Virus record (IMG/VR): IMGVR_UViG_3300021512_000003
Location: 1-64,000 of that record
DNA: 64,000 bases
Reading direction: 5' to 3' (one strand)
Source of the DNA: a virus
The notes under the pieces are model-generated. The model ran no database searches, was not told where the DNA came from, and worked only from the letters and a program-made list of their open reading frames with translations. Both the position numbers and the translations under genes were made by a program. Position 1 is the first letter of the stretch; the number at the start of each line of letters is the position of its first letter. Positions 1 to 64,000 of the stretch are shown here, piece after piece.

Positions 1-75
1 CAAGAAAAATCAACTGCTGTAAGTAGTAATAATCTTTCACCTGTAAGCACCCCACCAATTAATATATAAACGAAC

Positions 76-127
76 ATAACAAGGCCATTAAATCCGACAG
101 CGTAGCTGCGGTTTATGGCTACGTTAT
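76..127 (+). repeat. attC-like site 1
   Basis: The site has the integron attC layout: ATAACAAGG at the left, a central imperfect inverted repeat around CGTAGCTGCG, and ACGTTAT at the right. The left (R'') and right (R') ends are complementary. It closes a cassette that lies outside the window and opens the cassette holding the next leftward gene. Confidence 0.75.
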
Positions 128-132
128 AACTC

Positions 133-786
133 TCAACTCAACACATCACCAGTGTCTGTGAACTTAGTCCCAACTCTCTTATGATAGTCCCTAAGGGCAG
201 CACCCTCGTCCAACTCTATCCCCAACTTCTTAGCTAGGTTTGAATTAAAGTCAGTAACATCTTTATTTAGAGGCACGTACTTATTCTTACTTACAGAGAG
301 TTTTGATAACTGACTATAACAATAAATCCAATCCTTCATGTACTGTCTGTACGCACACTTGAACTCATTCCACTTCTTATTCCTAAATGCGGAATCAGCA
401 GTAGCCTTCCTAAGCCCCATCCCCTCAATCAAAGTAATTACAGCACCAAAAGCCTGTTTTGTGCTTTCATTTAAGCACAAGTTACTTTTATTGTAGTAGT
501 CGTCTATATCTGTAATAGGAAACGGTTTGGGGTAGGTAAAGCTAATACCCTCGTTTGGCGTAGACCCGTCACAATACATGCTCCGCACATATAAGGCTTT
601 CTCAAAATTAGTAGTAAGTACATTCACACTTTCTCTGTGTCCCTCTTTTATCCGTGAGCACAACTCAAACAGCTTCTTCCTATACCAATATCTCATACAA
701 AACCCCCACACCAAACCCGTCACAGCAGTTATTCCAGCAACAATAACTCCTGCAAGGATCCGACTATCGTATCCGTTATTACCCAT
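133..786 (-). CDS. Cassette protein with N-terminal membrane anchor, unknown function
   Basis: 217 residues. A hydrophobic segment at about residues 13-31 is followed by a basic stretch (YWYRKK), so the protein is probably anchored in the inner membrane with a soluble C-terminal domain in the cytoplasm. I do not recognise the soluble part. The gene fills the cassette between attC sites 1 and 2 and runs against the attC orientation. Membrane anchoring in an attC cassette fits superinfection exclusion or defence, but that is only inference. Confidence 0.7.
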   Translation of the reverse strand: MGNNGYDSRILAGVIVAGITAVTGLVWGFCMRYWYRKKLFELCSRIKEGHRESVNVLTTNFEKALYVRSMYCDGSTPNEGISFTYPKPFPITDIDDYYNKSNLCLNESTKQAFGAVITLIEGMGLRKATADSAFRNKKWNEFKCAYRQYMKDWIYCYSQLSKLSVSKNKYVPLNKDVTDFNSNLAKKLGIELDEGAALRDYHKRVGTKFTDTGDVLS

Positions 787-830
787 TAGTCTGCCTTAAC
801 AGTTTTAGTTAGGCATATAATAGACCAATT

Positions 831-886
831 ATAACAAGTGCATCAACTCAGACGGCGCAGAGCGCCGCTGGTTATTCAGACGTTAT
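831..886 (+). repeat. attC-like site 2
   Basis: It starts ATAACAAGTGCATC, has a strong central stem GGCGC/GCGCC and ends CAGACGTTAT. It is close in sequence to the sites at 5233 and 5778, which suggests one attC subfamily. The following bases, ATAAATAATAACCAAG, recur after other recombination points (6085, 48906). Confidence 0.88.
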
Positions 887-898
887 AAATAATAACCA

Positions 899-915
899 AG
901 AACCTAGGAGGTTCT
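899..915 (+). promoter_or_regulatory. SD-burying palindromic leader, copy 1
   Basis: AGAACCT-AGG-AGGTTCT is a perfect 7-bp inverted repeat that contains the ribosome binding site AGGAGG, 8 nt before the ATG at 920. Folded in mRNA, it would hide the ribosome binding site. The same leader recurs before four other small genes in the arrays. Confidence 0.75.
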
Positions 916-919
916 AAGT

Positions 920-1093
920 ATGTCAACACAACAAGTGATACCTAAATGCCCAGCACAAAACTGCCAATCAACTGCTTTTGTAGTTGTACGTGATGAACAT
1001 TTAGTTGATATTTACGACAACACTATCCAGTTTGTTTGCTGCAAGGTATGTTCCACCATAGCGGGAGTTTTACCAACTCACGTGGAGCAGTAA
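920..1093 (+). CDS. Small zinc-ribbon-like cassette protein (module 1, plus gene)
   Basis: 57 residues. Cysteines form a C-x4-C pair near residues 10-15 and a CC-x2-C cluster near 40-44, as in a small zinc ribbon. The start is set by AGGAGG inside the palindromic leader. Its 3' end overlaps the convergent leftward gene by 71 nt. It resembles the product of the interrupted frame at 6539-6763 (same C-x4-C-x-S-x-A start and F-x-C-x2-C end). Function unknown. Confidence 0.62.
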   Translation: MSTQQVIPKCPAQNCQSTAFVVVRDEHLVDIYDNTIQFVCCKVCSTIAGVLPTHVEQ

Positions 1094-1268
1094 CGCCCTC
1101 CAGTAAACTAGCAAGTGGTAACTTTGCAACCCAAACTTGTGCAGTCTCTGCATAAGTTTGCCCCTTACTGGCAACATAGTTTGCTGCCTCATCAGGGCAA
1201 GAGAATATAGCCTCTGGGTTGCAAAGTACTTTTGTGCGCGGCACAACACCGTAGTATGTCTTATTCAT
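1023..1268 (-). CDS. Small cassette protein, AIF-C family (module 1, minus gene)
   Basis: 81 residues with the AUG behind AGAGGAAAG. The segment NPEAIFSCPDEAANYV aligns by eye with YPKAIFKCYPSAVDYA of the leftward gene at 6250-6477. So the minus-strand partners of two separate modules are related, which supports real coding. It converges on and overlaps the zinc-ribbon gene. Its leader shares CTTGTTAGAAATAATTTTAG with the minus genes at 7444 and 49107. Confidence 0.62.
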   Translation of the reverse strand: MNKTYYGVVPRTKVLCNPEAIFSCPDEAANYVASKGQTYAETAQVWVAKLPLASLLEGVTAPRELVKLPLWWNIPCSKQTG

Positions 1269-1293
1269 AATTTCTTTCCTCTAAAATTATTTC

Positions 1294-1348
1294 TAACAAG
1301 AAGTTTAATTGTGACGCAGACAAGCTGCGCACATTAGCCTTACGTTAG
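1294..1348 (+). repeat. attC-like site 3
   Basis: It runs from TAACAAGAAGTTTAATTG through stem GACGCAGACAAGCTGCGC to CCTTACGTTA. It differs from the site at 7733-7788 by a single base, pointing to duplication or repeated capture of the same cassette type. It is the last site before the phage nrdJ gene. Confidence 0.85.
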
Positions 1349-1397
1349 TGGGGATTACTCCCTCTCAGTGTGTCCCCACTAACCATAGTAACACAAC

Positions 1398-4300
1398 CTA
1401 CCCTAGATTACCATAATAACCTTCTTTAATTGCATCATAAAGGTTTGCTGCTGTGTGTATTTCACCATCATATTCTACCACAGTGTCTCCAGTAATGCTA
1501 TGGTTATTTCCATCTTCTGTCTTAAACTCATACAACGTCTTTTTTAAATCTTCATCTTTCACCAACACTCCTTGGAATACTTCTGGGTTAAATCTAAAGC
1601 ATGTGACCCCCTTCAAGCCAGCATCATAAGCTTTAAGGAACACATCTCTAAACTCATCAAAAGGGGCTTCTGTAGGTATTTGTATTGTTTTCGATATTGA
1701 TGAATCTATCCATGTTTGTGCAGCAGCTTGCATAGCTATATGTTGCTCTGGAGTAATATCTGTAGCGTCTTGAAAGACCACCTCTTCTTCCTTACCTAGA
1801 GACCTTGCCACAAGAAGCTCATAACTACAAACTTCAACGGCCTCTTTAGACTTCTTCCCTTGTACAATCACATTCCTTGTGTATTTGTGTGCGAAAGATT
1901 GCTCTATTCCCGCTGAACAGTTATTCCCAACACTAAGAGATAGAGTTCCAGTCGGGGCCACACTATTCGCGTGAGTGAACCTACACCCATACTTCTTCAA
2001 ATCTTCACCTAGAGAACCACCCTCTGCCTCGTCTGCTTTTATAACCCTCTGCATGAAAACACCCTTACACCACAGAGACAGGTTATCACTCTCAGCCAAT
2101 AAAGGGGCCATACCCTTCGCCTTAGCGAGTTTTACGCCTTCCCTATAGCTACCCAGTGCTAACACCTTAGTAACCTCTCCTGTGAAGGATATGGCCTCCT
2201 CAGAGCCATAGTTTATACCTAGTAGAGAGAGACAAGAGCCTAAGCCTAGATACCCCATACCATGTCTACGCTTAGATAATATCTCTGCTCTTTGTTCTTC
2301 TAGTGGAAGGCCATTAAGTTCTACCACATTATCTAGCATACGAGTAAAGATGGCTATTACTTTGTTGTATGTGTCCCAGTCAAAAGAAGCTTCTTCAGTG
2401 AAGGGGTTTAGTACAAACTTAGTCAGATTTATTGATCCAAGTAGGCAGCTCCCGTGTGGGGGGAGAATTTGTTCACCACAGTTATGTGCATGTAGTCCAT
2501 TTGCATCAAAGGTGTTTATTCCTGTTATCTGAACATCATACACAGCCTCAACACCCTCTTCTGTAACCTCTTCTACTCTGGCAAAGAAACATTCACGATT
2601 TAGTTTACGTTTATAGCTTGCCAGAGCTTGCTGTAGGCGTGTGGCTTTTCTTGTATCTATAAAACCAACCTTGTCCTTGAACTGTGTTAAATTTTCACCA
2701 CTAACAACTAGCTCGTGATTTGCTTTAGTCTTATACTCACTTACTCCACCTCTTCCGTTAGGTAACATCCTTGTACCTGCTGGACGGCGATTTTTATAGA
2801 TAGTTGATACAATGCCTAGACGTAATAACATACGTTGCACCGCTTCAAGCCTAGGTAAGTCCGATTGAGATAGACGCACACTTACGCCTTTTTCCTGTGT
2901 ACCTTGTACAGAGCCATCAGTGTCAAAAAAGCCTCGTAAAAAACCCTTATAGAATTCACTAGAGGCTTTTTCAATCTTAGGAGAGATAACTTTATCTCCA
3001 GCTTGCATACCAACTTCCCGCGCAAGTTTATAAATAGCTGAAAGACTTAAGCGATATTCATTACGTCCTGTAACCTCTGACCAACCTTTAAAGTCACTCC
3101 TGTGAGGCAGTGTCTTTGCTGCTCTCAACGCTTCAACCATCACAGCATTAACACCATCATTAGCTGTTGCAACTTGCTTCCACACAGAGAGAACAGCTGC
3201 ATCCTGCTTCAAAGTCCCGTCTCCTATCAGCAGGCCTAGTAAATAACCTTGTTCTTCAGTGTACTCACCTTGCCATTGTTCCTGCTCTTTGTGCTTATTA
3301 AGTAAAACACAATCACCAACTTTCAGATTAGAGGCCTCACACCACTCTGTTTCAGTGTCATAACGACTAGAACCCACCCTACGCCTGACACGATGGTTTG
3401 GTGTCAGGCGTAACTTATAACCTTCTTTTGTCTGTAAGTTTACAACAGCTTTTGTTGTAGTCTTAAAGAAACCTTCTTTTCCTGAAGCATAAGATACCCC
3501 ATCAACTTGTGCAATAAAAGGTTTACCAATTAAATCACTAACTTGTCTAGCTCCTTTATTTGTTTGCACCCAAGTATCTGCTGTCACACATGGATTACAC
3601 GCCCGAAGCCTTTCGCAGAAGTAATTGTTGTTCTCTCTGTTGGCTTTATCTATAAGAAGGAACCCAGGTTCTGCATAATCATATGCAGTACGCATTAATG
3701 TTTCCCAAATGTCTTTTGCTCTCACAGTCTTATAAACCTTGCAGAGGATCTTGTTATCCTTTACTGTATAACCTGCTTCCCCACAATAGGTTTCCTCCCA
3801 GAACATATCTTTCCATACAAACTCTAAACTCTTGTCGCCCTTCTCTGCTTTAGATGCAGGGAAGAACAGCTTCCAATCTTTATCCTCTTTCACTGCCTCA
3901 ATGAAGTCATCTGTAATCAAGACAGAGAGGTTGAATTGTCTAAACCTTCCAGTCTCTTTCTTAGCAGTAATGAATGCTTCGACATCAGGATGCCATATTG
4001 CAAATGTCGCAATCTGCGCACCACGTCTTCCCCCAGCAGAGCTGATAGTGAAGCACATCTTATCAAAGATGTCCATAAAAGGTAGGGGGCCTGTTGTGTA
4101 AGCACCTACTCCAGAGACTAAAGCACCACTTGGCCTAATCGTAGACATCTCATAGCCAATGCCTGCTCCAGAAGAGAGTGTTATAGCGGCTTGACTGTTT
4201 GATTGCATGATTCCTTCCACAGAATCTTCCACGATTTTTCCAGTAGTACAATTTACCAAGCTTGCAGAAGGCTTATACTCCTCTGCTCCAGCGTTCGCTA

Positions 4301-4517
4301 GTATCCTTCCCGCTGGTGTAGCCCCGCTCTTTAAAGCCCAGAGAAATTCTTTGTACCAGTGAGCAGAATCTTCTTCACAAGCAGAGAGACTTTTTGCTAC
4401 TCTTTTGAAAGAGTCTTCAACAGTTTTATCAACCTCTCCTCCTTCATTGTCATACAGTTTATATTTCTGCTCCCAGATGTTTTGAGATGTAGGCTGAAGT
4501 TCAATATTAGTTCCCAT
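1398..4517 (-). CDS. nrdJ: Adenosylcobalamin-dependent (class II) ribonucleotide reductase with intein
   Basis: 1039 residues, or 669 after intein removal. It reduces ribonucleotides to deoxyribonucleotides for phage DNA synthesis. Visible marks are the LVNCTTG motif near residue 90, the catalytic loop NP-C-GEQ with a second cysteine 11 residues on (CGEQILPPHGSC), and PTGTLSLSVGNNCSAGIEQ towards the C-terminus. These fit the C119/C408/C419 set known from the Lactobacillus enzyme. An intein splits the protein exactly before the catalytic cysteine. The last 45 residues contain no cysteine, so the usual C-terminal shuttle pair is not evident. The start follows AAAGGAG. The gene stands between two cassette arrays. 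Confidence 0.93.
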   Translation of the reverse strand: MGTNIELQPTSQNIWEQKYKLYDNEGGEVDKTVEDSFKRVAKSLSACEEDSAHWYKEFLWALKSGATPAGRILANAGAEEYKPSASLVNCTTGKIVEDSVEGIMQSNSQAAITLSSGAGIGYEMSTIRPSGALVSGVGAYTTGPLPFMDIFDKMCFTISSAGGRRGAQIATFAIWHPDVEAFITAKKETGRFRQFNLSVLITDDFIEAVKEDKDWKLFFPASKAEKGDKSLEFVWKDMFWEETYCGEAGYTVKDNKILCKVYKTVRAKDIWETLMRTAYDYAEPGFLLIDKANRENNNYFCERLRACNPCVTADTWVQTNKGARQVSDLIGKPFIAQVDGVSYASGKEGFFKTTTKAVVNLQTKEGYKLRLTPNHRVRRRVGSSRYDTETEWCEASNLKVGDCVLLNKHKEQEQWQGEYTEEQGYLLGLLIGDGTLKQDAAVLSVWKQVATANDGVNAVMVEALRAAKTLPHRSDFKGWSEVTGRNEYRLSLSAIYKLAREVGMQAGDKVISPKIEKASSEFYKGFLRGFFDTDGSVQGTQEKGVSVRLSQSDLPRLEAVQRMLLRLGIVSTIYKNRRPAGTRMLPNGRGGVSEYKTKANHELVVSGENLTQFKDKVGFIDTRKATRLQQALASYKRKLNRECFFARVEEVTEEGVEAVYDVQITGINTFDANGLHAHNCGEQILPPHGSCLLGSINLTKFVLNPFTEEASFDWDTYNKVIAIFTRMLDNVVELNGLPLEEQRAEILSKRRHGMGYLGLGSCLSLLGINYGSEEAISFTGEVTKVLALGSYREGVKLAKAKGMAPLLAESDNLSLWCKGVFMQRVIKADEAEGGSLGEDLKKYGCRFTHANSVAPTGTLSLSVGNNCSAGIEQSFAHKYTRNVIVQGKKSKEAVEVCSYELLVARSLGKEEEVVFQDATDITPEQHIAMQAAAQTWIDSSISKTIQIPTEAPFDEFRDVFLKAYDAGLKGVTCFRFNPEVFQGVLVKDEDLKKTLYEFKTEDGNNHSITGDTVVEYDGEIHTAANLYDAIKEGYYGNLG
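2481..3590 (-). mobile_element. Intein with LAGLIDADG homing endonuclease in NrdJ
   Basis: 370 residues, host residues 310-679. It begins with Cys1 (CVTADTWVQTNKG), has block B-like TPNHRVR, two LAGLIDADG-type helices (YLLGLLIGDGTL and FLRGFFDTDGSV) and ends GLHAHN followed by the catalytic Cys of NrdJ as the +1 residue. All residues needed for splicing (C1, block B TxxH, terminal HN, +1 C) are present, so it is probably active. Confidence 0.93.
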
Positions 4518-4531
4518 AGTACTCCTTTAGT

Positions 4532-4825
4532 TTACGCGACACCAAAAGACGGTAGCGCCTTTCTTAGATTGTTCGTGATTGTCGTAATGCTCTGGACACC
4601 TTGATATTTGCCGTTGCAATATACGCAGTAGTTGTCAATCCTGTCGCCCTCCGAGCATTCAAAAATGGCCGTCTCTCCTGTACCGATGCGCTCAACTGTT
4701 ATTCTCAGAGATGTGTCAACTTTCCCAGATTCTAGTGCAGCCGTTTCCATTCTCAGCATCGCTTTTTTGATGTTGGCACGTTGAGACCAGATCTTCTTCC
4801 TTTTTGCTGTTACCCTATAAGCCAT
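4532..4825 (-). CDS. Hypothetical phage protein upstream of nrdJ
   Basis: 97 residues with a basic N-terminus (MAYRVTAKRKKIW) and one C-x2-C (NYCVYC). It lies 14 nt upstream of nrdJ and is probably co-transcribed with it. Its ATG touches the left end of the 49-bp attI-like element, whose minus strand supplies its ribosome binding site (GGAG, 8 nt before ATG). Family not recognised. Confidence 0.65.
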   Translation of the reverse strand: MAYRVTAKRKKIWSQRANIKKAMLRMETAALESGKVDTSLRITVERIGTGETAIFECSEGDRIDNYCVYCNGKYQGVQSITTITNNLRKALPSFGVA

Positions 4826-4873
4826 TGATTTTACTCCTACGACCTTGCGTAGTCTGTATAGTCCAGTGTTATA
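4825..4873 (+). repeat. attI-like array-start element, copy A
   Basis: This 49-bp element is identical to 57325-57373 and matches 48857-48905 at 41 of 49 positions without gaps. It has a small stem CTACG-ACCTTG-CGTAG and ends CAGTGTTATA. Sequence after GTTATA differs in each copy, and each copy is followed by attC cassettes. That is the behaviour of a primary cassette insertion site. On the minus strand it may also carry the leader or promoter of the leftward gene. Confidence 0.72.
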
Positions 4874-4909
4874 TTCTTAAGTCTTGTAAGTATTTGAGGT
4901 ATTCATCTA

Positions 4910-5236
4910 ATGATAAAAACAGACGACTCTATGAACACCTACAAGGAAAATTTATCAAAGGCTTTTGATACTAATTTACCTGAAGCAGATAAAACAGAAC
5001 TCTTAACCTACTTTCTAAATTTTAAGTCTCAAACTATCAACCATGTCAACGGCTGTCCCCCTAAAGCACAAGAAGCTGTAAATCTTCTTCAAACTTCACT
5101 AAATAAAGCCAATAAGAGCAGCGATAAACAAAGTCACTGGTATCAAAAACCAATAGGTATTATCTTCCTTAGTGTTGTTGGTATCACTTTGGCTTGGCTC
5201 TTGAGACATCTGCTAACCCCTTACATACAAATATAA
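4910..5236 (+). CDS. Cassette protein with C-terminal membrane anchor
   Basis: 108 residues: a soluble helical N-terminal part and one hydrophobic segment at about residues 83-101 near the end. It is in the canonical cassette orientation, and its stop codon TAA is part of the following attC (ATAACAAG), as in many Vibrio cassettes. It is the first cassette after attI-like copy A. Function not recognised. Confidence 0.75.
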   Translation: MIKTDDSMNTYKENLSKAFDTNLPEADKTELLTYFLNFKSQTINHVNGCPPKAQEAVNLLQTSLNKANKSSDKQSHWYQKPIGIIFLSVVGITLAWLLRHLLTPYIQI

Positions 5237-5288
5237 CAAGTGCATCAACTCAGACGGCGCTATGCGCCGCAGGTTATGCAGGCGTTAG
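5233..5288 (+). repeat. attC-like site 4
   Basis: TATAACAAGTGCATCAACTC opens the site, GGCGC-TAT-GCGCC is the central stem, and GCAGGCGTTAGG closes it. It is of the same subfamily as the sites at 831 and 5778. The stop of the upstream gene is embedded in it. Confidence 0.9.
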
Positions 5289-5317
5289 GTGCCTCAATAC
5301 TAGAGTAAGGAAACACT

Positions 5318-5755
5318 GTGGACGCTTTTGCACTAGATATACTTAGAGAATTAAAAAACATAAGCACACCCTACGTTAATATAAATAACGTAACCTCTAA
5401 CTACGACATCCGTAGTAAGTATTTTATATCCTCTTATTTGCGACTAGAGTCTGAAGATTTAATTGCATCTGCAAATACACCTGATTGCGGTTTAGAGGTA
5501 GGGGCAGATGGAATACCTTCATGGTCTGTCGTTGATGTATATGTCACCGAGAAAGGTGACTTACTTCTCCATCCTCCAAAAACACCAATAAGTAAGGTGG
5601 TATTAAAAATTACCGAACACCCTGTTGTGGCAGCACTCATTGTTGCGGGTATTTTGGGCTTAGTTGCTTCTGTACCCACTTTTCTTGGTAGCGACCAGCA
5701 GTCAGGCCAACAACAAAAACTATCCCAACCCAAAACCAATGTATCTCAACCATAA
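5318..5755 (+). CDS. Cassette protein, wHTH-like N-terminus and membrane segment
   Basis: 145 residues from a GTG behind AAGGAAAC. Residues 1-90 look like a small winged-helix-type fold (ALDILRELKN..., then a beta-rich VYVTEKGDLLL). A membrane segment follows at about 104-125, then a Gln/Ser-rich tail. Canonical cassette orientation, between sites 4 and 5. A membrane-tethered sensor or effector is possible but unproven. Confidence 0.72.
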   Translation: MDAFALDILRELKNISTPYVNINNVTSNYDIRSKYFISSYLRLESEDLIASANTPDCGLEVGADGIPSWSVVDVYVTEKGDLLLHPPKTPISKVVLKITEHPVVAALIVAGILGLVASVPTFLGSDQQSGQQQKLSQPKTNVSQP

Positions 5756-5777
5756 ATCCTCCTGTCTGAACTTGCAC

Positions 5778-5833
5778 CTAACAATTGCATTAACTCAGAC
5801 GGCGCAGAGCGCCGCTGGTTATGCAGGCGTTAT
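5778..5833 (+). repeat. attC-like site 5
   Basis: CCTAACAATTGCATTAACTC at the left, stem GGCGC-AGA-GCGCC and GCAGGCGTTAT at the right. The ends resemble the classical aadA-type attC (CTAACAA ... GCGTTA), which fixes the plus orientation of the whole set. Confidence 0.92.
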
Positions 5834-5837
5834 ATTG

Positions 5838-6005
5838 CTACGCGAGATCTTTACTTTTTACGTTTCCACAAATTTCGCACTGCAGATGATATTCAATATA
5901 TTCGTTACCGTCTGAAGATTGTATAGTTACCTTGTTAATTATTATCCACTTGTGCTCATGATCTGAAAAATTCCCAACAACTATCCTATATAGCCAACCA
6001 ATCAT
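5838..6005 (-). CDS. Small cassette protein with C-x2-C, unknown
   Basis: 55 residues. I chose the ATG at 6005 because CGGAG lies 8 nt upstream; the in-frame ATG at 6038 would sit inside the attC arm. The N-terminus is hydrophobic (MIGWLYRIVVG) and the C-terminus has LQCEICGN. It is reversed relative to the attC sites. No family recognised. Confidence 0.55.
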   Translation of the reverse strand: MIGWLYRIVVGNFSDHEHKWIIINKVTIQSSDGNEYIEYHLQCEICGNVKSKDLA

Positions 6006-6031
6006 GGTATGCACTCCGTAGTTACTGCAAT

Positions 6032-6084
6032 CTAACAATTAATTCCAGCGGACGCGCTGGGCGCGCAGCTGAATCCGGTGTTAT
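6032..6084 (+). repeat. attC-like site 6
   Basis: TCTAACAATTAATTCCAGC at the left, GC-rich stem GGACGCGCTGGGCGCGC in the middle, and GAATCCGGTGTTAT at the right. It is followed by ATAAATAATAACC, the same cassette start as after sites 2 and copy C. Confidence 0.88.
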
Positions 6085-6128
6085 AAATAATAACCAAACC
6101 AACCAATGCACCAATTAAGGAGTTAAAA

Positions 6129-6317
6129 ATGGAAGGCGTTCAATCTCAGATAGGATATTATCCTAAGTGTCCTCATTGTCTTGAGGCTAATGGGTTCAAT
6201 ACTACACTAGACCCTCATACAGTTGGTGCTAGTGGAATGTACGAATTAGTTAGTTGTAAGTCATGCCAGACACTGATTCACATTTCTTGTCCCCCAAATC
6301 AGATCGTTTCAAACTAA
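6129..6317 (+). CDS. Small zinc-ribbon-like cassette protein (module 2, plus gene)
   Basis: 62 residues with CPHC near residue 14 and CKSC near residue 45, a typical two-knuckle zinc ribbon. The start follows AAGGAG; here the leader is open, without the palindrome of the other modules. The 3' end overlaps the convergent leftward gene by 68 nt. Function unknown. Confidence 0.65.
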   Translation: MEGVQSQIGYYPKCPHCLEANGFNTTLDPHTVGASGMYELVSCKSCQTLIHISCPPNQIVSN

Positions 6318-6477
6318 AGTAGTCTGTAGGCACTTCTTGTATTTCATACAATGTATGAGAAGTGCCTTTCTTGTTTCTCTGCGCATAATCTACAGCACTC
6401 GGATAACACTTAAAGATAGCTTTAGGGTATAACTTTAAGTGCTCTACATCTGGGTAAACTAAAGTAATTGTAGCCAT
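6250..6477 (-). CDS. Small cassette protein, AIF-C family (module 2, minus gene)
   Basis: 75 residues from the ATG at 6477, which has AGAAGG 9 nt upstream; the ATG at 6486 would be too close. It carries YPKAIFKCYPSAVDYA, related to the minus gene of module 1. It converges on the zinc-ribbon gene. Unknown function. Confidence 0.6.
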   Translation of the reverse strand: MATITLVYPDVEHLKLYPKAIFKCYPSAVDYAQRNKKGTSHTLYEIQEVPTDYFSLKRSDLGDKKCESVSGMTYN

Positions 6478-6520
6478 TTTATACATCCTTCTAATTTAAA
6501 ATTATTATAAACAGTAACCA

Positions 6521-6537
6521 AGAACCTAGGAGGTTCT
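6521..6537 (+). promoter_or_regulatory. SD-burying palindromic leader, copy 2
   Basis: AGAACCT-AGG-AGGTTCT is identical to copy 1. It lies 1 nt before the ATG at 6539, with AGGAGG 5 nt from the start. No attC separates it from the preceding minus gene. Confidence 0.72.
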
Positions 6538-6538
6538 C

Positions 6539-6763
6539 ATGTCCTCAGTAAATCTAGTCAGTAACCACTAGGATAAAGGCTTCTGCCTAACAGAAGGTTG
6601 TAAGAGTGGCGCACTGACTATATACAACTCAAACGGTCTGCGGCTCCACTTTAAATGCCCCGTCTGTAAAATCGACAAGGAACTTAGTCCCACTGAGAGT
6701 AAAGAGCAAATCGAGATGATTGCTTATGAACTCGCTGCCAGTCTTACCACAACAAGTGAGTAA
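6539..6763 (+). pseudogene. Zinc-ribbon cassette gene with in-frame amber codon (module 3, plus gene)
   Basis: The frame starts at an ATG behind the palindromic leader, meets TAG at 6569-6571 (codon 11), then stays open for 63 codons in the same frame to TAA. The part after TAG has C-x4-C and KCPVC, like the module 1 zinc ribbon. Several clear genes in the window end in TAG, so general amber recoding is unlikely. This is either a nonsense mutation or local readthrough. Confidence 0.55.
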
Positions 6764-6829
6764 ACTGCTGTTTAGGAACTGCTCAAGCACCTGGGCAGTT
6801 TTCTCCTGTGCCGTATCTTCTATACACAT
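6629..6829 (-). CDS. Possible convergent partner of module 3
   Basis: 66 residues. It overlaps the interrupted plus frame by 135 nt, more than in other modules. AAGGG lies about 8 nt before the ATG. The position matches the module pattern, but the sequence is not related to other minus partners, so coding is uncertain. Confidence 0.35.
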   Translation of the reverse strand: MCIEDTAQEKTAQVLEQFLNSSLLTCCGKTGSEFISNHLDLLFTLSGTKFLVDFTDGAFKVEPQTV

Positions 6830-6870
6830 AAAACTATTCCCTTATAATATACGATTAACCTTAATAACTA

Positions 6871-6887
6871 AGAACCGAGGAGGTTCT
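6871..6887 (+). promoter_or_regulatory. SD-burying palindromic leader, copy 3
   Basis: AGAACC-GAGGA-GGTTCT is one base changed from copies 1 and 2. The stem shortens to 6 bp but remains symmetric, with the ribosome binding site still inside the hairpin. The gene start is at 6892. Confidence 0.68.
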
Positions 6888-6891
6888 AAAT

Positions 6892-7068
6892 ATGTCACCT
6901 AACCAACTATTTGCAGAAGGTATTAGCAAACTATCTTCCATCCAGACAGCAGCAGAAACTACTGAGTACGAGAAGAATCTAGCAGAAGGGTTAATTCGTA
7001 CTCTTTCATCTTTGCACTCTGAAATCCTTTCTTTGAAAGAGCAAGTTCAAACTCTGCAAGACAAATAA
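6892..7068 (+). CDS. Small coiled-coil-like cassette protein (module 4, plus gene)
   Basis: 58 residues, almost wholly helical. The C-terminal half (LHSEILSLKEQVQTLQDK) has heptad spacing of Leu/Ile/Val. The start follows palindromic leader copy 3. It overlaps the convergent leftward gene by 110 nt. No cysteines, so not a zinc ribbon as in modules 1-3. Confidence 0.6.
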   Translation: MSPNQLFAEGISKLSSIQTAAETTEYEKNLAEGLIRTLSSLHSEILSLKEQVQTLQDK

Positions 7069-7153
7069 TTTGTCCATAAAGCCGAGTTTTTAGGTCAGAG
7101 CTTAGATGTATGTCTATAATTTGGAGTTTTTCAAAAAGTTCGTTTATTAGCAT
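6959..7153 (-). CDS. Small cassette protein (module 4, minus gene)
   Basis: 64 residues, Leu-rich and helical, starting MLINELFEKLQIIDIH. GGAGAGAAGTAC lies just upstream of the ATG. It overlaps the plus gene by 110 nt. The long overlap with a coiled-coil gene lowers certainty that both strands code. Confidence 0.45.
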   Translation of the reverse strand: MLINELFEKLQIIDIHLSSDLKTRLYGQIICLAEFELALSKKGFQSAKMKEYELTLLLDSSRTQ

Positions 7154-7196
7154 GTACTTCTCTCCGTTTACATTGAAATACTAACTTAGAAAACCA

Positions 7197-7213
7197 AGAA
7201 CCTAGGAGGTTCT
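7197..7213 (+). promoter_or_regulatory. SD-burying palindromic leader, copy 4
   Basis: AGAACCT-AGG-AGGTTCT, identical to copy 1. The ATG of the next gene follows at 7218, 8 nt after AGGAGG. Confidence 0.73.
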
Positions 7214-7217
7214 AAAC

Positions 7218-7484
7218 ATGGCTACTGAAATCTTGTTCAAGAAAATACAAGACACATTCCACTACGAGATCGCTAGTAGTGCTTCTGCATTTTCTTGTAA
7301 AGAAGTGAACCTAGTTGATTCAAAGTGGGATCAACTAGGGAGTGCATGGCACGAAGGGTTAAACGATCATGTCAGAGATGGTTTAGCCAACTACCAAAAA
7401 ATATTTGAAGAGGTAAACCAAATACACCCTATACCAGAAACACTTAAATACTTTTACGCTTACAGGGACGCAGCCCTTGCATGA
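7218..7484 (+). CDS. Cassette protein (module 5, plus gene)
   Basis: 88 residues, acidic to neutral, mixed helix, with a single cysteine (SCKE). It starts MATEILFKKIQDTFHYE. The start is fixed by leader copy 4. The 3' end overlaps the convergent leftward gene by 41 nt, the shortest overlap of the six modules. Not recognised. Confidence 0.65.
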   Translation: MATEILFKKIQDTFHYEIASSASAFSCKEVNLVDSKWDQLGSAWHEGLNDHVRDGLANYQKIFEEVNQIHPIPETLKYFYAYRDAALA

Positions 7485-7707
7485 TGTCTTGGAATGTGTC
7501 CTTACCAATCAAAGGTATTGTCTCGTTAAGAGATGCCTTCAGTCTAATGAAAATTTCAGGGGCTGTTAGGTGTTCATACTCTAAAGCTCTCTGAATAATT
7601 GCAGGGGTGGCTAGAGGGCTGGTTCCAGCGGCCCTCTCTTGTCTCTGTTGATCAGGGACTATGTAACCTGTGTAGGGGTCGTACCAGTACATCTTTTCTT
7701 CACTCAT
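7444..7707 (-). CDS. Cassette protein (module 5, minus gene)
   Basis: 87 residues starting MSEEKMYWYDPYTGYIVPD, with GGAG 8 nt before the ATG. Its leader shares the AAATTATTTCTAACAAG boundary (plus-strand reading) with modules 1 and 6. The YWYDPYTGYIVP start looks like a short structured motif of a small phage protein. Function unknown. Confidence 0.63.
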   Translation of the reverse strand: MSEEKMYWYDPYTGYIVPDQQRQERAAGTSPLATPAIIQRALEYEHLTAPEIFIRLKASLNETIPLIGKDTFQDIMQGLRPCKRKSI

Positions 7708-7732
7708 AAAACTATCTCCATTAAAATTATTT

Positions 7733-7788
7733 CTAACAAGAAGCTTAATTGTGACGCAGACAAGCTGCGCACATTAGCCTTACGTTAT
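7733..7788 (+). repeat. attC-like site 7
   Basis: It differs from site 3 by one base (AAGCTT instead of AAGTTT). It ends the cassette that holds modules 2 to 5. The stop codon of the next leftward gene (TTA on the plus strand) is inside its GTTA. Confidence 0.88.
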
Positions 7789-7961
7789 GTGTCGGTATAT
7801 TCGCTATCGTTTTCAAACTTCACTATAGCCAAATATAAATATTCTGGTATTTTCTGCCAGTGCGTCCTGTCGTATGAAGGCGTGCCCAAATAGTAGGTTC
7901 CGTCTTCCTCTTTCAATTCCAAATTGTCGTAATAGTTACTTAGCTTGCTTAACTCAGTCAT
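7785..7961 (-). CDS. Small acidic cassette protein
   Basis: 58 residues, rich in Tyr and acidic residues (YYDNLELKEEDGTYYLG). It runs leftward with its TAA stop made by the GTTA of site 7, the same arrangement as at 57664, 60469 and 61038. AAGGGC lies 7 nt before the ATG. No family recognised. Confidence 0.6.
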   Translation of the reverse strand: MTELSKLSNYYDNLELKEEDGTYYLGTPSYDRTHWQKIPEYLYLAIVKFENDSEYTDT

Positions 7962-7986
7962 AATTTAGCCCTTCTTTATAGTTAAA

Positions 7987-7998
7987 AACAACGTTAGG
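7987..7998 (+). repeat. Right-end remnant of an attC site
   Basis: ACAACGTTAGGTG looks like the right arm of an attC, but no matching left arm or central stem lies in the preceding 25 bases. It may be a scar of cassette loss between the genes at 7785 and 7994. Confidence 0.3.
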
Positions 7999-8188
7999 TG
8001 CCTTGCTCTTTAATTGTTTTTAGTAGTTCTTGGGCAAGTTTAACCACGCCACTATCTTCGTGATGGTGTACTTTTCTACCGTCATCAACAGAGTAAACTG
8101 TGCATCCATTACCAAGTTTTTTCCCCGTGTTTACGGCGCTTCTAGCCATAATCGGTTGTCCATTTATTAAGATTGCTACGGTCAACAT
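7994..8188 (-). CDS. Small cassette protein, unknown
   Basis: 64 residues: a short beta-rich start (MLTVAILINGQPIMARSA), then CTVYSVDDGRKVHHH and a helical tail. The ribosome binding site GGAGGAGG is strong. It runs leftward like most cassettes. Not recognised; the DDGRKVHHHEDSG segment suggests a compact soluble domain. Confidence 0.62.
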   Translation of the reverse strand: MLTVAILINGQPIMARSAVNTGKKLGNGCTVYSVDDGRKVHHHEDSGVVKLAQELLKTIKEQGT

Positions 8189-8207
8189 TTTTTTGCCTCC
8201 TCCGGCA

Positions 8208-8266
8208 TATAATAATCAATTTAATTCGGATTCGCTCTACGAAGCTTAAATTGCTTTTTGGTTGTC
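8208..8266 (+). repeat. Degenerate attC-like site
   Basis: AATCAATTTAATTCGG on the left mirrors GCTTAAATTGC on the right around a short stem, and GGTTGTC follows. It resembles site 60073 (CAATTTAAACCGG ... TTAATTG), but the TAAC and GTTA ends are damaged. It probably marks the right end of this array. Confidence 0.4.
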
Positions 8267-8269
8267 TAA

Positions 8270-9085
8270 AATCAATACCAGTATTATAGCAAGAGAGTTT
8301 ACACATAGCAAGCTGTTTAGTGCTCTACTTTCCTTTCACCCACAGTATCAATTAAGATATAAGGTGTCCTATAGGCTCAGTGTAGGCTATAGTGCATCCC
8401 TTATCATTACTAAGTAATACATAATAAGAAGTGTATCATCAACTAACCAATAATACACAACATAAAGAAGTATGTAACACTTATTAGAATCACTTAATGT
8501 AATTCTGTATTCCCTATTGATAGTAGAGTAGTTAACTTATCGTGCTAGTTTTAGAGTTAGTCTCCGTCCTCCCCAAGGGGAACAGGCAAAGAGGATTACC
8601 CTCTTATAAGAACATGTCTTATCCAGACACATTCACACCATAGCTCACGTTTAGAAGAGCATCCATGATAGGTTCAGGACACTCTTACACCATCTCTTCT
8701 TGGCTGTCAGGGAACAGAGAGCATAACCCTCTGTCGGCACCCCCGCCTCACTCCCTCTTATCTTCTACTATAAGCTGGAGAAGTGCTTAACTACTTACTA
8801 GGCTACTTCGTATCTTAACCCACCCAAAGGGTTATCATTTTATAGAAGGATACACTTCTTACAAAGAAGAGAGTATTTCTACCCACTCAGTAATAGTTTA
8901 CACTATGTTTTTAAAAACACTAGCACCCTAAAGCCCAACTATGTTCAGTAAGTTACAAAATAATCAAGAAAGAAGCCTTTTAGAGAGTGCTAGTACCTGC
9001 TATACTCGTAGTATACTTAAACAGCTACTATGAAAACTCACTTAACTTAAAGGCAAGCTACAGTCGTTATGGACGGGTGGAGGGC
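8270..9085. other. Long intergenic region before the rightward genes
   Basis: About 800 bases without a convincing gene. The left part is AT-rich with repeated AATACAYAAYAAGAAGT-like words. The middle has short stems such as AAGAGG-ATTAC-CCTCTT (about 8591-8607) and ACAGAG/CTCTGT near 8710. No tRNA cloverleaf is visible. It lies between leftward and rightward genes and may hold promoters, an origin or an untranslated RNA. Confidence 0.5.
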
Positions 9086-9238
9086 ATGATTGAAAAGTTA
9101 TATATATGCTATAAATGTTTAATGGTGCAAAGTAAAAACGAAATGCGCAAACCTGGGAAAGTGAAGGGTTTGAGTCTTGAGAGTAGTAGAAATATTAAAA
9201 TGTGTAAATCTTGTAGTTGTAAAGTATTTTTAACGTGA
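9086..9238 (+). CDS. Small zinc-ribbon-like protein
   Basis: 50 residues from the ATG at 9086, which has GGAGGG immediately upstream. Two C-x2-C-type pairs, CYKC near residue 8 and CKSCSC near the end, suggest zinc binding. It is the first gene of the rightward block. Function unknown. Confidence 0.55.
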   Translation: MIEKLYICYKCLMVQSKNEMRKPGKVKGLSLESSRNIKMCKSCSCKVFLT

Positions 9239-9254
9239 AGATGTAGGAGGTTTT

Positions 9255-9548
9255 ATGAGCTATGATATGGATATAGGAAGTGAAGATTTTAACTACACAT
9301 ATAATGTTTCTGAAATGTGGTACGACTGCTACCCAGATAAAGGAATTAGAGAGCATTACGGGTTATCTGGAGAGGAAGCAGTGCCAGTGCTTAGAGAGTT
9401 GAGGGAGCATATGGAAGATAACGCTGGAAAATTAAGAGAAATGGAGCCTGATAATGGATGGGGAAGTTTTGATGGTGCTCTTAAGTTTGTCAACAAGCTC
9501 ATAGCAGCATCCCTGTGGAACCCGAACGCGTTATGGCAAGGGGACTAA
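9255..9548 (+). CDS. Hypothetical protein
   Basis: 97 residues, acidic, with aromatic-rich DFNYTYNVSEMWYDCYPDKG and a helical second half. GGAGG is upstream of the ATG, and it lies 16 nt after the zinc-ribbon gene. I recall similar small proteins in mobile-element contexts but cannot name the family. A faint attC-like sequence follows it. Confidence 0.65.
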   Translation: MSYDMDIGSEDFNYTYNVSEMWYDCYPDKGIREHYGLSGEEAVPVLRELREHMEDNAGKLREMEPDNGWGSFDGALKFVNKLIAASLWNPNALWQGD

Positions 9549-9562
9549 TCACACTAATTATT

Positions 9563-9612
9563 GTGCTAAACGGCAAGCGCCAGCGAAGTCAGGTTTTCAG
9601 TGCTATGTTATA
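9563..9612 (+). repeat. Faint attC-like sequence
   Basis: GTGCTAAACGGCAAGCGCC ... CAGTGCTATGTTAT follows the 9255-9548 gene at the place where a cassette attC would be. The arms pair poorly. It is listed as a possible decayed site only. Confidence 0.22.
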
Positions 9613-9632
9613 TTTTAATTGTGAGGCTTAGT

Positions 9633-9767
9633 ATGGTAGATGGAGAAGAACTGATTAGATTGATTTGCAAGAAATTAGCAGCGGAAGACATCCGGCTTTA
9701 TGACTCCGAGATCGTTAACGCGATAAGCGGGTTGAATGAGGTAGATTTAAAAAAAAAAAACTTCTAA
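9633..9767 (+). CDS. Small hypothetical protein
   Basis: 44 residues, helical and acidic (MVDGEELIRLICKKLAAEDI). It ends in a run of 12 A residues before the stop, which could slip during transcription or translation. GAGG lies upstream of the ATG. Unknown function. Confidence 0.45.
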   Translation: MVDGEELIRLICKKLAAEDIRLYDSEIVNAISGLNEVDLKKKNF

Positions 9768-9782
9768 CTCCGGAGAAAGTAA

Positions 9783-10088
9783 ATGATAAGTTTAGACCAA
9801 ATAGCTCGAAGACTTCCCACAGAGTTAGTGCCTAAAAGGCTGACTAGCGCCTCTTTGCTTGCAGCTATTAGTCAGCTAAAGGTTGAGCGCAATAACGCTG
9901 TAGTTGAGGCTGAAGACTTTAGCAGAGGTGCTGCTGCTGAAGCATATCAAGTGATAGGGGCAATAGCGTACGATCAACAGATATTCGACAACCCAAACAT
10001 ACAAAGAGCACTAGATTACTTTAGTGATACTGCGGATGGAGAGAGGGGCAGTAGAGTGAAAGACGACATCCTGCCTTTTTCTTTATGA
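9783..10088 (+). CDS. Hypothetical protein
   Basis: 101 residues, mostly helical and Ala-rich, starting MISLDQIARRLPTELV. GGAG lies 8 nt upstream of the ATG. The gene is 15 nt after the preceding small gene, so probably co-transcribed. No motif recognised. Confidence 0.62.
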   Translation: MISLDQIARRLPTELVPKRLTSASLLAAISQLKVERNNAVVEAEDFSRGAAAEAYQVIGAIAYDQQIFDNPNIQRALDYFSDTADGERGSRVKDDILPFSL

Positions 10089-10125
10089 CTCCACTAATAA
10101 CAATAAAAATAAACAAGAGGACAAT

Positions 10126-10314
10126 ATGAGATGTAAGGCATGTAATAAACAGATAGAAGAGGCAACAGAGACAATAGACTCTTTAACAGAGGGCTTATGT
10201 TACCGTTGTTTTTTCAGAGGGTGCGAGGTTTACACATACGAAGGGGACCACCCCTTTACACTTAAAGCCGCTCTAACAGGCGTAACACCTCCATGTAGGG
10301 TTGAGTATGAGTGA
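10126..10314 (+). CDS. Small zinc-ribbon protein
   Basis: 62 residues with CKAC at residues 3-6 and C-x2-C (CYRC) near residue 25, the classic spacing for one zinc. The C-terminal half has no motif. It overlaps the next gene by 8 nt, implying coupled translation. Function unknown. Confidence 0.65.
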   Translation: MRCKACNKQIEEATETIDSLTEGLCYRCFFRGCEVYTYEGDHPFTLKAALTGVTPPCRVEYE

Positions 10315-10858
10315 ACAGAGTACGGAGTGTGGCTGGCCTAATCTGGCGTCAGCTAGGGCAATATTCGAGAGTTCAGACTCACTTCTTCTTTATGCTGCAA
10401 GGAGTGACCACAAAGCTCTTAAGAGTCTCTTTCTCTCTGCGGGTGTTGGGTTGACTTGGTGCTACTCAAGAATAAGAGAGAAAAATATAGATCTAAAACC
10501 TATTAAGGAACTCTTTATAAAAGAGGCATTCTTCGACACTGGCTGGTTTGATGATGAGTATTCTCTTGAAGACGGTGAAGATTTCAAACACTACTCAAAG
10601 AATCTATATATCACAAACTATGGGACACCACTCCTAAAATGTAAAATAACGTATAGAGGAGTAGAGTTTACTAAGTATAGGGCAGCAGTAAAAAACATCA
10701 TCAATAGGTACTACAGAATAAAGACAGACAGACTCTATGTTCACAAGATAGTGGCCTCTGTGTGGGTGGAGAACAAAAAGCCAAACACCTATAAAAAGGT
10801 TAGCCATAAGAACAAAAACACACTAGATAACCACTATTTTAACCTTTATTGGACATAA
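10307..10858 (+). CDS. HNH-like homing endonuclease relative
   Basis: 183 residues. The C-terminal part, VHKIVASVWVENKK...KVSHKNKNTLDNHYFNLYW, follows the pattern of NUMOD4/HNH homing endonucleases (V-H-R-L-V-A ... V-N-H-x-D-x-x-x-x-N-N ... N-L-x-W). The first His/Asn positions are altered (VSHKNK), so activity is doubtful. It overlaps the upstream zinc-ribbon gene, and no intron is visible around it. Confidence 0.55.
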   Translation: MSEQSTECGWPNLASARAIFESSDSLLLYAARSDHKALKSLFLSAGVGLTWCYSRIREKNIDLKPIKELFIKEAFFDTGWFDDEYSLEDGEDFKHYSKNLYITNYGTPLLKCKITYRGVEFTKYRAAVKNIINRYYRIKTDRLYVHKIVASVWVENKKPNTYKKVSHKNKNTLDNHYFNLYWT

Positions 10859-11107
10859 TTGCAGATACGGTTCTAGTAAAATTCAAAACATGCTGTAAAC
10901 TATTACTGAGTAGGGTGGTAAAACACATAGAGTGGTTTGTAAGGATGACATCTCCTAAATCAGCACAAAGAGCTACAGGCTTATATTGAAGAGGTATCCA
11001 GCCTTTGTTTGTGTTCCTACTCAACCCATCTACAGACATTCATGGAAGACCTTCCCAAGGTTGTCTCCAGTATCTCCCAACTAACAGGAGAGTTTGTAGG
11101 TGTTTCG

Positions 11108-11147
11108 CAGGGATACAAGAATAACAATATTCCCTGCTTTTTATAAC
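11108..11147 (+). terminator. Rho-independent terminator upstream of the packaging genes
   Basis: GCAGGGATA ... TATTCCCTGC folds into a stem of at least 7 bp followed by TTTTT. It separates the accessory genes (9086-10858) from the terminase operon. The rest of 10859-11210 has no gene; a second hairpin, AAAGGAAC/GTTCCTTT, lies near 11157-11188. Confidence 0.75.
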
Positions 11148-11210
11148 AGACAGATCAAAGGAACCTCTCTCTGAGATGTGTTCCTTTCTTGGTTTGTGTT
11201 GGAGGTTTTT

Positions 11211-11525
11211 ATGTCGTGGGAGAAAGGTAAATCTGGTAATCCAAGAGGAAGACCAAAGGGTGCTAAAGCAGCCATACCGTCTAACAAAGCGATCAAAGAC
11301 GCATTTAAGAAGAACTCAAACGAAGCTCTAGTTAAACTTCTCTCAATACTCCGTACAAGTGAGGATGAGGGTAATCAGCTTAAGGCTGCAGTAAAGATTC
11401 TTGATGTGACGTACAATATTGTTGTTGTAGAAGAGAGAGAGGCTGCTTTAAAGAAAAACGGTGTTATGGATGAAGAGCCTTCAGAGCAAAAGCCTCCAGT
11501 AATCTCTCTTAGGGCAGTAACTTAG
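11211..11525 (+). CDS. DUF5681-like protein, probable terminase small subunit
   Basis: 104 residues from the ATG after GGAGG. The N-terminus, WEKGKSGNPRGRPKGAK, is the GKSGNPxGRPxG signature of DUF5681, often found next to phage terminases. A helical region with KAIKDAFKKNSNEALVKLL follows. Its place 8 nt before terL supports a DNA-recognition role in packaging. Confidence 0.72.
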   Translation: MSWEKGKSGNPRGRPKGAKAAIPSNKAIKDAFKKNSNEALVKLLSILRTSEDEGNQLKAAVKILDVTYNIVVVEEREAALKKNGVMDEEPSEQKPPVISLRAVT

Positions 11526-11533
11526 GAGGTTAG

Positions 11534-14027
11534 ATGGAAGAAGATGTAATACTTGCTCCTCAGAAAGGCAAGCAAGAGTTAATGTTAAATGTAGAGGCAG
11601 ACGTTATCTTTGTAGGAGGTGCCGCAGGTAGTGCAAAGAGTTACACACTCCTTATGCGACTCTTGAGATATATCTCTGATCCAAATTTCAGAGCTATCTA
11701 CTTCAGAAGAACTACAACTCAGCTAGATGGTGCTGGTGGTCTTTGGGAAGAAGGTAAGGAGATGTACTTACCGTGGCGACCTAAGGTTAGAGAGAAAGAT
11801 CACACGTTGAAGTTCCCCTCTGGCGCTCTTGCTAAGTACGGCCACCTAGAGCACGAGAAGAATAAGATAGACCACCAAGGGTTACAGTATTCCGCAATAT
11901 TCTGGGATGAGTTGACACATTTCACTAAAGGCCAATTCACCTACCTACTCTCAAGACTCCGATCTAAGGCAGAAGGTAGTTCCTTTACAATGGGCAGTAT
12001 GAACCCTGACCCCGATTAATTTTAGTCGCTTCTGTGAGAAATCATAGTCGAAAATTTACTTAATTCAGGGGAAGCCCTATCGCAATAGCGAGGGTAATCC
12101 TGAGCGATTTTATCAACGAAGAGTAGTAGTTGAGATGAAAGCAATAAAAGATTTTGAAGGTTTTTATAGTATAACAAGAGAAGGTGATGTATATAGCCAC
12201 ATGGCTGGAAGGTTTAGAAGACTTTCTGCAAACAGTTCTGGCTATAAAGTTATTTCACTACATAAAGATTCAGTGAAGACCCAGCACCTCATACACAGAC
12301 TTGTTGCTCAAACCTTCATACCAAACCTAGAAGAGAAGCCTTGCGTAAACCATCTTGACAAAGACAGGTTGAACAATGCTGTAAAAAACCTAGAATGGTG
12401 TACCTATTTAGAAAACAATCTTCACTCACTGGAAGGCAAACTTGTGGGAAGTAGGCGGGAACACTCTTGCCGAGTAGCCCACACGGTCATAGCTTACACA
12501 ATGGATGGTTGGAGAGCTAAAGATATAGCTACCTCCCTAGACATACCTTTAGGGGGTGTTAAGCAAATACTCTTTGAACCCTCTTACGAGGATGTAAGGG
12601 AAGAGTATGACTGGAGCAACAGGCCAACAAAATCAGCCTCAATACAGGGTGAAGTGGTTGTGCGGATTTGCAAGCTGCTAGAACAGAATGTTCCTTATAA
12701 AGGTATTTCTGACCTAACAGGCGTGTCAAAGAAGAAGATAGGTAATATCAAAAACAGAGTCTCTTATAAGAGACTCTCTGAAGGCTTTCATTTTTAAAGT
12801 TGTGCAACGATCAGTCCATAGGACGTAGGCCAGAAGCTAATGCTGGTCGAAACAGTAGACACCTTAGTGCTTAGGCAAAGGTGGTGATATGATCTAGTCT
12901 GCATAGAGATATGCAGCAGCCTTAGAAGGCGGGGAACAGTTTGCGTCTGTTCTTGAATATAAGCGAGTTGGGTTCTTAACTGGGTTGAGTGGTACTTGGA
13001 TGATGAGGGCTACCCAGACCCTAAGAAGTGTGGACAGATAAGGTATTTTGTTGTTATTGATGGTGATCCTGTATTCAGGAATACTCGAGAGCAGCTTATA
13101 GAGGAGTTTCCTAATAGTTGTTATGTTAACAACAGAGATGCAGGAACAAAGATATTAGTCCCACCTAAAAGTTTTACATTTATTGGTGCAACAATCTTTG
13201 ATAACCCCGCGCTAATAGAAGCTAACCCAAACTACCTTGCAGAGCTTCAGTCTCTCCCTAATATTGAGAGAGCAAGGCTGTTGGACGGTAATTGGTATGC
13301 AAGACCTAAAGGTTCCAACTACTTTGAGAGAGATTGGCTTGTAAAGGTGGATAAGGTGCCTCTTGGATGTCTAACTGTGAGAGCATGGGACAAGGCTGCA
13401 AAAGAGCCAAGTGAGAAGGACAGATACCCAGACTACACAGCCTCAACAAAGCTTAGTAAGTGTAAGGATGGGTTTTACTACATTACAGGTAACTACATTA
13501 CTGAAGGCTCAGATCTTGATAGTGAGATCATAGGTCGCTTTAGGAAAAGGTGTGGTGAGAGGGACAAGGTTATTGAGAGGCAGTCAAGATCAGATGGTTC
13601 TGATTGTATAGTTGTCCTCGCATGTGACCCTGGTAGTGCAGGTATTTCAGAATTTCAAGCCTCTTCTATGAAGCTACTAGCAGAAGGTTTTGTTGTAAAG
13701 AAAGACCCTATGGCTATCACTAAGACAAAGGTTACGAAGTATCACCCCTTTGCATCTGCTTGTGAGAATGGCTTGGTTAGGATAGTCGAAAGCAGTTTCC
13801 CAAATAAAGCTACACTAGATCAGTGGTACAAGGAGAACGAATCCTTTAGCGAGGAACGCTCTTCCACTACTAGGAAAGATGATTGGCCTGACAGCGTAGC
13901 ATCTGCATTTAACTATCTTTGCAAAGAGAAGGTTATACCTAAGTTTAATTTATCTGCTTGCACTAGAGATATTACTTCCACAAGCGGGAAACAAGCAATA
14001 CACGACATCAACCCAATAAGAAGATAG
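11534..14027 (+). CDS. terL: Terminase large subunit, split by a group I intron
   Basis: Exon 1 is 11534-12016 and exon 2 is 12966-14027; joined they give 514 residues. It is the packaging ATPase and nuclease of the virion motor. Exon 1 has Walker A GGAAGSAKS near residue 28 and Walker B-like AIFWDE near 125. Exon 2 has RNase H-like acidic clusters (RAWDKAAKE, VVLACDPG, DDWPDSVASAFNYL). The proposed junction reads NPDPD|SWVLNWVEWYL, which fits terminase families and places U before and G at the end of the intron. Confidence 0.93.
12017..12965 (+). ncRNA. Group I intron in terL
   Basis: Core elements are visible: P-like TTAATTCAGGGGAAGCCC (12059-12076), Q-like GGTAATCCTGAGC (12091-12103), R-like GTGCAACGATCAGTCC (near 12803-12818) and S-like GATATGATCTAGTCTGC (12886-12902). 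Boundaries are inferred from the protein join and from the rule that U precedes and G ends the intron. It carries an HNH endonuclease gene between Q and R. Confidence 0.9.
12135..12797 (+). CDS. Intron-encoded HNH homing endonuclease
   Basis: 220 residues. A NUMOD4-like start (IKDFEGFYSITREGDVYSHMAGRF) leads to the HNH core LIHRLVAQTFIPN...CVNHLDKDRLNNAVKNLEW near residues 52-95, with intact H-N-H pattern. The C-terminal part has repeated helix-turn-helix-like segments (ISDLTGVSKKKIGNIKN) for DNA binding. It sits in the group I intron of terL and would spread it. Confidence 0.92.
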   Translation: MKAIKDFEGFYSITREGDVYSHMAGRFRRLSANSSGYKVISLHKDSVKTQHLIHRLVAQTFIPNLEEKPCVNHLDKDRLNNAVKNLEWCTYLENNLHSLEGKLVGSRREHSCRVAHTVIAYTMDGWRAKDIATSLDIPLGGVKQILFEPSYEDVREEYDWSNRPTKSASIQGEVVVRICKLLEQNVPYKGISDLTGVSKKKIGNIKNRVSYKRLSEGFHF

Positions 14028-14035
14028 GAGGCACT

Positions 14036-15541
14036 TTGTCAAAGAAGAGAAGCAGGGTGCCTCGGACGGCTCGGGTACGCAAGCAAAAGAACACCAACAT
14101 AAGAACTACTACAAACCTCAACCCAGCAACACAGCGTATGCGGGTAGGCGCTTACTCTGCACCATCACTGTCTACAGTGCAAGGGTACATCTTAGAGGAG
14201 GCACGAACAGAGCTACGCTTCCCCCGTTCAACAGCTATATACAAGACTATGCTGCTAGATGCTAACATAGCTGCTGCATTGAACATAATAGAGGTGATGA
14301 TAAGCAGGGTTGCATGGGAGGTTGTTGTACCAAAAGATGCTTCAGAAGAGGAGCAAACTAGGGCAGAACAACTTAACTACAACATGCTTACGATGGAGAG
14401 ACCTTGGGAAGAGTATATAGGGGAGACACTCTCTTATCTTACTTATGGGTTCCATACACCTGAGAAGCTGTATGAGAAATTTGTAGGTACGCCAGTAGGT
14501 GATTTTGTTGGGTGGAAAGATTTTAGAACCATCTCTCAGGACACTGTGAGTAAGTGGATCTTTGATAAGCAGTCAGGGACACTTGCAGGCTTAAAGCAAG
14601 ACACAAATAGAATACCTTCAGACTTCAGGACAACAGTAGGTACAGGTGAGGTTCCTCGTAAGAAGTTTATGCTGTTCAGGAATGCTCCTAAGAGAGACAA
14701 CCCAGAAGGTGTAAGTCCTCTTAAGAGTTGCTATGTTTCTTGGAAGTATAGAAGTTTAATCGAAGAGTTAGAAACTATTGGTGTTTCAAAAGACTTCGGA
14801 GGAACACCTCTTATAGGAGTTGACGTAGCATATCTTGCTAAAGCCTCAGCAGACCATACAAGCCCAGAAGCCTCTGTAGTACAAGAGTTAAAAACTCAAG
14901 CTGCTAACCTCCACGTAGGAGAGCAGAGCTACGGCATCATCCCTATAGCCTATGATGACAAAGGGAAGCCTTTGTTTACTTTTGATCTTAAGGGAATCGA
15001 GGGCGGCGGTAAGCAATACGACAGTTCTGAAATTGTAAAGAGGCATGACACCAAAATATTGATGACATTCCTTGCTGACGTTCTTAAGCTGGGAAGTGAC
15101 CAGCATGGGTCATTCGCTCTTGCAGAGAATAAGAATAGCTTGTTAGCAATGGGCATTGAGCACCACCTTAAGAATATTCAACGTACACTAAACCACGACT
15201 TAATACGTCAAACTTATGAGTTGAATGGTTGGGACTTTGACCCAAGGAAGGCTTGCAGGTTTGAATTTGGGGATCTTGAAGACAGGGATATTGATACACT
15301 GTCCAAGTCACTCCAGAGGGTAGCAGCTACAAACTTATTACGCCCTACAGAGGATATAGAGGACACAATCCGATGTAAATTTTTAGACCTTCCACCACTA
15401 AAAGAGTCAGATACAACACTCCTACCTGTAGTAGCTATGGTTAGCAGGAGTGGAGACGGTATGGCCTCTGGCTTAAACGATGGTGTTGGAGAGTCTTCTT
15501 CTGAAGGCGATGATAACTCAATTAGTAATAAAGAAAACTAA
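14036..15541 (+). CDS. Portal protein
   Basis: 501 residues from a TTG behind AGGAGG. It is the dodecameric ring protein at the DNA-packaging vertex. Basic N-terminus, then LEEARTELRFPRSTAIYKTMLLDANIAAALNIIE, characteristic of DUF935/Mu gp29-like portals, and a long helical domain. Position right after terL supports the call. The last 40 residues are Ser/Gly/acidic and probably disordered. Confidence 0.85.
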   Translation: MSKKRSRVPRTARVRKQKNTNIRTTTNLNPATQRMRVGAYSAPSLSTVQGYILEEARTELRFPRSTAIYKTMLLDANIAAALNIIEVMISRVAWEVVVPKDASEEEQTRAEQLNYNMLTMERPWEEYIGETLSYLTYGFHTPEKLYEKFVGTPVGDFVGWKDFRTISQDTVSKWIFDKQSGTLAGLKQDTNRIPSDFRTTVGTGEVPRKKFMLFRNAPKRDNPEGVSPLKSCYVSWKYRSLIEELETIGVSKDFGGTPLIGVDVAYLAKASADHTSPEASVVQELKTQAANLHVGEQSYGIIPIAYDDKGKPLFTFDLKGIEGGGKQYDSSEIVKRHDTKILMTFLADVLKLGSDQHGSFALAENKNSLLAMGIEHHLKNIQRTLNHDLIRQTYELNGWDFDPRKACRFEFGDLEDRDIDTLSKSLQRVAATNLLRPTEDIEDTIRCKFLDLPPLKESDTTLLPVVAMVSRSGDGMASGLNDGVGESSSEGDDNSISNKEN

Positions 15542-15566
15542 CCCTACAAAATAAAGGTATAACAGC

Positions 15567-15968
15567 ATGGCTCTTGGTTTTATAGTAGCACTACGGAATA
15601 GTCGCCTAGACGAAGTTACAACACTTATTGATGGTGGTGCAGGTGCAGGTCTTTTACGTATCTATGATGGTACACGCCCAGCAACAGGTGGCACTGCAAC
15701 TACTTTGCTCGCAGAGCTTACAATGAGTGACCCATCCTTCCCAGCAGCCTCCTCTGGGGCAATGACAGCTAACGCCATCTCTGATGACACCAGTGCAGAT
15801 GCTGCTGGCACAGCTACATGGTTCCGGCTTACAGATAGTACAGGAGCTGCTGTTGTAGACGGAGATGTTGGTACATCTGGATCTGACTTAAACCTCAACA
15901 CTACAACCTTCAGTGTTGGTCTAAATGTGTCTGTTACTTCTCTTGTCCTTACAGCTGGGAATCCGTAA
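15567..15968 (+). CDS. Probable virion structural protein
   Basis: 133 residues, Ala/Thr/Gly-rich and beta-rich, without cysteine. It resembles small phage proteins with a beta-sandwich placed among head genes (RIYDGTRPATGGTATTLLAELTMSDPSF). A role as decoration or fibre component is likely from position, but unproven. Confidence 0.65.
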   Translation: MALGFIVALRNSRLDEVTTLIDGGAGAGLLRIYDGTRPATGGTATTLLAELTMSDPSFPAASSGAMTANAISDDTSADAAGTATWFRLTDSTGAAVVDGDVGTSGSDLNLNTTTFSVGLNVSVTSLVLTAGNP

Positions 15969-15979
15969 GAGGTTATCCT

Positions 15980-16150
15980 ATGCTTTCAGATGAAAGTGCC
16001 TTAGAAGATAAGGCACGAGAACTGTATGAAACACTCTACCAAGACCCTCTCAATCAGATGCAGAAATACTTCCCAAGGTGTTGGGAAGAGATGGAAGAGG
16101 TTACAAAAGATTGGTGGGTTGCTTTAGTAAGTGATGCACAGGTTGACTAA
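15980..16150 (+). CDS. Small acidic helical protein
   Basis: 56 residues, strongly acidic with Trp-rich C-terminus (MEEVTKDWWVALVSDAQVD). AGAGG lies 7 nt before the ATG. It ends 22 nt before the best start of the next gene. Not recognised. Confidence 0.55.
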   Translation: MLSDESALEDKARELYETLYQDPLNQMQKYFPRCWEEMEEVTKDWWVALVSDAQVD

Positions 16151-16172
16151 CAGACTGCTACAGGGGTTATTG

Positions 16173-16595
16173 ATGAGCATATTGAGTAACGAGCTAGCAC
16201 TACCAGCGTACAGCGGGTTGAGTGACGTGGACGCAGCAACACTGCTGAATGACCCAGTGATTGCAATATTACAACCAATCCAATGCTACAGCATTCGAAG
16301 ATACATGCTGCTGGGTGGCCAGTGGCTTGATCTAAAAAGATCTACCAGTGATGCAGCAGAGATTGCTCGTGACGCGCTGGAGGAGTTTGATCAGTTTGAT
16401 ATTACTGACCCTACGGTGCTAGCTGTATTGGGTAATATTCTGGATGGGCTGGTGGATGATACCGCACTGGCTAATTTTGACGCAACAAACAAGGCAACGA
16501 TTCTGGCGCTGGGCGACACGACTGAGAGCCGCGCTCAAGAGCTAAACATTCGTGTCGAAGTTGCTGACGTTCAAAAAATTAGAGGTACTGCATAA
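16173..16595 (+). CDS. Hypothetical phage protein in the structural block
   Basis: 140 residues from the ATG at 16173 (AGGGG upstream); an in-frame ATG at 16131 overlaps the previous gene. Helical, with repeated acidic patches (LEEFDQFDITDP). The stop overlaps the next ATG (ATAATG). Its DNA is richer in GC than the surrounding genes, suggesting separate origin. Confidence 0.62.
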   Translation: MSILSNELALPAYSGLSDVDAATLLNDPVIAILQPIQCYSIRRYMLLGGQWLDLKRSTSDAAEIARDALEEFDQFDITDPTVLAVLGNILDGLVDDTALANFDATNKATILALGDTTESRAQELNIRVEVADVQKIRGTA

Positions 16596-16987
16596 TGTCC
16601 AGAGGATTCGATAGGTTTCTAACACCAGCATTTACAGCGCAAGCCAGCGCGGCTATCGCTTCTGGCGGATTTAGTGCCGGAGCACAGACGGACTACAACA
16701 CACTAGCAGGAGAAAATCTTGACGGTTGTTCTTCTGCATCAATCGAAATTGATGTAACTGTGTTTGCAGCAGCCGGAGCTTGCCAGATTTGGCACGAAGC
16801 AAAGCAGCATGACGACACAGGGTACGCTGAGCCTAGACTTGTAGGCAGGGCGACAATCGCTGGCGCAGGGAAGCACACAGAGATAATTCACGGCTTGGGG
16901 AGAAAGGGTCGCATCAAGCTGAAAGCTATTGATCAGAATATTACAGCAAGCGCGTCAATGCTCGGTATGTACACAGCAGACGTGTAA
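16595..16987 (+). CDS. Probable structural protein
   Basis: 130 residues, Ala/Gly-rich beta protein (SIEIDVTVFAAAGACQIWHEAKQHDDTG). It overlaps both neighbours by one base, so it is translated in a tight chain 16173-18192. The fold looks like a beta-sandwich fibre or decoration domain; no family named. Confidence 0.6.
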   Translation: MSRGFDRFLTPAFTAQASAAIASGGFSAGAQTDYNTLAGENLDGCSSASIEIDVTVFAAAGACQIWHEAKQHDDTGYAEPRLVGRATIAGAGKHTEIIHGLGRKGRIKLKAIDQNITASASMLGMYTADV

Positions 16988-18192
16988 TGGCTCTCTTAAT
17001 CCCACGAGAAAAAGAGTTCTGGCAGCGTAAGCCTACATCACGTCAGACAATAGACTACAGCAATCAGTTTGCTGATAGTCTCGTTGCGTGTGTTGTTACA
17101 GACGAAGTTGATCTAGTTAGTGGTATTAAATACAGGAACCGAGTGGATTACGGGGAGTATATTCATTTTGATGATGTCGGGTATAACGCTGAGCTAGATA
17201 CGCAGGCAGGGACGATTATATTTGATGCAAGAGAAGATACGCTTACAGCTGATTGGTCTAAAATTGGATACGGGCATTCGCCGACTGTAGAAGATCGCCA
17301 GATGGTCGCATTCTGTAAAGATAAACACCCGACAAATAGGTGGATTTGGGTAGCAAATGGGAATGGGTCATACGCAATAGACGATACGATCCCCACCGTA
17401 GAAAAAGGCATAATCTGTATAAGTTACGACTCAAATAACGTGACAACTGATGCAGTTCACTACCATAGGAATTCTCAGCTAACTGCTGCAAAAGCATGGT
17501 TCGGCCCACCTTTGACAACAGACACAAGAAAGCGTATCAGCTGCGAAGGCACACACGCAGTAAAATTCTTCCACATACTCAACCGTGCGCTAGACGATGA
17601 CGAATCAGTTTGTCTGTCAGATGCACCGTACCAGGTTTTAAAGAAAAAGAAGACAATCTTTTTGCTGCCCACTGAGGTACTTGGTTCCTTAGACTCCACC
17701 ACTTCAACAACAACAAGTACAGCAAGTGGTAAATTAGGGGCCATAGCCTCTCTCTCAGAGGTCTTAGGTGGTAGTACTAATGCAGGTACTGGTAGTCTTA
17801 AGAATGTAGGGTCTCTCTCAAAAGTACTCTCTAGTACTTCACAAGACTCAGTAGGCACCCTCTCAACAGCTGGCGTAATAGCAGAGACACTCACAGGCAG
17901 TGCTAGCTCTGCTTCTGGTGTTCTAGGTACTTCTGGAAGCCTCACAGAAACTCTTGACGCAACACCACTCAGTGGTTCTGGTGTCATAAGTAACACAGGC
18001 TATATTTCAGAGGTTACAGGTAACACAAGTAGTGTGGTGTATGGTCTACTTTCCTCTGTTGGTAATGTTGGAGAGACTCTTAGTAACACTATAATCAGAT
18101 CAAGTGGTGTTGTTGGGGTGTTTGTACCTCTTATTCAGAAATCAACTTACATTATAAGTAAGCCTTTATTTACAACTGTGAAGTGCCACTAG
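16987..18192 (+). CDS. LamG-like surface protein with 21-residue repeats
   Basis: 401 residues. Residues 30-215 resemble a concanavalin/LamG-like lectin fold (beta strands around VAFCKDKHPTNRWIWVANG and AVKFFHILNRALDDDE). Residues 248-373 are six exact 21-residue repeats of pattern G-x-L-x3-G-x-L-x-E-x-L, rich in Ser and Thr. Probably displayed on the virion and possibly sugar-binding. It stands between portal and protease genes, an accessory position. Confidence 0.65.
   Translation: MALLIPREKEFWQRKPTSRQTIDYSNQFADSLVACVVTDEVDLVSGIKYRNRVDYGEYIHFDDVGYNAELDTQAGTIIFDAREDTLTADWSKIGYGHSPTVEDRQMVAFCKDKHPTNRWIWVANGNGSYAIDDTIPTVEKGIICISYDSNNVTTDAVHYHRNSQLTAAKAWFGPPLTTDTRKRISCEGTHAVKFFHILNRALDDDESVCLSDAPYQVLKKKKTIFLLPTEVLGSLDSTTSTTTSTASGKLGAIASLSEVLGGSTNAGTGSLKNVGSLSKVLSSTSQDSVGTLSTAGVIAETLTGSASSASGVLGTSGSLTETLDATPLSGSGVISNTGYISEVTGNTSSVVYGLLSSVGNVGETLSNTIIRSSGVVGVFVPLIQKSTYIISKPLFTTVKCH
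17728..18105 (+). repeat. Six tandem 63-bp (21-codon) repeats
   Basis: The repeats are conserved at protein level (G at 1, L/I at 3, G at 7, L/I at 9, E at 11, L at 13) and poorly at DNA level. A seventh unit begins but fades. The exact 21-residue period suggests a beta-solenoid or stacked beta-hairpin stalk. Confidence 0.75.
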
Positions 18193-18227
18193 GGTTTAAC
18201 CTCCTTCAACCTTTATAAGGGAATAAT

Positions 18228-18596
18228 ATGAACATAGAGTTTGAAGCTGCCGAGAGCATCACTATTGATGTATCCACATTCCTCTCAGATAGAGGTGTTC
18301 TTGCAGGAGACATAACAGAAGTAGCCTACTTCATAAAAGTGGATGCAACTGATTTAGACGAAGATGCAATCGTAGAGAAGAAGCTAACTCTTGGAGAAGT
18401 GGTCTACATTGATCCAACTGTGGTAGTGAGGTTGGCTGTTACTGATTTTGGTACAACAGCTGACAAGCTACAAGTAGGGGAAATATATAAGGCAAAGCTT
18501 GGCTTTCTTGCTCCATCTAAAGGTTGGAGTAAATATCTGGAAGGCCCACTAGCTGATAACAGAGTTATAATAAAACAAGACTTTATAAGGGCATAG
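18228..18596 (+). CDS. Hypothetical structural protein
   Basis: 122 residues, beta-rich and acidic (FEAAESITIDVSTFLSDRG). AAGGG lies upstream of the ATG. It resembles small head-associated phage proteins of unknown role. Co-directional with neighbours. Confidence 0.6.
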   Translation: MNIEFEAAESITIDVSTFLSDRGVLAGDITEVAYFIKVDATDLDEDAIVEKKLTLGEVVYIDPTVVVRLAVTDFGTTADKLQVGEIYKAKLGFLAPSKGWSKYLEGPLADNRVIIKQDFIRA

Positions 18597-18601
18597 AATA
18601 A

Positions 18602-19561
18602 GTGAAACATCTTAAAGTACTCTCTACACTCTTCTTCTGTTGTGTGCTGTTCTCTAAAACTGTGTCAGCTGGGTGGCAACCTATAGCCTCCCCAGGAAGC
18701 ATCACAAACATTGAACAGCAAGCTTATACACAGTTCAATGCACCAAAAGACTCGTGGAGTTTTTCAGCACGATGGATGGGGGCCAATATAATTGGCGCTC
18801 CCACAACATTCAACCCACCAACATCACTACAGATACCAAAGCCTGCTTACTGGCAGCTTGGTAGTAACTACAGTAACACCAACCAGACTGTTATTCAAGG
18901 TAAAGGTATCACTGGTGGTGCTTACATTAATGCAAATGACTCACCACACTCTCAATACAATAAACATATAGCATGGAGTATTAAATACTCTAACCCTGTT
19001 CCGCTGTGGCAAGAGCAAGGCGAAGAGCTAATGCTACAGGCTGAGGTTGCTGTCCCTACGTTCATTGCCTACAACATGATAGAGCATTGTCAGTGTGCTG
19101 GTGATGGTATAGATGTTCCTGTTGGGCAAGTCTATTTCGCGCTGAACTTGGATGACGGACAGGGTGAAGATGTACAGGTCACTGTTGTCTTGTTTGATAG
19201 TAGGCCAGGGTACTTGTATGAAGTAGCCCATACAGATAAGTTTGGTAGACCCTTTGCTATGACGTACATCGGAGGCATTAAGTACTCTACTGTCAAGGCA
19301 ACAGGTGGCTATAGCTCGAATACACTCTGGCAAGACAGAATCCCATTCCGTATTCATATCACTCAGGATGACATGCTGCAGATAATCAGGGACATAAACA
19401 TCAAACGAGGAGAGATAGGTGCATACCTCTTAACTGAAGATGTTAGTGCATACAGTCTTAGAACTTTCGGATTGTTGGTTGAGGTTAGTTACTCTGAAGG
19501 TGACAACGTAGAGCTAGGTGCTAGCTGGTACAACGTAAGCGCCTATAAATGGCTTCCATAG
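18602..19561 (+). CDS. Protein with Sec signal peptide inside the head gene block
   Basis: 319 residues from a GTG. The N-terminus MKHLKVLSTLFFCCVLFSKT...VSA|GW is a clear Sec signal peptide (basic start, hydrophobic core, AxA-like VSA cleavage site near residue 23). The mature part is beta-rich with a CQC motif. Export is unusual for a head-cluster gene, so this may be a secreted accessory protein. No family recognised. Confidence 0.68.
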   Translation: MKHLKVLSTLFFCCVLFSKTVSAGWQPIASPGSITNIEQQAYTQFNAPKDSWSFSARWMGANIIGAPTTFNPPTSLQIPKPAYWQLGSNYSNTNQTVIQGKGITGGAYINANDSPHSQYNKHIAWSIKYSNPVPLWQEQGEELMLQAEVAVPTFIAYNMIEHCQCAGDGIDVPVGQVYFALNLDDGQGEDVQVTVVLFDSRPGYLYEVAHTDKFGRPFAMTYIGGIKYSTVKATGGYSSNTLWQDRIPFRIHITQDDMLQIIRDINIKRGEIGAYLLTEDVSAYSLRTFGLLVEVSYSEGDNVELGASWYNVSAYKWLP

Positions 19562-19590
19562 CATACAAGGAAAACAACTGGGGAAAGGGC

Positions 19591-20049
19591 ATGACAGAAA
19601 ATGAGGTTCTTAGGAAGTGTTATGACTTCCTAGAGAAGCACTTTGCTTCAACGAAGAATATAAAAGAGAATGTTGACGTTATCAAAAGTAAAGATTCAGC
19701 CCAAAGACGCGCACTCTTTGTTGTTCTCTCTCCTGACGAAGTAGACGCTCACGGAGATGTTTATTCAGAGGCTGAAGTTGAGAAGGGATGTATCTCCTAC
19801 AACACACACTGCATGAAAGCTAGTATGTTTCATCAGGTAGATGTCTCTAAAGAGAAGGCTCTAGTTGAGCAATCTTTTGTAAACCCTACAGACTTTGCTG
19901 TAGATGACGGAAGGACAATTAAGAAAGGTGCATGGCTTCAGTGGTGGCACTTCCCAGACGAGGACATGTGGGCTCAAGTAGAGAAGGGTGTCTTCACTGG
20001 CGTCTCTGTTGAGTGTGTTGCAAGAGTAGAGGATCTATCTAATGAGTGA
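19591..20049 (+). CDS. XkdF-like prohead protease
   Basis: 152 residues from the ATG at 19591, preceded by GGAAAGGG; an in-frame ATG at 19549 overlaps the previous gene. The segment SPDEVDAHGDVYSEAEVEKG...FVNPTDF...KGAWLQWWHFPDEDMWAQVEKGVFTGVSVE is the XkdF-type phage serine protease pattern. It would process the prohead. The 3' end overlaps the next gene by 8 nt. Confidence 0.78.
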   Translation: MTENEVLRKCYDFLEKHFASTKNIKENVDVIKSKDSAQRRALFVVLSPDEVDAHGDVYSEAEVEKGCISYNTHCMKASMFHQVDVSKEKALVEQSFVNPTDFAVDDGRTIKKGAWLQWWHFPDEDMWAQVEKGVFTGVSVECVARVEDLSNE

Positions 20050-20989
20050 TGGAGTAAAGGCTAAGCGTAGGCTTAGTAGGTTTAACTTTGAAGCAAGTGG
20101 CTCTAGGGTGAGTCTTGTAGGGCCAGATGTAGGAGGCCCAGCAAATGAGTATGAGGTCTTAGTTACTAAAGCAACTAAAGACATCTCAAAACTAGACTAC
20201 ATGGATAAAATAATTAAAGCAGCAGACGTTCAAGTGACTCTGAGCATGGAAGACTTCCTAAGCAAGTTCTTCGATATGTGGAGTAGAGATGCAGCCGCAC
20301 TAGCTAGCTTACTGGGTTATGAAGTGCAGGATGAAGAACTCTACTCTTGTTGTGAGTCCATGCAAGAAGTAATTGACAACAGGTTAGAAGGTGTTGAGTT
20401 ATTGAAGTCACTACATAAAGGTGATGACTTTTTTAATCTTAACTTAGATGATCAAAAAAGAATTCTAAAAGCTCAAGCAGCTTTTGAAAAAGGTTTATCT
20501 TCTGAAGTATCTTCAGAGGGTGAAGCAAGTAAGACCATAAAGAAAAACTCTGAAGATTCCACAGGAGACACAATGTCAGAAGAAACGAAAGAAACCTTGG
20601 AAGAGGTGTTGAAATCTGTAGCTGATTTAAAAGAAGCTCTTGAAGCAGAAACAGCTGTTCGTAAGTCACTAGAGCAGAAAGAAGATAAGCGTGTAGAGAT
20701 GGCCTTTATTGAGAAAGCCAAAGGCTACAGCTTTATTGAAGATTCAGAAGCAGAGGTTTTTGGAAAGATTCTAAAATCACTGTCTGAAGAAGATTCTTTG
20801 AAAGTGCTAACTATTATTGAGAAAGCACATAAGGCTGTTGAAGACAGTAACTCTGAAATGTTCGTACAGAAGAGTATGGGTGGAGAAGCTAAAGTAGACT
20901 TAGTAGCTATTGAAAAGTCTAAAGTAAATGTTCGGAAGGCTTTGGCTAAACTGGGCGTAAACGTAGACACACAAGAAGAAGGAGAATAA
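20042..20989 (+). CDS. Protease partner and scaffold-like protein
   Basis: 315 residues. The first third (LVGPDVGGPANEYEVLVTKATKD) reads as continuation of an XkdF-like region. The C-terminal half is acidic, helical and Lys/Glu-rich (ETKETLEEVLKSVADLKEALE), typical of scaffolds. An internal start at 20573 would release that half alone. It lies directly before decoration and capsid genes. Confidence 0.7.
   Translation: MSDGVKAKRRLSRFNFEASGSRVSLVGPDVGGPANEYEVLVTKATKDISKLDYMDKIIKAADVQVTLSMEDFLSKFFDMWSRDAAALASLLGYEVQDEELYSCCESMQEVIDNRLEGVELLKSLHKGDDFFNLNLDDQKRILKAQAAFEKGLSSEVSSEGEASKTIKKNSEDSTGDTMSEETKETLEEVLKSVADLKEALEAETAVRKSLEQKEDKRVEMAFIEKAKGYSFIEDSEAEVFGKILKSLSEEDSLKVLTIIEKAHKAVEDSNSEMFVQKSMGGEAKVDLVAIEKSKVNVRKALAKLGVNVDTQEEGE
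20573..20989 (+). CDS. Nested in-frame scaffold product
   Basis: 138 residues from an in-frame ATG that has AGGAGA 5 nt upstream, a strong internal ribosome binding site. The arrangement copies the lambda C/Nu3 plan, where a scaffold is translated from inside the protease gene. Coding as a separate product is inferred from the internal site only. Confidence 0.5.
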   Translation: MSEETKETLEEVLKSVADLKEALEAETAVRKSLEQKEDKRVEMAFIEKAKGYSFIEDSEAEVFGKILKSLSEEDSLKVLTIIEKAHKAVEDSNSEMFVQKSMGGEAKVDLVAIEKSKVNVRKALAKLGVNVDTQEEGE

Positions 20990-20992
20990 TAG

Positions 20993-21415
20993 ATGCCTGT
21001 TACTTCAAATGAACCTAAACGCCTTTCCGACCTAGTTAAGAAAGAGTTTTGGATTCCACAAGGCTGGTGCCGAAAAGAGGTCACTGTAAACCAAGCAGTC
21101 CAGACTACTTATGTCATGGGAACCACTCTAGGCAAGATCACAGCAAGTGGTAAGTATATCATAGCAAAGGAAACTGCTTCTGATGGCTCCAAGGTTGTGG
21201 ATGCTATTTTTATTGGTGGAGATGGTGCAACCATCGGAGAAGATCTGGTGATTGCCGCTGCCACTGACACCACTGTTCTTGTCTTGATTCGTGGCCCACT
21301 TATTGTTGGTGATGACGTACTGTTGTTTGATGCCACCTACAACAATGCCGCTAAGCTAGGTGTTGCTTATGCAAGCCTAGAAGCAAAAGACATCAGCATT
21401 GAAACACAATTTTAA
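20993..21415 (+). CDS. Head decoration protein (lambda gpD-like)
   Basis: 140 residues, beta-rich, with GTTLGKITASGKYIIAKETASDGSKVVDAI...VLIRGPLIV, the pattern of the bacteriophage lambda head decoration family. It would stabilise the expanded capsid. It lies 16 nt before the capsid gene, as in lambda-type modules. Confidence 0.78.
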   Translation: MPVTSNEPKRLSDLVKKEFWIPQGWCRKEVTVNQAVQTTYVMGTTLGKITASGKYIIAKETASDGSKVVDAIFIGGDGATIGEDLVIAAATDTTVLVLIRGPLIVGDDVLLFDATYNNAAKLGVAYASLEAKDISIETQF

Positions 21416-21431
21416 AGGAGTTTATTAAGAA

Positions 21432-22463
21432 ATGCCTAATGCAAGATCTAATGGTAACGCCTTCGTTCTTAACGACTACACTGATGAGCTTCTGCTTATT
21501 CCAAACCAGTGGGGTCTGATTAACGAACTAGGTTTGTTTGAAGGACGGGGTGTTTCTAAACACACTGTTGAGTTTGATGAGACTTCTGGTTCTCTGGTAC
21601 TTATTGAAGATAAGCCTCGTGGAGAGCGTTCTCAGTACAACAAAGAAGATTACAGCAAGCTGCACTCTGTACCTGTACCTCACTTCCCTTTTGATGATGC
21701 TATCACCCCTGCTGACGTACAAGGTCGCAGACGTAAGGGCTCTGTCAATGAAGATGAGATGCAAGATGAGGTACGTGCTCGCAAGATGATGCGTATGCGT
21801 AAGAGTTGGGCTGCTACTATGGAGTATGCACGAGCACAAGCCCTACAAGGCATCGTGTACGCCCCTAACAGCACTGTATCCCTTAACTGGTACACTGAGA
21901 TGGGTCAGTCTCAGACTACTGTTGACTTTGTTTTAGATACAGCTGGAACTGATTTAGTTGACAAGAATGAGAGTGTTATTGCAGCTGTGCAAGACAACAT
22001 TCAGTCTGGTGAAGTTATTACTGACATTGTTGGTCTTTGTTCCCCTGAGTTCTTCTCCTCTTATGTTGGTCACGCCTCTGTAGCTGAAGCTTATAAATAT
22101 TACAGCTCAAACACAGAGCCACAACGTAACCGTCTTGGTAGTGGTAGGTTCCGTCAGTTTGAACATGCTGGCTTACGTCTTATTGAGTATCGTGGCAGCT
22201 TCCTTGATTCTGCTGGGTCTACTCAGAAGAGTATACCAGCCAACGAAGCATACTTTGTACCTATGGGTACTTCTGACATGTTCCTCACCTACTACAGTCC
22301 TGCTCACAAATTCCAATTTGTTAACACGTTGGGTGAAGAGCAGTATATGTTTGAGTATGAGAACGGTACGGACACTGAGATTACTATTGAAACAGAGTCT
22401 AACTTCTTGAATGCTGTTAAGCGTCCACAAGCAGTTATTAAAGCACTGCGAGATGCACCATAG
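21432..22463 (+). CDS. Major capsid protein (E family)
   Basis: 343 residues. The start LNDYTDELLLIPNQWGLINELGLFEGRGV and FPFDDAITPADVQGRRRKGS match the lambda gpE-type capsid family. It forms the icosahedral shell. AAGGAG upstream of the ATG. A strong hairpin follows the gene, fitting high expression with a stop after it. Confidence 0.9.
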   Translation: MPNARSNGNAFVLNDYTDELLLIPNQWGLINELGLFEGRGVSKHTVEFDETSGSLVLIEDKPRGERSQYNKEDYSKLHSVPVPHFPFDDAITPADVQGRRRKGSVNEDEMQDEVRARKMMRMRKSWAATMEYARAQALQGIVYAPNSTVSLNWYTEMGQSQTTVDFVLDTAGTDLVDKNESVIAAVQDNIQSGEVITDIVGLCSPEFFSSYVGHASVAEAYKYYSSNTEPQRNRLGSGRFRQFEHAGLRLIEYRGSFLDSAGSTQKSIPANEAYFVPMGTSDMFLTYYSPAHKFQFVNTLGEEQYMFEYENGTDTEITIETESNFLNAVKRPQAVIKALRDAP

Positions 22464-22472
22464 GTAGTACTG

Positions 22473-22496
22473 AAGGGGCCGTAACAAGCCCCTTCA
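22473..22496 (+). terminator. Hairpin after the capsid gene
   Basis: GAAGGGGC-CGTAACAA-GCCCCTTC is a perfect 8-bp stem with an 8-nt loop. The T-run after it is weak (ATTCCC), so it may attenuate or stabilise mRNA rather than fully terminate. Confidence 0.7.
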
Positions 22497-22519
22497 TTCC
22501 CTGATCATAGGAGGTAGTA

Positions 22520-22858
22520 GTGGCGAGTTTTAGACTAGCAACAGAGGAAGCCCTTCTTAACGTACAAGGTGATGGAAATATATCTATACCTTTAGACAAC
22601 CAAGCAACTCACTTTCAAGTTACAATTGAACGTGTTGCTTCTGCTACAGGGACGCTAACATTCTCTGTTAAAGGACACCCTGATGCGTCCTATGAGAACT
22701 TGGTGGATGCAGCTACAGACACACAAAAAACAATACTTCTTACCAATGGTACAACTACATTTCCTATTGACAAGTTCTTCTTGAGCTTCTTGAGGGTAGA
22801 GCCTGCAACTGTTGTTGGCCAATATAGTGTATTCGTCCAACAGAGTTACAACACGTGA
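22520..22858 (+). CDS. Probable head or fibre protein
   Basis: 112 residues from a GTG after AGGAGG. A beta-rich domain (NISIPLDNQATHFQVTIERVASATGTLTFSVKGHPDASYENL), similar in feel to small virion beta-sandwich proteins. It overlaps the next GTG by 4 nt. Confidence 0.62.
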   Translation: MASFRLATEEALLNVQGDGNISIPLDNQATHFQVTIERVASATGTLTFSVKGHPDASYENLVDAATDTQKTILLTNGTTTFPIDKFFLSFLRVEPATVVGQYSVFVQQSYNT

Positions 22859-24069
22859 GTATTGTAACAGGTAATGCAATTACAACAGGGATAGCGGGGG
22901 GAGGCGGCGCCCATACACCCACACCTGCAAACGTAGTCATTGTTAATGCTGCTAGTGACCTTCCGGCAGCCACAGCTGGAGAGAGACAGCTTGTAGCAAA
23001 CACGGTATACGTCTTTGGCGCAAGTGTAGCCCTGACGGATAAACTAATAATTGCAGACGGAGTTTCAATAACAGGCCAAAACCCATTTGGCCCTGTACTC
23101 TCAACAACAGCCTCAAGTCTTTTTATTGGCGGTGACGCTAACTTTAACCTGTCTGAGATAAATCTTGATGTACCCTCTGGTGAAGTTTTTACAATAACTG
23201 ATACAGTTCCAGGGACATCCTTTGTAAACATAAGCACAGTGCAGACAATAAGTTGTCTAAGTTACGGCACGTTTACAGACATAAGTACACTCATAATAAA
23301 CAACTCAAACTCCCTAGATGGATACACAGGTGTAACTGTTAGTGGGTCTTCTTATACAACCATATCTCTAGTTAAGTTTGTGATGGTCTCTTCTTCAGCT
23401 TCGTTCATAGGTGTTGATTTTGGGACAGCAGTCAGTGCTAATATAGAGCTTGATAACTTAGTTACCTCCTCTCCAGCAGGAGGTATTGGTGTAAAGGTTG
23501 CAGCAGCTTCTGCAAATCTACCAGCAGGTGCTATTGGTACAATTACTAACTCAACACTGAACTTGGGTGGCATGACAGTCCCTGTCTCTGGCTACACAGC
23601 TTCTGACGTAAGATGGGCTTTCAGGGATAATAGTGGTGTCTCTAATACAGTACCAGATGCCATGTTGAGCTTAAATAGTAATGCCACAGAGACAGTTATT
23701 TCAGTAGTAAATACCCCTGTAAAGGTGGCTGGGACTTGGGTTGTAGAGCGGGTAGCTCTTTTCTCAGGAGATACGTCAGGGAGGGTAACATCCCTCTCAG
23801 AGAGAGGTGTAACTTCACCTATTGACATTACTGCAACAATATCCGCAGCAAGTGGTTCAAATAAAGACATAACGATATACCTCGCCCTAAACGGCAGCAT
23901 CATTTCCAACTCAGGGGAGACTAATAAAGTTTCAGCAGGTGATCCTAAAAACACCACAGTCTTTTGGCAAGCGGTGTTGCAGGAAAATGATTATCTTGAG
24001 GTGTGGGTAGAGAATAACACAGATACACAAAACCTAGTTGCCGAATCAGCAATTCTTCGTGTGAGGTGA
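22855..24069 (+). CDS. Beta-helix virion protein, head fibre candidate
   Basis: 404 residues from a GTG. After a Gly-rich start, residues 30-250 have repeated short beta strands (LFIGGDANFNLSEINLDV, ITNSTLNLGGM), typical of right-handed beta-helix surface proteins. The last 150 residues form a separate beta-sandwich-like domain. Position between capsid and connector suggests a capsid fibre or appendage. Confidence 0.65.
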   Translation: MSIVTGNAITTGIAGGGGAHTPTPANVVIVNAASDLPAATAGERQLVANTVYVFGASVALTDKLIIADGVSITGQNPFGPVLSTTASSLFIGGDANFNLSEINLDVPSGEVFTITDTVPGTSFVNISTVQTISCLSYGTFTDISTLIINNSNSLDGYTGVTVSGSSYTTISLVKFVMVSSSASFIGVDFGTAVSANIELDNLVTSSPAGGIGVKVAAASANLPAGAIGTITNSTLNLGGMTVPVSGYTASDVRWAFRDNSGVSNTVPDAMLSLNSNATETVISVVNTPVKVAGTWVVERVALFSGDTSGRVTSLSERGVTSPIDITATISAASGSNKDITIYLALNGSIISNSGETNKVSAGDPKNTTVFWQAVLQENDYLEVWVENNTDTQNLVAESAILRVR

Positions 24070-24070
24070 T

Positions 24071-24517
24071 ATGACAGTAACAATTGATCCTGCAGATGAC
24101 CCTATTGCTCAGGTTAGGCTAACTATAGGTGATGCAGAAACAACGTATATTCTGGATGATGTGGTCATCCAATACATCCTAGACAAACATAGTAATGATA
24201 TAACAGCATCTTCTTTAGAGGCTCTTCGTTATATTGTCTCTACGTTAGGCAAGAAGGTAGACGAAGAGGTGGGGGATGTTAAGGTTAAGTGGAGTCAACT
24301 AAGGGCACACTATAAGCAACTCCTTAGTGACCTACTAAGAGACCCATCTATCACACTAACCCCTGTCCTTCATTTCTTTGGAGGTACAAGCAAAACTGAG
24401 ATAAACAGGGTTAGGAATAATTCAGACTCTAACCTACCTCCACTACAAGAAGGGGAGTTTACCACTGTGCCAAAGTCATCTACAAGAGATGATGACAATG
24501 GCTTTCTCTTAAACTAA
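24071..24517 (+). CDS. Head-tail connector protein
   Basis: 148 residues. The start DPIAQVRLTIGDAETTYILDDVVIQYILDKHSNDITASSLEALRYI is the usual helical pattern of phage head-tail connectors (gp6/gp15-like). It would bind the portal ring. The C-terminus is disordered. Confidence 0.72.
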   Translation: MTVTIDPADDPIAQVRLTIGDAETTYILDDVVIQYILDKHSNDITASSLEALRYIVSTLGKKVDEEVGDVKVKWSQLRAHYKQLLSDLLRDPSITLTPVLHFFGGTSKTEINRVRNNSDSNLPPLQEGEFTTVPKSSTRDDDNGFLLN

Positions 24518-24526
24518 GAGGTGTAC

Positions 24527-24685
24527 ATGGGAAGAATTATTACTGAAGAAGAGCTTAAGGCTATTGCAGAAGCAGATGAAGAAGCTCTATCTGCAAAACC
24601 TACTCTCAAAAGAAAGAGTACAAAGAGGAGCACCAGTGATGCCACAGTTGACAGCGAAGTTGGTGAAGAAGGGAAGGGGTCTTGA
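24527..24685 (+). CDS. Small charged protein between connector genes
   Basis: 52 residues, Glu/Lys/Ser-rich (MGRIITEEELKAIAEADEEALSAKP). GAGG lies 5 nt before the ATG. It overlaps the next gene's start by 47 nt. Unknown; probably a real small structural or assembly factor given position. Confidence 0.5.
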   Translation: MGRIITEEELKAIAEADEEALSAKPTLKRKSTKRSTSDATVDSEVGEEGKGS

Positions 24686-25160
24686 GAACCTATTAAAACA
24701 ACTTAAAGATTTAGAGAAAGAGTCTGTAGAGATAGGGCACTTCCAAGAGCAAGGCCAGCACACTGGTTCTAAGATGAGTTATCCGGGCATAATGAGACTA
24801 CACCACACAGGTGCAACCATTAAGACAACAGGTGTAGTTATACCTCCTAGACCAATCCTCTCCATACTAGAATTTAGACTTCAAGGTAGTGGCCCACAGC
24901 TCAAGCAGGCTGTGAAGGACTGGGCTAAGAAAAGTCTCTCTAGGGAGAGTAGTCTGAATCTCCTAGAAGACATAGGGAAGTCTGTTGTTGTGATGGAGAA
25001 AGACATCTTTGGAGACCCATCCTTACTAACACCAAACAGTGAAAACACAAGAAAGCGTGTTGGTGTAGATGGCCCTGATGCCCCTCTTGTTGATACAGGT
25101 AGTTTGAGAGATAAGGTGGCTTACAGGACAACAATAGATAATACGGTTAAAGGAGGATAG
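24639..25160 (+). CDS. Head-tail or neck protein
   Basis: 173 residues from the ATG at 24639, which has GAGGAG 8 nt upstream. Contains ESVEIGHFQEQGQHTGSKMSYPGIMRLHHTG and PPRPILSILEFRL, a pattern seen in phage neck or tail-completion proteins (gp10/virion morphogenesis type). It would join head and tail. Confidence 0.6.
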   Translation: MPQLTAKLVKKGRGLENLLKQLKDLEKESVEIGHFQEQGQHTGSKMSYPGIMRLHHTGATIKTTGVVIPPRPILSILEFRLQGSGPQLKQAVKDWAKKSLSRESSLNLLEDIGKSVVVMEKDIFGDPSLLTPNSENTRKRVGVDGPDAPLVDTGSLRDKVAYRTTIDNTVKGG

Positions 25161-25163
25161 GGA

Positions 25164-25541
25164 TTGATAACACTATTAAAGACTTCTACCCTCTCCTTTA
25201 CACAACAAGCCTCTGCTGGCTATTATGTCGGTGGAGAGTGGGTAGATCCTCCTAACAGCCCTGCAATATCCGTTGAGGGGAGTCTACAGCCCTATAAGTC
25301 AAAAGGCTCTCTAAGGCAGAGTATTCTTCCAGAAGGGAAGAGTTCTGGTGATGCAAGGATCTTCTACACAAGTGCAGTCCTAAAAACTGCAACACAGTTT
25401 GGAGATACAGAGGCTGACGAGACAACAATAGATGGCAACAGGTATTACGTCTGGTTAGAGCAAGACTGGTCTCTCTACGGATTAACCTCAGATCATCATA
25501 CATACGTCTTAATTAGAGAAGACCAGCAGGCAACCTTATGA
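25164..25541 (+). CDS. Head-tail joining protein
   Basis: 125 residues from a TTG after AGGAGG. Beta-rich with VEGSLQPYKSKGSLRQSILPEGKSSGDARIFYTSAVL, reminiscent of head-closure proteins. It overlaps the next ATG by 4 nt (ATGATAG). Confidence 0.6.
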   Translation: MITLLKTSTLSFTQQASAGYYVGGEWVDPPNSPAISVEGSLQPYKSKGSLRQSILPEGKSSGDARIFYTSAVLKTATQFGDTEADETTIDGNRYYVWLEQDWSLYGLTSDHHTYVLIREDQQATL

Positions 25542-26113
25542 TAGACGAACCAGCAATATATGCTAAGTTTGTCTCTGTTGCTCAAGTAGCAGTAGGTGCT
25601 CTCTTATCACAGACTGGGCCTACAGGTAGTCCAGAAGCCGCTGTCATCAGGTTAAGAACAAACGGTGTAAAGCCAGCCTACCCCTATATAACTGTAGGTA
25701 TCCTTGACACAAGAGATGAAAGTGGTTGGCTAACTGGTGAGTATGTAGACACAAACACAGATAACCCAGTGTATGAAACAAACAAACAACTCCTGATTAA
25801 CTTCAGATGTTATGGTGGTGATGCTCTTAGTATTATAAATGAGTTACACGGTAATCTAAGACTCCCCTCTGTAAGAGACAGCGTAAGATCCACACTAGGT
25901 GGTAGCGTAGTCTCTTTAACTGATCCAGATAATTTGCCAGTGTTACTTGCTGACAAGTATCTTGAGTCTGCTTCTTTTAATCTGGTGTTCAATATAACAG
26001 ATTCACTGACAGACAGCAACACAGGCATTATTGATAATGTGCATCTTAATGGTGAACTACACAGGTTTGATGATGACCCTGCTCCCCTCGATATGACTAT
26101 TATCGAACCTTAA
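25538..26113 (+). CDS. Tail terminator or neck protein
   Basis: 191 residues. PEAAVIRLRTNGVKPAYPYITVGILDTRD and YETNKQLLINFRCYGGDALSIINELHGNL fit the LIC_12616-like neck/tail-terminator family, which caps the tail tube. It is placed directly before the sheath gene. Confidence 0.68.
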   Translation: MIDEPAIYAKFVSVAQVAVGALLSQTGPTGSPEAAVIRLRTNGVKPAYPYITVGILDTRDESGWLTGEYVDTNTDNPVYETNKQLLINFRCYGGDALSIINELHGNLRLPSVRDSVRSTLGGSVVSLTDPDNLPVLLADKYLESASFNLVFNITDSLTDSNTGIIDNVHLNGELHRFDDDPAPLDMTIIEP

Positions 26114-26146
26114 TAAAAAATAAATTAAACCTTTCAAGGAGATTAT

Positions 26147-27502
26147 ATGGCTCTTGAAGATATTGTACAGGTATCTATAAGCCTAGAGACAAGTGCTGTG
26201 AGCAGGGCTGGATTTGGGATTCCCATTTTTATCAGTGCGCACAATTGGTTCACAGAACGAGTTAGAACATACACAAACTTAGTAGGACTAGAGGCAGACA
26301 TCCCTGCTGGCTCTGAAGAGCATACAGCAGCTAGTGCTTTCTTCTCTCAGTCACCAGCTCCTTCTCAGATCAAAGTAGGGCGAAGAGAGGTAGACTTAAT
26401 AACCTTCACACCTTCTGCTGCTACGGCTACAGGGCAAGTTTATACTATCACTGTTGTGGGTACAGATGATGTAGCTGTTGTTGCTACCTTCACAACATCT
26501 ACAGGATCTGAGACAGCCGCAGACATTGTAACAGACCTTAAGGCAGATTTGAGTGGTATCGTTGGTGTCACTGTTGCAGGTACTACAACTCTAACACTTT
26601 CTAAGTCAGGTTCCACTGCATTCAGTGTTAACACTTTGAAGCGTCTTGCAGACGCATACACTGTTACAGAGACTGCTGCTGCAGGACTCTCTGCGATTGA
26701 AGCTGTAGATTCCGACTTCTACTTCATCACAGCACACGACCACACAGAGGCCTACATCCTAAGTATGGCAGCTGCAGTAGAGGCAAAAGAGAAGCTATAC
26801 TTTGTCTCTAGTCAAGATGTGAATGGGTTGGCTACCTTGGCCGTTCCTGCTACAGATACACTGGGCAAACTCACTGATCTTAACTACTTCCGAACAGCAA
26901 GTATGTTCCACCAGACAGCAGACACTACCTTCCCTGAGTGTGCTTTTGTGGGTAAGGGTGGGCCTTATGAACCAGGAACTATCACTTGGGCTAATAAGCA
27001 ATTAGCTGGTGTAGCCTTTGGAATTAACCCAACTTCTCTCAATGTACTCTCAGCAACAGAGCTAAACAACCTTCAAGCAAGGAATGCTAATGTTGTTATT
27101 AGGACAGGCGGCATACCCATTACAAGGGAAGGTCGTGTTGTAGGTGGTGGTAGTGGTCTTGGTGAGTGGATTGATGTTATTCGTAGTAGGGATTTACTTA
27201 TTGCAAGGATCAGAGAGGCATACCAGAACAAACTAATCAACGCTCCTAAAGTGTCTTACACGGATAACGGGATAGCGGAGATGCGAGGGGTTCTAACCAC
27301 CACTCTTAACCGCTACGTATCTACAGAAGCTTCGCCAAACATCCTGAGAGAGAATGATCCCTACACCACTAATTTCCCACGAGCAGCTGATGTATCACTT
27401 GCTGAGAAAAGTGCTAGTAAGCTTACAGGCTCATTCACAGCTATCTTAGCTGGTGCCATCCACGTTGTTGTCGTCACTGGCACACTTGCACTTGTAGATT
27501 AA
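26147..27502 (+). CDS. Contractile tail sheath protein (DUF3383-like)
   Basis: 451 residues. The N-terminus VSISLETSAVSRAGFGIPIFISAHNWF and the C-terminal SASKLTGSFTAILAGAIHVVVVTGTLALV match DUF3383 sheaths of KPP10/Mu-like myophages. It defines the phage as a myovirus. AAGGAG upstream of ATG. Confidence 0.87.
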   Translation: MALEDIVQVSISLETSAVSRAGFGIPIFISAHNWFTERVRTYTNLVGLEADIPAGSEEHTAASAFFSQSPAPSQIKVGRREVDLITFTPSAATATGQVYTITVVGTDDVAVVATFTTSTGSETAADIVTDLKADLSGIVGVTVAGTTTLTLSKSGSTAFSVNTLKRLADAYTVTETAAAGLSAIEAVDSDFYFITAHDHTEAYILSMAAAVEAKEKLYFVSSQDVNGLATLAVPATDTLGKLTDLNYFRTASMFHQTADTTFPECAFVGKGGPYEPGTITWANKQLAGVAFGINPTSLNVLSATELNNLQARNANVVIRTGGIPITREGRVVGGGSGLGEWIDVIRSRDLLIARIREAYQNKLINAPKVSYTDNGIAEMRGVLTTTLNRYVSTEASPNILRENDPYTTNFPRAADVSLAEKSASKLTGSFTAILAGAIHVVVVTGTLALVD

Positions 27503-27515
27503 TAGGAGATATTTA

Positions 27516-28016
27516 ATGGCTTTACCAGTTTATTCATCAAAAGACGTTAAGGTGATTTGGTCGGGGGCACCTATTGACGGTCTTGCCCCTGACTCCTTTA
27601 TCACCTTCTCTCGTAACTCAGACATTACGGACGAAGAGGTAGGTGCAGATGGTCAACTAGCCATCTCTCGCCTTCCTGACAAGACAGGCACCTGTACCAT
27701 CTCCTTACAACAGGGAAGCAGGGGTAATTTTATCCTCTCTGGTGTCATGGTAAGTCAAGAGTCAGGTCTAGGCTTCCCTAGAGGGAGTATCACTATCACA
27801 GACCCGTCAGGGAGTGTTCTAGCACTTCTTAAGAACTGTCACTTGAAGACAGCCCCAGAGATTACTCTTGGGAGCAGTGCAACAGGGCAGACACGGGACT
27901 GGGTGTTCTACTGTGAGGAATTGCAATTCACTTCTTCTCCAGAGGGTGTTGATCCATCTATGGTGGATGCGGCTATCATCGCTGCTCACACTGCGACAAT
28001 TATGACTAACATTTAG
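27516..28016 (+). CDS. Tail tube protein (DUF3277-like)
   Basis: 166 residues. KDVKVIWSGAPIDGLAPDSFITFSRNSD with RLPDKTGTCTISLQQGS is the usual pattern of myovirus tube proteins. It lies 13 nt after the sheath gene, as expected. A hairpin follows. Confidence 0.82.
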   Translation: MALPVYSSKDVKVIWSGAPIDGLAPDSFITFSRNSDITDEEVGADGQLAISRLPDKTGTCTISLQQGSRGNFILSGVMVSQESGLGFPRGSITITDPSGSVLALLKNCHLKTAPEITLGSSATGQTRDWVFYCEELQFTSSPEGVDPSMVDAAIIAAHTATIMTNI

Positions 28017-28032
28017 ATAAAGAAAGACTGGG

Positions 28033-28050
28033 GGGGTCACTACAGACCCC
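28033..28050 (+). terminator. Hairpin after the tail tube gene
   Basis: GGGGTC-ACTACA-GACCCC stem, preceded by extra G residues. It has only a short T-run (TTAG). It probably limits read-through into tail assembly genes, which need lower expression. Confidence 0.6.
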
Positions 28051-28070
28051 TTAGTTCTCTGGGAGGGGAA

Positions 28071-28568
28071 ATGGTAGAACAGAGTGAGATACAGAAGATT
28101 GCAGAAGAGGTGTCCTTACAACAAGGTATCCTTGACAAGAAGATTGGAGAGGATGTTTATTCAGTTAAGCTATTACCAGCTACAGTGGGTGCTTCTGTTG
28201 GTTTAAAACTAATCAACTTAGCTCTCCCTATTATAGGTGTAATAGTAGATAAGAGTGGAGAGCAAGAATATGTTCTTCCAGAAGATAAGAGTATGTGGAC
28301 AGAAGCCTCTATTCTCTTGGTCAGACAAATGGATCAAGTGGATGTGGTAGACACAATGAAACTCTTACTAAACCAGTCCACCTGTAACGGTGTTACGATA
28401 GACTTTGATCAGCACTTCGCTGCTAAGTATAGCAGGTTGATCTCTCTTGTAGAGTTTGCTTTGGAGGCCAACTTTAAAGATTTTTTTACAGAGTATCTCA
28501 AGGGAAAAGGCTTAGATTTGAGTTCCTTGAGAGAGAAGATGACGCTGGGCCAAGCACAACAAGGGTAA
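28071..28568 (+). CDS. Tail assembly chaperone, short form
   Basis: 165 residues, acidic and helical, located between tube and tape measure where lambda gpG-type chaperones lie. Codons 145-146 form the slippery G GGA AAA heptamer. It would coat the tape measure during tail assembly. Confidence 0.75.
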   Translation: MVEQSEIQKIAEEVSLQQGILDKKIGEDVYSVKLLPATVGASVGLKLINLALPIIGVIVDKSGEQEYVLPEDKSMWTEASILLVRQMDQVDVVDTMKLLLNQSTCNGVTIDFDQHFAAKYSRLISLVEFALEANFKDFFTEYLKGKGLDLSSLREKMTLGQAQQG

Positions 28569-28774
28569 TACAAGAGACTAAAAAGACTATTATTGAAGAG
28601 GTTGAGTGGTTGTTCTTCAACACAGTGGCCTCTAAGCATTGCCCTGTTAAAGACCCAAACACACTTAAATGGCAGTACACACTCCCTGACTTCCTAAGAC
28701 TACAGGAGTATGTAGAGATAATGAATGCTCTTGACACAGCCTCATACAAAGACTTAGACCTTAAGAATAAATAA
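28502..28774 (+). CDS. -1 frameshift extension of the tail assembly chaperone
   Basis: Slippery site G GGA AAA at 28502-28508, in the right phase of the upstream frame (compare lambda G GGA AAG). After a -1 shift the frame stays open for 88 codons to TAA at 28772, giving a fusion of about 234 residues. The extension includes IIEEVEWLFFNTVASKHCP and WQYTLPDFLRLQEYVEIM. No own start codon with a good ribosome binding site is seen. Confidence 0.75.
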   Translation, partial: GKRLRFEFLEREDDAGPSTTRVIQETKKTIIEEVEWLFFNTVASKHCPVKDPNTLKWQYTLPDFLRLQEYVEIMNALDTASYKDLDLKNK

Positions 28775-28784
28775 CAGGAGATTT

Positions 28785-30836
28785 ATGCCAAACGAGATTA
28801 AAGACTGGACTATTAAGCTTGGCATGGATCTTTCTGATGTTGAGAAAGGTCTTAAGAGAATAGACGGCCTATTGGACAAACTCAATAGGAAGTCAGCCAA
28901 GATTGCAGGTGGCTCTGTAAGGGGTTCTGGAGCAAGAGCTACTACAAGTGGTGGGGGTTCTGGCACTGTACACAGGGGCTTAGAGGGTAGACAGTTTAGG
29001 GCTGAGACTAGGATAATGTCTACTGAAGAACGGGGTCAAAACATCTTAAGAAGGATTGACCCAAACACAACAGACGCTCGACTGAAAGCTATCCGTGAAG
29101 AAGTAGGTAAGACTGTCTCTGAGCTAGGCTCTCTTAGGGTTGCTGCCAAGAAAGCTACAACAGGTTTACAGTTTGATAAGATCAGTAGAAGTGTTGGGCA
29201 ATTAAACAGGGACTTGGGCGGGATAACACAGAGCTTTAATAGAACTACGAGAGCTATGGAGAGGCAGAAAATAGCTGCCAACGGCCTAAGAGACAGTATG
29301 AGAAACCTTGTTAGGACTTATGCCTCTGTATTTGCAATAGTAGGTGTAGGACGCTCTTTCTTTAGGGTAGGGAAGCAATTAGAGTCGTTAGACGCAACTT
29401 TGTTAGCAGCGTCAGGCTCTACTAAGCAAGCAGCAATCGACTTTGAGTTTATAAGAAGAACCTCCCTTGGCTTAGGTATTGAGTTAAGAGAAGTGGCTGG
29501 AGGTTACGCCAAGATAGGCGCTGCATCAAGAGCCGCTAATTTTAGCACAGCACAAACAAGAGAAATCTTCTTGGCAGCTTCTGAGTCTGCAAGGTCTTTT
29601 GGTCTAAATGCCCAGAGAACTAATTTGGTGTTCTTGGCCTTTGGTCAAATCTTATCGAAAGGTAAGGTTAGTATGGAAGAGCTGCGTAGGCAGTTGGGTG
29701 AGCAGATTCCAGGTGCTTTCCAGATAGCAGCTAGATCCATGAACATGACTACCAAAGAACTGGATAAGATGGTCAGTAGTGGTAAGCTTTCCTCAGAAGA
29801 GTTTCTTCCTAAGTTTGCTGCTGAGTTAAGAAAGACTGTGAGAGAGACTGGTGCACTTGCCGCAAGTTTGAAGAAGGTTGAAGCAGAGCAACAACGTTTC
29901 ACTTCTCAAATGCAGTTAAATGTTAAGGCTGGGTTTGAAGCAGGTAAGGGTGGATTCGCAAGCTTCTTTCAAGACCTCTCTGGCGTACTACACACCCTCA
30001 CCCCAGCTTTTAAAGCCTTTGGTAGAGTGTTTGGTGGTACTGTAGCAGTAATAGGTACAGCAGTTAGGCTGCTTATGCCCCTTATCAACTTTGTTATAAC
30101 ACCGTTTACAAACTTAATCAATCTCATGGGTGCAGGTTTTAGTGCAGAGAAGTCTATTAAAGACTTAACCCTCCTAGACCGCTCTCTCAGGGTCATAGGG
30201 AATACACTTAAGAGTGTTGTTGGTTTGTTCTTTATTGCATTTGGTCTTGTAGAAGAGTTCAATAAGCTAGTAAGTATAGACGGCTCTGAGATATTTGCAG
30301 AGCAAATAAAGAAGATACATGTAACAATACAAGCTTTTGTAGGCTTCTTAAAAATAGTACCTAATACTATAAAGACTCTTTTAGGTAAGACTTTTTTAGG
30401 CAAGGCTATTTCAGCACTTGGTGGCGCCTTTTCAGGAATAGGTAAGTTTATAGTTACTAAGTTACCGCAAGTATTAGGTAAGGCTTTTAATGCAGTTTTT
30501 CAGGTAGTAAATAAATTACCCCTCTTTGGACTCTTATTTAGGATACCTGCACTAATAAGCAGGATGTCCAGTGGAGACTATGTAGGTGCAGCTATAGAGG
30601 TAGGTGCAGGGGTTGCCTCTTTTGTGCCAGGGACAGGAACTGCTGCTGCTGTCACTGCTGATATAGCACTCTTATTGCGGGACAGGGAGAGAAGAGCTGC
30701 CTCTACAAAAGGCACAGCCCCAGTCTCTGTAACTAGCGTAGTAAACGTAGAAGGCTTAACTGTAGAAGGTGCTGCTGATGTAATTTCAGAGGAAGTTGTT
30801 AACAAGATGCTATCAGGTGTAGCTAGAAATAACTAG
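28785..30836 (+). CDS. Tape measure protein
   Basis: 683 residues, which is short for the family. Coiled start (LSDVEKGLKRIDGLLDKLNRK), then the tape-measure N-terminal domain at about 195-365 (GKQLESLDATLLAASGS...RTSLGLGIELREVAGGYAKIGAASR...LRRQLGEQIPGAFQIAARSMNMTTKELDKMV). Hydrophobic stretches follow at about 410-440, 475-495 and 595-615. It sets tail length and may enter the host membrane. Confidence 0.9.
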   Translation: MPNEIKDWTIKLGMDLSDVEKGLKRIDGLLDKLNRKSAKIAGGSVRGSGARATTSGGGSGTVHRGLEGRQFRAETRIMSTEERGQNILRRIDPNTTDARLKAIREEVGKTVSELGSLRVAAKKATTGLQFDKISRSVGQLNRDLGGITQSFNRTTRAMERQKIAANGLRDSMRNLVRTYASVFAIVGVGRSFFRVGKQLESLDATLLAASGSTKQAAIDFEFIRRTSLGLGIELREVAGGYAKIGAASRAANFSTAQTREIFLAASESARSFGLNAQRTNLVFLAFGQILSKGKVSMEELRRQLGEQIPGAFQIAARSMNMTTKELDKMVSSGKLSSEEFLPKFAAELRKTVRETGALAASLKKVEAEQQRFTSQMQLNVKAGFEAGKGGFASFFQDLSGVLHTLTPAFKAFGRVFGGTVAVIGTAVRLLMPLINFVITPFTNLINLMGAGFSAEKSIKDLTLLDRSLRVIGNTLKSVVGLFFIAFGLVEEFNKLVSIDGSEIFAEQIKKIHVTIQAFVGFLKIVPNTIKTLLGKTFLGKAISALGGAFSGIGKFIVTKLPQVLGKAFNAVFQVVNKLPLFGLLFRIPALISRMSSGDYVGAAIEVGAGVASFVPGTGTAAAVTADIALLLRDRERRAASTKGTAPVSVTSVVNVEGLTVEGAADVISEEVVNKMLSGVARNN

Positions 30837-30844
30837 GAGGTCTG

Positions 30845-31471
30845 GTGGGGTTATACTATATAAAAACAAAAGAGGGTACTGTATATGAGCTTGATTCAAC
30901 AAACTCTATACAAATATCTCTCCCATCACAAGCAACAAGGTTCCCTGTAGAGAGTGGGTCAGTTGTGTCAGATCATTATGTTAATAAGAACATAACAGCC
31001 CAGTTCAGTGGAACTGTCTCCTCTATCAAGAGTGTCAGGTTACAGCCACAGAGAGATAAAACACACAAATTAGTTCATAAATCTCCACAAGACTATATTA
31101 AAGGTTTGTATGAGATAAGAGACTCTAAGGAGAGTTTTACACTCTACTACAGTAATGATCTCAACCCAATCCTTAATTGTGTTTTTGAAGTGTTGTCTAT
31201 TAGCCAAAACCAGAACAGAGGCTCTGTTGGCAAGGACTCTAGCTACACTGTCTCTTTTACGGCAATACAGATAAGGTTTGCTTCTCCTTCACAGGTTATG
31301 TCTGAACCTAGGACTGAGTTTGTAGATCTGTTTTCAAAACAACAGTCAGGGGCAGGAGCAACTGACGAACCAACGGCAGACAAGGAAGGCACCCTTGATA
31401 AGGGTGTTAGGTTGTTCAAAGATCCATTTTTAGACAGTGCAAGAGTAACAGGCTTAGTAGGAGGAAGTTGA
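30845..31471 (+). CDS. Baseplate-proximal tail protein
   Basis: 208 residues from a GTG after AGGAGG. Beta-rich, with ATRFPVESGSVVSDHYVNKNITAQFSGTVSSIKS, as in Mu gp43/T4 gp53-neighbourhood proteins behind the tape measure. It overlaps the next gene (TGATG). Confidence 0.62.
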   Translation: MGLYYIKTKEGTVYELDSTNSIQISLPSQATRFPVESGSVVSDHYVNKNITAQFSGTVSSIKSVRLQPQRDKTHKLVHKSPQDYIKGLYEIRDSKESFTLYYSNDLNPILNCVFEVLSISQNQNRGSVGKDSSYTVSFTAIQIRFASPSQVMSEPRTEFVDLFSKQQSGAGATDEPTADKEGTLDKGVRLFKDPFLDSARVTGLVGGS

Positions 31472-31803
31472 TGCCATTAACTCTAAACGTACCTAACACA
31501 GCACACTCCTTACAGACTGTATCTCTTGGTGGTATAGATTATGACATCACTTACACCTACAACACAAGAGATTCTCGTTGGAGGATGGACATAAGTAAGC
31601 AAGGTGTTGTTGTTAAGTCAGGGATAAAGATTATGGAGAATCAGTCACTCCTAGGGAGATACCTCCTCAGTAATTTCGAGCATGGGGATATATTCTGTGT
31701 AAGGGTGGAGAAAGACAGTTCTAATGTAGGACGAGACAACTTAGGTTTAGATAAAGCCTATGAGTTGGTGTATTACACAAACGAAGAACTAAGTCAACTC
31801 TAG
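31471..31803 (+). CDS. Baseplate plug-like protein (DUF6983-like)
   Basis: 110 residues. LGGIDYDITYTYNTRDSRWRMDI and LLGRYLLSNFEHGDIFCVRVE match the small baseplate plug family of myophages. It would fill the hub ring. Position directly before the hub gene agrees. Confidence 0.7.
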   Translation: MPLTLNVPNTAHSLQTVSLGGIDYDITYTYNTRDSRWRMDISKQGVVVKSGIKIMENQSLLGRYLLSNFEHGDIFCVRVEKDSSNVGRDNLGLDKAYELVYYTNEELSQL

Positions 31804-31814
31804 GGGAGAGGGAG

Positions 31815-32900
31815 ATGTCTGATGTTTTCATTAGAAGCTATGAGCTAAGTATTGGTAGTAAGCAAAAGATGTTAGAGCTTGCAGTTTCTCCTTTGCTAAT
31901 AAGACCCTCTTTACGATCAGGTTTAAGTAAGGGGCGATTAAGCCCAGACAAACCCTCACTCGGTAAGTATAGGGACTACTTAACAGTCCAGCCTGGGGAA
32001 ACAACACTAAAGATAAAAGACTTACAGATAACAGCAGACATAAAGTACCTAGGCAGTATGTCTACTAATAATGATCAAACCTCCACTATCAAGATATACA
32101 ACATAGCCCCATCAAGGCTAAAGTATATTGAGGATAACGGAATTGTATTACTGAAGGCTGGCTATGTACAAAATGCTGAACTCCCCCTTGTCTTCACGGG
32201 ACAGATTGAAACACACCACACAAGAAAACAAGGGCAAGATCAAGTTACCACTCTTTTCTGTAAAGACCACCACATCACTCTAGGAAACTCCCGGGTGAGC
32301 CTTCATTGGGGGAAGCCCTCTAAAGGGAAGACGTTGACATACAGAGATGTGTTGGAGGACTTGATAGAGGAAGCTAAGGTTAGAGGAGTACCTCTAGGAG
32401 GATTCTACCCCCATTCAAAACCACTCCAACCAACCCAAGAAGCTCTGGCTTTAAACCTAGATGGCTTCACTGGTGCTGCTCTAACCGTACACAAGATAGA
32501 TGCACCCCTCCCTAATGGATACAATGCCGAAGGAAAGCTCTTAGATGAGATACAAGAGCTTTGTAACGACATTGACTACAGGATGTACCTTTCTCTTGGA
32601 AGTCTCTATGTAGAGCCTAAAACAGCCCCAGAAAGGGTAGAGGTTATCACCTTAGATAACTCACAGATAAAGAGCATTAAACCCCAGAATGATTCTTCTA
32701 CTAAGAGCCTTTCCTCAAAAGATAAGAAGAAGGGTGTTGTTGTTGACATGCTGTTGAATGGAAGTGTTAGCTTAAAAACTGTTGTGAAGATAAAAGAAGG
32801 TGAGTACAAGGGGAGTTACAAAGTAGACACTGTTACTCACAAGCTGGACTACGAGGGTGGAAGCTGGGATACCAGCATCAAGACCACTCAGGGAGGTTGA
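31815..32900 (+). CDS. Baseplate hub protein (gp27/gpD-like)
   Basis: 361 residues with ITADIKYLGSMSTNNDQTSTIKIYNIAPSRLKYIEDNGIVLLKAGY, the typical first tail-tube-like domain of hubs, and a C-terminal VDTVTHKLDYEGGSWDTSIKTTQ. It forms the trimeric ring around the spike. Confidence 0.78.
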   Translation: MSDVFIRSYELSIGSKQKMLELAVSPLLIRPSLRSGLSKGRLSPDKPSLGKYRDYLTVQPGETTLKIKDLQITADIKYLGSMSTNNDQTSTIKIYNIAPSRLKYIEDNGIVLLKAGYVQNAELPLVFTGQIETHHTRKQGQDQVTTLFCKDHHITLGNSRVSLHWGKPSKGKTLTYRDVLEDLIEEAKVRGVPLGGFYPHSKPLQPTQEALALNLDGFTGAALTVHKIDAPLPNGYNAEGKLLDEIQELCNDIDYRMYLSLGSLYVEPKTAPERVEVITLDNSQIKSIKPQNDSSTKSLSSKDKKKGVVVDMLLNGSVSLKTVVKIKEGEYKGSYKVDTVTHKLDYEGGSWDTSIKTTQGG

Positions 32901-32903
32901 GAA

Positions 32904-33575
32904 GTGATTAATCCAAGCGAAGCTTTTGGAACGTTGCTTAAAGACTTTGCAAGACAAAGACTATACACAGCTATCCCTGCTGTAGTAGAGGCAGTGAATG
33001 ATTTTGGTAAAGATCAAACAGTAGATGTTAGACCTGTTATTACGAGAGTCTACGATGATGGTGTGATTCAACAGCCTGGTATTGTTGCAGGTGTCCCTGT
33101 TGTATATCCCTCTGGTGGTGGTGGGATGTTGTCCTTCCCTATAGAGAGGGGTGATACAGTATTAGTTGTTTACTCTATGAGGAGTATTGATGATTGGTTA
33201 GAGAGTAGTGGTGGAGCGATAACTCAAATCCCTACAACCAACAGGCATCATAACCCCACAGACGCAATAGCAATACCTGGCCTGTACACTAAGAAGAGTA
33301 ACCTTTCTCCTAACACAAAAGATGTCGAGCTTAAGTTCAATAACCTGTCTTTCAGGTTAGAGAAGAGTAGTGGTGATATGGTGTTAGAGAATCCAAGTCA
33401 TTCACTGAAGCTTAAAGCAGATGGCAGTGTGTTGCACTCCTCTGGTGCTCAGATAACAGCAGAAGGTGACTTCATCACTGCTACAGGGGTGTCTTTAAAC
33501 TTACACGTACATGCACAAGCAAATGATTCAGATAACAACGTACAAGTGCCTACATTCCCACCTACCGTGATATAG
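32904..33575 (+). CDS. Baseplate spike protein (Gp138/gpV-like)
   Basis: 223 residues from a GTG. An OB-fold region (AVNDFGKDQTVDVRPVI...GIVAGVPVVYPSGGGGMLSFPIERGDTVLVVYSMRSIDDWL) is the Gp138 N-terminal type. A short beta-prism tail with an HVHAQ metal-binding-like tip (LNLHVHAQANDSD) follows. It is the membrane-piercing spike. Confidence 0.82.
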   Translation: MINPSEAFGTLLKDFARQRLYTAIPAVVEAVNDFGKDQTVDVRPVITRVYDDGVIQQPGIVAGVPVVYPSGGGGMLSFPIERGDTVLVVYSMRSIDDWLESSGGAITQIPTTNRHHNPTDAIAIPGLYTKKSNLSPNTKDVELKFNNLSFRLEKSSGDMVLENPSHSLKLKADGSVLHSSGAQITAEGDFITATGVSLNLHVHAQANDSDNNVQVPTFPPTVI

Positions 33576-33591
33576 AGGTGCAGAGAAGCTT

Positions 33592-34041
33592 ATGGTAGAT
33601 ATATTTATAGACCCTCTTACACACGACATAAGTCTAGAAGATAATCAGATGAGGCTTACAGCGTCTGTTGAAGAGCTTACGAGACAGAAGGTAGCTGTAA
33701 CACTTCTTGCCTTTAGGGGAGAGTGGTTTGCTAATCAAACATATGGAGTACCTTACCTACAACAAGGAACTAACACACTCCAACTTCTTGGGAAGACTAA
33801 TAAGAATATTGCAGACACAGAGATAAAGGATGCAATCCTTACAAGAGATGGCGTAGTTAGTATTACTAAATATGAATCTTCTTTAGACAGTCAAAGAAAT
33901 CTTATAGTCTCAGCTGAAGTATTAACTGAAACAGGGGAGACAGTGACTATAGTGTTTGACATTACAGAAGGTATTCCAGCATACACAGGCGCTATTGCTG
34001 GTATTGCTATAGCAGGTGTAGCCATTGCAGGGACAATTTGA
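33592..34041 (+). CDS. Baseplate wedge protein (gp25/W-like)
   Basis: 149 residues. VEELTRQKVAVTLLAFRGEWFANQTYGVPYLQ is characteristic of the gp25-like wedge family that starts sheath assembly. The C-terminal GAIAGIAIAGVAIAGTI tail is an unusual repeated Gly/Ala/Ile stretch. Confidence 0.78.
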   Translation: MVDIFIDPLTHDISLEDNQMRLTASVEELTRQKVAVTLLAFRGEWFANQTYGVPYLQQGTNTLQLLGKTNKNIADTEIKDAILTRDGVVSITKYESSLDSQRNLIVSAEVLTETGETVTIVFDITEGIPAYTGAIAGIAIAGVAIAGTI

Positions 34042-34059
34042 TGAAGAGGTACAATAGTT

Positions 34060-34440
34060 GTGATTAGTTATTCCTCTGAACTAGCCCTTAAAAAGGAGAA
34101 GTTAGGGTTGTGGTCTTTAAAACAAGACTTCACATTCTCTTATAACAACAAACAGTACGTTATTAAAAATAATTTTTTAACTGATCTTGCTAGTGTACCT
34201 TTTCCGCTATCGTTGTGGCTGAAGCCTGATGGAGTATATAAAGAGTCTGCTGTTATACATGATTGGTTCTTAAAGGAGATGTACAACGGTAACTTAAACA
34301 TCTCTCGTAAGTATGCTTCTAACGCCTTCCTCGCTAGTCTCCGGTATCAAAATATACCAATGTATAAAATAATCATCCTTTACTCTGGTGTCCGGTTGTA
34401 CGACTTCTGTAAATATCTACAAAAGGATTTATTAAAATGA
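34060..34440 (+). CDS. DUF1353 protein
   Basis: 126 residues from a GTG. LTDLASVPFPLSLWLKPDGVYKESAVIHDWFL is the DUF1353 signature (TDLASxP ... A.VIHDWLY). The family is common in phage tail or lysis regions with unknown function. It lies among baseplate genes. Confidence 0.78.
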   Translation: MISYSSELALKKEKLGLWSLKQDFTFSYNNKQYVIKNNFLTDLASVPFPLSLWLKPDGVYKESAVIHDWFLKEMYNGNLNISRKYASNAFLASLRYQNIPMYKIIILYSGVRLYDFCKYLQKDLLK

Positions 34441-34472
34441 AGGGAAAGACAATGTTATTTAGGGGGCAGTAA

Positions 34473-35366
34473 GTGACAGATACAGTATTCCAGAACGGCG
34501 TAACAATAGTTGAGGCTGATTGGCTCAATGATGTAAATAGAGTCCAGTATACAATAGCTGGTAATCCAGTAGATTTAGCAGAGATGCAGGTAAACCTAGG
34601 TATTTCTTCTAAAGCTAATATCTCTGGTGACGTGGCGCAGGATTTTGCAGCAAAAGATTTAGTAGCTACTGGAGACATCACGTTAGGCACAAATAATACC
34701 AGCGCCTTACGGGTGACCGACACCGCGGGGGAACGGATCGATGCTATCCGGATGGACTCGTTCGACAATTTGCGGATTGGCGATTCTTCTGGCGTCGATT
34801 TTCTTCAGATCGACTCACTGTTTGACCAAAAATTTAATATTGCGGGGTCAGAGGGGTTTAGGGTAACCGGCACGGGGTCAAAAACCACCGGGGTGCATGA
34901 GGTCACTTCCGGTGTTAAGTTCCCCTCAACACAAGTGCCAAGTGCAGACCCTAACACGCTGGATGATTACGAGGAAGGGACATGGACGCCTTCTTTAAGT
35001 GGCTCCGTGACCGCAGGGGACACCACATATATTACTCAAAATGGATGGTACACAAAAAATGGGAATGTCGTAACCGTACAGGGTCGAATAACGGTAGACC
35101 TAAAAGGCACCTTAGATGGTCTTGTGCAGATAGACAGCCTTCCCTTTACATCATCCAGTATAAGTAACTCTTACGGAACATGCACAATCAGCTTTGCGGA
35201 GGGTTTGGCTATTACTGCCGGGGAGAGTATAACGGGATTTGTTCAGCAGGGTGCTACTTTTATTCGCTTGCGGATTTGGAACGCTGCTACAGGGAGTGTG
35301 TACTACGATGACGCTGGGCTAACAGACGGCGCGGACTTTATGTTTGTTGCGGTATACAAGGTATAA
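34473..35366 (+). CDS. Tail fibre protein, mosaic
   Basis: 297 residues from a GTG. The N-terminal 75 residues match local base use. From about 34690 the DNA becomes GC-richer (CCGACACCGCGGGGGAAC, GGATCGATGCTATCC), marking a switched-in receptor-binding part. The C-terminal region (LDDYEEGTWTPSLSGSVTAGDTTYITQNGWYTKNGNVVTVQGRI) is a common phage fibre tip module. Confidence 0.72.
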   Translation: MTDTVFQNGVTIVEADWLNDVNRVQYTIAGNPVDLAEMQVNLGISSKANISGDVAQDFAAKDLVATGDITLGTNNTSALRVTDTAGERIDAIRMDSFDNLRIGDSSGVDFLQIDSLFDQKFNIAGSEGFRVTGTGSKTTGVHEVTSGVKFPSTQVPSADPNTLDDYEEGTWTPSLSGSVTAGDTTYITQNGWYTKNGNVVTVQGRITVDLKGTLDGLVQIDSLPFTSSSISNSYGTCTISFAEGLAITAGESITGFVQQGATFIRLRIWNAATGSVYYDDAGLTDGADFMFVAVYKV

Positions 35367-35369
35367 AAT

Positions 35370-35966
35370 ATGATCACTAAACGGTATGAACAGAAGCTAG
35401 AAATTATGGACGATGGCCGGATTCAATGTTTGTTATCTACAATCGTAATCATGGATGGAGTAGAGATGGCTCCGAAGTTCCATCGTCATGTTGTTGATGT
35501 TGATGATGACCTGACCAATCAATCAGAGCGGGTTAAAGCTATCGCCCCTTTGATCTGGACGCAAGAAGTAAAAGCCGCGAGGTCAACATTCAAAGCCAAT
35601 CCAGAAGCCACAACAGCTATAACCCAAGGCATTGTAGAGAAAACTAAGGCAATCAATCACGTCCTACCAAGCGGGGCAATCGTCCAGCAAGTGTTCGATA
35701 TTGTAGAAGAGGACGGGGTAGAGGTTGGGATAGCCGCGCGGCCTAACAAATTGATTGACGTAGAAGCAGACACTACAAACGAATCTGAGCAAGTTAAAGG
35801 TTTGGCGCTTGGCACATGGAATCAAGAAGTAAAGGCCGCAGCTAATGCACGAAGGATCGCCACTATTGCAGAAAAAGGTAAGGCACTTCCTGAAGTGGTA
35901 GCGACAGCGAAAGCCAAGGCTAAGGAAGACACTGATTCTGTAGCAGGGAAAGCAGCAAGGACATAA
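35370..35966 (+). CDS. Hypothetical protein linked to the tail fibre
   Basis: 198 residues, helical, with an internal repeat: SERVKAIAPLIWTQEVKAA and SEQVKGLALGTWNQEVKAA. It lies 3 nt after the fibre gene and shares its higher GC, so both probably arrived together. It could be a fibre assembly factor or fibre component. Confidence 0.6.
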   Translation: MITKRYEQKLEIMDDGRIQCLLSTIVIMDGVEMAPKFHRHVVDVDDDLTNQSERVKAIAPLIWTQEVKAARSTFKANPEATTAITQGIVEKTKAINHVLPSGAIVQQVFDIVEEDGVEVGIAARPNKLIDVEADTTNESEQVKGLALGTWNQEVKAAANARRIATIAEKGKALPEVVATAKAKAKEDTDSVAGKAART

Positions 35967-35994
35967 CAGAGTACAACTACTTTAGGGGGAGAGG

Positions 35995-37446
35995 ATGGCT
36001 GGACTGAGTAGTGACGGTTTAACTATAAAAAGATTACCAGAGATTATTGATGAAATAACTACCTCCGAAAGGAATAACATTTCTTCTAACATCTCAACAG
36101 AAGATGATGAAGTCTTAGGACAACTAAACAACATTATTGGAACGTCTCTTGCAGAGCTTTGGGAGCTAGTTGAGTCAGTTAATGACAACTTTAATGTAGA
36201 TAAGGCAGAAGGTAGAAACTTAGACGACCTTGCAGCCTTAGTAGGTATTTCTCGGATTGCTGCCTTAAAGACAACAGGCTCTGCAAGATTTACCGGAGTT
36301 GACGGCTCTGTAGTCCCTCTTGGAGCTTTAGCACAGAACCCTGTGAGTCTTGATAGGTTTCTAACAACAGAGGTGGTGAACATACAAGCAACTGCTTGCT
36401 ATGCTGCAACTATAACACCAGCACAAGTGTTAGACTCTACCTTGTATCGACTCACTATCAACACAACAGATTACGATTTCACCACCACTGGCTCTGCAAC
36501 GGATGTTCAGATCATACAAGGACTACAGGGGCTTATTGCTGTAGATACAGCAGCAACATGGATAGCAACACTAAACACAGAGAGTACACTCCTAACAATA
36601 ACAACAGATGATCCTAATGACATCTCTATTATAACCACCACGCTATTGACAGCAGATAGCGTTACGGTAGACGGTAGTATAGAGGCAGAGATTGCAGGGG
36701 CTGTTATTGCTCCTCCCAACTCAGTGATCTCTGTAGTGAGTAGTGTTGCTGGATGGGATGAAGTTACTAACCCAGAAGCCTTGACTGCAGGCAGAGCAGA
36801 AGAGTTAGACGAAGAGCTTAGGCTCCGTATAAGGGTGAGTCAGCAGATCAATGGTCTCTCTACAGTAGATGCTATTGAAGATGTAGTGTCCACTGTAGCA
36901 GGGGTGTCTAGTGTTCAGGTGATTGAGAATGTCACTCTCGTAACAGACGCTTTCGGAAGACCCGCTAAGAGCTTTGAGACGCTTGTAGACGGCGGTACAG
37001 ACTTAGACGTAGCTCAGGCTATATGGGTCTCAAAAGCAGCAGGAATAGCCACGTATGGAGGCTTAAGCGTAAGTGTTATTGATAGTAAGGGAAGACAGCG
37101 TGATGTTAACTTCTCAAGACCAGAAGACATCTACCTTGCCTTTAGGATAACCTATAGTTTGTATGATGAGGAAACCTTTCCAACAGAGGGTGAGCAGGCT
37201 ATAAAAGATGCTGTTGTTGCTACAACCTCCCTACTACAACTAGACGAGGATGTAATCCCCTCTAGGTATTACGGCCCAATCTACAATGCTGTATCTGGTA
37301 TTGATTCCTTAACTGTAGAAGTGCAAGCACTGGTTAACCAAGGTGACACCCCTTCAGGTGGTTCTTGGCAAACTACAAAACTTGCTATATCGTTTAACGG
37401 TAGAGGGACTACAGTAGACACAGATATAACAATAGTAGCGGTGTAG
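35995..37446 (+). CDS. Baseplate J-like protein
   Basis: 483 residues. Contains AEGRNLDDLAALVGISRIAALKTTGSARFTGVDGSVVPLGAL and EELRLRIRVSQQINGLSTVDAIEDVVSTVAGVSSVQVIEN, the gpJ/gp47-type wedge pattern. It joins the wedges to the hub. The AGGAT start is spaced normally. Confidence 0.88.
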   Translation: MAGLSSDGLTIKRLPEIIDEITTSERNNISSNISTEDDEVLGQLNNIIGTSLAELWELVESVNDNFNVDKAEGRNLDDLAALVGISRIAALKTTGSARFTGVDGSVVPLGALAQNPVSLDRFLTTEVVNIQATACYAATITPAQVLDSTLYRLTINTTDYDFTTTGSATDVQIIQGLQGLIAVDTAATWIATLNTESTLLTITTDDPNDISIITTTLLTADSVTVDGSIEAEIAGAVIAPPNSVISVVSSVAGWDEVTNPEALTAGRAEELDEELRLRIRVSQQINGLSTVDAIEDVVSTVAGVSSVQVIENVTLVTDAFGRPAKSFETLVDGGTDLDVAQAIWVSKAAGIATYGGLSVSVIDSKGRQRDVNFSRPEDIYLAFRITYSLYDEETFPTEGEQAIKDAVVATTSLLQLDEDVIPSRYYGPIYNAVSGIDSLTVEVQALVNQGDTPSGGSWQTTKLAISFNGRGTTVDTDITIVAV

Positions 37447-37449
37447 CTT

Positions 37450-38220
37450 ATGGCCTTACCTAGAGTTTTTAATCACTTAGAGCAAGGGTCAGAAAGGCTG
37501 CTTTGGCAGTGGAGAAACTCTCCTAATCTAAAGGGACTCCTTCAAAGCTACATGGAGAGTGTACAGGAAGTAGAGACCACACTCTTTCAAATGCTAAACG
37601 CAAGGGGCTTAGATACAGCAACAGGAGAACAGCTAGACATCCTTGGGAAGATTATTGGAGAGCCTAGGACAGGAAGAAGTGATGAAGTCTACAGAGAAGC
37701 CCTTAAGCAGAGGGTGGTGGTTAATAATGCTGATGGGTCTACTGAGGTTGTATTAGAACTTATTCAGCTTGTTACAGGTGCTTCAAGAGTTACCTTCTTT
37801 GAGCACTACCCCGCATCACTAATACCTTTTGCAACAAGTGAACCTTCACTAGAAACCCTCTTACTGATGGTTAAGGCTAAGTCGGCAGGGGTCAGATTAA
37901 CACAGATGTTGTTTGACCCAACAGATGCTACAGTGATACCTCAAGAAGTAGGGGATGTCTCCGGAGGCAACCTTGTAACAGATGTAGGTGACCTTATTGT
38001 TGATGACAATGGAAATAATATCTCTGTAACTGTATATGGCACAGTAAGCCCTGGCTTATCCCCACTAGCTTCGACTAATGACCCACCAGGAACCAGTGCG
38101 CTCGCTTCTGTTGTATCTTTTGAGATACCAATTTCTGAGGCTACCATCTTAGTAGATAACAACGGTAATGAGATAGTAGATGATAACAGCAACCAAATAC
38201 AAATAGTAATCCCAGACTAA
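37450..38220 (+). CDS. Baseplate wedge protein, DUF2612/gpI-like
   Basis: 256 residues. RGLDTATGEQLDILGKIIGEPRTGRSDEVYREALKQRVVVNNADGSTEVVLELIQLVTGAS is the DUF2612 pattern, found just after gpJ. The C-terminus has two copies of LVDNNGNEIVDDN-like text (VDDNGNNISV, VDNNGNEIVDDNSNQI). Confidence 0.78.
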   Translation: MALPRVFNHLEQGSERLLWQWRNSPNLKGLLQSYMESVQEVETTLFQMLNARGLDTATGEQLDILGKIIGEPRTGRSDEVYREALKQRVVVNNADGSTEVVLELIQLVTGASRVTFFEHYPASLIPFATSEPSLETLLLMVKAKSAGVRLTQMLFDPTDATVIPQEVGDVSGGNLVTDVGDLIVDDNGNNISVTVYGTVSPGLSPLASTNDPPGTSALASVVSFEIPISEATILVDNNGNEIVDDNSNQIQIVIPD

Positions 38221-38229
38221 GGAGTGGAT

Positions 38230-38568
38230 ATGGCTACTAGACCAACTGATGATTTTGTGTGGGCCACTGACAGTATCACTGAGCCTGTCTCAGGCTTACC
38301 TAACAAGACGGCCCCAACACCAGAGCTTGCTGCTTCTGGTCTCATAGGTAATGAGAATCTAGGCAGACAACACTACAACTACTTATTGAATAACCTCGCT
38401 GGGTGGGTTGCTCACTTAGACGAGAGGCACTCTACGGGGGACTTTGTGTTGGCAGATAGTAGTGAGACAGCTACAACAATTAATGCAAGATTAGGCGGTA
38501 CTTGGAGTGATAAAGGGACGGACACCATAGCAGGTGAGGCAGTCCGTCTATTTAAGAAAACAGCATAA
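38230..38568 (+). CDS. Tail protein following the baseplate wedge
   Basis: 112 residues from the ATG with AGGAG 5 nt upstream. TRPTDDFVWATDSITEPVSGLPNKTAPTPELAASGLIGNENLGRQHYNYLLNNLAGW is a common N-terminal fibre-attachment pattern. The next gene carries the fibre body. Confidence 0.65.
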   Translation: MATRPTDDFVWATDSITEPVSGLPNKTAPTPELAASGLIGNENLGRQHYNYLLNNLAGWVAHLDERHSTGDFVLADSSETATTINARLGGTWSDKGTDTIAGEAVRLFKKTA

Positions 38569-38584
38569 GAGAGGGTAAATAAGA

Positions 38585-39760
38585 ATGACAACAATACAAA
38601 TATCAGGGTTCCCTTCTGCCACTACATTGGCTGATGCTGACATTACACATATTAAGCAAGGGACTACAGACAAGAAGGCTACAATGGCACAGATTAAGAC
38701 TGCTGCTGCTGTTGCTGTAAAGGAAGAAGGCTCTACTGTTGTAGCACAGCCAAAAGCTATTAACTTTTCTGGTGAAGGTGTGTCTGTAACAGACGATAGT
38801 GGGGTAGCTGATGTTGCTATTATAGCAGGGTCTAGTGAAGACAACCTCATTATTAATGGGAACTTTGATATATGGCAGAGAGGTACTTCGTTTACTTATA
38901 CCAACAGCTTCGCTCCTTCTTATGCAGATAGATGGAGAGTGCAAGGTACAGGGGGAGGAACAGTATCTCGTCAAAATCATGTACTCGGTCAAACAGATGT
39001 CCCAGGAGAGCCTGCTCACTTCCTCAGAACAACAGGGGGGAGTGGCGCTATTAGTGTGATACAGCTTGTAGAGGGCGCCCGGTCTCTGGCAGGTCGGACA
39101 ATAACAGTAAGCTTTTACTTAAGGACGGCATCTGCGACTTCGGTAAGAACACAAGTCATTCAGAGGTTTGGAATTGGTGGAAGTGGTGATGTCACACAAG
39201 CTGCCAGTTTTGAATCTGCAACCGTAGGGGCTTTCGCTAAACACTCATTCACATATACCACGGCAGGACTCTCAGGAAAAACGATAGGTACAGGTAGCCA
39301 CACGTATATAAGCATAGAGAGTAACAGCACTCCAAACAACTTTGACATATCTCAAGTAAAAGTAGAGATAGGCGACACAGCCACTCCATTCAAACGCAGA
39401 CACCCCTCAGAAGAGTTAGCCCTTTGCCAGAGGTACTACCAGAAAACATACGAGCTTGATGTCTTCCCAGGAGACACTTCTGAAAACAAAGAGGGGGCTT
39501 TCTTTGGTGTAGTTGTTGGTGGGGCTTCCACTATTGGTTCTTATCATGGCCCAGTTAGGATGAGGGACACACCATCTGTCACTTTCTACTCTGCAAGGAC
39601 AGGAGGGGCTTCTGGGACATTCTGGGACGTCCTTTCTAATACTGACAAGGCTGTTACAGCTGTTGCTTCAGGGGAGACTGGTACAGGTGTTAATCTGAAT
39701 GTTGCTGCTAGCACTACAACCACAATGGGCGGTCACATTGTCTTAGACGCAGAGCTATAA
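38585..39760 (+). CDS. Tail fibre protein with carbohydrate-binding-like domain
   Basis: 391 residues. It starts with a short adaptor (ATTLADADITHIKQGTTDKKATMAQIKTA). Then LIINGNFDIWQRGTSFTYTNSFAPSYADRWRV opens a CBM-like jelly roll common in phage tail fibres, up to VEIGDTATPFKRRHPSEELALCQRYYQKTY. The C-terminal tip is separate. It probably binds the host surface. Confidence 0.75.
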   Translation: MTTIQISGFPSATTLADADITHIKQGTTDKKATMAQIKTAAAVAVKEEGSTVVAQPKAINFSGEGVSVTDDSGVADVAIIAGSSEDNLIINGNFDIWQRGTSFTYTNSFAPSYADRWRVQGTGGGTVSRQNHVLGQTDVPGEPAHFLRTTGGSGAISVIQLVEGARSLAGRTITVSFYLRTASATSVRTQVIQRFGIGGSGDVTQAASFESATVGAFAKHSFTYTTAGLSGKTIGTGSHTYISIESNSTPNNFDISQVKVEIGDTATPFKRRHPSEELALCQRYYQKTYELDVFPGDTSENKEGAFFGVVVGGASTIGSYHGPVRMRDTPSVTFYSARTGGASGTFWDVLSNTDKAVTAVASGETGTGVNLNVAASTTTTMGGHIVLDAEL

Positions 39761-39774
39761 GGAGCAATAGACTA

Positions 39775-40113
39775 ATGCCAGCAGCAGAGACTGGAGCTAT
39801 AACCCTGTCTTGGTCTTTACTTCTCAAATATGTATGGGCACCTTTTATTGGACTTCTGATATGGTTTGGTAAAAGCTTATATGTAAGTGATAAAGAAAAG
39901 ACTACTGAGATAATAGAACTACAGGGGAAGGTTAAAGCCTTAGAGGAACACTCTATTAGTGAAGAGCGGATCAGGGTCTTAATAAAAGAAGCTATGACCC
40001 CTTTGTACGAGGATATGTCAGAAGTCAGTTCCAGCATAAAGGCACTGGCAGAGACAGTGGTTCAGCTACGGATAGATCTTGCTAGGGCAAATGCCTTAAA
40101 GGACGGTGTGTAG
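39775..40113 (+). CDS. Membrane protein with coiled coil, lysis region
   Basis: 112 residues with one membrane helix at about 15-33 (LLKYVWAPFIGLLIWFGKSLY), then a charged coiled coil (LQGKVKALEEHS). The shape resembles phage membrane accessory or holin-like proteins near lysis genes. The stop overlaps the next GTG. Confidence 0.58.
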   Translation: MPAAETGAITLSWSLLLKYVWAPFIGLLIWFGKSLYVSDKEKTTEIIELQGKVKALEEHSISEERIRVLIKEAMTPLYEDMSEVSSSIKALAETVVQLRIDLARANALKDGV

Positions 40114-40583
40114 TGGAGGTAATTAGGAGGTCTTTGAAAGAGGCGTGTTCTAGTAAGGTGGTGTTAGTTAATGATGACGAGGGGGTGCTAACTAAAACCC
40201 TCTCGGCAGAGGGGATTAATACAGTGTTAGTGGGAGGAACACCGAAGTCTATTAGGGGTGTTCTTGGAAAGGTGAAGCCTAACCTAGTTATCGTAAATGT
40301 GGATGGTTGTATAGAGTATGGGAAACACATCTGTAAGGACATAAAAGAAGACAAGACGTTTAGGAATATCCCTGTAATCTTTGTCTCATCTAATGAGAAA
40401 CCAGAGGACAGAAGAGATGCATTCCTCTTTGGCTGTTTAGATTACATAGAGAAGCCCTACGAGGACGATAGGCTCTTAGCTAAGGTTAGGTCTTACATTA
40501 GCTTAGGAAGTGTTGAGCGAAGTATTAAGAGCCTTCTCGTCCACCTAGAGAGTAGGTGCTATTGTAGTGAGAAGGTGGCATGA
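40113..40583 (+). CDS. Receiver-domain protein lacking the phospho-acceptor Asp
   Basis: 156 residues from a GTG. The fold is CheY-like: VVLVNDDEGVL with acidic pair at residues 21-22, NLVIVNVDGC where the usual Asp is Asn62, IPVIFVSS with the Ser/Thr, and YIEKPYEDDRL with the Lys-Pro. The missing Asp makes normal phosphorylation unlikely, so it may act as a pseudo-receiver. It is co-translated between tail and lysis genes, an odd place for a signalling domain. Confidence 0.75.
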   Translation: MEVIRRSLKEACSSKVVLVNDDEGVLTKTLSAEGINTVLVGGTPKSIRGVLGKVKPNLVIVNVDGCIEYGKHICKDIKEDKTFRNIPVIFVSSNEKPEDRRDAFLFGCLDYIEKPYEDDRLLAKVRSYISLGSVERSIKSLLVHLESRCYCSEKVA

Positions 40584-40831
40584 TGGTGAAGCCAGATGAG
40601 AAGGATGCAATGAAGATTAGAAGACATATTGCACTAACTTCTTTTTATAGTTTGCTAGCAACATTATTCATTTGCCTGCTTACTGCACTGTACGGGGATG
40701 AAACTTCAGCAAAGAACATAGCAACAATGGCTATAGTACTCAGCCCTATAATTATCAGCCTCACAGGATTAATCGCTGGGTATAAGTGGCAGTGTGTTCA
40801 AGGGGGGAAGAAGGATGTTGGGACTCAGTAA
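40580..40831 (+). CDS. Putative holin
   Basis: 83 residues with two membrane helices (about 19-37 and 45-66) and charged ends. It lies directly before the Rz pair, the common place for a holin. No endolysin is next to it. Overlaps both neighbours. Confidence 0.6.
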   Translation: MMVKPDEKDAMKIRRHIALTSFYSLLATLFICLLTALYGDETSAKNIATMAIVLSPIIISLTGLIAGYKWQCVQGGKKDVGTQ

Positions 40832-41240
40832 GCTGAAAATGATGGTGGTAGGTGTCTTTGTATTTGCCTTGTTGAGCTTGCTTGTAACAACTAAAGTGGT
40901 CTGGAGTAAGTATCAGAAGCAGGTTGGTATATCTAACAACCTTAGATCACAAGTAGAGCAAACTGTCTCCATCAACCAGACACTTGCAAACACAATAGCT
41001 GAATTAAAAAGACAACAGATTAAGACAGAGGGGATTCTTGCACTAAGAGAGAGAAGAAAGGAAAAAGTAGAGGAAGAACTTCTAAGAAAGGTAGTAAAAA
41101 TAAAGGAGGAGAGGGATGCGTGTCTTGATATGCCTGTTCCTGTTAGCATTCTTAACAGCTTGTACACCAACACAGATAGTGAGGGAGGTAGATATAGTAG
41201 AGAGGAAACCCCCAGCACAACTACTGGAGGCTTGCCCTGA
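40815..41240 (+). CDS. Inner-membrane spanin (Rz-like)
   Basis: 141 residues from the ATG after GAAGAAGG. One N-terminal membrane helix (MMVVGVFVFALLSLLVTTKVVW) and a long periplasmic coiled coil ending in a basic/acidic stretch. With the embedded lipoprotein gene it forms the spanin complex that fuses inner and outer membranes at lysis. Confidence 0.82.
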   Translation: MLGLSKLKMMVVGVFVFALLSLLVTTKVVWSKYQKQVGISNNLRSQVEQTVSINQTLANTIAELKRQQIKTEGILALRERRKEKVEEELLRKVVKIKEERDACLDMPVPVSILNSLYTNTDSEGGRYSREETPSTTTGGLP

Positions 41241-41367
41241 GCCTTCTTTTAGTGGGAGCACTTACAGAGATGTCCTCGTACTGACAGCTGAGCTACAAGC
41301 TGCACTAGAAGACTGTGACTCTAAGCTTTTCTCTATAAGAGAGTTTTACGGAAAAACTCTGAAGTAA
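41116..41367 (+). CDS. Outer-membrane spanin lipoprotein (Rz1-like)
   Basis: 83 residues with a lipoprotein signal LLAFLTAC, lipid-modified Cys16, then a short Pro-containing periplasmic part. Its first half lies inside the Rz gene in another frame, the classic Rz/Rz1 nesting. GGAGAGGG precedes the ATG. Confidence 0.87.
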   Translation: MRVLICLFLLAFLTACTPTQIVREVDIVERKPPAQLLEACPEPSFSGSTYRDVLVLTAELQAALEDCDSKLFSIREFYGKTLK

Positions 41368-41371
41368 ACCC

Positions 41372-41857
41372 TTAACAGAAAACCCCTCCTTGGAGCTTTC
41401 TTAGCTCCCGCTCGAATGATGGGTCACTCCTGTTTCGTAGTTGAGCTTCTTCTGAGGCTACCCTCCTCCCCTCTACGACTTTAGTGACCCATCCCTTATC
41501 TACTCGCTCTTGCCCATACAAATAAGCCCCGAATACAATATCCCCACCAGCACCCCTATGTAAACCTATGTCAAGTCTCCAAGGATACACCTTGGTATCC
41601 AGACCCATATCCCAGAGTAAGGCTCGCCTCTTCTCTTCGGGCATACTGCCCCACCCACCCTCAACTACTACTCTGTCCAACTCCTCAACACCTTTTAGTG
41701 GGTAGTTCAGTCTTAGTGTGATAGGGTCTTCCTCCTTTCTGTACTCTCTGTCTGCTTCCATCTTCTGTATTACAAGGTCTTGGGCTTCTTTCTTTGAATA
41801 CCCTGAATCCAAAAGATTATAGAAAACCTCTTCAAAGTTTACCTGCCAATCCTCCAT
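41372..41857 (-). CDS. Hypothetical protein at the end of the leftward block
   Basis: 161 residues, charged. It ends 5 nt from the stop of the convergent Rz1 gene. Motifs such as YSKKEAQDLVIQKMEADREY and IGLHRGAGGDIVFGAYLYGQ are not assigned to a family. It is the last gene of the leftward nucleotide-metabolism block. Confidence 0.65.
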   Translation of the reverse strand: MEDWQVNFEEVFYNLLDSGYSKKEAQDLVIQKMEADREYRKEEDPITLRLNYPLKGVEELDRVVVEGGWGSMPEEKRRALLWDMGLDTKVYPWRLDIGLHRGAGGDIVFGAYLYGQERVDKGWVTKVVEGRRVASEEAQLRNRSDPSFERELRKLQGGVFC

Positions 41858-41875
41858 TACCCAACCCCTCTTTGC

Positions 41876-41968
41876 TTATGAAGAATGCTCATCATCGTCC
41901 CCTGTTGGCATAAACTTGTATACAAGGACACAGATGATAAGTGTTACAACACCAATTATAAAATTCAC
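41876..41968 (-). CDS. 30-residue single-pass membrane peptide
   Basis: Starts at a GTG overlapping the stop of the upstream gene (GTGA), with AGAGGGG 5 nt before it. Residues 3-18 (FIIGVVTLIICVLVYK) are a membrane helix, and the tail is acidic (GDDDEHSS). The coupled start and strong ribosome binding site support coding. Function unknown. Confidence 0.55.
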   Translation of the reverse strand: MNFIIGVVTLIICVLVYKFMPTGDDDEHSS

Positions 41969-42552
41969 TCAAACCCCTCTTTACATATCTTCTCATCTAT
42001 GTACTCTGGATACTCCACATTACACAGCAACCACTCAACAAAATCCTGCCACTCAGTAAGCCTGTGATCTTGTCTTTGACTCACTATGTTCTGAAGAGCT
42101 TTGTAGTTTGTACAGACCAACCTCTCCTGTAGCCACCCCTCTGGTAAGTTTTTCTTGATTCGGTTAATATCCTTTTTATCTTTCCTGATCACCTCGTTCA
42201 GATTATCAATAGCAGCTAGTGTTGTACCTTTATCGAAGTCAAGACAGGTAGTAAGCCTTTTGTTCAATGTGTGGAGGGTGCTGGAGCTTTGCTTAGTCAC
42301 CCCTGCACGATAGGTGTCAAACTCTGACCAGAAGTCTCTTGAGCTTTGTATGAAGATCCACACCTGTATAGACTCAAGAAACTTATTATGACCACCTCCC
42401 TTATGTGCTAGCTTAGAGGCTCTCTTTTTAGCCCTGCTGTACCTCTCTTCAGTCCAGAAGTCTGTTAGTAGGATGTTGTGGTCATAGTATGACAAACTCA
42501 TACCAAGTAATGCCTGCTCATGGCCAGCTTCTTTTAACATAGAACAAATCAA
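41965..42552 (-). CDS. Phage protein, possibly ThyX-like
   Basis: 195 residues. Segments such as NKFLESIQVWIFIQSSRDFWSEFDTYRAG and KKNLPEGWLQERLVCTNYKALQNIVSQRQDHRL resemble phage proteins related to flavin-dependent thymidylate synthase, but the RHRxxSxNxxSxR motif is not present as such. It stands next to nucleotide enzymes. Treat the name as tentative. Confidence 0.42.
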   Translation of the reverse strand: MICSMLKEAGHEQALLGMSLSYYDHNILLTDFWTEERYSRAKKRASKLAHKGGGHNKFLESIQVWIFIQSSRDFWSEFDTYRAGVTKQSSSTLHTLNKRLTTCLDFDKGTTLAAIDNLNEVIRKDKKDINRIKKNLPEGWLQERLVCTNYKALQNIVSQRQDHRLTEWQDFVEWLLCNVEYPEYIDEKICKEGFE

Positions 42553-43109
42553 GATTTAACCTCTGTCTCAAGAGCTTTAATAATCTGTGGTAGGGAACAC
42601 CACTCCCTGAAAGAATGGACTACACAGGACAAAGGGACATCTTGCCTAAACCCAGTCTCGAATCTGAGCTTAGGGGTTTCTGCTGGAAGGGAGTTTAGGA
42701 ATACGTTCCTATCGTCTATTGCTATATCACAAGAAACAGCATACTTCTCCTTTGTAGCTGCAAACCCCTCCATGAAAGGAAAATACCTGTCAAGAAACCT
42801 GTACTTGCTCCTGAAGTGATTGCCTTTACAGTGAGATGCAAAGAATATGTTATACTCTTCACTTAAATCTCTCAGAGCTTCAACAGAGCCTTTTATAGGC
42901 ACACCCATGTCATACAATCCCTCATTCCTCCAGAAGTCCATAGGGTCTGTTGTTTGTGGGAAGTAGGTAGATAAGTCGTAGTCTACAAGACCTCGTTCTG
43001 GGTACTCCTTTTCTACCTTTGTCTGAAGCTCAAGCCACCTCCACCAAGTTCGAGATAAATCTACAACAGTGAGGTCAACGTCTACAAGTATTCTCTTCTT
43101 AACTGACAT
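42549..43109 (-). CDS. HAD-family 5'(3')-deoxyribonucleotidase-like protein
   Basis: 186 residues. The motif DVDLTVVD at residues 9-16 is the HAD DxDxT/V nucleophile site, and CDIAIDDR near residue 128 is the Asp pair motif, with Lys in TKEKY before it. It resembles phage NT5C-type nucleotidases that adjust dNTP pools. Overlaps both neighbours. Confidence 0.75.
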   Translation of the reverse strand: MSVKKRILVDVDLTVVDLSRTWWRWLELQTKVEKEYPERGLVDYDLSTYFPQTTDPMDFWRNEGLYDMGVPIKGSVEALRDLSEEYNIFFASHCKGNHFRSKYRFLDRYFPFMEGFAATKEKYAVSCDIAIDDRNVFLNSLPAETPKLRFETGFRQDVPLSCVVHSFREWCSLPQIIKALETEVKS

Positions 43110-43770
43110 AGAAATCCTCCGCTAAGTCCATCATCTTCTGTAAGTACTCTTTCTCTGTCCCTGTATTATACACGTCTACTGTGTTCTTTACAACACCTTC
43201 CCTAATATACCCCCTACTGTCTCCTGTAAACTCACCTCTACCTCTTACACGGACTAGGAGAATATCTTCATGCCTCAGTCTCTTGAGTAATGGGTATATC
43301 TCTTCCTCAAAACCTGTAGAGTCATCTATATACCAGTGCTTACTTTGAAGGCTGTTCGCTCTTGTGTCCCCAAAATAAGCTTTACCGAAAGAAGGCTTTA
43401 CAATAATCTCAGAAACGTATATCAAAGCTTCTCTAACAGAGAGGTGGATAAAGTCTCTGTCTTGTTTATCAGCTAACCTCTCTCCAGAATCCTTTCCTAA
43501 GAACGCCATTAGTTTCTTAAAAGCTTGTGTGGTTATGGTAAACTCAGGAACTGGTGTCTCCTTCGTATCCCTCTCATTATACAACGTGTCAAACTCTTTC
43601 TTAGAGAGGCAGAATAACTCTCGTGTAAGAACTATAAGCTTGTCCTTACAACGACAGTCTCTTATGTTGTACCACCTCTGAAGGAAGTCTACGAAGAAGG
43701 TCTTCCCACAGAGACGTGGCCCATTCAGTAAGAGTATCTTACTTGTTAAGAAGCCACTCTGCTCACTCAC
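43099..43770 (-). CDS. P-loop deoxynucleotide monophosphate kinase-like protein
   Basis: 223 residues. ILLLNGPRLCGKTFFVDFL near residues 12-30 contains a Walker A (GxxxxGKT). RLRHEDILLVRVRGRGEFTGD is a later conserved-looking strand and loop. The layout is that of phage dNMP or adenylate kinase-like enzymes. It sits in the nucleotide gene cluster. Confidence 0.65.
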   Translation of the reverse strand: MSEQSGFLTSKILLLNGPRLCGKTFFVDFLQRWYNIRDCRCKDKLIVLTRELFCLSKKEFDTLYNERDTKETPVPEFTITTQAFKKLMAFLGKDSGERLADKQDRDFIHLSVREALIYVSEIIVKPSFGKAYFGDTRANSLQSKHWYIDDSTGFEEEIYPLLKRLRHEDILLVRVRGRGEFTGDSRGYIREGVVKNTVDVYNTGTEKEYLQKMMDLAEDFYVS

Positions 43771-43981
43771 TCGCTACACCGAAGTCCTTAGACCTTGTGA
43801 AAGAGCCTTTATACTCGAACAACACATAAGCAAGGAGACCCTGCTTAAGAACCCAAGGAGCCACCTCTTCCTCTGTAAGCTCAGGGGAATAGCCCCTTAG
43901 CTCTGAACCTCCTAGAGAATACTTCATCTCGTACCTCACAACATAAGTACGTTCTTTTGGCTGCTGTACTTTCTCACTCAT
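43763..43981 (-). CDS. Small hypothetical protein
   Basis: 72 residues, beta-rich (RTYVVRYEMKYSLGGSELRGYSPELTEEEV). It overlaps the kinase gene start by 8 nt. No family recognised. Confidence 0.6.
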   Translation of the reverse strand: MSEKVQQPKERTYVVRYEMKYSLGGSELRGYSPELTEEEVAPWVLKQGLLAYVLFEYKGSFTRSKDFGVASE

Positions 43982-43985
43982 TTTA

Positions 43986-45026
43986 CTACTCCTTGTTGTA
44001 TTTTCTTCTCAGATAGTCGATGTCAACAAACATTGGATTGTAGCTTCCGTCTCTTACGTTGTGCTTTACGATGACACCTCGCCAGTGGTGGTTTCCTTGG
44101 TGCCCTTTGTAGTCCTCTGAGTGTGCGTAGTAGGCCCCTGCTATGACGGCCCACTGTTGCCTACCAGAAGCAGGTAAGAACCTTGTAGCTACGTCTAATG
44201 TTTGCTTGTGCCCCATTGTAAAGGATTCTCCTACGTTTTTCAAGACATTCATAGCAGTTCCTCCGTAGGGTCTTCCTGTCATTGGGTTAGCCATGTAGTG
44301 TACATAGCTGACACCATCTACTATAACAGGTTTTAGGAAATCATGCACCTCCCATCCGAACTCTTTATATTTGAGGTTGTCATAAGAGAGGAGTCCAGAG
44401 AGTTCTGGATTGGCCTCTACGTGACGCTCAATACGAGACTCATGGTTGCCCATGACAAGTATCATTGTGGGTTTATATGGCGCCCCTCCTGACGTTTTTA
44501 GAGCTTCTTGGTACTTGTGTAAGGGTTTTAAGAGAAAGCGCATACCTTCTATTGCTGCCTCTATATCCTTATTCACCCTCTTCCCTTCTGCTCTTTTCTT
44601 ACCTTTGTCATAAGAGGATAGTGAGGGCATATCAGCATGATCTCCCAGGTTCACTATAACATCAGGCTTCCTCTCAACAATGTACTCTCCTAACCAAGAG
44701 AGGTATGCCATGTCTATGTCTGGTTTGCATTGAGTGTCTGGGATGACTAAGTGTGTTTTCTCTCTGGTGTCTGTAGGGTTGTGTGGTGTTGTCTCTATCC
44801 TAAAAACACCTTCTTCACTAACCACCTTCTCTTGTTTGTTCTCCGTTGTACCTACCTTCTTTGCATCATTCTCCAAATGCCACAACTGGTAAGTCTCCTT
44901 TCGGAGGAAATCTGTTACAGTACTCTTCCCTATCCCGTATGTTTGGGCAATCTCTCTTGCAAGAAGGCCACTACCATCCAACTCAAGAACACCTAGCTTT
45001 ACTGCCTCTTCTTGTAGACTACCCAT
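43986..45026 (-). CDS. Metallophosphoesterase with N-terminal helix-turn-helix
   Basis: 346 residues from the ATG at 45026, with GAGGGGG upstream. Residues 15-45 form an HTH (LLAREIAQTYGIGKSTVTDFLRK). The catalytic domain has LVIPDTQCKPD, VIVNLGDHADMPS and MILVMGNHESR, the D-x-H/Q, GDxxD and GNHE motifs of calcineurin-like phosphoesterases. DNA binding plus phosphoesterase suggests nucleic acid processing. Overlaps the HNH gene upstream by 8 nt. Confidence 0.82.
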   Translation of the reverse strand: MGSLQEEAVKLGVLELDGSGLLAREIAQTYGIGKSTVTDFLRKETYQLWHLENDAKKVGTTENKQEKVVSEEGVFRIETTPHNPTDTREKTHLVIPDTQCKPDIDMAYLSWLGEYIVERKPDVIVNLGDHADMPSLSSYDKGKKRAEGKRVNKDIEAAIEGMRFLLKPLHKYQEALKTSGGAPYKPTMILVMGNHESRIERHVEANPELSGLLSYDNLKYKEFGWEVHDFLKPVIVDGVSYVHYMANPMTGRPYGGTAMNVLKNVGESFTMGHKQTLDVATRFLPASGRQQWAVIAGAYYAHSEDYKGHQGNHHWRGVIVKHNVRDGSYNPMFVDIDYLRRKYNKE

Positions 45027-45582
45027 CAGCACCCCCTCTGGATTTCTCTTGAACAACCTTCCTCATAATATCTTTCCTCTTCTTTGCATTAGAAGTGTCT
45101 TCACTGGAGAAGCCTTTCATCCTCAAGTATCGTTTTACAACCTCTTCCCTCTTCATAACAAGGATAACACGTTTTTCTAATCTTGCCTCTTCAAAAGATA
45201 TTGTGTGCTTTTCTGAATAAGTTTTGATGTCGTGACAAGGTTTACACAAGAAGGCCAGATCGTCCTCTGTTATAAAGACTAATCCTTCAATAAAAGCTTG
45301 AAGGTCTTTGCTTGACCTTAGAGAGTGTCCTCCCTTTTTATGATCAACTTGTAAGTGTTTCGTTGCCAACTCTAGGTTACAACAAGAGCAGACACCCCCC
45401 CAAACCGTTGGGAACCTCTCACTAGGTTTTGGGTTGGTTATACGCCCTCTGTTCTTCTTAATAAATGTGAGCTTAACAGGGTGCTTCTCCCACAGCCCCC
45501 GCCTTATACCTCCTCTTAAGAAAGAGAAGAACCTACTCTCTGTAGGCCATATCTTCGGGTAATCCTCCCAAGGTTTCTTCAT
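45019..45582 (-). CDS. HNH endonuclease-like protein
   Basis: 187 residues. WGGVCSCCNLELATKHLQVDHKKGGH and FLCKPCHDIKTYSEK give the C-x2-C ... H-x-DH ... C-x2-C-H pattern of zinc-supported HNH nucleases. It is free-standing in the replication block. It could be a homing nuclease or a recombination nuclease. Confidence 0.8.
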   Translation of the reverse strand: MKKPWEDYPKIWPTESRFFSFLRGGIRRGLWEKHPVKLTFIKKNRGRITNPKPSERFPTVWGGVCSCCNLELATKHLQVDHKKGGHSLRSSKDLQAFIEGLVFITEDDLAFLCKPCHDIKTYSEKHTISFEEARLEKRVILVMKREEVVKRYLRMKGFSSEDTSNAKKRKDIMRKVVQEKSRGGADG

Positions 45583-45589
45583 ATCTCTC

Positions 45590-45772
45590 CTACCAGCACC
45601 TTACAATGAAGCTTCTTACCTCTTTAAAAAATAACACTGCTGCAGTACACACACTACTAATAAGTACTAAAGGCACAACAAGTTGTAAGAGGATGAGTAC
45701 AGCAGGTCTTCTTATTCACTTTCTCTCTACTAGGTCTAATGGTGTGGTAAATTCTTCTCTTAGTGGCCTCAT
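45590..45772 (-). pseudogene. Small membrane-protein frame with an in-frame TGA
   Basis: The frame starts at ATG 45772 after GGAGAG, has TGA at codon 19 (45716-45718), and then continues open for 41 codons that encode a clear membrane helix (VLILLQLVVPLVLISSV). Either a broken gene or two short peptides. No gene of more than 60 codons is otherwise seen in 45583-45844. Confidence 0.38.
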
Positions 45773-45844
45773 ATACTCTCCACAAATCTTTTTATGTGTA
45801 CTTAGGTAGAAAACTGCTTAACTCAATCCACCGCTATATTGATA

Positions 45845-46000
45845 TTATGGCTTGGTTGCGAGCATGAGTGCTCCCACACAGATAGCCCAAACAACAAGTG
45901 GGTTACTTAAAGTTAAATCCACTCCAACCACTGCGCCTATCGGTAGGAGTATTGTGCAGCCGGTAAAAGCCCCCGTACAAAAAGGGTAAATCTTGTCCAT
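45845..46000 (-). CDS. Small membrane protein
   Basis: 51 residues, nearly all hydrophobic, with two membrane helices (FTGCTILLPIGAVVGVDL and PLVVWAICVGALMLA). AGGAGA lies 7 nt before the ATG. Typical of tiny phage membrane proteins of unknown role. Confidence 0.62.
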   Translation of the reverse strand: MDKIYPFCTGAFTGCTILLPIGAVVGVDLTLSNPLVVWAICVGALMLATKP

Positions 46001-46056
46001 AATACATCTCCTGACTCTAGGTTACTGTCTCGCCCTATAACACCTCGTGTGTTTAT

Positions 46057-47097
46057 TCACTTCCTACCTCCGGTAGTCTCAACACCATGCTTAATGTAAA
46101 ACTCTTCTACATCTAAAATATCTCCATCCCACCTACGCATTCTTGCTAGGTCGAAATATTCCTGGCTCAAGCTTATCCAGTCTCCTTCTATTTCTAAATT
46201 GTCCCATGTAGTGTAGGCTAGAGGTTCAGGATACCACTCTTTAAACTTAGCAGCAACGGCCTGTATGCACTCCCTGTCCGTCTTTAAGTCTTTTAGGTAG
46301 TGGTAGGCAGCCTTCTTCCCAAAACGCACACCAGCGAGCTTATTGGCCTTATAGTTATCCGCTGTGTCTTCACAAAGCCATTGGAAATAAAAGAACTTCC
46401 TCCCTACTCCTTTTATGTCTTTATTTGCATTCTCTTTAAGGCCACCTAAGCCATGTACATAGAGAGGTCTTGCCATAAGAGGCACACCACTAGAGTCCTT
46501 TCTGAAGTCAAATACCCACCCCTCATTACCAAAAGCATCCTTATCGAAAGTGGCAGCTATATACTTCTTATCTTTACTACCCTCACCTACCCTCCGTCCC
46601 TTCCACTGCCAGTAATTTAGAACATCGTCTGCTTCTACGTCTGTAATCACCTTTGCTTTGTGGTATAACACCATATAATCTTTTACAGCTTGCAAGTTGA
46701 GAGGTTTCTGCTTTCCTAGCCTGTTCCCCTTATACTGCTGTACCGTAGCAAGGTGGTGCCGGAATGTCAACCCCTCATCTAAGTACACCTCATATGCAGA
46801 AGCATCACAAGCTTTAAGAATGTAGCTTAATATGCTCTTAACATTCTTATATGCCTGTTCTACAGGGGGAGCTTCTATCTTATCCTCTATCTCGAAATCT
46901 GTGATATGGAAAGGAAGTAGCCTAGCCTCTGTTCTTGTCACGTTTGTCTCTGTAATAAACTCCTTAAAGGCTGTCCTGTGAGCAAAGGGTTTAGCCTTCC
47001 CTGTCTTCCTGTGTGTTACAACTATGGTTCTCTTTTCTCCAGCAGCAGAAGCTCTGAAGGCAAGAAGACTACCATCTATTGCTACGAAGTTACCCAT
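46057..47097 (-). CDS. 5'-3' exonuclease (T7 gp6/FEN-like)
   Basis: 346 residues from the ATG at 47097. The start FVAIDGSLLAFRA and DVEADDVLNYW with ATFDKDAFG carry the acidic metal-binding residues of PIN/FEN nucleases. EDTADNYKANKLAGVRFGKKAAYHYL matches the helix-hairpin-helix area of phage exonucleases. It removes primers or degrades host DNA. Overlaps the next upstream gene. Confidence 0.82.
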   Translation of the reverse strand: MGNFVAIDGSLLAFRASAAGEKRTIVVTHRKTGKAKPFAHRTAFKEFITETNVTRTEARLLPFHITDFEIEDKIEAPPVEQAYKNVKSILSYILKACDASAYEVYLDEGLTFRHHLATVQQYKGNRLGKQKPLNLQAVKDYMVLYHKAKVITDVEADDVLNYWQWKGRRVGEGSKDKKYIAATFDKDAFGNEGWVFDFRKDSSGVPLMARPLYVHGLGGLKENANKDIKGVGRKFFYFQWLCEDTADNYKANKLAGVRFGKKAAYHYLKDLKTDRECIQAVAAKFKEWYPEPLAYTTWDNLEIEGDWISLSQEYFDLARMRRWDGDILDVEEFYIKHGVETTGGRK

Positions 47098-47392
47098 CAG
47101 TGTCACCACCTATGAACTTGTCAACCATAATCTCATCAAACAAGTCATTGAAAGACTCTTCCCCGTGATCTCCAGAATAAAGCCACTCAACTTCTTTTGC
47201 TAGTCTCCCTGCTAAACCAATGATCTGAAGAGATGTCTTTAACCTAGAGATTGTAGGTTCTTCGAACCTATTTCCCAGTGTATCTCCCCAATCATCTACT
47301 GTTGTGTCATCGTTTGCTTGGATCTCCCGGTCTAACTCCTCAGCAAACAAAACAATCTCAAAGCACTTATATTCAAAATGTCCACCGCTCAT
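47090..47392 (-). CDS. Small conserved-looking phage protein
   Basis: 100 residues from the ATG at 47392. It begins MSGGHFEYKCFEIVLFAEEL, an opening I associate with a widespread small phage or plasmid family of unknown function. Acidic helical body. It overlaps the exonuclease start by 8 nt. Confidence 0.65.
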   Translation of the reverse strand: MSGGHFEYKCFEIVLFAEELDREIQANDDTTVDDWGDTLGNRFEEPTISRLKTSLQIIGLAGRLAKEVEWLYSGDHGEESFNDLFDEIMVDKFIGGDTDG

Positions 47393-47447
47393 ACACACCT
47401 CGTCTCTTGTTAAGGAGGGAGAGGGAAAACCCCCTCCCTAGACACAA

Positions 47448-48296
47448 CTACCAAGGGGTGTCGGACTCTGAGTCATCTGTTGGAGGAGCTTCCTGTAGTG
47501 TTCCTGAAGAACCTTCCTCCTCTAGGACATCTTGCACCACTACCTCTTCTTTAGGTGTTGCCTTTTCCTCTAACTCTTCCCCTTTAATGAAGGCTGAGAG
47601 AGGGACAGTGAGGGCCAACACATCTTGGACGTAAGTTTTAATTTGATCTGTGGTTAAGTCTGGATCAGCTTTCTTGGTCTTTAGTGCCATATTAGCCTTA
47701 CAAGCATTCCTTACAGCATGACCTACAGAGGCACCTACATCCCGCTTGCTCATGCCTGGATTCTTCCCCTGACACCACGCTTCGGCAGCAATACCTAGTG
47801 TGTGAAGCTCTTTAGCCAACTCTTCTACTTTAGGGTTGTCTGGTTTAAACTTATGCCCATAATACTCCAAAGCAGCATTAATTGCATGACCAACCTTAAT
47901 ACCTGTTAGATCAAAAGGTGTAGCTGGAGTGTTACCTTGGCCTCCTCCTGTAGCCTCTTTTGATTCGTAAGCCTTCCCTTCTACAAGGTTCATAATAGTT
48001 AGGCCAGACTTCTTGGCGTTCTTGAAGTCTCCGTTTTGTATGTATTGGAGAAGCACCTTACTACCTGCACCAAGAATAGCATACCCCTCACCATCTAATC
48101 GCTTTACAAAGAAGTTATCTTTGTCCGTACTCCCTAAGCCATACCATGCCTCCACTCCATCAGTATCATTCTTTATTAGCATAGAGAGTCGGTGTGTGTT
48201 TGTTATGCTCTTTCCTTCCCACACAAATGTGTCAGGCTCTTTAAGTTGGTAAGCACCGCACTTCATAACTGTTCCAATTACATTCTGTAAACTCAT
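47448..48296 (-). CDS. Single-stranded DNA-binding protein candidate
   Basis: 282 residues. A beta-rich N-terminal domain (LSMLIKNDTDGVEAWYGLG), a helical middle and an acidic C-terminal tail ending DDSESDTPW. An acidic tail with a final aromatic is typical of SSB proteins that recruit partners. It lies in the replication block near exonuclease and polymerase. Function inferred. Confidence 0.62.
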   Translation of the reverse strand: MSLQNVIGTVMKCGAYQLKEPDTFVWEGKSITNTHRLSMLIKNDTDGVEAWYGLGSTDKDNFFVKRLDGEGYAILGAGSKVLLQYIQNGDFKNAKKSGLTIMNLVEGKAYESKEATGGGQGNTPATPFDLTGIKVGHAINAALEYYGHKFKPDNPKVEELAKELHTLGIAAEAWCQGKNPGMSKRDVGASVGHAVRNACKANMALKTKKADPDLTTDQIKTYVQDVLALTVPLSAFIKGEELEEKATPKEEVVVQDVLEEEGSSGTLQEAPPTDDSESDTPW

Positions 48297-48356
48297 AACC
48301 TTGCTCTCTCTTATGTTAGGTTTCTAAATATTTCGCTTGAATATCTCTGAGACACT

Positions 48357-48791
48357 CTATACTGCACCTTGTTTTTGCATCCACTTCTTTATTGCAGCTG
48401 GTTGTTTGATGTGTTCTGGTACTTCAAAGTTATGCGCCTTTGCATACTCCAGAAGCTCTACTTTCTTAGTAAGGGTTTCTAAAGTGGCCATGGTATCAGA
48501 ACTCTCCTCTACCTGTAAAGGAGTTTCTTCCACAATAACTGCATCTTCCCCTAAAGGAGCTTCCTCTTCAGAAGCATCTACCTCGATACCTTGTGAAACA
48601 CCTTCTTCACCTTTTACAAGAGTAATACTGTAGTAGCCAGCACCATACCGCTTACCACAGAACTCATTCTTCCCACCCCTGTCTACAAAGAATCCCTCTT
48701 TGTTGGCGTCCTCTAAGGCAGTGAGGAAGTTAGTTATACCAAGGTGGTCATACCCAGCTTGTGCAGTTATCGTTTTCTTTTCAATAGTCAT
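48357..48791 (-). CDS. Acidic protein with SAP-like C-terminus
   Basis: 144 residues. Residues 1-65 are a small mixed domain (HLGITNFLTALEDANKEGFFV), 66-100 a Glu-rich linker, and 105-144 (LETLTKKVELLEYAKAHNFEVPEHIKQPAAIKKWM) resembles a SAP DNA-binding helix pair. It is the first gene of the leftward block below array 3. Confidence 0.58.
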   Translation of the reverse strand: MTIEKKTITAQAGYDHLGITNFLTALEDANKEGFFVDRGGKNEFCGKRYGAGYYSITLVKGEEGVSQGIEVDASEEEAPLGEDAVIVEETPLQVEESSDTMATLETLTKKVELLEYAKAHNFEVPEHIKQPAAIKKWMQKQGAV

Positions 48792-48856
48792 ATATATTCT
48801 CTTTTTGTTAAAATTTGTTTGTGTGGAGATAAACTTCTATCGTAATGCCTAACCTT

Positions 48857-48905
48857 TTGATTTCATCAGTATGACTTTGTGTAGTCTGTATAGTCCAGTG
48901 TTATA
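48857..48905 (+). repeat. attI-like array-start element, copy C
   Basis: It aligns without gaps to copies A and B with 8 differences, all in the left half; the right half from GTAGTCTGTATAGTCC to GTTATA is unchanged. It is followed by ATAATAACC and a module cassette, the same cassette start as after attC sites 2 and 6. Confidence 0.7.
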
Positions 48906-48916
48906 AATAATAACCA

Positions 48917-48933
48917 AGAACCTAGGAGGTTCT
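48917..48933 (+). promoter_or_regulatory. SD-burying palindromic leader, copy 5
   Basis: AGAACCT-AGG-AGGTTCT, identical to copy 1, about 42 kb away from it. In place of ATG, the codon at the usual distance is ACG (48938). Confidence 0.72.
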
Positions 48934-48937
48934 AAAT

Positions 48938-49183
48938 ACGAAACCAATAAACCACCTAAACTATAAAACGATTGAGAAAGACCTCAACCAAGCACTACAA
49001 TCCCACATCTCTTACGAAGATTGGATGGAGTTTATTGTAAGACTTGTAGGCGGCTCGGAAGACATCTACCAGATCAACTACATACTTCCAACCAGTGCTG
49101 GTATTACTACAGAAGTTCCGCTTGCAGAAGCAACTTCTTTATACGTGGGTATAATTCGTCTTGTTGCTCCTCCGCAAGTGTGA
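48938..49183 (+). CDS. Cassette protein with ACG in start position (module 6, plus gene)
   Basis: The frame is open for 81 codons from an ACG that sits exactly where ATG lies in the other modules (TAAAT-ACG against TAAAT-ATG). ACG can start translation poorly, so expression may be low or the start lost by a single T-to-C change. The next in-frame ATG is codon 29. The product is acidic with no recognised motif. It overlaps the convergent gene by 77 nt. Confidence 0.48.
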   Translation, partial: TKPINHLNYKTIEKDLNQALQSHISYEDWMEFIVRLVGGSEDIYQINYILPTSAGITTEVPLAEATSLYVGIIRLVAPPQV

Positions 49184-49319
49184 GTACATCCCTGAAAACT
49201 TGCTTATCCTCACTACCGTCTGCAAGGAGGATTTTGGGGACGAGGAGGTAATCTACCTCTCCATTGATATGCCTCTTTATGTTGTCCAGAACTCCTTGAA
49301 GTAAAAGTGTATCTATCAT
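49107..49319 (-). CDS. Small helical cassette protein (module 6, minus gene)
   Basis: 70 residues, Leu-rich and charged (MIDTLLLQGVLDNIKRHINGEVDYLLVPKILL). GAGGACAGAG precedes the ATG, and upstream lies the shared boundary seen in modules 1 and 5. Function unknown. Confidence 0.6.
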   Translation of the reverse strand: MIDTLLLQGVLDNIKRHINGEVDYLLVPKILLADGSEDKQVFRDVLTLAEEQQDELYPRIKKLLLQAELL

Positions 49320-49346
49320 ATCTCTGTCCTCTTATCTAAAATTATT

Positions 49347-49402
49347 TCTAACAAGTTAATGTTGTCGGAATTGCTACGCAATCCGCAAATTAAGACGTTA
49401 TG
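49347..49402 (+). repeat. attC-like site 8
   Basis: TCTAACAAGTTAATGTTGTC, stem GGAATTGC-TAC-GCAATCC, then AAATTAAGACGTTATG. Both arms and the central stem are well paired. Confidence 0.9.
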
Positions 49403-49404
49403 TG

Positions 49405-49779
49405 TCAGTACTGCTCTCTCATTTGCTGTCGAAGTTGCACAATTTCATTCTTCAGCTTCTCATTTTCCTCCACCAAATCTTGATTCAAGTCTTTAACTAC
49501 CTCATCCTTATGGTTGGAGTAAATAGCTTGGCGCAACTCCTTGTAATCATACGTGTGGTTAGCCCTCCCCCCACGGTATCCTTTAAATCCATCCATCAAG
49601 GCGTTTCGGTAATTTGTCCAGTGATCAGAGTCAACGTAATAACTGACATCAGTATATAAATCGCCCAATACCTCATTCATCAAAGCTACAAGTTTGGGTT
49701 TAAAGCTGTCCATTATTTTCTGTGCTTCTTCTTTCCCTTGCTCTGTAAGTTCTGGGTATAAAGGATAATCTTCACTCAT
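49405..49779 (-). CDS. Cassette protein with C-terminal coiled coil
   Basis: 124 residues. A globular first part (YPLYPELTEQGKEEAQKIMDSFK) and a coiled coil at the end (LNQDLVEENEKLKNEIVQLRQQM). The stop lies 3 nt from attC site 8. Runs leftward with phage transcription. Not recognised. Confidence 0.7.
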   Translation of the reverse strand: MSEDYPLYPELTEQGKEEAQKIMDSFKPKLVALMNEVLGDLYTDVSYYVDSDHWTNYRNALMDGFKGYRGGRANHTYDYKELRQAIYSNHKDEVVKDLNQDLVEENEKLKNEIVQLRQQMREQY

Positions 49780-49802
49780 TTTAATCTCTCCCGTTTAATC
49801 GC

Positions 49803-49884
49803 ACATAACAAAGCACTGAAAAATCGGACTGGCAGAAGAGCCAGCCACTTACAATAGGCGCTATACAGCCGCCTGTTACTAACA
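49803..49884 (+). repeat. attC-like site 9, longer and partly degenerate
   Basis: ACATAACAAAGCACTG at the left, stem CTGGC-AGAAGA-GCCAG, a second stem AGGCG/CGCCT, and CTGTTACTAA at the right. The right arm is weakly matched to the left. It is the last site of this array. Confidence 0.6.
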
Positions 49885-49885
49885 C

Positions 49886-50089
49886 TTATGTATTTGACGG
49901 TTCAACTTCTTCGCTAAACTGTAACCCGTATGTAGCACATTCTGTGCAAATTTCAGTTTGAATGTACTCACCTTCTCGGTCGTTAGTTGTGTTCAGCCCA
50001 TATCTGCTTACCCTAAAAACTGAGTCGCAGTTGATGCACTTTGCTATATAAGCTCTTTTGTGCTTATTACTATGCCTAATTAACTCCAC
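49886..50089 (-). CDS. Zinc-ribbon-like protein
   Basis: 67 residues from a GTG that has AGAGG 8 nt upstream. CINC near residue 19 and CTEC near 50 form two zinc knuckles. The start overlaps the 3' end of the upstream gene by 14 nt, so it seems linked to phage translation although it abuts an attC site. Confidence 0.58.
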   Translation of the reverse strand: MELIRHSNKHKRAYIAKCINCDSVFRVSRYGLNTTNDREGEYIQTEICTECATYGLQFSEEVEPSNT

Positions 50090-50312
50090 TATCAAAACCT
50101 CTACTGGTAATATAACAACGGGCTGTTTTGTCTCTCACTTCATACCCCTCACATAACAAAGCGGCTCTTAGCATCTTGATAGTGTCTTTAATCCTCCTGA
50201 TAGAGGGGAGCTTCCTGTATTGTGTAAATTTGTGAACCTCTCCAACAGACTCGTATATCCAACCATCACATCTAATTTTAAAACAATCACCAACCTTTAT
50301 ACATTGTACCAC
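50076..50312 (-). CDS. Small phage protein, start uncertain
   Basis: 78 residues if it starts at the GTG at 50312; a longer frame to 50438 overlaps the upstream gene deeply. Contains QCIKVGDCFKIRCDGWIYESVGEV, then a basic helical part. Overlaps upstream and downstream genes, suggesting coupled translation. Confidence 0.5.
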   Translation of the reverse strand: MVQCIKVGDCFKIRCDGWIYESVGEVHKFTQYRKLPSIRRIKDTIKMLRAALLCEGYEVRDKTARCYITSRGFDSGVN

Positions 50313-50667
50313 AAGGTCTGGCTTTTGTGTTATGTGTTTTCTTGCTTTCTTCTTCAGAGTCACCACCGTCAAGAAACATGTTATCGTAGTGTTGATGAGG
50401 TAAAACAACCACAGAATCACAGGCATTACAGACACCAACCAGTCTTACAAGTCCAGAGCCATCACTAAAAGGTGTATTTCTTAATTGAAATGTTACATTT
50501 TGAAATGACTTGCAAGGACTACAAGCTGCTCTTTTAGTGTCTCCAACCTTCAATGTTTGCTGCATATCTTTGTTGTTAAAACTCAAACCCACCCCTCTAC
50601 TTGTACCATTGTTGTTTGACGTATCTTCATAAAACAAGAGTATAGCACACTTAAAAATTAATGACAA
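50287..50667 (-). CDS. Zinc-binding phage protein
   Basis: 126 residues from a TTG overlapping the polymerase stop, or 92 from the ATG at 50565. RAACSPCKSFQNVTFQL and VGVCNACDSVVVLPHQH form a two-CxxC zinc ribbon; the family start is more likely MQQTLKVGDTKRAACSPC. It follows the DNA polymerase gene. Function unknown. Confidence 0.6.
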   Translation of the reverse strand: MSLIFKCAILLFYEDTSNNNGTSRGVGLSFNNKDMQQTLKVGDTKRAACSPCKSFQNVTFQLRNTPFSDGSGLVRLVGVCNACDSVVVLPHQHYDNMFLDGGDSEEESKKTHNTKARPCGTMYKGW

Positions 50668-53168
50668 TCCTTCCAGCTTCCTCCAATAACGTATCCTGCT
50701 GTTAGTGGTACGTTTAGATTAAAATGCTTCCCAGCCTCATTTACAGATTGTGCTGCAAGCTCTCCTGTTGGAGAATAAGCAATATAGTAATCATCTTTCT
50801 TCCCTTTTTTTATGTCACTCCACATAATACCACCTTTCTCCTCTATTGTCTTGAAATTAATTGCTTCTTTTTCTGTAGGAAATGTCCTTATGTCTACTAA
50901 TTCTTTACTTACACTATTCTGCCCTTCATCGTGATAAGCAATAGACTGCATGGAACACTTCTTCTTTGTTACATCCTCTTTAAATGGATTACCAGAGTAG
51001 CCTAGTGCTTTATATTTCCTGTCTAGCCACACCATAGCCCACTTCATGCAGATAACACCTGCTGACTGGAACTTCACATTCAAAAGTGAGTGTTGACTCC
51101 TCGTAGGTAGTTGTCTACCATCTATTGCTGTAAGGAATTTCTTATTATTTGTACTCCACTCTGATTCAACTTGTTGTTTGTATATCGCAAGAGGTAGTGC
51201 ATCTTCCCAGAAACTCTCGACCTCTTTCTTCCCTTTTGCCAAGCTCCAGTTCATTTGCTTTGCAGCCCCTGCTGCTGAAGAGCCGTAAGTTAGTGAGTAT
51301 TTTAATGTCTTACTGTCATCTCTACTAATACCTTTACTCTCTGCTCTTCTCGAATGAAGGTCCTGTGGCTTCTTAGCTATGAGGGATGTACAATATGGGT
51401 GGCCTTCTGTATCACAGTTCCAAACGTAGTGCCCCTCTATCCTAGCCTCTAGACCATCAGCATCGTACCCCTCTAAGAAAGCGTACCTTGGGTCTGCCAT
51501 GAAGAGTGCTCTCATGTGTTCTCCGTACAGACTACTGCTTCGAGGTACGTTAGCTACCCCCTTATGCTGGAATCTTGAGGTAGCACAACCACAGGGGTCT
51601 GCTGGGGTGGGTATGCGTCCGTCTATGGCTAACCTGCCATGTGAGAGCCACCCTGTAATCCTCTTCTTCTTTTCACTGGCAGGGGAGTAGATAGAGTTCT
51701 TCCTGTGTCTGTATGTAAGCCACTCTACGATGTGCTTTACATACCACACTTTCCTACCTAGCCTTACGAGGTTATCACACAACTCTTTGTCTGCATTCTT
51801 AGTGAAGACAGGGAGGCCAACAACCTTTAATGGTTTGTTGAGTTTATGCTTCAGAAGCTTCTCTCTAAGGCCACTAGGTCTCACTCTCAAATTAGCACAC
51901 CTCTCTTTCTCGAAAGGTGTACCTATTGTGGCCTCAATATACCTATCTACAGCAGCTTCAAACTTCTCTTGTGTCAGCTTCTTCTTCTTACTATCCAGTG
52001 TTAGGTCTTTGTCTTTCCAGTTCAGAGGGTTCCACCCCAGTGTTATTAGGTATGCCTTAATGTCTTCTTGGTGAGACAGTAGCATTGGCTCTGTAGTAAC
52101 AAGAGACTCTCCCTCTGGTAAGGGGAGATCCCACATCTTATTAAAGATCTCAACCTTTCTTGGAAGGATAAGGGTTTTCTTTACTCTCTTGCCTACCTCT
52201 CTTTCTTCGTGAGCTACAACCCTACCTCCGTGCTTTTCTAAGAATTTAGCTAGATTAGCAGACATAGTACCGTCCCCAACAAATTGTCCTTTTGGAGGTA
52301 TGAACTTTTTAGCTTCTGTCTTCCCTATCTTTTTTGGTGGTAGGAGGTGTTCTACATCTTGCTCTATCTTATCCATTTTCTGTGTAAGATCTTTTACGCA
52401 CCACTCAGCAAGCTTAATATTGAACTTAAAGCCGAAGTGTTCTTGTCTTGTTATAACCTCTGCTACAGCCTTCTCTAACTTGTAAGCCTCACCCCAAGAC
52501 CACGTACCCCACTCCTTCTGGAGCATCTTGTACACTGCTAGGTTAGCTATACAGTCTTGGATGTTGTAGTAGAGCATGTCTGCACCAAACCACGTAAACC
52601 TGTCCTCGTCCCACTCTTTTCCATGTCTGAACTCAACCTTAAAAGAGCCTGCTGCTTGAGACATCTTTGCAAGGGAATGTCCACACCACCTATCTGGGTT
52701 TAACACTTTAGACATAACAAGTGTGTCGTGAATGTATACGTCTTTACCACCTACCGTGTCAGACTCTTCTTTATTGAAGCCAACAGTGTATGGTTGGTCA
52801 TAAAGTAGGTCCATTAAGAGAAGGTCGTAGTTAATAATGTTATGACCTATAAGCATCTTTGCCTCGTCTTTGATGAAGGCAGGCACCTCGCTTAGTGGGT
52901 AGTGTGTGTATTCATACTGTGTGTAGTGCTCTAGTGGCACAGTGAGTCCATTCGGGTATGTTGTGGTGTGAGATCTACCGTCAAACAGTATCTTGTCACC
53001 ATCACAAAATGCAAACAACTCAGAAGTGGTTGTGTCAAGAAATACAAAGCAATGTGCCTTAAAAGAGGGAAGAAGCTTATATGGCATTTTGCTGTAGTCA
53101 ATAGACTCATAATTGAGTAGGTTATTAGCTTCTGCATCAAATATTAACTTCCTTCCTGACATATTCAT
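50658..53168 (-). CDS. Family A DNA polymerase (T7-like)
   Basis: 836 residues. A 3'-5' exonuclease domain lies at the N-terminus (LIFDAEANNLL, LIGHNIINYDLLLMDLLY). The polymerase domain has motif A EGYDADGLEARIEGH, motif B RDDSKTLKYSLTYGSS and motif C YHDEGQ. Tyr occupies the position of E. coli residue 762 / T7 Tyr526. It replicates the phage DNA with the helicase upstream in the same operon. Confidence 0.95.
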   Translation of the reverse strand: MNMSGRKLIFDAEANNLLNYESIDYSKMPYKLLPSFKAHCFVFLDTTTSELFAFCDGDKILFDGRSHTTTYPNGLTVPLEHYTQYEYTHYPLSEVPAFIKDEAKMLIGHNIINYDLLLMDLLYDQPYTVGFNKEESDTVGGKDVYIHDTLVMSKVLNPDRWCGHSLAKMSQAAGSFKVEFRHGKEWDEDRFTWFGADMLYYNIQDCIANLAVYKMLQKEWGTWSWGEAYKLEKAVAEVITRQEHFGFKFNIKLAEWCVKDLTQKMDKIEQDVEHLLPPKKIGKTEAKKFIPPKGQFVGDGTMSANLAKFLEKHGGRVVAHEEREVGKRVKKTLILPRKVEIFNKMWDLPLPEGESLVTTEPMLLSHQEDIKAYLITLGWNPLNWKDKDLTLDSKKKKLTQEKFEAAVDRYIEATIGTPFEKERCANLRVRPSGLREKLLKHKLNKPLKVVGLPVFTKNADKELCDNLVRLGRKVWYVKHIVEWLTYRHRKNSIYSPASEKKKRITGWLSHGRLAIDGRIPTPADPCGCATSRFQHKGVANVPRSSSLYGEHMRALFMADPRYAFLEGYDADGLEARIEGHYVWNCDTEGHPYCTSLIAKKPQDLHSRRAESKGISRDDSKTLKYSLTYGSSAAGAAKQMNWSLAKGKKEVESFWEDALPLAIYKQQVESEWSTNNKKFLTAIDGRQLPTRSQHSLLNVKFQSAGVICMKWAMVWLDRKYKALGYSGNPFKEDVTKKKCSMQSIAYHDEGQNSVSKELVDIRTFPTEKEAINFKTIEEKGGIMWSDIKKGKKDDYYIAYSPTGELAAQSVNEAGKHFNLNVPLTAGYVIGGSWKDCH

Positions 53169-53218
53169 AACCTATAGTTAAAGTAACAAGCTCCTGCACT
53201 GTTTTGCAACTTGTGCAT

Positions 53219-53560
53219 TTAGTCGTGCTTTGCCTCTTCCAAGTTAGCCAAGGCTGCTGCCAACTCATCTTCAAAGTAATGCTTACCTCCAATCAACACT
53301 GTACTTCGCAAGTCTTCTCCACACAACCACCCTATGTCAATGTCTGCACCAATGTCTTCACTAAAGACAACTCCACTGTTACTAGAAAGGATTTTTCCAG
53401 TAACACCTGTAAATAAAAAACATTTATCCGTATGACGGAAACGCTTACCACCCATAGACCACCTATACCCAAGGACAAATAAGCGCTCTTGTATAACCTT
53501 ACTCACTTCCTTGTCGTAACCAATGTTAAACTTCATATTTTTAAATTCAAACATATACAC
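53219..53560 (-). CDS. Hypothetical protein upstream of the polymerase
   Basis: 113 residues. KVIQERLFVLGYRWSMGGKRFRHTDKCFLFTG resembles phage proteins carrying a short RNA- or DNA-binding-like loop, but no family is assigned. GAGGTGT upstream of the ATG; an ATG two codons later is equally possible. Confidence 0.62.
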   Translation of the reverse strand: MYMFEFKNMKFNIGYDKEVSKVIQERLFVLGYRWSMGGKRFRHTDKCFLFTGVTGKILSSNSGVVFSEDIGADIDIGWLCGEDLRSTVLIGGKHYFEDELAAALANLEEAKHD

Positions 53561-53641
53561 CTCTTATTTTATGTGATCTGTTGTACTGTGGGTACAAGCA
53601 TAGCATACAGTACTGTGCGACACAAGTACGTTCCTTTTTCC

Positions 53642-53815
53642 TTACCTTTGGTAACCCGTTGTGCCATCTCTTAACTCTCTTATTAACCTGATAGCTTTAT
53701 TTAACTTTAGGAAGACATCGGCAGCTACCTCTACATCGCACAACAAGTAGATAGATTGCTGCGTCTCCCTTAGCTCTGCAATAAAATCATCTATCTCATT
53801 TTGTTGTTTTGTCAT
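53642..53815 (-). CDS. Small helical protein
   Basis: 57 residues, helical and charged (MTKQQNEIDDFIAELRETQQSIYLL). AGAGGCAG lies upstream of the ATG. Between the polymerase-side gene and the NUMOD4 gene. Unknown. Confidence 0.52.
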   Translation of the reverse strand: MTKQQNEIDDFIAELRETQQSIYLLCDVEVAADVFLKLNKAIRLIRELRDGTTGYQR

Positions 53816-53861
53816 CACACTGCCTCTTGTTAAGTGTTAGTTGGTTTCACTCTAACCGGTG

Positions 53862-54623
53862 TTAAGCATACTGACTAATTCCCTCTTCACACCACACATC
53901 ACTCGACCCATCAAGACTAGCATGAGCAACCTTGTCAATAAAACTGTACTCCTCCTCACCCTGAAACTCTGAGACAAACTTGTACTTTCTTATAGCCATA
54001 TACTTTGCTTCGTTCTTCATCATTGTAAAAAGTAGACCTTCCGATGTGTCTTCATTCTCAATGAAGCCTAAAGGTACTCTCTGAATAAACTTTGTGGCAG
54101 CAAGCCAGTACGCTTCACTTACCTCTACCTCAGACAGATTAAACCTTCTAGTAACCATGTGCGGCATAGACAGTGCCCATCTTCCAATTTCTTTTTCTAA
54201 AGGGGTTTTATTTAATAGACAATGCTGGTAACAGGCTTTCCCTAGAACACTCTTGAACTTACTGTAGTGCTGTAATGTCCTGTGATCAGCTACAGTGTTA
54301 AAATCATACAGCCCCGCCAAATTCTCAGCCCGACAGTTCAGCGTATCCTTATCTCTAAAAACTATCTTACTGCAATCTGAGTCAGGTAGGAAGTGTTTTG
54401 CAACAAGAGTGTGTACGAACACATTAAACACTCTCCCTTGTGTTGTTTTGCGGCTTAAAAACACCCTAAGCCTTGGGCTAGAGTTCTTGCGCCTTTTGCT
54501 TATATAAGGTTTCAACACCTTCTCTCCAAACTTCTTTGTCCAACTCATAACTCTACCAAGACTGCTGATATAGGCGTTATCTATTCCGTTAATAGCTTTC
54601 CACTCTTCACTACTCATAGTCAC
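53862..54623 (-). CDS. NUMOD4/HNH-like protein with sigma-like C-terminus
   Basis: 253 residues. The first half starts like NUMOD4 (EEWKAINGIDNAYISSLGRVMSW) and has a worn HNH region (FVHTLVAKHFLPDSDCSKIVFRDKDTLNCRAENLAG). The second half, VSEAYWLAATKFIQRV...GLLFTMMKNEAKYMAIRKYKF, resembles region 2 of ECF sigma factors. A former homing enzyme may have become a DNA-binding or transcription regulator; this is inference. It lies 9 nt from the helicase end. Confidence 0.5.
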   Translation of the reverse strand: MTMSSEEWKAINGIDNAYISSLGRVMSWTKKFGEKVLKPYISKRRKNSSPRLRVFLSRKTTQGRVFNVFVHTLVAKHFLPDSDCSKIVFRDKDTLNCRAENLAGLYDFNTVADHRTLQHYSKFKSVLGKACYQHCLLNKTPLEKEIGRWALSMPHMVTRRFNLSEVEVSEAYWLAATKFIQRVPLGFIENEDTSEGLLFTMMKNEAKYMAIRKYKFVSEFQGEEEYSFIDKVAHASLDGSSDVWCEEGISQYA

Positions 54624-54632
54624 CTCTTACAA

Positions 54633-57119
54633 TTAAAACTCTGGTCTACACCCTTCACCATCACTCTCTTGTGCAGATGTATGCTTGTTCCTTGCTTCCC
54701 ACTCTTGTATTGTATCACAATGTACGTCCTCAAGGAAGCCCTCTGGTGGTTCTATAAAGTCTCCTGTTGAGTTATCGTAGAACAAAGGAACCTTCCCAGT
54801 ACGCCCATACTTCCTGTCGTCAAGGACTACCAAAGAACGTGTGTTCTTTTCTTTAGTGGTTTGGTCTGGGTCTTTATTCCCCTCTAAGCCAATCATGTAG
54901 TGACAACACAAATATGTTCAAGGAGGTTCGCTACTACCTCCCCCGCACCACCTCTTAGGTGCTGCTGCTCTAGCTTTCACTAGAAGTTCAGACTATATCA
55001 CCATCTCCTTATAAGAGATGCCTTCCATTTCCACCACCAATAGCTTGTGGTGTACGAGCTTACGCTCTAGTCGTTGAGGTTTACTAACTTCTTTGTAGTA
55101 CCCCTAGCCTTGTACCAAGCATCACCTGAGCAATACAGTGAGTTGGTTACAGCATGTTGTACGTTTTCTTGTTGGGATACTACCTCAAGATTACTTAAAG
55201 AGTTATTTACTGTGTTACCATCTATATGGTTTACAACTTCATTTTTATTAAGTTGTCTACCTATATGTACTGAAGCAATTAACCTATGTAGCATATAAAG
55301 CTTATCTTTTAGCCTTACACGCATATAGGGGTTTTTACTTCTTCCCCAGTGCTTGTAAGGTTTTAACCTCTTAATTTGAGGTTTTCTTGCTATACTATAT
55401 ATGTTACCTTTTAAGTCTACAAAGTATTTATCCATTTCTGGTACTTGCAGTAAATCTTGTTTTGTTAGTCTTACCTGCTGATTGCCCATTGTAACATCCT
55501 TTTATTGTTCATCATTGTATCACACATAACTACCAAGCTCTACAACTATAAAAAGGCTTTAGGGGTTTCCAGCAATTAAAAAGGTTTGCAAAGAGAGTCA
55601 CCTCTCTAGGGCGCTATTGTTAACGCATCATAGACCTACTACCAGTGAACTGAGAACTATAAACCTTCCCTCCAAACTCATGTGGCTGGCCTTTATCTGG
55701 TGCTTTAAGATGACAGAAGCAATAATAAGTAAAACCTAAATCTATACTCATCTTACTAATCTCATCAGCAAACCTATCAAGCTCCGTGTTTGCCTCGGAG
55801 GGAGTCATCCCTGTTGTAAGCCTGGTTATCGGGTCAATAATGATGTCTTCGCAATGCTCAATAAGAACTGCATGACGTATAGCCCCTTTCAGCTCATCCC
55901 AACTACACCTACCATAGTTATTATACAGGCAAAGACGTGGGCCTGTCTTGTCCGAGGCTGCTATTAAGTCTTCTTGAGTGAAGTAGTTTGACCTGTCAAC
56001 AGGAGGGGCTTTCTCTTGGAACTCACCACAATCATCAACATAGAGGACAACCTCCTCTCCTTTCTCATTAAAGAAGATAGCCTTCTCTGGATTAGTGAAG
56101 TCCTTCTTAGACTCCTTACCAGCTACACGGTGAATCGTCTCCGTTGTCGGTTCCTCGAATTTAAACACAGCAACCTTCTGAGGCTTACCTAGTGAGTTCT
56201 TATCTCGCGCCAATATGTGACTAATTAGTTTATCTGCTAGACAACTCTTGCCCTGCTTCACACCTGCCCCAAAGTAATACCCCTCCCCCAACCTACGTCC
56301 TAATGTAAGTCTTGTTAAAGACCTCCAAGGCCACGTCTTACCTACCACAGGTAACTTATGTGTCTCCTCTCTAATCTCCTCGTAGAGAGTAAAACCTTCT
56401 GGTGTGTACTGGGAAGGCTTCATCAGCATCCAGTAAAGAGCTGTACTCCCCTCTTTCAAGTAGACATCACAAGGGTCACTATCTTCTGGTAGTTTTGCCA
56501 CAAGCATATCTGGGAATAGTCCATATACGTCAGCAGTGGCCTCATTGCCTCTCTTTATCTTCTTTAGTCTCTCTTGTGGTGTTGCACTATCGTTATCAAA
56601 AGCAAACACCTTCTCACTAAATTTATTCAGGTAACGTGTATTTGCTTTCTGTCCTAAGTTCTGAACAGCGTTAGCTGTCCCACAACCAATACTTAGTGTG
56701 GTGGGATTACCTTTACCTTTGTAACCTTCCTTTAGGCATTGCCACATAAGCATACAATCTATCTCACCCTCACTAACAAATACTTTCTTCCCCCCAGTCT
56801 TATTACCAGATACCAGCCCAAACAAATCGCACTTAACACCGTGATACCCTATAGAGGTGAAGTGGAAGTTACCTTGCTTTGGCTTAGTCAAGTCTCGCTT
56901 CTTATAACCTACAATCCTATCTTCTATTGTGTAGGGGAAGTAGTGAGCTATAGGTGTACGGCCATCACTACTGCTAAGCTCAGTTCTAACACCAAAATGC
57001 TCTGCTGTCTTTTGTGTGATCTTCCTTTCTTCTATAGGAAGGATAGGAAAGGTGAGTACGTCTGCTAACGTCTGCTCCTTCACTCTCCCATAGCTTACTC
57101 CTGCTGTAGCTTTATTCAT
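54633..57119 (-). CDS. Replicative helicase-primase (T7 gp4B-like), split by a group I intron
   Basis: Exon 1 is 57119-55623 and exon 2 is 54908-54633; joined about 590 residues. The start at 57119 follows CAGGAGAGAAG; an ATG at 57143 is less well placed. It has a Toprim part (KVFVSEGEIDCMLMW, FAFDNDSA) but no N-terminal zinc domain, as in gp4B. The RecA-like helicase has GAGVKQGKSCLADKL and IIIDPITRL. The join reads SRSMMR|CCHYMIGLEGNKDP. Confidence 0.9.
54909..55622 (-). ncRNA. Group I intron in the helicase gene
   Basis: Read on the minus strand, it has a P-like TTAATTGCTGGAAACCCC (near 55583-55566), an R-like CAACGACTAGAGC (near 55078-55066) and S-like GATATAGTCTGAACT (near 54996-54982). 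It is preceded by U (exon end CGT) and ends in G at 54909. Excision restores the helicase frame exactly. Confidence 0.9.
55067..55489 (-). CDS. Intron-encoded HNH homing endonuclease
   Basis: 140 residues. HRLIASVHIGRQLNKNEVVNHIDGNTVNNSLSNLEVVSQQEN carries a full HNH motif. The N-terminal part (EMDKYFVDLKGNIYSIARK) resembles NUMOD4. The stop overlaps the intron R element, as in many phage introns. It would mobilise the helicase intron. Confidence 0.9.
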   Translation of the reverse strand: MGNQQVRLTKQDLLQVPEMDKYFVDLKGNIYSIARKPQIKRLKPYKHWGRSKNPYMRVRLKDKLYMLHRLIASVHIGRQLNKNEVVNHIDGNTVNNSLSNLEVVSQQENVQHAVTNSLYCSGDAWYKARGTTKKLVNLND

Positions 57120-57194
57120 CTTCTCTCCTGTTTGGTATGTCATAGTCTCACCTATCCATTAAAGCCTTTTAATTATCTGGTGTGTGTATACATA

Positions 57195-57217
57195 GTTAAT
57201 ACCTTATCGTTAATACC
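57195..57217. promoter_or_regulatory. Two 9-bp direct repeats upstream of the helicase operon
   Basis: GTTAATACC-TTATC-GTTAATACC on the plus strand, about 75-98 bp upstream of the helicase start. The spacing of 14 bp centre to centre is not a full DNA turn. It may be an operator or part of a promoter for the leftward operon. Confidence 0.4.
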
Positions 57218-57324
57218 TCATCTTTTTATAATGTACATACTAAGACGTTCTCTAAAACCGTACAGTATTCTTGTTCCTCTGTTAGCCTTACCACAGGCTT
57301 ACTACTACTGGTTTGTAAGTGCTT

Positions 57325-57373
57325 GATTTTACTCCTACGACCTTGCGTAGTCTGTATAGTCCAGTGTTATAAA
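57325..57373 (+). repeat. attI-like array-start element, copy B
   Basis: Identical over 49 bp to copy A at 4825-4873, in a different sequence context on both sides. It starts the longest cassette array. Its neighbour on the left is the promoter region of the helicase operon. Confidence 0.72.
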
Positions 57374-57374
57374 C

Positions 57375-57575
57375 CTAATCATTGTTAGGTTTTGGCTTAA
57401 AGTCACCATCAGCATCGCAATGCTCAGGTGGCCACCCATGCTTTCTAATATTCATCGCTCTAAGCGGATACTTTATTAAATACCTATAGAGCGTCTCAAG
57501 CATTAACCCAATACCCACAATAATAAAAAATGTAAGAACTGGACTGTCGCTCATAAATTCATAAATTGTTGTCAT
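57375..57575 (-). CDS. Small membrane cassette protein
   Basis: 66 residues. One membrane helix at about 13-30 (VLTFFIIVGIGLMLETLY), then a basic loop and a hydrophilic tail with HCDADGDFKPKP. It occupies the first cassette of array 4 and runs leftward. Function unknown. Confidence 0.62.
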   Translation of the reverse strand: MTTIYEFMSDSPVLTFFIIVGIGLMLETLYRYLIKYPLRAMNIRKHGWPPEHCDADGDFKPKPNND

Positions 57576-57597
57576 ATCTATGGCCTGTTAAGTCGGT

Positions 57598-57667
57598 TTA
57601 TAACAAAGCAGTCAAGCTGACAGTCTCTACGCTGCGCTTCGTTCCTGCCGCTTACTTATTGCGTTAT
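57598..57667 (+). repeat. attC-like site 10
   Basis: TTATAACAAAGCAGTCAAGC at the left and CGCTTACTTATTGCGTTATG at the right; the inner part carries GCTGCGCTTCG. The stop of the methyltransferase gene lies inside GTTA. Confidence 0.85.
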
Positions 57668-58356
57668 GTTGCACTAATTCTATCTTGTGCAATCTTAAAG
57701 TATTCTTCATCTAGCTCAATGCCAATAAACTTACGACCAAGGTTTTTACAAGCTACGCCTGTGCTACCGCTACCTAAAAACGGGTCGAGTATTGTTGCAC
57801 CTTTATCACTAAACTTTATCAATAGGTATTCCAATAAATCAACTGGCTTTTGTGTTGGGTGTAATTTATTGCCAGTTCTATTGAACTTTAAAATATTAGG
57901 ATCACGCTTACCGTTTATAAGTCTACGTCCTTTCTGTATAAAAATAATCATTTCATACTTTGGTGCAAAGTCGGCTTTTAAATCACCCATACTAGTGTTG
58001 TTCTTTTCCCATATAAGTATATTCTTTATTTTAAATTTTTGCTCTAGTGCTTGCTTGAATTTATCAATATTATGAAAGCTACAAAAAACATAATGCGCCG
58101 TATTGTCCGCAGCAACTCTAAATAATTCATCAATCCAAACATCAAGCCATCTTAAGTCTTTATCGTTTTTTATCTTACTGTATTTCTCAATCCTATAGTT
58201 ACTCTGAAACTCCATACCATATGGCGGGTCGGTCAATATCATATCAACTGAACCATCAGGTATTTCTTTCATTCTTTCTAAGCAGTCTCCTTGCATCAAC
58301 CAAGGATTTAGATCTTCTTTTTCTATATCTGCTAGTCGTTCATTTTTGTAGTGCAT
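57664..58356 (-). CDS. Cassette-borne site-specific DNA methyltransferase (class beta)
   Basis: 230 residues. DPPY at 43-46 (MILTDPPYGMEF) is the catalytic motif IV of amino-methyltransferases. TILDPFLGSGSTGVACKNLGRKFIGIELDEEY near 190-220 is the AdoMet-binding motif. Motif order (DPPY before FxGxG) indicates class beta, methylating adenine N6 or cytosine N4. No restriction partner is adjacent, so it is an orphan that could shield phage DNA from host restriction. Confidence 0.9.
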   Translation of the reverse strand: MHYKNERLADIEKEDLNPWLMQGDCLERMKEIPDGSVDMILTDPPYGMEFQSNYRIEKYSKIKNDKDLRWLDVWIDELFRVAADNTAHYVFCSFHNIDKFKQALEQKFKIKNILIWEKNNTSMGDLKADFAPKYEMIIFIQKGRRLINGKRDPNILKFNRTGNKLHPTQKPVDLLEYLLIKFSDKGATILDPFLGSGSTGVACKNLGRKFIGIELDEEYFKIAQDRISAT

Positions 58357-58382
58357 TTTAATCTTTCCTTTAGTTCGTGCAA

Positions 58383-58455
58383 TATAACAACAATTTCAAA
58401 AAGACACGTACAGTTTGTTCCAAACGTGCCCTTAGCATTTTAAATTAAGGGTTAT
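58383..58455 (+). repeat. attC-like site 11
   Basis: TATAACAACAATTTC at the left, stem CACGT/ACGTG across CAGTTTGTTCCAA, and AAATTAAGGGTTATG at the right. The longer loop places it in the 70-bp class. Confidence 0.75.
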
Positions 58456-58472
58456 GTTACTAAACCAAGCGT

Positions 58473-58862
58473 TTACCAACTACATAAATCATGCTGTTTA
58501 TTTAGAGAGTGCATCTCTACATCTTCGCACGTCTCAATATCAAACATTCCAATATGGCAATCACTTGGCTCAATATTTAAAGTCTCAGCTAGCCATTTGT
58601 ATGCTTCTTTTCTTTTCATATCTCCAAATTTCCATAATGGATCAAAGGCTCTATGCGCTGCGCTTTTTGCTTTTCTTAGCTCTTTATTTGCCAACCTACC
58701 TAATGGCTTTGTTGTTCCTTTGTGTGTACCAACGTAGGCATCACAACCAACACAAGAGTAAAAACTCAAGCTAAATAAATCCTTTCGGTGTGGGTAAACT
58801 TCCTTTCCTGTAACTGCCTTTGAGAATTGTTTGCAGTATGGGCATGTTGGTGTCAAATTCAT
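58473..58862 (-). CDS. DUF3268-like zinc-finger cassette protein
   Basis: 129 residues from the ATG at 58862 (AAAGGA upstream). CPYCKQFSKAVTGKEVYPHR and SCVGCDAYVGTHKGTTKPLGRLANKELR, with AHRAFDPLWK following, match the DUF3268 zinc-finger family. The role is unknown; the family is common on mobile DNA. Confidence 0.75.
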   Translation of the reverse strand: MNLTPTCPYCKQFSKAVTGKEVYPHRKDLFSLSFYSCVGCDAYVGTHKGTTKPLGRLANKELRKAKSAAHRAFDPLWKFGDMKRKEAYKWLAETLNIEPSDCHIGMFDIETCEDVEMHSLNKQHDLCSW

Positions 58863-58888
58863 TCTATCAATCCTTTTTAGTGGTGGTA

Positions 58889-58959
58889 ACATAACAAGGT
58901 TTTCAAAGCGGACACATTACAGCGTACCGCTTTCATTTAGCCGTTTAAAACGAGGTTAG
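58889..58959 (+). repeat. attC-like site 12
   Basis: ACATAACAAGGTTTTCAAAGC at the left, inner GCGTACCGC, and CCGTTTAAAACGAGGTTAGG at the right. Arms TTTTCAAAGCGG and CCGCTTTCA pair well. Confidence 0.82.
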
Positions 58960-58987
58960 GTTGCAAAAACAACATTTAAGTTGTCCA

Positions 58988-59185
58988 TTAAGTGACTGAA
59001 CGAATATCCAGACTTTTCATGCTTTTTATGTAAAGAACTCTCATACCAGTCGCCATCTCCATTGCAACCTTTAATTCTGCATTATTAGGCTCGAATCTTG
59101 AGTATAAGATAGTATAATCACCATTCAATTCAGGAGAACTCTTACTATTGAGTATAACTTTCTCGCCTGCTTTAAATTTAGCCAT
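58988..59185 (-). CDS. Small beta-barrel-like cassette protein
   Basis: 65 residues. MAKFKAGEKVILNSKSSPELNGDYTIL looks like a compact SH3-like or KOW-like beta barrel. AAGGGG is upstream of the ATG. Reversed cassette gene. No assigned function. Confidence 0.65.
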   Translation of the reverse strand: MAKFKAGEKVILNSKSSPELNGDYTILYSRFEPNNAELKVAMEMATGMRVLYIKSMKSLDIRSVT

Positions 59186-59208
59186 AGAATAACCCCTTTA
59201 ATTTAACA

Positions 59209-59269
59209 GCAGCCTAACAAGGCTGCTGTTTTGGAAGCGCTGAAGCGCTCCACAAAGCTTTACGTTATA
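59209..59269 (+). repeat. attC-like site 13
   Basis: GCCTAACAAGGCTGCTG at the left, stem TGGAAGCGC-TGA-AGCGCTCCA and AAGCTTTACGTTATATG at the right. One of the clearest sites of the window. Confidence 0.9.
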
Positions 59270-59497
59270 TGTAATAAGTGTCCACACAAACTTCAGCATG
59301 AATGTGTATCTGGTCTTTTCCACATCTCTATCTAAACCATCTTAAACAGTCGTATACTTAAACCCCCTCACAACAAACCGGACACCCTTGTGAGGTTAAG
59401 CGGTAGCCCACCAAGGAGGAGGGCAAGCACTCAAACTTTACTTACGATTAACACTCAGTTCTGTGGTGGCAATAACTGACCAACCACAGGAAAGCAT

Positions 59498-59596
59498 ATG
59501 GACCCAATTAGCATCATCCTCACCCTTAAAGTCGCAACCCTATCCGTTGCGCTAGTTACTGAACTCGTCAAGCTGTATAAAGAACTTAGTAAGTAA
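59498..59596 (+). CDS. 32-residue hydrophobic peptide, type I toxin-like
   Basis: A membrane helix (IILTLKVATLSVALVTELV) is followed by a charged end (KLYKELSK), the plan of type I toxin peptides. CCACAGGAAAGC lies before the ATG. About 230 bases of leader precede it, including stem CCTCACAA/TTGTGAGG (59367-59396). It fills a cassette of over 450 bases that has no other gene. The toxin idea is inference. Confidence 0.45.
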   Translation: MDPISIILTLKVATLSVALVTELVKLYKELSK

Positions 59597-59730
59597 CTAA
59601 CAATTAGAGTGCAGTACCAAAGATAATCTATAAAACGGTTTCAGAATCCAACTGAATAAAATGGAGTTTAAAATAAATCTTAAATCAGTAGCGTCTTATC
59701 CTCCTTGAGTTTGGCGCTCATTAAATATTA

Positions 59731-59802
59731 CATCTAACAATCACATTAAGTCACTTCGTTCGGACTGTCGCTGACGCGTCAGCCGCTTATGTGGGCGTTA
59801 TA
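59731..59802 (+). repeat. attC-like site 14
   Basis: CATCTAACAATCACATTAAG at the left and CCGCTTATGTGGGCGTTATATC at the right, with stem TCGCTGACGCG between. The right end matches the Vibrio repeat style (GTGGGCGTTA). Confidence 0.85.
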
Positions 59803-60060
59803 TCACTCATCCACCCATAAAAGCTTTTTAGTTATTCTGGTTTCAGTCACTTCTTTAGAGGTCTCAATGATCTCTGATTTTGTTTTGAACATCACGAACA
59901 GCCTCTCAAGCTCTGCGTCGAGTGCTGCATCAAAAATATCACTCATCCCATGATCGGTGGCGTAGTCGCGCATACAAAGGAGTTCTATGGTGTAATCTCC
60001 CAGCTCACACCCGTCAAGGTGCGCGTATTCGGTCAGAATGTTGTATCTATCTTCGTTCAA
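59803..60060 (-). CDS. Acidic helical cassette protein
   Basis: 85 residues from a TTG with CGGAGG 5 nt upstream. Acidic and helical (CELGDYTIELLCMRDYATDHG; ALDAELERLFVMF). The stop is next to attC site 14. Not recognised; small acidic proteins in such arrays can be inhibitors, but nothing proves it here. Confidence 0.62.
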   Translation of the reverse strand: MNEDRYNILTEYAHLDGCELGDYTIELLCMRDYATDHGMSDIFDAALDAELERLFVMFKTKSEIIETSKEVTETRITKKLLWVDE

Positions 60061-60072
60061 AATAACCTCCGT

Positions 60073-60127
60073 AATCTAACAATCAATTTAAACCGGATTG
60101 CTACGCAACCGCTTAATTGAGCGTTAT
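60073..60127 (+). repeat. attC-like site 15
   Basis: AATCTAACAATCAATTTAAACC at the left, stem GGATTGC-TAC-GCAACC, and GCTTAATTGAGCGTTATA at the right. A compact 55-bp site. Confidence 0.9.
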
Positions 60128-60138
60128 AAGGCTTAGCC

Positions 60139-60390
60139 CTAATTCTCTTTCTCCCAATTCCTTTCGCCTTTTTCAAAGGCAACAGCGATGTCCAGCACCT
60201 CTCTCACGGTTTTTCCGTACTGGTGCTGCGAAGGAAGGCTGAATATCTCAACAGGTACTTTTTCCATACCTGGTTGGCTTCCAATCAAAGAGTTTTGTTG
60301 TATTTTAACGCCACATCCCTCACCTGTGCCGTCTTCCACTAGCATACGCTCTATAAAGTCGATGCGGTCTTTGTCTGTAATTTCGCTCAT
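60139..60390 (-). CDS. Cassette protein resembling small phage or integron hypothetical proteins
   Basis: 83 residues. It starts MSEITDKDRIDFIERMLVEDG, a start common in small proteins of phages and cassettes. The second half has TVREVLDIAVAFEKGERNW. Runs leftward between sites 15 and 16. Function unknown. Confidence 0.65.
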   Translation of the reverse strand: MSEITDKDRIDFIERMLVEDGTGEGCGVKIQQNSLIGSQPGMEKVPVEIFSLPSQHQYGKTVREVLDIAVAFEKGERNWEKEN

Positions 60391-60416
60391 GTTTATATCC
60401 TTGGTAGGTAAATCGC

Positions 60417-60473
60417 CTTATAACAAGGCATTGCAGCGGACGCGCTCTGCGCGCCGCATAGTTTTGCGTTAGC
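60417..60473 (+). repeat. attC-like site 16
   Basis: CTTATAACAAGGCATTGCAGC at the left, stem GGACGCGC-TCT-GCGCGCC and ATAGTTTTGCGTTAG at the right. A very stable hairpin. Confidence 0.9.
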
Positions 60474-60668
60474 TATCATTAATTACTCTACGCACTGCAC
60501 ACAATTTATCCCCGACAACGATGTAGCCCGCTTTTATCCGTTGTGTAAACTGGGCGCGTTGCACTCCGATTGCTCGCGCAAATGCGCTTTGATTCCTTTG
60601 AAAGTTTCGGCTATAAAGTCGGCCAGCCTTTTCAGCCCGTCCGCTTTGCATTTTTCGCTAGGTTTCAT
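60469..60668 (-). pseudogene. Cro-like HTH gene, apparently frameshifted
   Basis: The start at 60668 overlaps the upstream stop (ATGA) and reads MKPSEKCKADGLKRLADFI, but stops after 44 codons at 60534. The -1 frame is open from about 60651 to 60469 and encodes RNQSAFARAIGVQRAQFTQRI, a helix-turn-helix, then KAGYIVVGDKLCAVRRVI. Joined, they would make one small DNA-binding protein; a one-base change seems to have split it. Confidence 0.55.
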
Positions 60669-60874
60669 AGTAGATTAGAGTCGATATATTCCTGCGCTTC
60701 ATCCTTGGAAGCGAAGGTGAGCGCACCTTTTTCATCGCTCACATCAGCTCGCGCAATCGAATCATATATTAAAAACGGCCCTGCAAAATCAAACCGCCAA
60801 AGCCGAGTTGGGTGAAACCTGCATTCCATAACCCAACCCCCTATGTTGTCTGCGTTGCAAATTTCGTGACTCAT
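60665..60874 (-). CDS. Small cassette protein upstream of the HTH gene
   Basis: 69 residues with Trp and acidic residues (NIGGWVMECRFHPTRLWRFDFAGPFLIYDSI). It ends in TGA that overlaps the ATG of the HTH frame, so this is a rare two-gene cassette with coupled genes. A partner pair (effector and regulator) is possible. Confidence 0.62.
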   Translation of the reverse strand: MSHEICNADNIGGWVMECRFHPTRLWRFDFAGPFLIYDSIARADVSDEKGALTFASKDEAQEYIDSNLL

Positions 60875-60981
60875 GTTGTTTCTCCTCAGCGCCTTCGGGT
60901 CACTCCCTTAGCTCATGTATGTATAGTAATATACACCCCACACACTGTCAACGAAATGCTATACAAATAATCAAATAAAAT

Positions 60982-61041
60982 AGCTAACAAAGCAACTCAA
61001 ATCCGACTCCGCTGGCGCTTGCGGTTTAGCTGAGGCGTTAT
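60982..61041 (+). repeat. attC-like site 17
   Basis: AGCTAACAAAGCAACTCAAATC at the left, stem CCGCTGGCGCTTGCGG and TTAGCTGAGGCGTTATG at the right. The TTA stop of the next leftward gene is in GTTA. Confidence 0.88.
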
Positions 61042-61238
61042 GTGGAAAAACAGGCCTCAAGGGCATCTAAATACTGTGGTAAATTCTCATAGTTTCCCGT
61101 AAGCTCAGCCGTCTTCCTTTCACTAGCGACTGCTCTTGCTGATGAGAGAACGCGGAGCACTTGATGGCTGGTTCCGCCCTGCCAGCTTAGTGCTTTTATA
61201 GCCTCTTCCAAAAACGGATCTTGTTTATTATTTGTCAT
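61038..61238 (-). CDS. Small helical cassette protein
   Basis: 66 residues, helical (FLEEAIKALSWQGGTSHQVLRVLSSARAVASERKTAEL). It runs leftward and its stop is made by attC site 17. The last gene before the array end. Not recognised. Confidence 0.62.
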   Translation of the reverse strand: MTNNKQDPFLEEAIKALSWQGGTSHQVLRVLSSARAVASERKTAELTGNYENLPQYLDALEACFST

Positions 61239-61273
61239 ATAGATATACCTATAGTTTATTTGTGGTTATAAAT

Positions 61274-61325
61274 TCACATAACAAGGCAGTCAAGCAGACT
61301 GCTGAAAGCGTTGCTTTTTTCAAGT
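61274..61325 (+). repeat. Truncated attC-like site
   Basis: CACATAACAAGGCAGTCAAGC and the inner GACTGCTGAAAGCGTTGC are present, but no GTTA right arm follows; the sequence turns into TTCAAGTTCTTTGGGG. It marks a deletion or junction at the right border of array 4. Confidence 0.65.
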
Positions 61326-61376
61326 TCTTTGGGGATTTCATGTTTCATTCCTCTTAGTGTAAAGATGTATTTTACC

Positions 61377-61814
61377 TTATGACCAAAGCCCTGTAAAGTA
61401 TTTAGCAAACAATCGTAAACCCTCTTTACACTTCTCTTCGTAGACAGACACATCTTCTTTGTATCTTGTATATTCTTGTGGGTTGTCGGGAGCTAAGCTC
61501 AGGACTCCGTTGCCTACAAGATCAGGGAAGGTGAAATTATAATCTTCCATACAAGGCTCACCATAGGGGTCAAAAGCTTCCACCATACGATCAAGCACGT
61601 ACAGCCAAGCCTCCAGCCCACCTAACCCACTCAAAGCATCTCCCTCTTCCACCTCACAATAAGAGGATAGCTCTTTCTTGAATAGAATAAGAAGTGGGTG
61701 GATGATTAGTTTTAATGTTTCATCTACACTCCATATGTCCCACTCATCAACCTTTATCTTAACCTCTCTCTCTCCACCACAAGTTCTTGGGTAGTTCCCT
61801 ATCTGTACTTCCAT
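61377..61814 (-). CDS. Hypothetical phage protein
   Basis: 145 residues, acidic, beta-rich start (VQIGNYPRTCGGEREVKIKVDEWDIWSVDETL) and helical end. Its local base use matches the phage core. First phage gene right of array 4. Family not named. Confidence 0.65.
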   Translation of the reverse strand: MEVQIGNYPRTCGGEREVKIKVDEWDIWSVDETLKLIIHPLLILFKKELSSYCEVEEGDALSGLGGLEAWLYVLDRMVEAFDPYGEPCMEDYNFTFPDLVGNGVLSLAPDNPQEYTRYKEDVSVYEEKCKEGLRLFAKYFTGLWS

Positions 61815-61910
61815 ATTAAACCTCTAGTATGTTGGTGTTCAGTTAAATACTAAACAGCCTCTCTACGTGTAAAAAACATGTATCTGGTAGGGTAGCCTAC
61901 CTTTTCACAG

Positions 61911-61931
61911 AAAACCCCCTACACAGGGGCT
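61911..61931 (-). terminator. Leftward rho-independent terminator
   Basis: On the minus strand GCCCCTGTGTAGGGGG is followed by TTTT. It lies between the genes at 61962 and 61377 and would stop leftward transcription from the first. Confidence 0.6.
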
Positions 61932-61961
61932 TAGGAGGCTTCTCGCTTACAATACACTCCC

Positions 61962-62276
61962 CTAATAGGTGCACTTCTGAGAAAAGGAGGGCACACCTTG
62001 AAGTGTATCCGCATCCTTAGCAGTTTTCCCACAACTAACCGTACATTGTGTGCCGTTATTCTCTACTTCCAGTTTAGCCTTTGCAAAGAGTCCTTTTGTA
62101 ACCCCATACTCCCAAGCATAGTTTTGATATGTTTGAGCCTTGAAGGGACTTTCATTCTCTGTTGAGGTGTACCCTCTTTCGTAAGCATCGCAAACACTTC
62201 TTACAAGGTTGTCCAAAGCTTTATCCTTTTGTGTGGTTGAAGTTGGGAGGTTATAGGAAAATATATCCATTGTCAA
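61962..62276 (-). CDS. Hypothetical phage protein
   Basis: 104 residues (102 from the second ATG). YERGYTSTENESPFKAQTYQNYAWEYG is helical, and the C-terminal part has a C-x4-C. Transcribed leftward from the divergent region. Not recognised. Confidence 0.6.
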   Translation of the reverse strand: MTMDIFSYNLPTSTTQKDKALDNLVRSVCDAYERGYTSTENESPFKAQTYQNYAWEYGVTKGLFAKAKLEVENNGTQCTVSCGKTAKDADTLQGVPSFSQKCTY

Positions 62277-62547
62277 ATAAAATAATATTGACTTGGAGTA
62301 GTTGCAAGCGAGTCTTTGGTAGTACTGTACAGTATTACAGTGTAGTACTACACTAACTAACTATATTACTTATAACACTACTTATTATATTACTTATAAT
62401 ACTTCTCTTATATTACTTACTATATTAATTCAGTATTACTATATAGTATTACTTCTTTAGGGTATCACACCTTTTTCAGAAACACAACACTACAGCTCGA
62501 TTTTGTTCACTAAGCAAATAAAAGAGGTGTAGAAAATAGAGTAAAGA
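62277..62547. promoter_or_regulatory. AT-rich divergent intergenic region with repeats
   Basis: Leftward and rightward genes start on its two sides. It holds repeated TATATTACTTATAA (62362, 62386) and partial copies to about 62450, with pairs such as GTAGTAC and AGTATTAC. It likely contains divergent promoters; an origin of replication is also possible. No gene seen. Confidence 0.55.
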
Positions 62548-62847
62548 GTGCTTAAAGAGAGAGAAAAATGGTGTTTTATTACACTTCTCTTGCTATTTAT
62601 TTCTCTCTCCACTATACTCCTTATCTCATTATTTCGGAGAGGTAATACAGTGAAACTAAGTGAATGTAGTGTAGGTAGAGTGGTGCTAATACAAGAGGAT
62701 GGTCGCCCAACAGAGGTTGGTCATGTTGTAGGGTTTTCTCGACTGTATCAGACAGCTCCACTAGAGAGCACGAAAGTAGAAGTTATGATCCCTAGTGGGA
62801 AGACTATTGTTACTTCAGTTGGTGATTTGGAGGTGTATTGTGGGTGA
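62548..62847 (+). CDS. Membrane-anchored small protein
   Basis: 99 residues from a GTG. A membrane helix at about 9-28 (FITLLLLFISLSTILLISLF) and a beta-rich C-terminal domain (CSVGRVVLIQEDGRPTEVGHVVGF). Possibly a signal-anchored periplasmic protein. First rightward gene of this block. Unknown function. Confidence 0.6.
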   Translation: MLKEREKWCFITLLLLFISLSTILLISLFRRGNTVKLSECSVGRVVLIQEDGRPTEVGHVVGFSRLYQTAPLESTKVEVMIPSGKTIVTSVGDLEVYCG

Positions 62848-63091
62848 TCCTAGAAAGTGTATTTCTGCTATGGGTGGGCACATTAAATGGCAACTAATAA
62901 CAAAACCCAACAACTCTACCTTTTTATGTGTTATCTTCACAGGGGAGGATTATGAGTTTGGATATTGGGATGAATCTGTGTGTTGCTGGGATTGTCCAGA
63001 GAAGGGGTGGGTAGAGGATTCTGAGGTGTTAGGGTGGTTTGAGCTACCCCTACCACCAGAACCTAATCAAGAGGCACTAAAAGGTGTGTAG
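62840..63091 (+). CDS. Small phage protein
   Basis: 83 residues from a GTG at 62840 that overlaps the upstream stop and has GGAGG 6 nt before it. Aromatic and acidic (FTGEDYEFGYWDESVCCWDCPEKGW). Overlaps the next gene by 8 nt. Not recognised. Confidence 0.6.
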   Translation: MGDPRKCISAMGGHIKWQLITKPNNSTFLCVIFTGEDYEFGYWDESVCCWDCPEKGWVEDSEVLGWFELPLPPEPNQEALKGV

Positions 63092-63380
63092 TGTTAGAGC
63101 TAATGTAGTGTTCTCTGCCTACATCGCTGTAGGGGATTATGACTCTCTTGCAGTGTGGGGCTTAGAAGAGTCTGGTGCGGGTGGTTACGAGTCACTGGAT
63201 GGACTCCCTACAGTGTGTGTTGAGACAGAGTTAGAGAACCTTGGGGCACAAGACTGGTATGACTGTCTACCAAAAAAGGCTACAGAGCAAGGCGTGTACT
63301 TCTTAACAGGGTCTGCTTCTTTTGAGGAAGACGATGTTGAATACTTGACAGCAGATTACCAAAGTATTAAGGTGTGTTAA
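63084..63380 (+). CDS. Small acidic phage protein
   Basis: 98 residues from a GTG overlapping the upstream TAG. Strongly acidic, with SLAVWGLEESGAGGYESLDGLPTVCVETELENLG. Unknown; very acidic small early proteins can be DNA mimics or inhibitors, but this is only a shape. Confidence 0.58.
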   Translation: MCSVRANVVFSAYIAVGDYDSLAVWGLEESGAGGYESLDGLPTVCVETELENLGAQDWYDCLPKKATEQGVYFLTGSASFEEDDVEYLTADYQSIKVC

Positions 63381-63401
63381 TGGGGTAGCTATTGCTAGCC
63401 A

Positions 63402-63450
63402 CACAACTCAAGAGACTTTTCATTCACTATTTCAATTTCACTAATAAGCA
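63402..63450. repeat. First copy of a degenerate direct repeat
   Basis: CAACTCAAGAGACTTTTCATTC...TTTCAATTTCACTAA resembles the block at 63771-63945. It lies between the genes at 63084 and 63466. Confidence 0.5.
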
Positions 63451-63465
63451 CAAGAGGGTAAAACA

Positions 63466-63702
63466 ATGAAAGAAGTTATCTTAGTAGAAGAAAATAAGAA
63501 CACTATTGACTTATGGAGAGTGGACACCTCCAGACCCATCTTTGCCAAGAAAGGTGGTAAGCTTGTTGGTATGCTTTTGAGAGAGTCTGATGGGTGGGTC
63601 GTAAGGTATGGTGACGGGAGGGGTGTAACAGGGCACTACAGTACAAAAAAAGAGTGCCTCGCATCGACTACAGATTTTAGCTACACCTTCCGCACAAAAT
63701 AG
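63466..63702 (+). CDS. Small phage protein
   Basis: 78 residues, beta-rich (KEVILVEENKNTIDLWRVDTSRPIFAKKGGKLVGMLLRESDGWVVRYG). GAGGG is upstream of the ATG. A perfect 9-bp hairpin follows the gene. Not recognised. Confidence 0.6.
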   Translation: MKEVILVEENKNTIDLWRVDTSRPIFAKKGGKLVGMLLRESDGWVVRYGDGRGVTGHYSTKKECLASTTDFSYTFRTK

Positions 63703-63712
63703 TAACAAACAA

Positions 63713-63744
63713 GGCTGTCCTTTGTTCCAGTACTTAGGACAGCC
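63713..63744 (+). terminator. Hairpin after the last rightward gene
   Basis: GGCTGTCCT ... AGGACAGCC forms a 9-bp perfect stem with a 14-nt loop. It has no T-run, so it may be a processing or stability element. Confidence 0.55.
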
Positions 63745-63770
63745 CCTCTAATCACTCTGCCAGTAGTAAC

Positions 63771-63945
63771 CCACTCAAGCGACTTCTCACCTCACCTTTC
63801 AATTTTCCCGCAGTAAACTTATCCACTCAAGCAATTCCTCATTCAGCTGTTCAGTTTCACTAGCACAGGTTGATCCACTCGAGCGATTTCTCGTTCCACT
63901 CAAGAGAGTTTTCATCTCAGGTTTCAATTTCGCCAGAGAATTTTT
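63771..63945. repeat. Degenerate direct repeats near the window end
   Basis: Four copies of CCACTCAAGCGATTTCTC-like text start at 63771, 63823, 63874 and 63896, two with a following TTTCAATTT. With 63402 there are five. Spacing is about 52, 51 and 22 bp. The stretch 63745-64000 holds no other gene. Iteron-like, so replication or promoter function is possible. Confidence 0.6.
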
Positions 63946-64000
63946 ATTCAGGCGTATTAGGAAAAACTAATATAAAGATTTTATTATATAAGGGAACACT

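Follow-up and report, generated by a model that had tools for sequence, protein, structure and literature searches.

Does an intein that sits exactly at the catalytic cysteine of a phage ribonucleotide reductase (RNR) act as a switch for the enzyme, or is it a mobile element that happens to live there? The locus lies in a window of 64,000 nucleotides (the whole stretch analysed, positions 1 to 64,000 of IMG/VR record IMGVR_UViG_3300021512_000003), taken from a virus record of 81,888 bases. Its terminase, portal, major head, tape measure and baseplate wedge genes mark the source as a tailed phage, probably one with a contractile tail; the record also encodes DNA polymerase and primase/helicase. 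No near-identical phage record was found at high identity for bases 1-24000, and an Rfam scan of the window at gathering thresholds gave zero matches. Our analysis indicates that the insert is very likely a full-length mobile class 1 intein of the gammaproteobacterial class II RNR catalytic-cysteine family, acquired horizontally by a tailed-phage nrdJ gene. The coordinates of all features are collected in Table 1.

Table 1. Features of the intein-bearing nrdJ gene, with positions in the window
Feature	Position	Strand	Description or basis
NrdJ precursor CDS, adenosylcobalamin-dependent class II ribonucleotide reductase, NrdJ_Z / NrdJa type, in-frame intein	1398..4517	(-)	1039 aa, single uninterrupted frame
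N-extein, 309 aa, C-terminal end ...RACNP	3591..4517	(-)	junction read in translation
Intein, 370 aa, Hint splicing domain and LAGLIDADG homing endonuclease	2481..3590	(-)	precursor residues 310-679
C-extein, 360 aa and stop, begins CGEQILPPHGSC	1398..2480	(-)	junction read in translation
Cys codon at extein -3 (Cys307), giving Cys-Asn-Pro / Cys1	3597..3599	(-)	Thr in nearly all relatives
Intein Cys1, block A nucleophile	3588..3590	(-)	invariant in alignment of relatives
Block B TPNH (TxxH), intein residues 63-66	3393..3404	(-)	T63 and H66 invariant
LAGLIDADG motif 1 YLLGLLIGDG, intein residues 116-125	3216..3245	(-)	alignment and predicted fold
LAGLIDADG motif 2 FLRGFFDTDG, intein residues 217-226	2913..2942	(-)	alignment and predicted fold
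Block F/G VYDV...HAHN: Asp352, penultimate His369, terminal Asn370	2481..2543	(-)	invariant
+1 Cys codon, catalytic (thiyl radical) Cys of NrdJ	2478..2480	(-)	aligns with Cys322 of T. maritima NrdJ

The precursor gave Pfam matches above cut-off to Ribonuc_red_lgC (E 1e-115), LAGLIDADG_3 (E 1e-25) and Intein_splicing (E 5e-14), and its NCBIfam match to NrdJ_Z (TIGR02504; 501 bits versus a cut-off of 400) identifies the host protein as a class II dimeric NrdJ. Aligned to Thermotoga maritima NrdJ, the mature phage enzyme retains the catalytic cysteine and the active-site redox pair: Cys90, Cys310 and Cys321 match by position Cys134, Cys322 and Cys333, the cysteines that fill these roles in the T. 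maritima enzyme. The phage protein deviates at 34 conserved columns; the divergent phage NrdJs L011 and L013 do so at comparable numbers (31 and 37). With its catalytic residues intact and a count of deviations that resembles these two, the idea of a degenerating gene is not supported. Among the changes at conserved columns are some odd ones that involve cysteine (A497C, C601V and T603C in the mature protein), the last two of which make GVTCFRFNP of a motif that reads GCTTFRFNP in relatives. Class II dimeric NrdJs commonly have a C-terminal redox/zinc cysteine tail or a separate NrdJb, neither of which is demanded by the TIGR02504 model. The phage ORF lacks the cysteine-rich tail, and a search of the 81.9-kb record, which is possibly incomplete, found no NrdJb-like gene, although such a gene is present in 8 of 9 related contigs. 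The phage NrdJ may depend on the NrdJb of its host, or else the record is incomplete.

The junctions read ...FCERLRACNP / CVTADTWV...FDANGLHAHN / CGEQILPPHG and place the intein between NP and CGEQ, to the base where the first-pass annotation had put it. All class 1 splicing residues (C1, T63, H66, D352, H369 and N370) are present and invariant among 12 aligned relatives, the +1 residue is a cysteine, and the catalytic aspartates of both LAGLIDADG motifs are likewise there and conserved. An AlphaFold model of the intein (pLDDT 89.9, pTM 0.90) shows the intein-endonuclease (Hint) fold, with the TliVMA intein (E 2e-18), PI-PfuI (E 3e-14) and PI-SceI (E 7e-14) as best Foldseek matches in the PDB. 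That is, we are dealing with a class 1 intein of the two-motif LAGLIDADG type that appears intact by sequence, as had been proposed, and that would be expected both to splice and to cleave DNA. It is the single Intein_splicing match in the whole record.

What makes the placement consequential is that a self-removing insert, of a kind already widespread there in proteobacteria, occupies exactly the key cysteine of NrdJ. When the precursor is aligned with T. maritima NrdJ (PDB 1XJE), the cysteine that follows the terminal HN of the intein falls on chain position 322, the thiyl-radical cysteine of that enzyme. The first-pass annotation had claimed that the +1 residue is the radical-bearing cysteine and had named an active-site cysteine elsewhere in the alignment as evidence to the contrary; the alignment puts it precisely at the junction. 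The intein splits the catalytic N-x-C-x-E signature, with Asn at -2, Cys at +1 and Glu at +3 (Asn and Glu being the conserved substrate-binding pair), and must therefore take the radical cysteine of the enzyme as its own +1 nucleophile. The view that the enzyme would be lost if splicing were imprecise is supported. The precursor would be translated as a single chain without activity, since the intein keeps N(-2) and P(-1) apart from the catalytic C(+1). Autocatalytic splicing would start with a thioester at Cys1 and transesterification to the catalytic cysteine; Asn370 would then cyclise, and an S-N shift would restore CNPCGEQ.

To find other inteins at this point, we searched viral contigs as well as bacterial and archaeal genomes. 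A single-sequence intein search of the viral contigs had zero matches, and the relatives came from pattern and alignment searches. Inteins at the site (pattern HN / CGEQPLP) occur in 25 viral contigs and belong to several unrelated types, including one mini-intein of 137 aa; the pattern NP / C.T(G/A)DT gave at least 120 matches in viral contigs, many within RNR genes. The scan of bacterial and archaeal genomes returned at least 518 candidate relatives, of which we kept the best 80, 77 of them reading through the N-terminal junction. At least 76 bacterial NrdJ loci have an intein of the phage intein's family at this NP / C bond; they are mostly gammaproteobacterial, with some from other groups, and Rhodanobacter, Dyella, Halomonas, Xanthomonas, Stutzerimonas and Methylobacter are among the carriers within the best 80 of at least 518. 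Sharing the NP / C(G)EQ bond and common ancestry with these inteins, the phage intein belongs to their family. Its family also occupies the homologous catalytic-cysteine bond of the monomeric class II reductase (RTPR, TIGR02505). The catalytic cysteine of class II RNRs is thus not an unusual intein target.

Intein and host gene have different histories. The nearest intein among the best 80 of at least 518, L343 from Gammaproteobacterium HyVt-414, is 74% identical to the phage intein versus 53% for the exteins, and its gene lies next to nrdJb and ordinary chromosomal-type bacterial genes. In the intein tree the phage intein groups with L343 (node value 98, path 0.48), nested among bacterial inteins. 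In the extein tree the phage NrdJ groups with the intein-less phage NrdJs L005 and L006 (98) and lies at a distance of 2.31 from L343; both trees were quick searches, and the phage NrdJ sits on a long branch (1.41). Since the two trees disagree, the intein appears to have moved horizontally between bacterial and phage nrdJ lineages, and the nesting of the phage copy within bacterial inteins suggests a transfer from bacterium to phage. The locus thereby presents a clear case of intein exchange between bacterial and phage nrdJ genes.

Inteins favour conserved functional sites, so that insertion at an invariant site is expected (PMC2814812). Because of this conserved-site insertion, the intact endonuclease, the patchy presence and the incongruent history, the reading that suits the phage intein best is that of an ordinary mobile parasite. 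Its LAGLIDADG domain would cut intein-less nrdJ alleles at nearly invariant DNA, and repair would copy the intein in. A regulatory role is superfluous for explaining the intein, although a mobile origin may be compatible with its later use as a switch.

One feature of the junction, absent from the first-pass annotation, bears on such a use. At extein position -3 the phage has Cys (CNP / C), in contrast to the Thr or Ser of close relatives. Thr stands there in 114 of the 115 distinct phage NPCGEQPLP sites that have no intein, and among the best 80 of at least 518 bacterial relatives the residue is Thr in 76 and Val in 1 of the 77 sites that carry the same intein. A cysteine at -3 together with Cys1 is the geometry of the engineered CPGC trap. 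Under oxidising conditions, a disulfide between Cys(-3) and Cys1 (C-N-P-C) could block the first splicing step, leaving NrdJ active only in a reduced cytoplasm. There is precedent in the Pyrococcus abyssi MoaA intein, for which PMC10663303, reviewing Callahan 2011, reports a disulfide between an N-extein cysteine and Cys1. As in MoaA and the CPGC trap, an N-extein cysteine lies near Cys1 here; unlike in MoaA, the host protein is an RNR, and the phage disulfide is a prediction from sequence. However, Cys(-3) is not specifically tied to the intein, because it occurs in intein-less genes and nearly all carriers have Thr. Without an intein it is found in 46 distinct CNPCGEQ contexts. Most of these are RNRs, many apparently monomeric and RTPR-like, but there are NrdJs too (for example L054, L083 and L084). 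Among the approximately 124 NP / C.T(G/A)DT matches listed, merely 8 have Cys(-3), some of these in RTPR, and T307C is only one of the 34 deviations at conserved columns of a fast-evolving phage NrdJ. We therefore regard redox control as unlikely, and likewise the notion that, through the change from T to C, a homing intein came to serve the phage RNR as a natural redox-gated activator, keeping the enzyme off until the infected cell becomes reducing. Nevertheless, the CNP / C junction offers a cheap and specific handle on whether a phage RNR intein is redox-gated.

Two further accounts of this cysteine were rejected. Co-evolution of Cys(-3) with the intein as a general rule fails, as the residue is found without inteins and is missing from nearly all bacterial carriers. 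Co-conversion with an RTPR gene as donor, for instance L143 (52% intein identity, CNP / C), is not supported, because the intein nests with Thr(-3) bacterial NrdJ inteins and the flanking DNA has no excess similarity to L143 or L343.

Slow splicing could also delay NrdJ activity during infection without any specific trigger, which is what the first-pass annotation had proposed. The precursor must indeed be inactive, its catalytic signature being split, and inteins can be condition-dependent (PMC10663303). But efficient splicing has been measured for two RNR inteins, AaR2 in E. coli (PMC8772380) and NrdJ-1, from the neighbouring site, whose half-time is about 26 s (PMC13123727). Patchy distribution and an intact endonuclease fit a parasite, the nearest NrdJ relatives lack the intein, and the element is shared with distant NrdJ genes of bacteria and does not travel together with the enzyme. 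A switch that delays activity until splicing is hence unsupported, and we consider mere timing very improbable.

NrdJ is not known to have an active-site metal cluster to be loaded at the loop that holds the insertion, and the nearest relatives, L005 and L006, encode NrdJ without an intein. It is therefore hardly credible that the insert serves as a folding or assembly aid that keeps the active site open during maturation and yields a better enzyme, as proposed for the Aquifex R2 intein, even though Aquifex R2 that was expressed together with the intein showed a higher iron occupancy and was roughly twice as active (PMC8772380).

With an ordinary homing intein as the preferred reading, the phage element can be set beside its known counterparts. 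Together they make the class II RNR catalytic cysteine a crowded target of self-splicing elements, with several types of NrdJ and RTPR inteins, a split intein one residue off and a group I intron 6 nt off. Among related phage nrdJ genes, IMGVR_3300027365_000009 (L018) has a 269-aa intein at the same bond, which differs in that an HNH-like segment, identified by eye, takes the place of LAGLIDADG. That of IMGVR_3300009194_000010 (L017) is interrupted 6 nt downstream of the intein site, but by an RNA self-splicing group I intron (RF00028, E 3e-20; approximately 4927-5165) directly after the NPCG codons, that is, after the Gly codon. Intron and inteins (ours and that of L018) thus converge on the same active-site codons. 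In L019 (minus strand, 642-aa frame), a contig with an nrdJ group I intron, an intein also interrupts a protein that, judged by eye, resembles a dCTP deaminase/dUTPase.

Phage RTPR loci with the same intein family (L143:4489-7608, L136, L213, L221 and L140) cross the RNR subclasses; one of them (L213:3158-8644), of 1829 aa, seems to contain an additional intein, with another intein-like match starting near residue 332. The cultured Bacteroides phages DAC16 and SJC03 (L002:1429-4947 and L004:1429-4947) have inteins at the same NP / C bond of an RNR that is annotated merely as 'hypothetical protein'; these are distant, end in Gln and belong to another RNR lineage. The split intein NrdJ-1, by its name also an NrdJ intein, lies at the catalytic NPC motif, but with NPC and SEI as native exteins it is placed one residue downstream and has Ser at +1 (PMC13123727).

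Inteins in nrdJ had already been reported. A 370-aa LAGLIDADG_3 intein was described in 2015 at aa 321-690 of Azotobacter chroococcum nrdJa (Achr_580); it is missing from A. vinelandii and was noted in a few gamma- and betaproteobacteria (PMC4465626). The phage intein shares its length with the Azotobacter one, its insertion bond with L343, from which the likeness in position is drawn, and its host gene, LAGLIDADG_3 domain and class with both. It differs from these gammaproteobacterial inteins in residing in a phage gene, in a much more divergent NrdJ, with Cys rather than Thr at -3.
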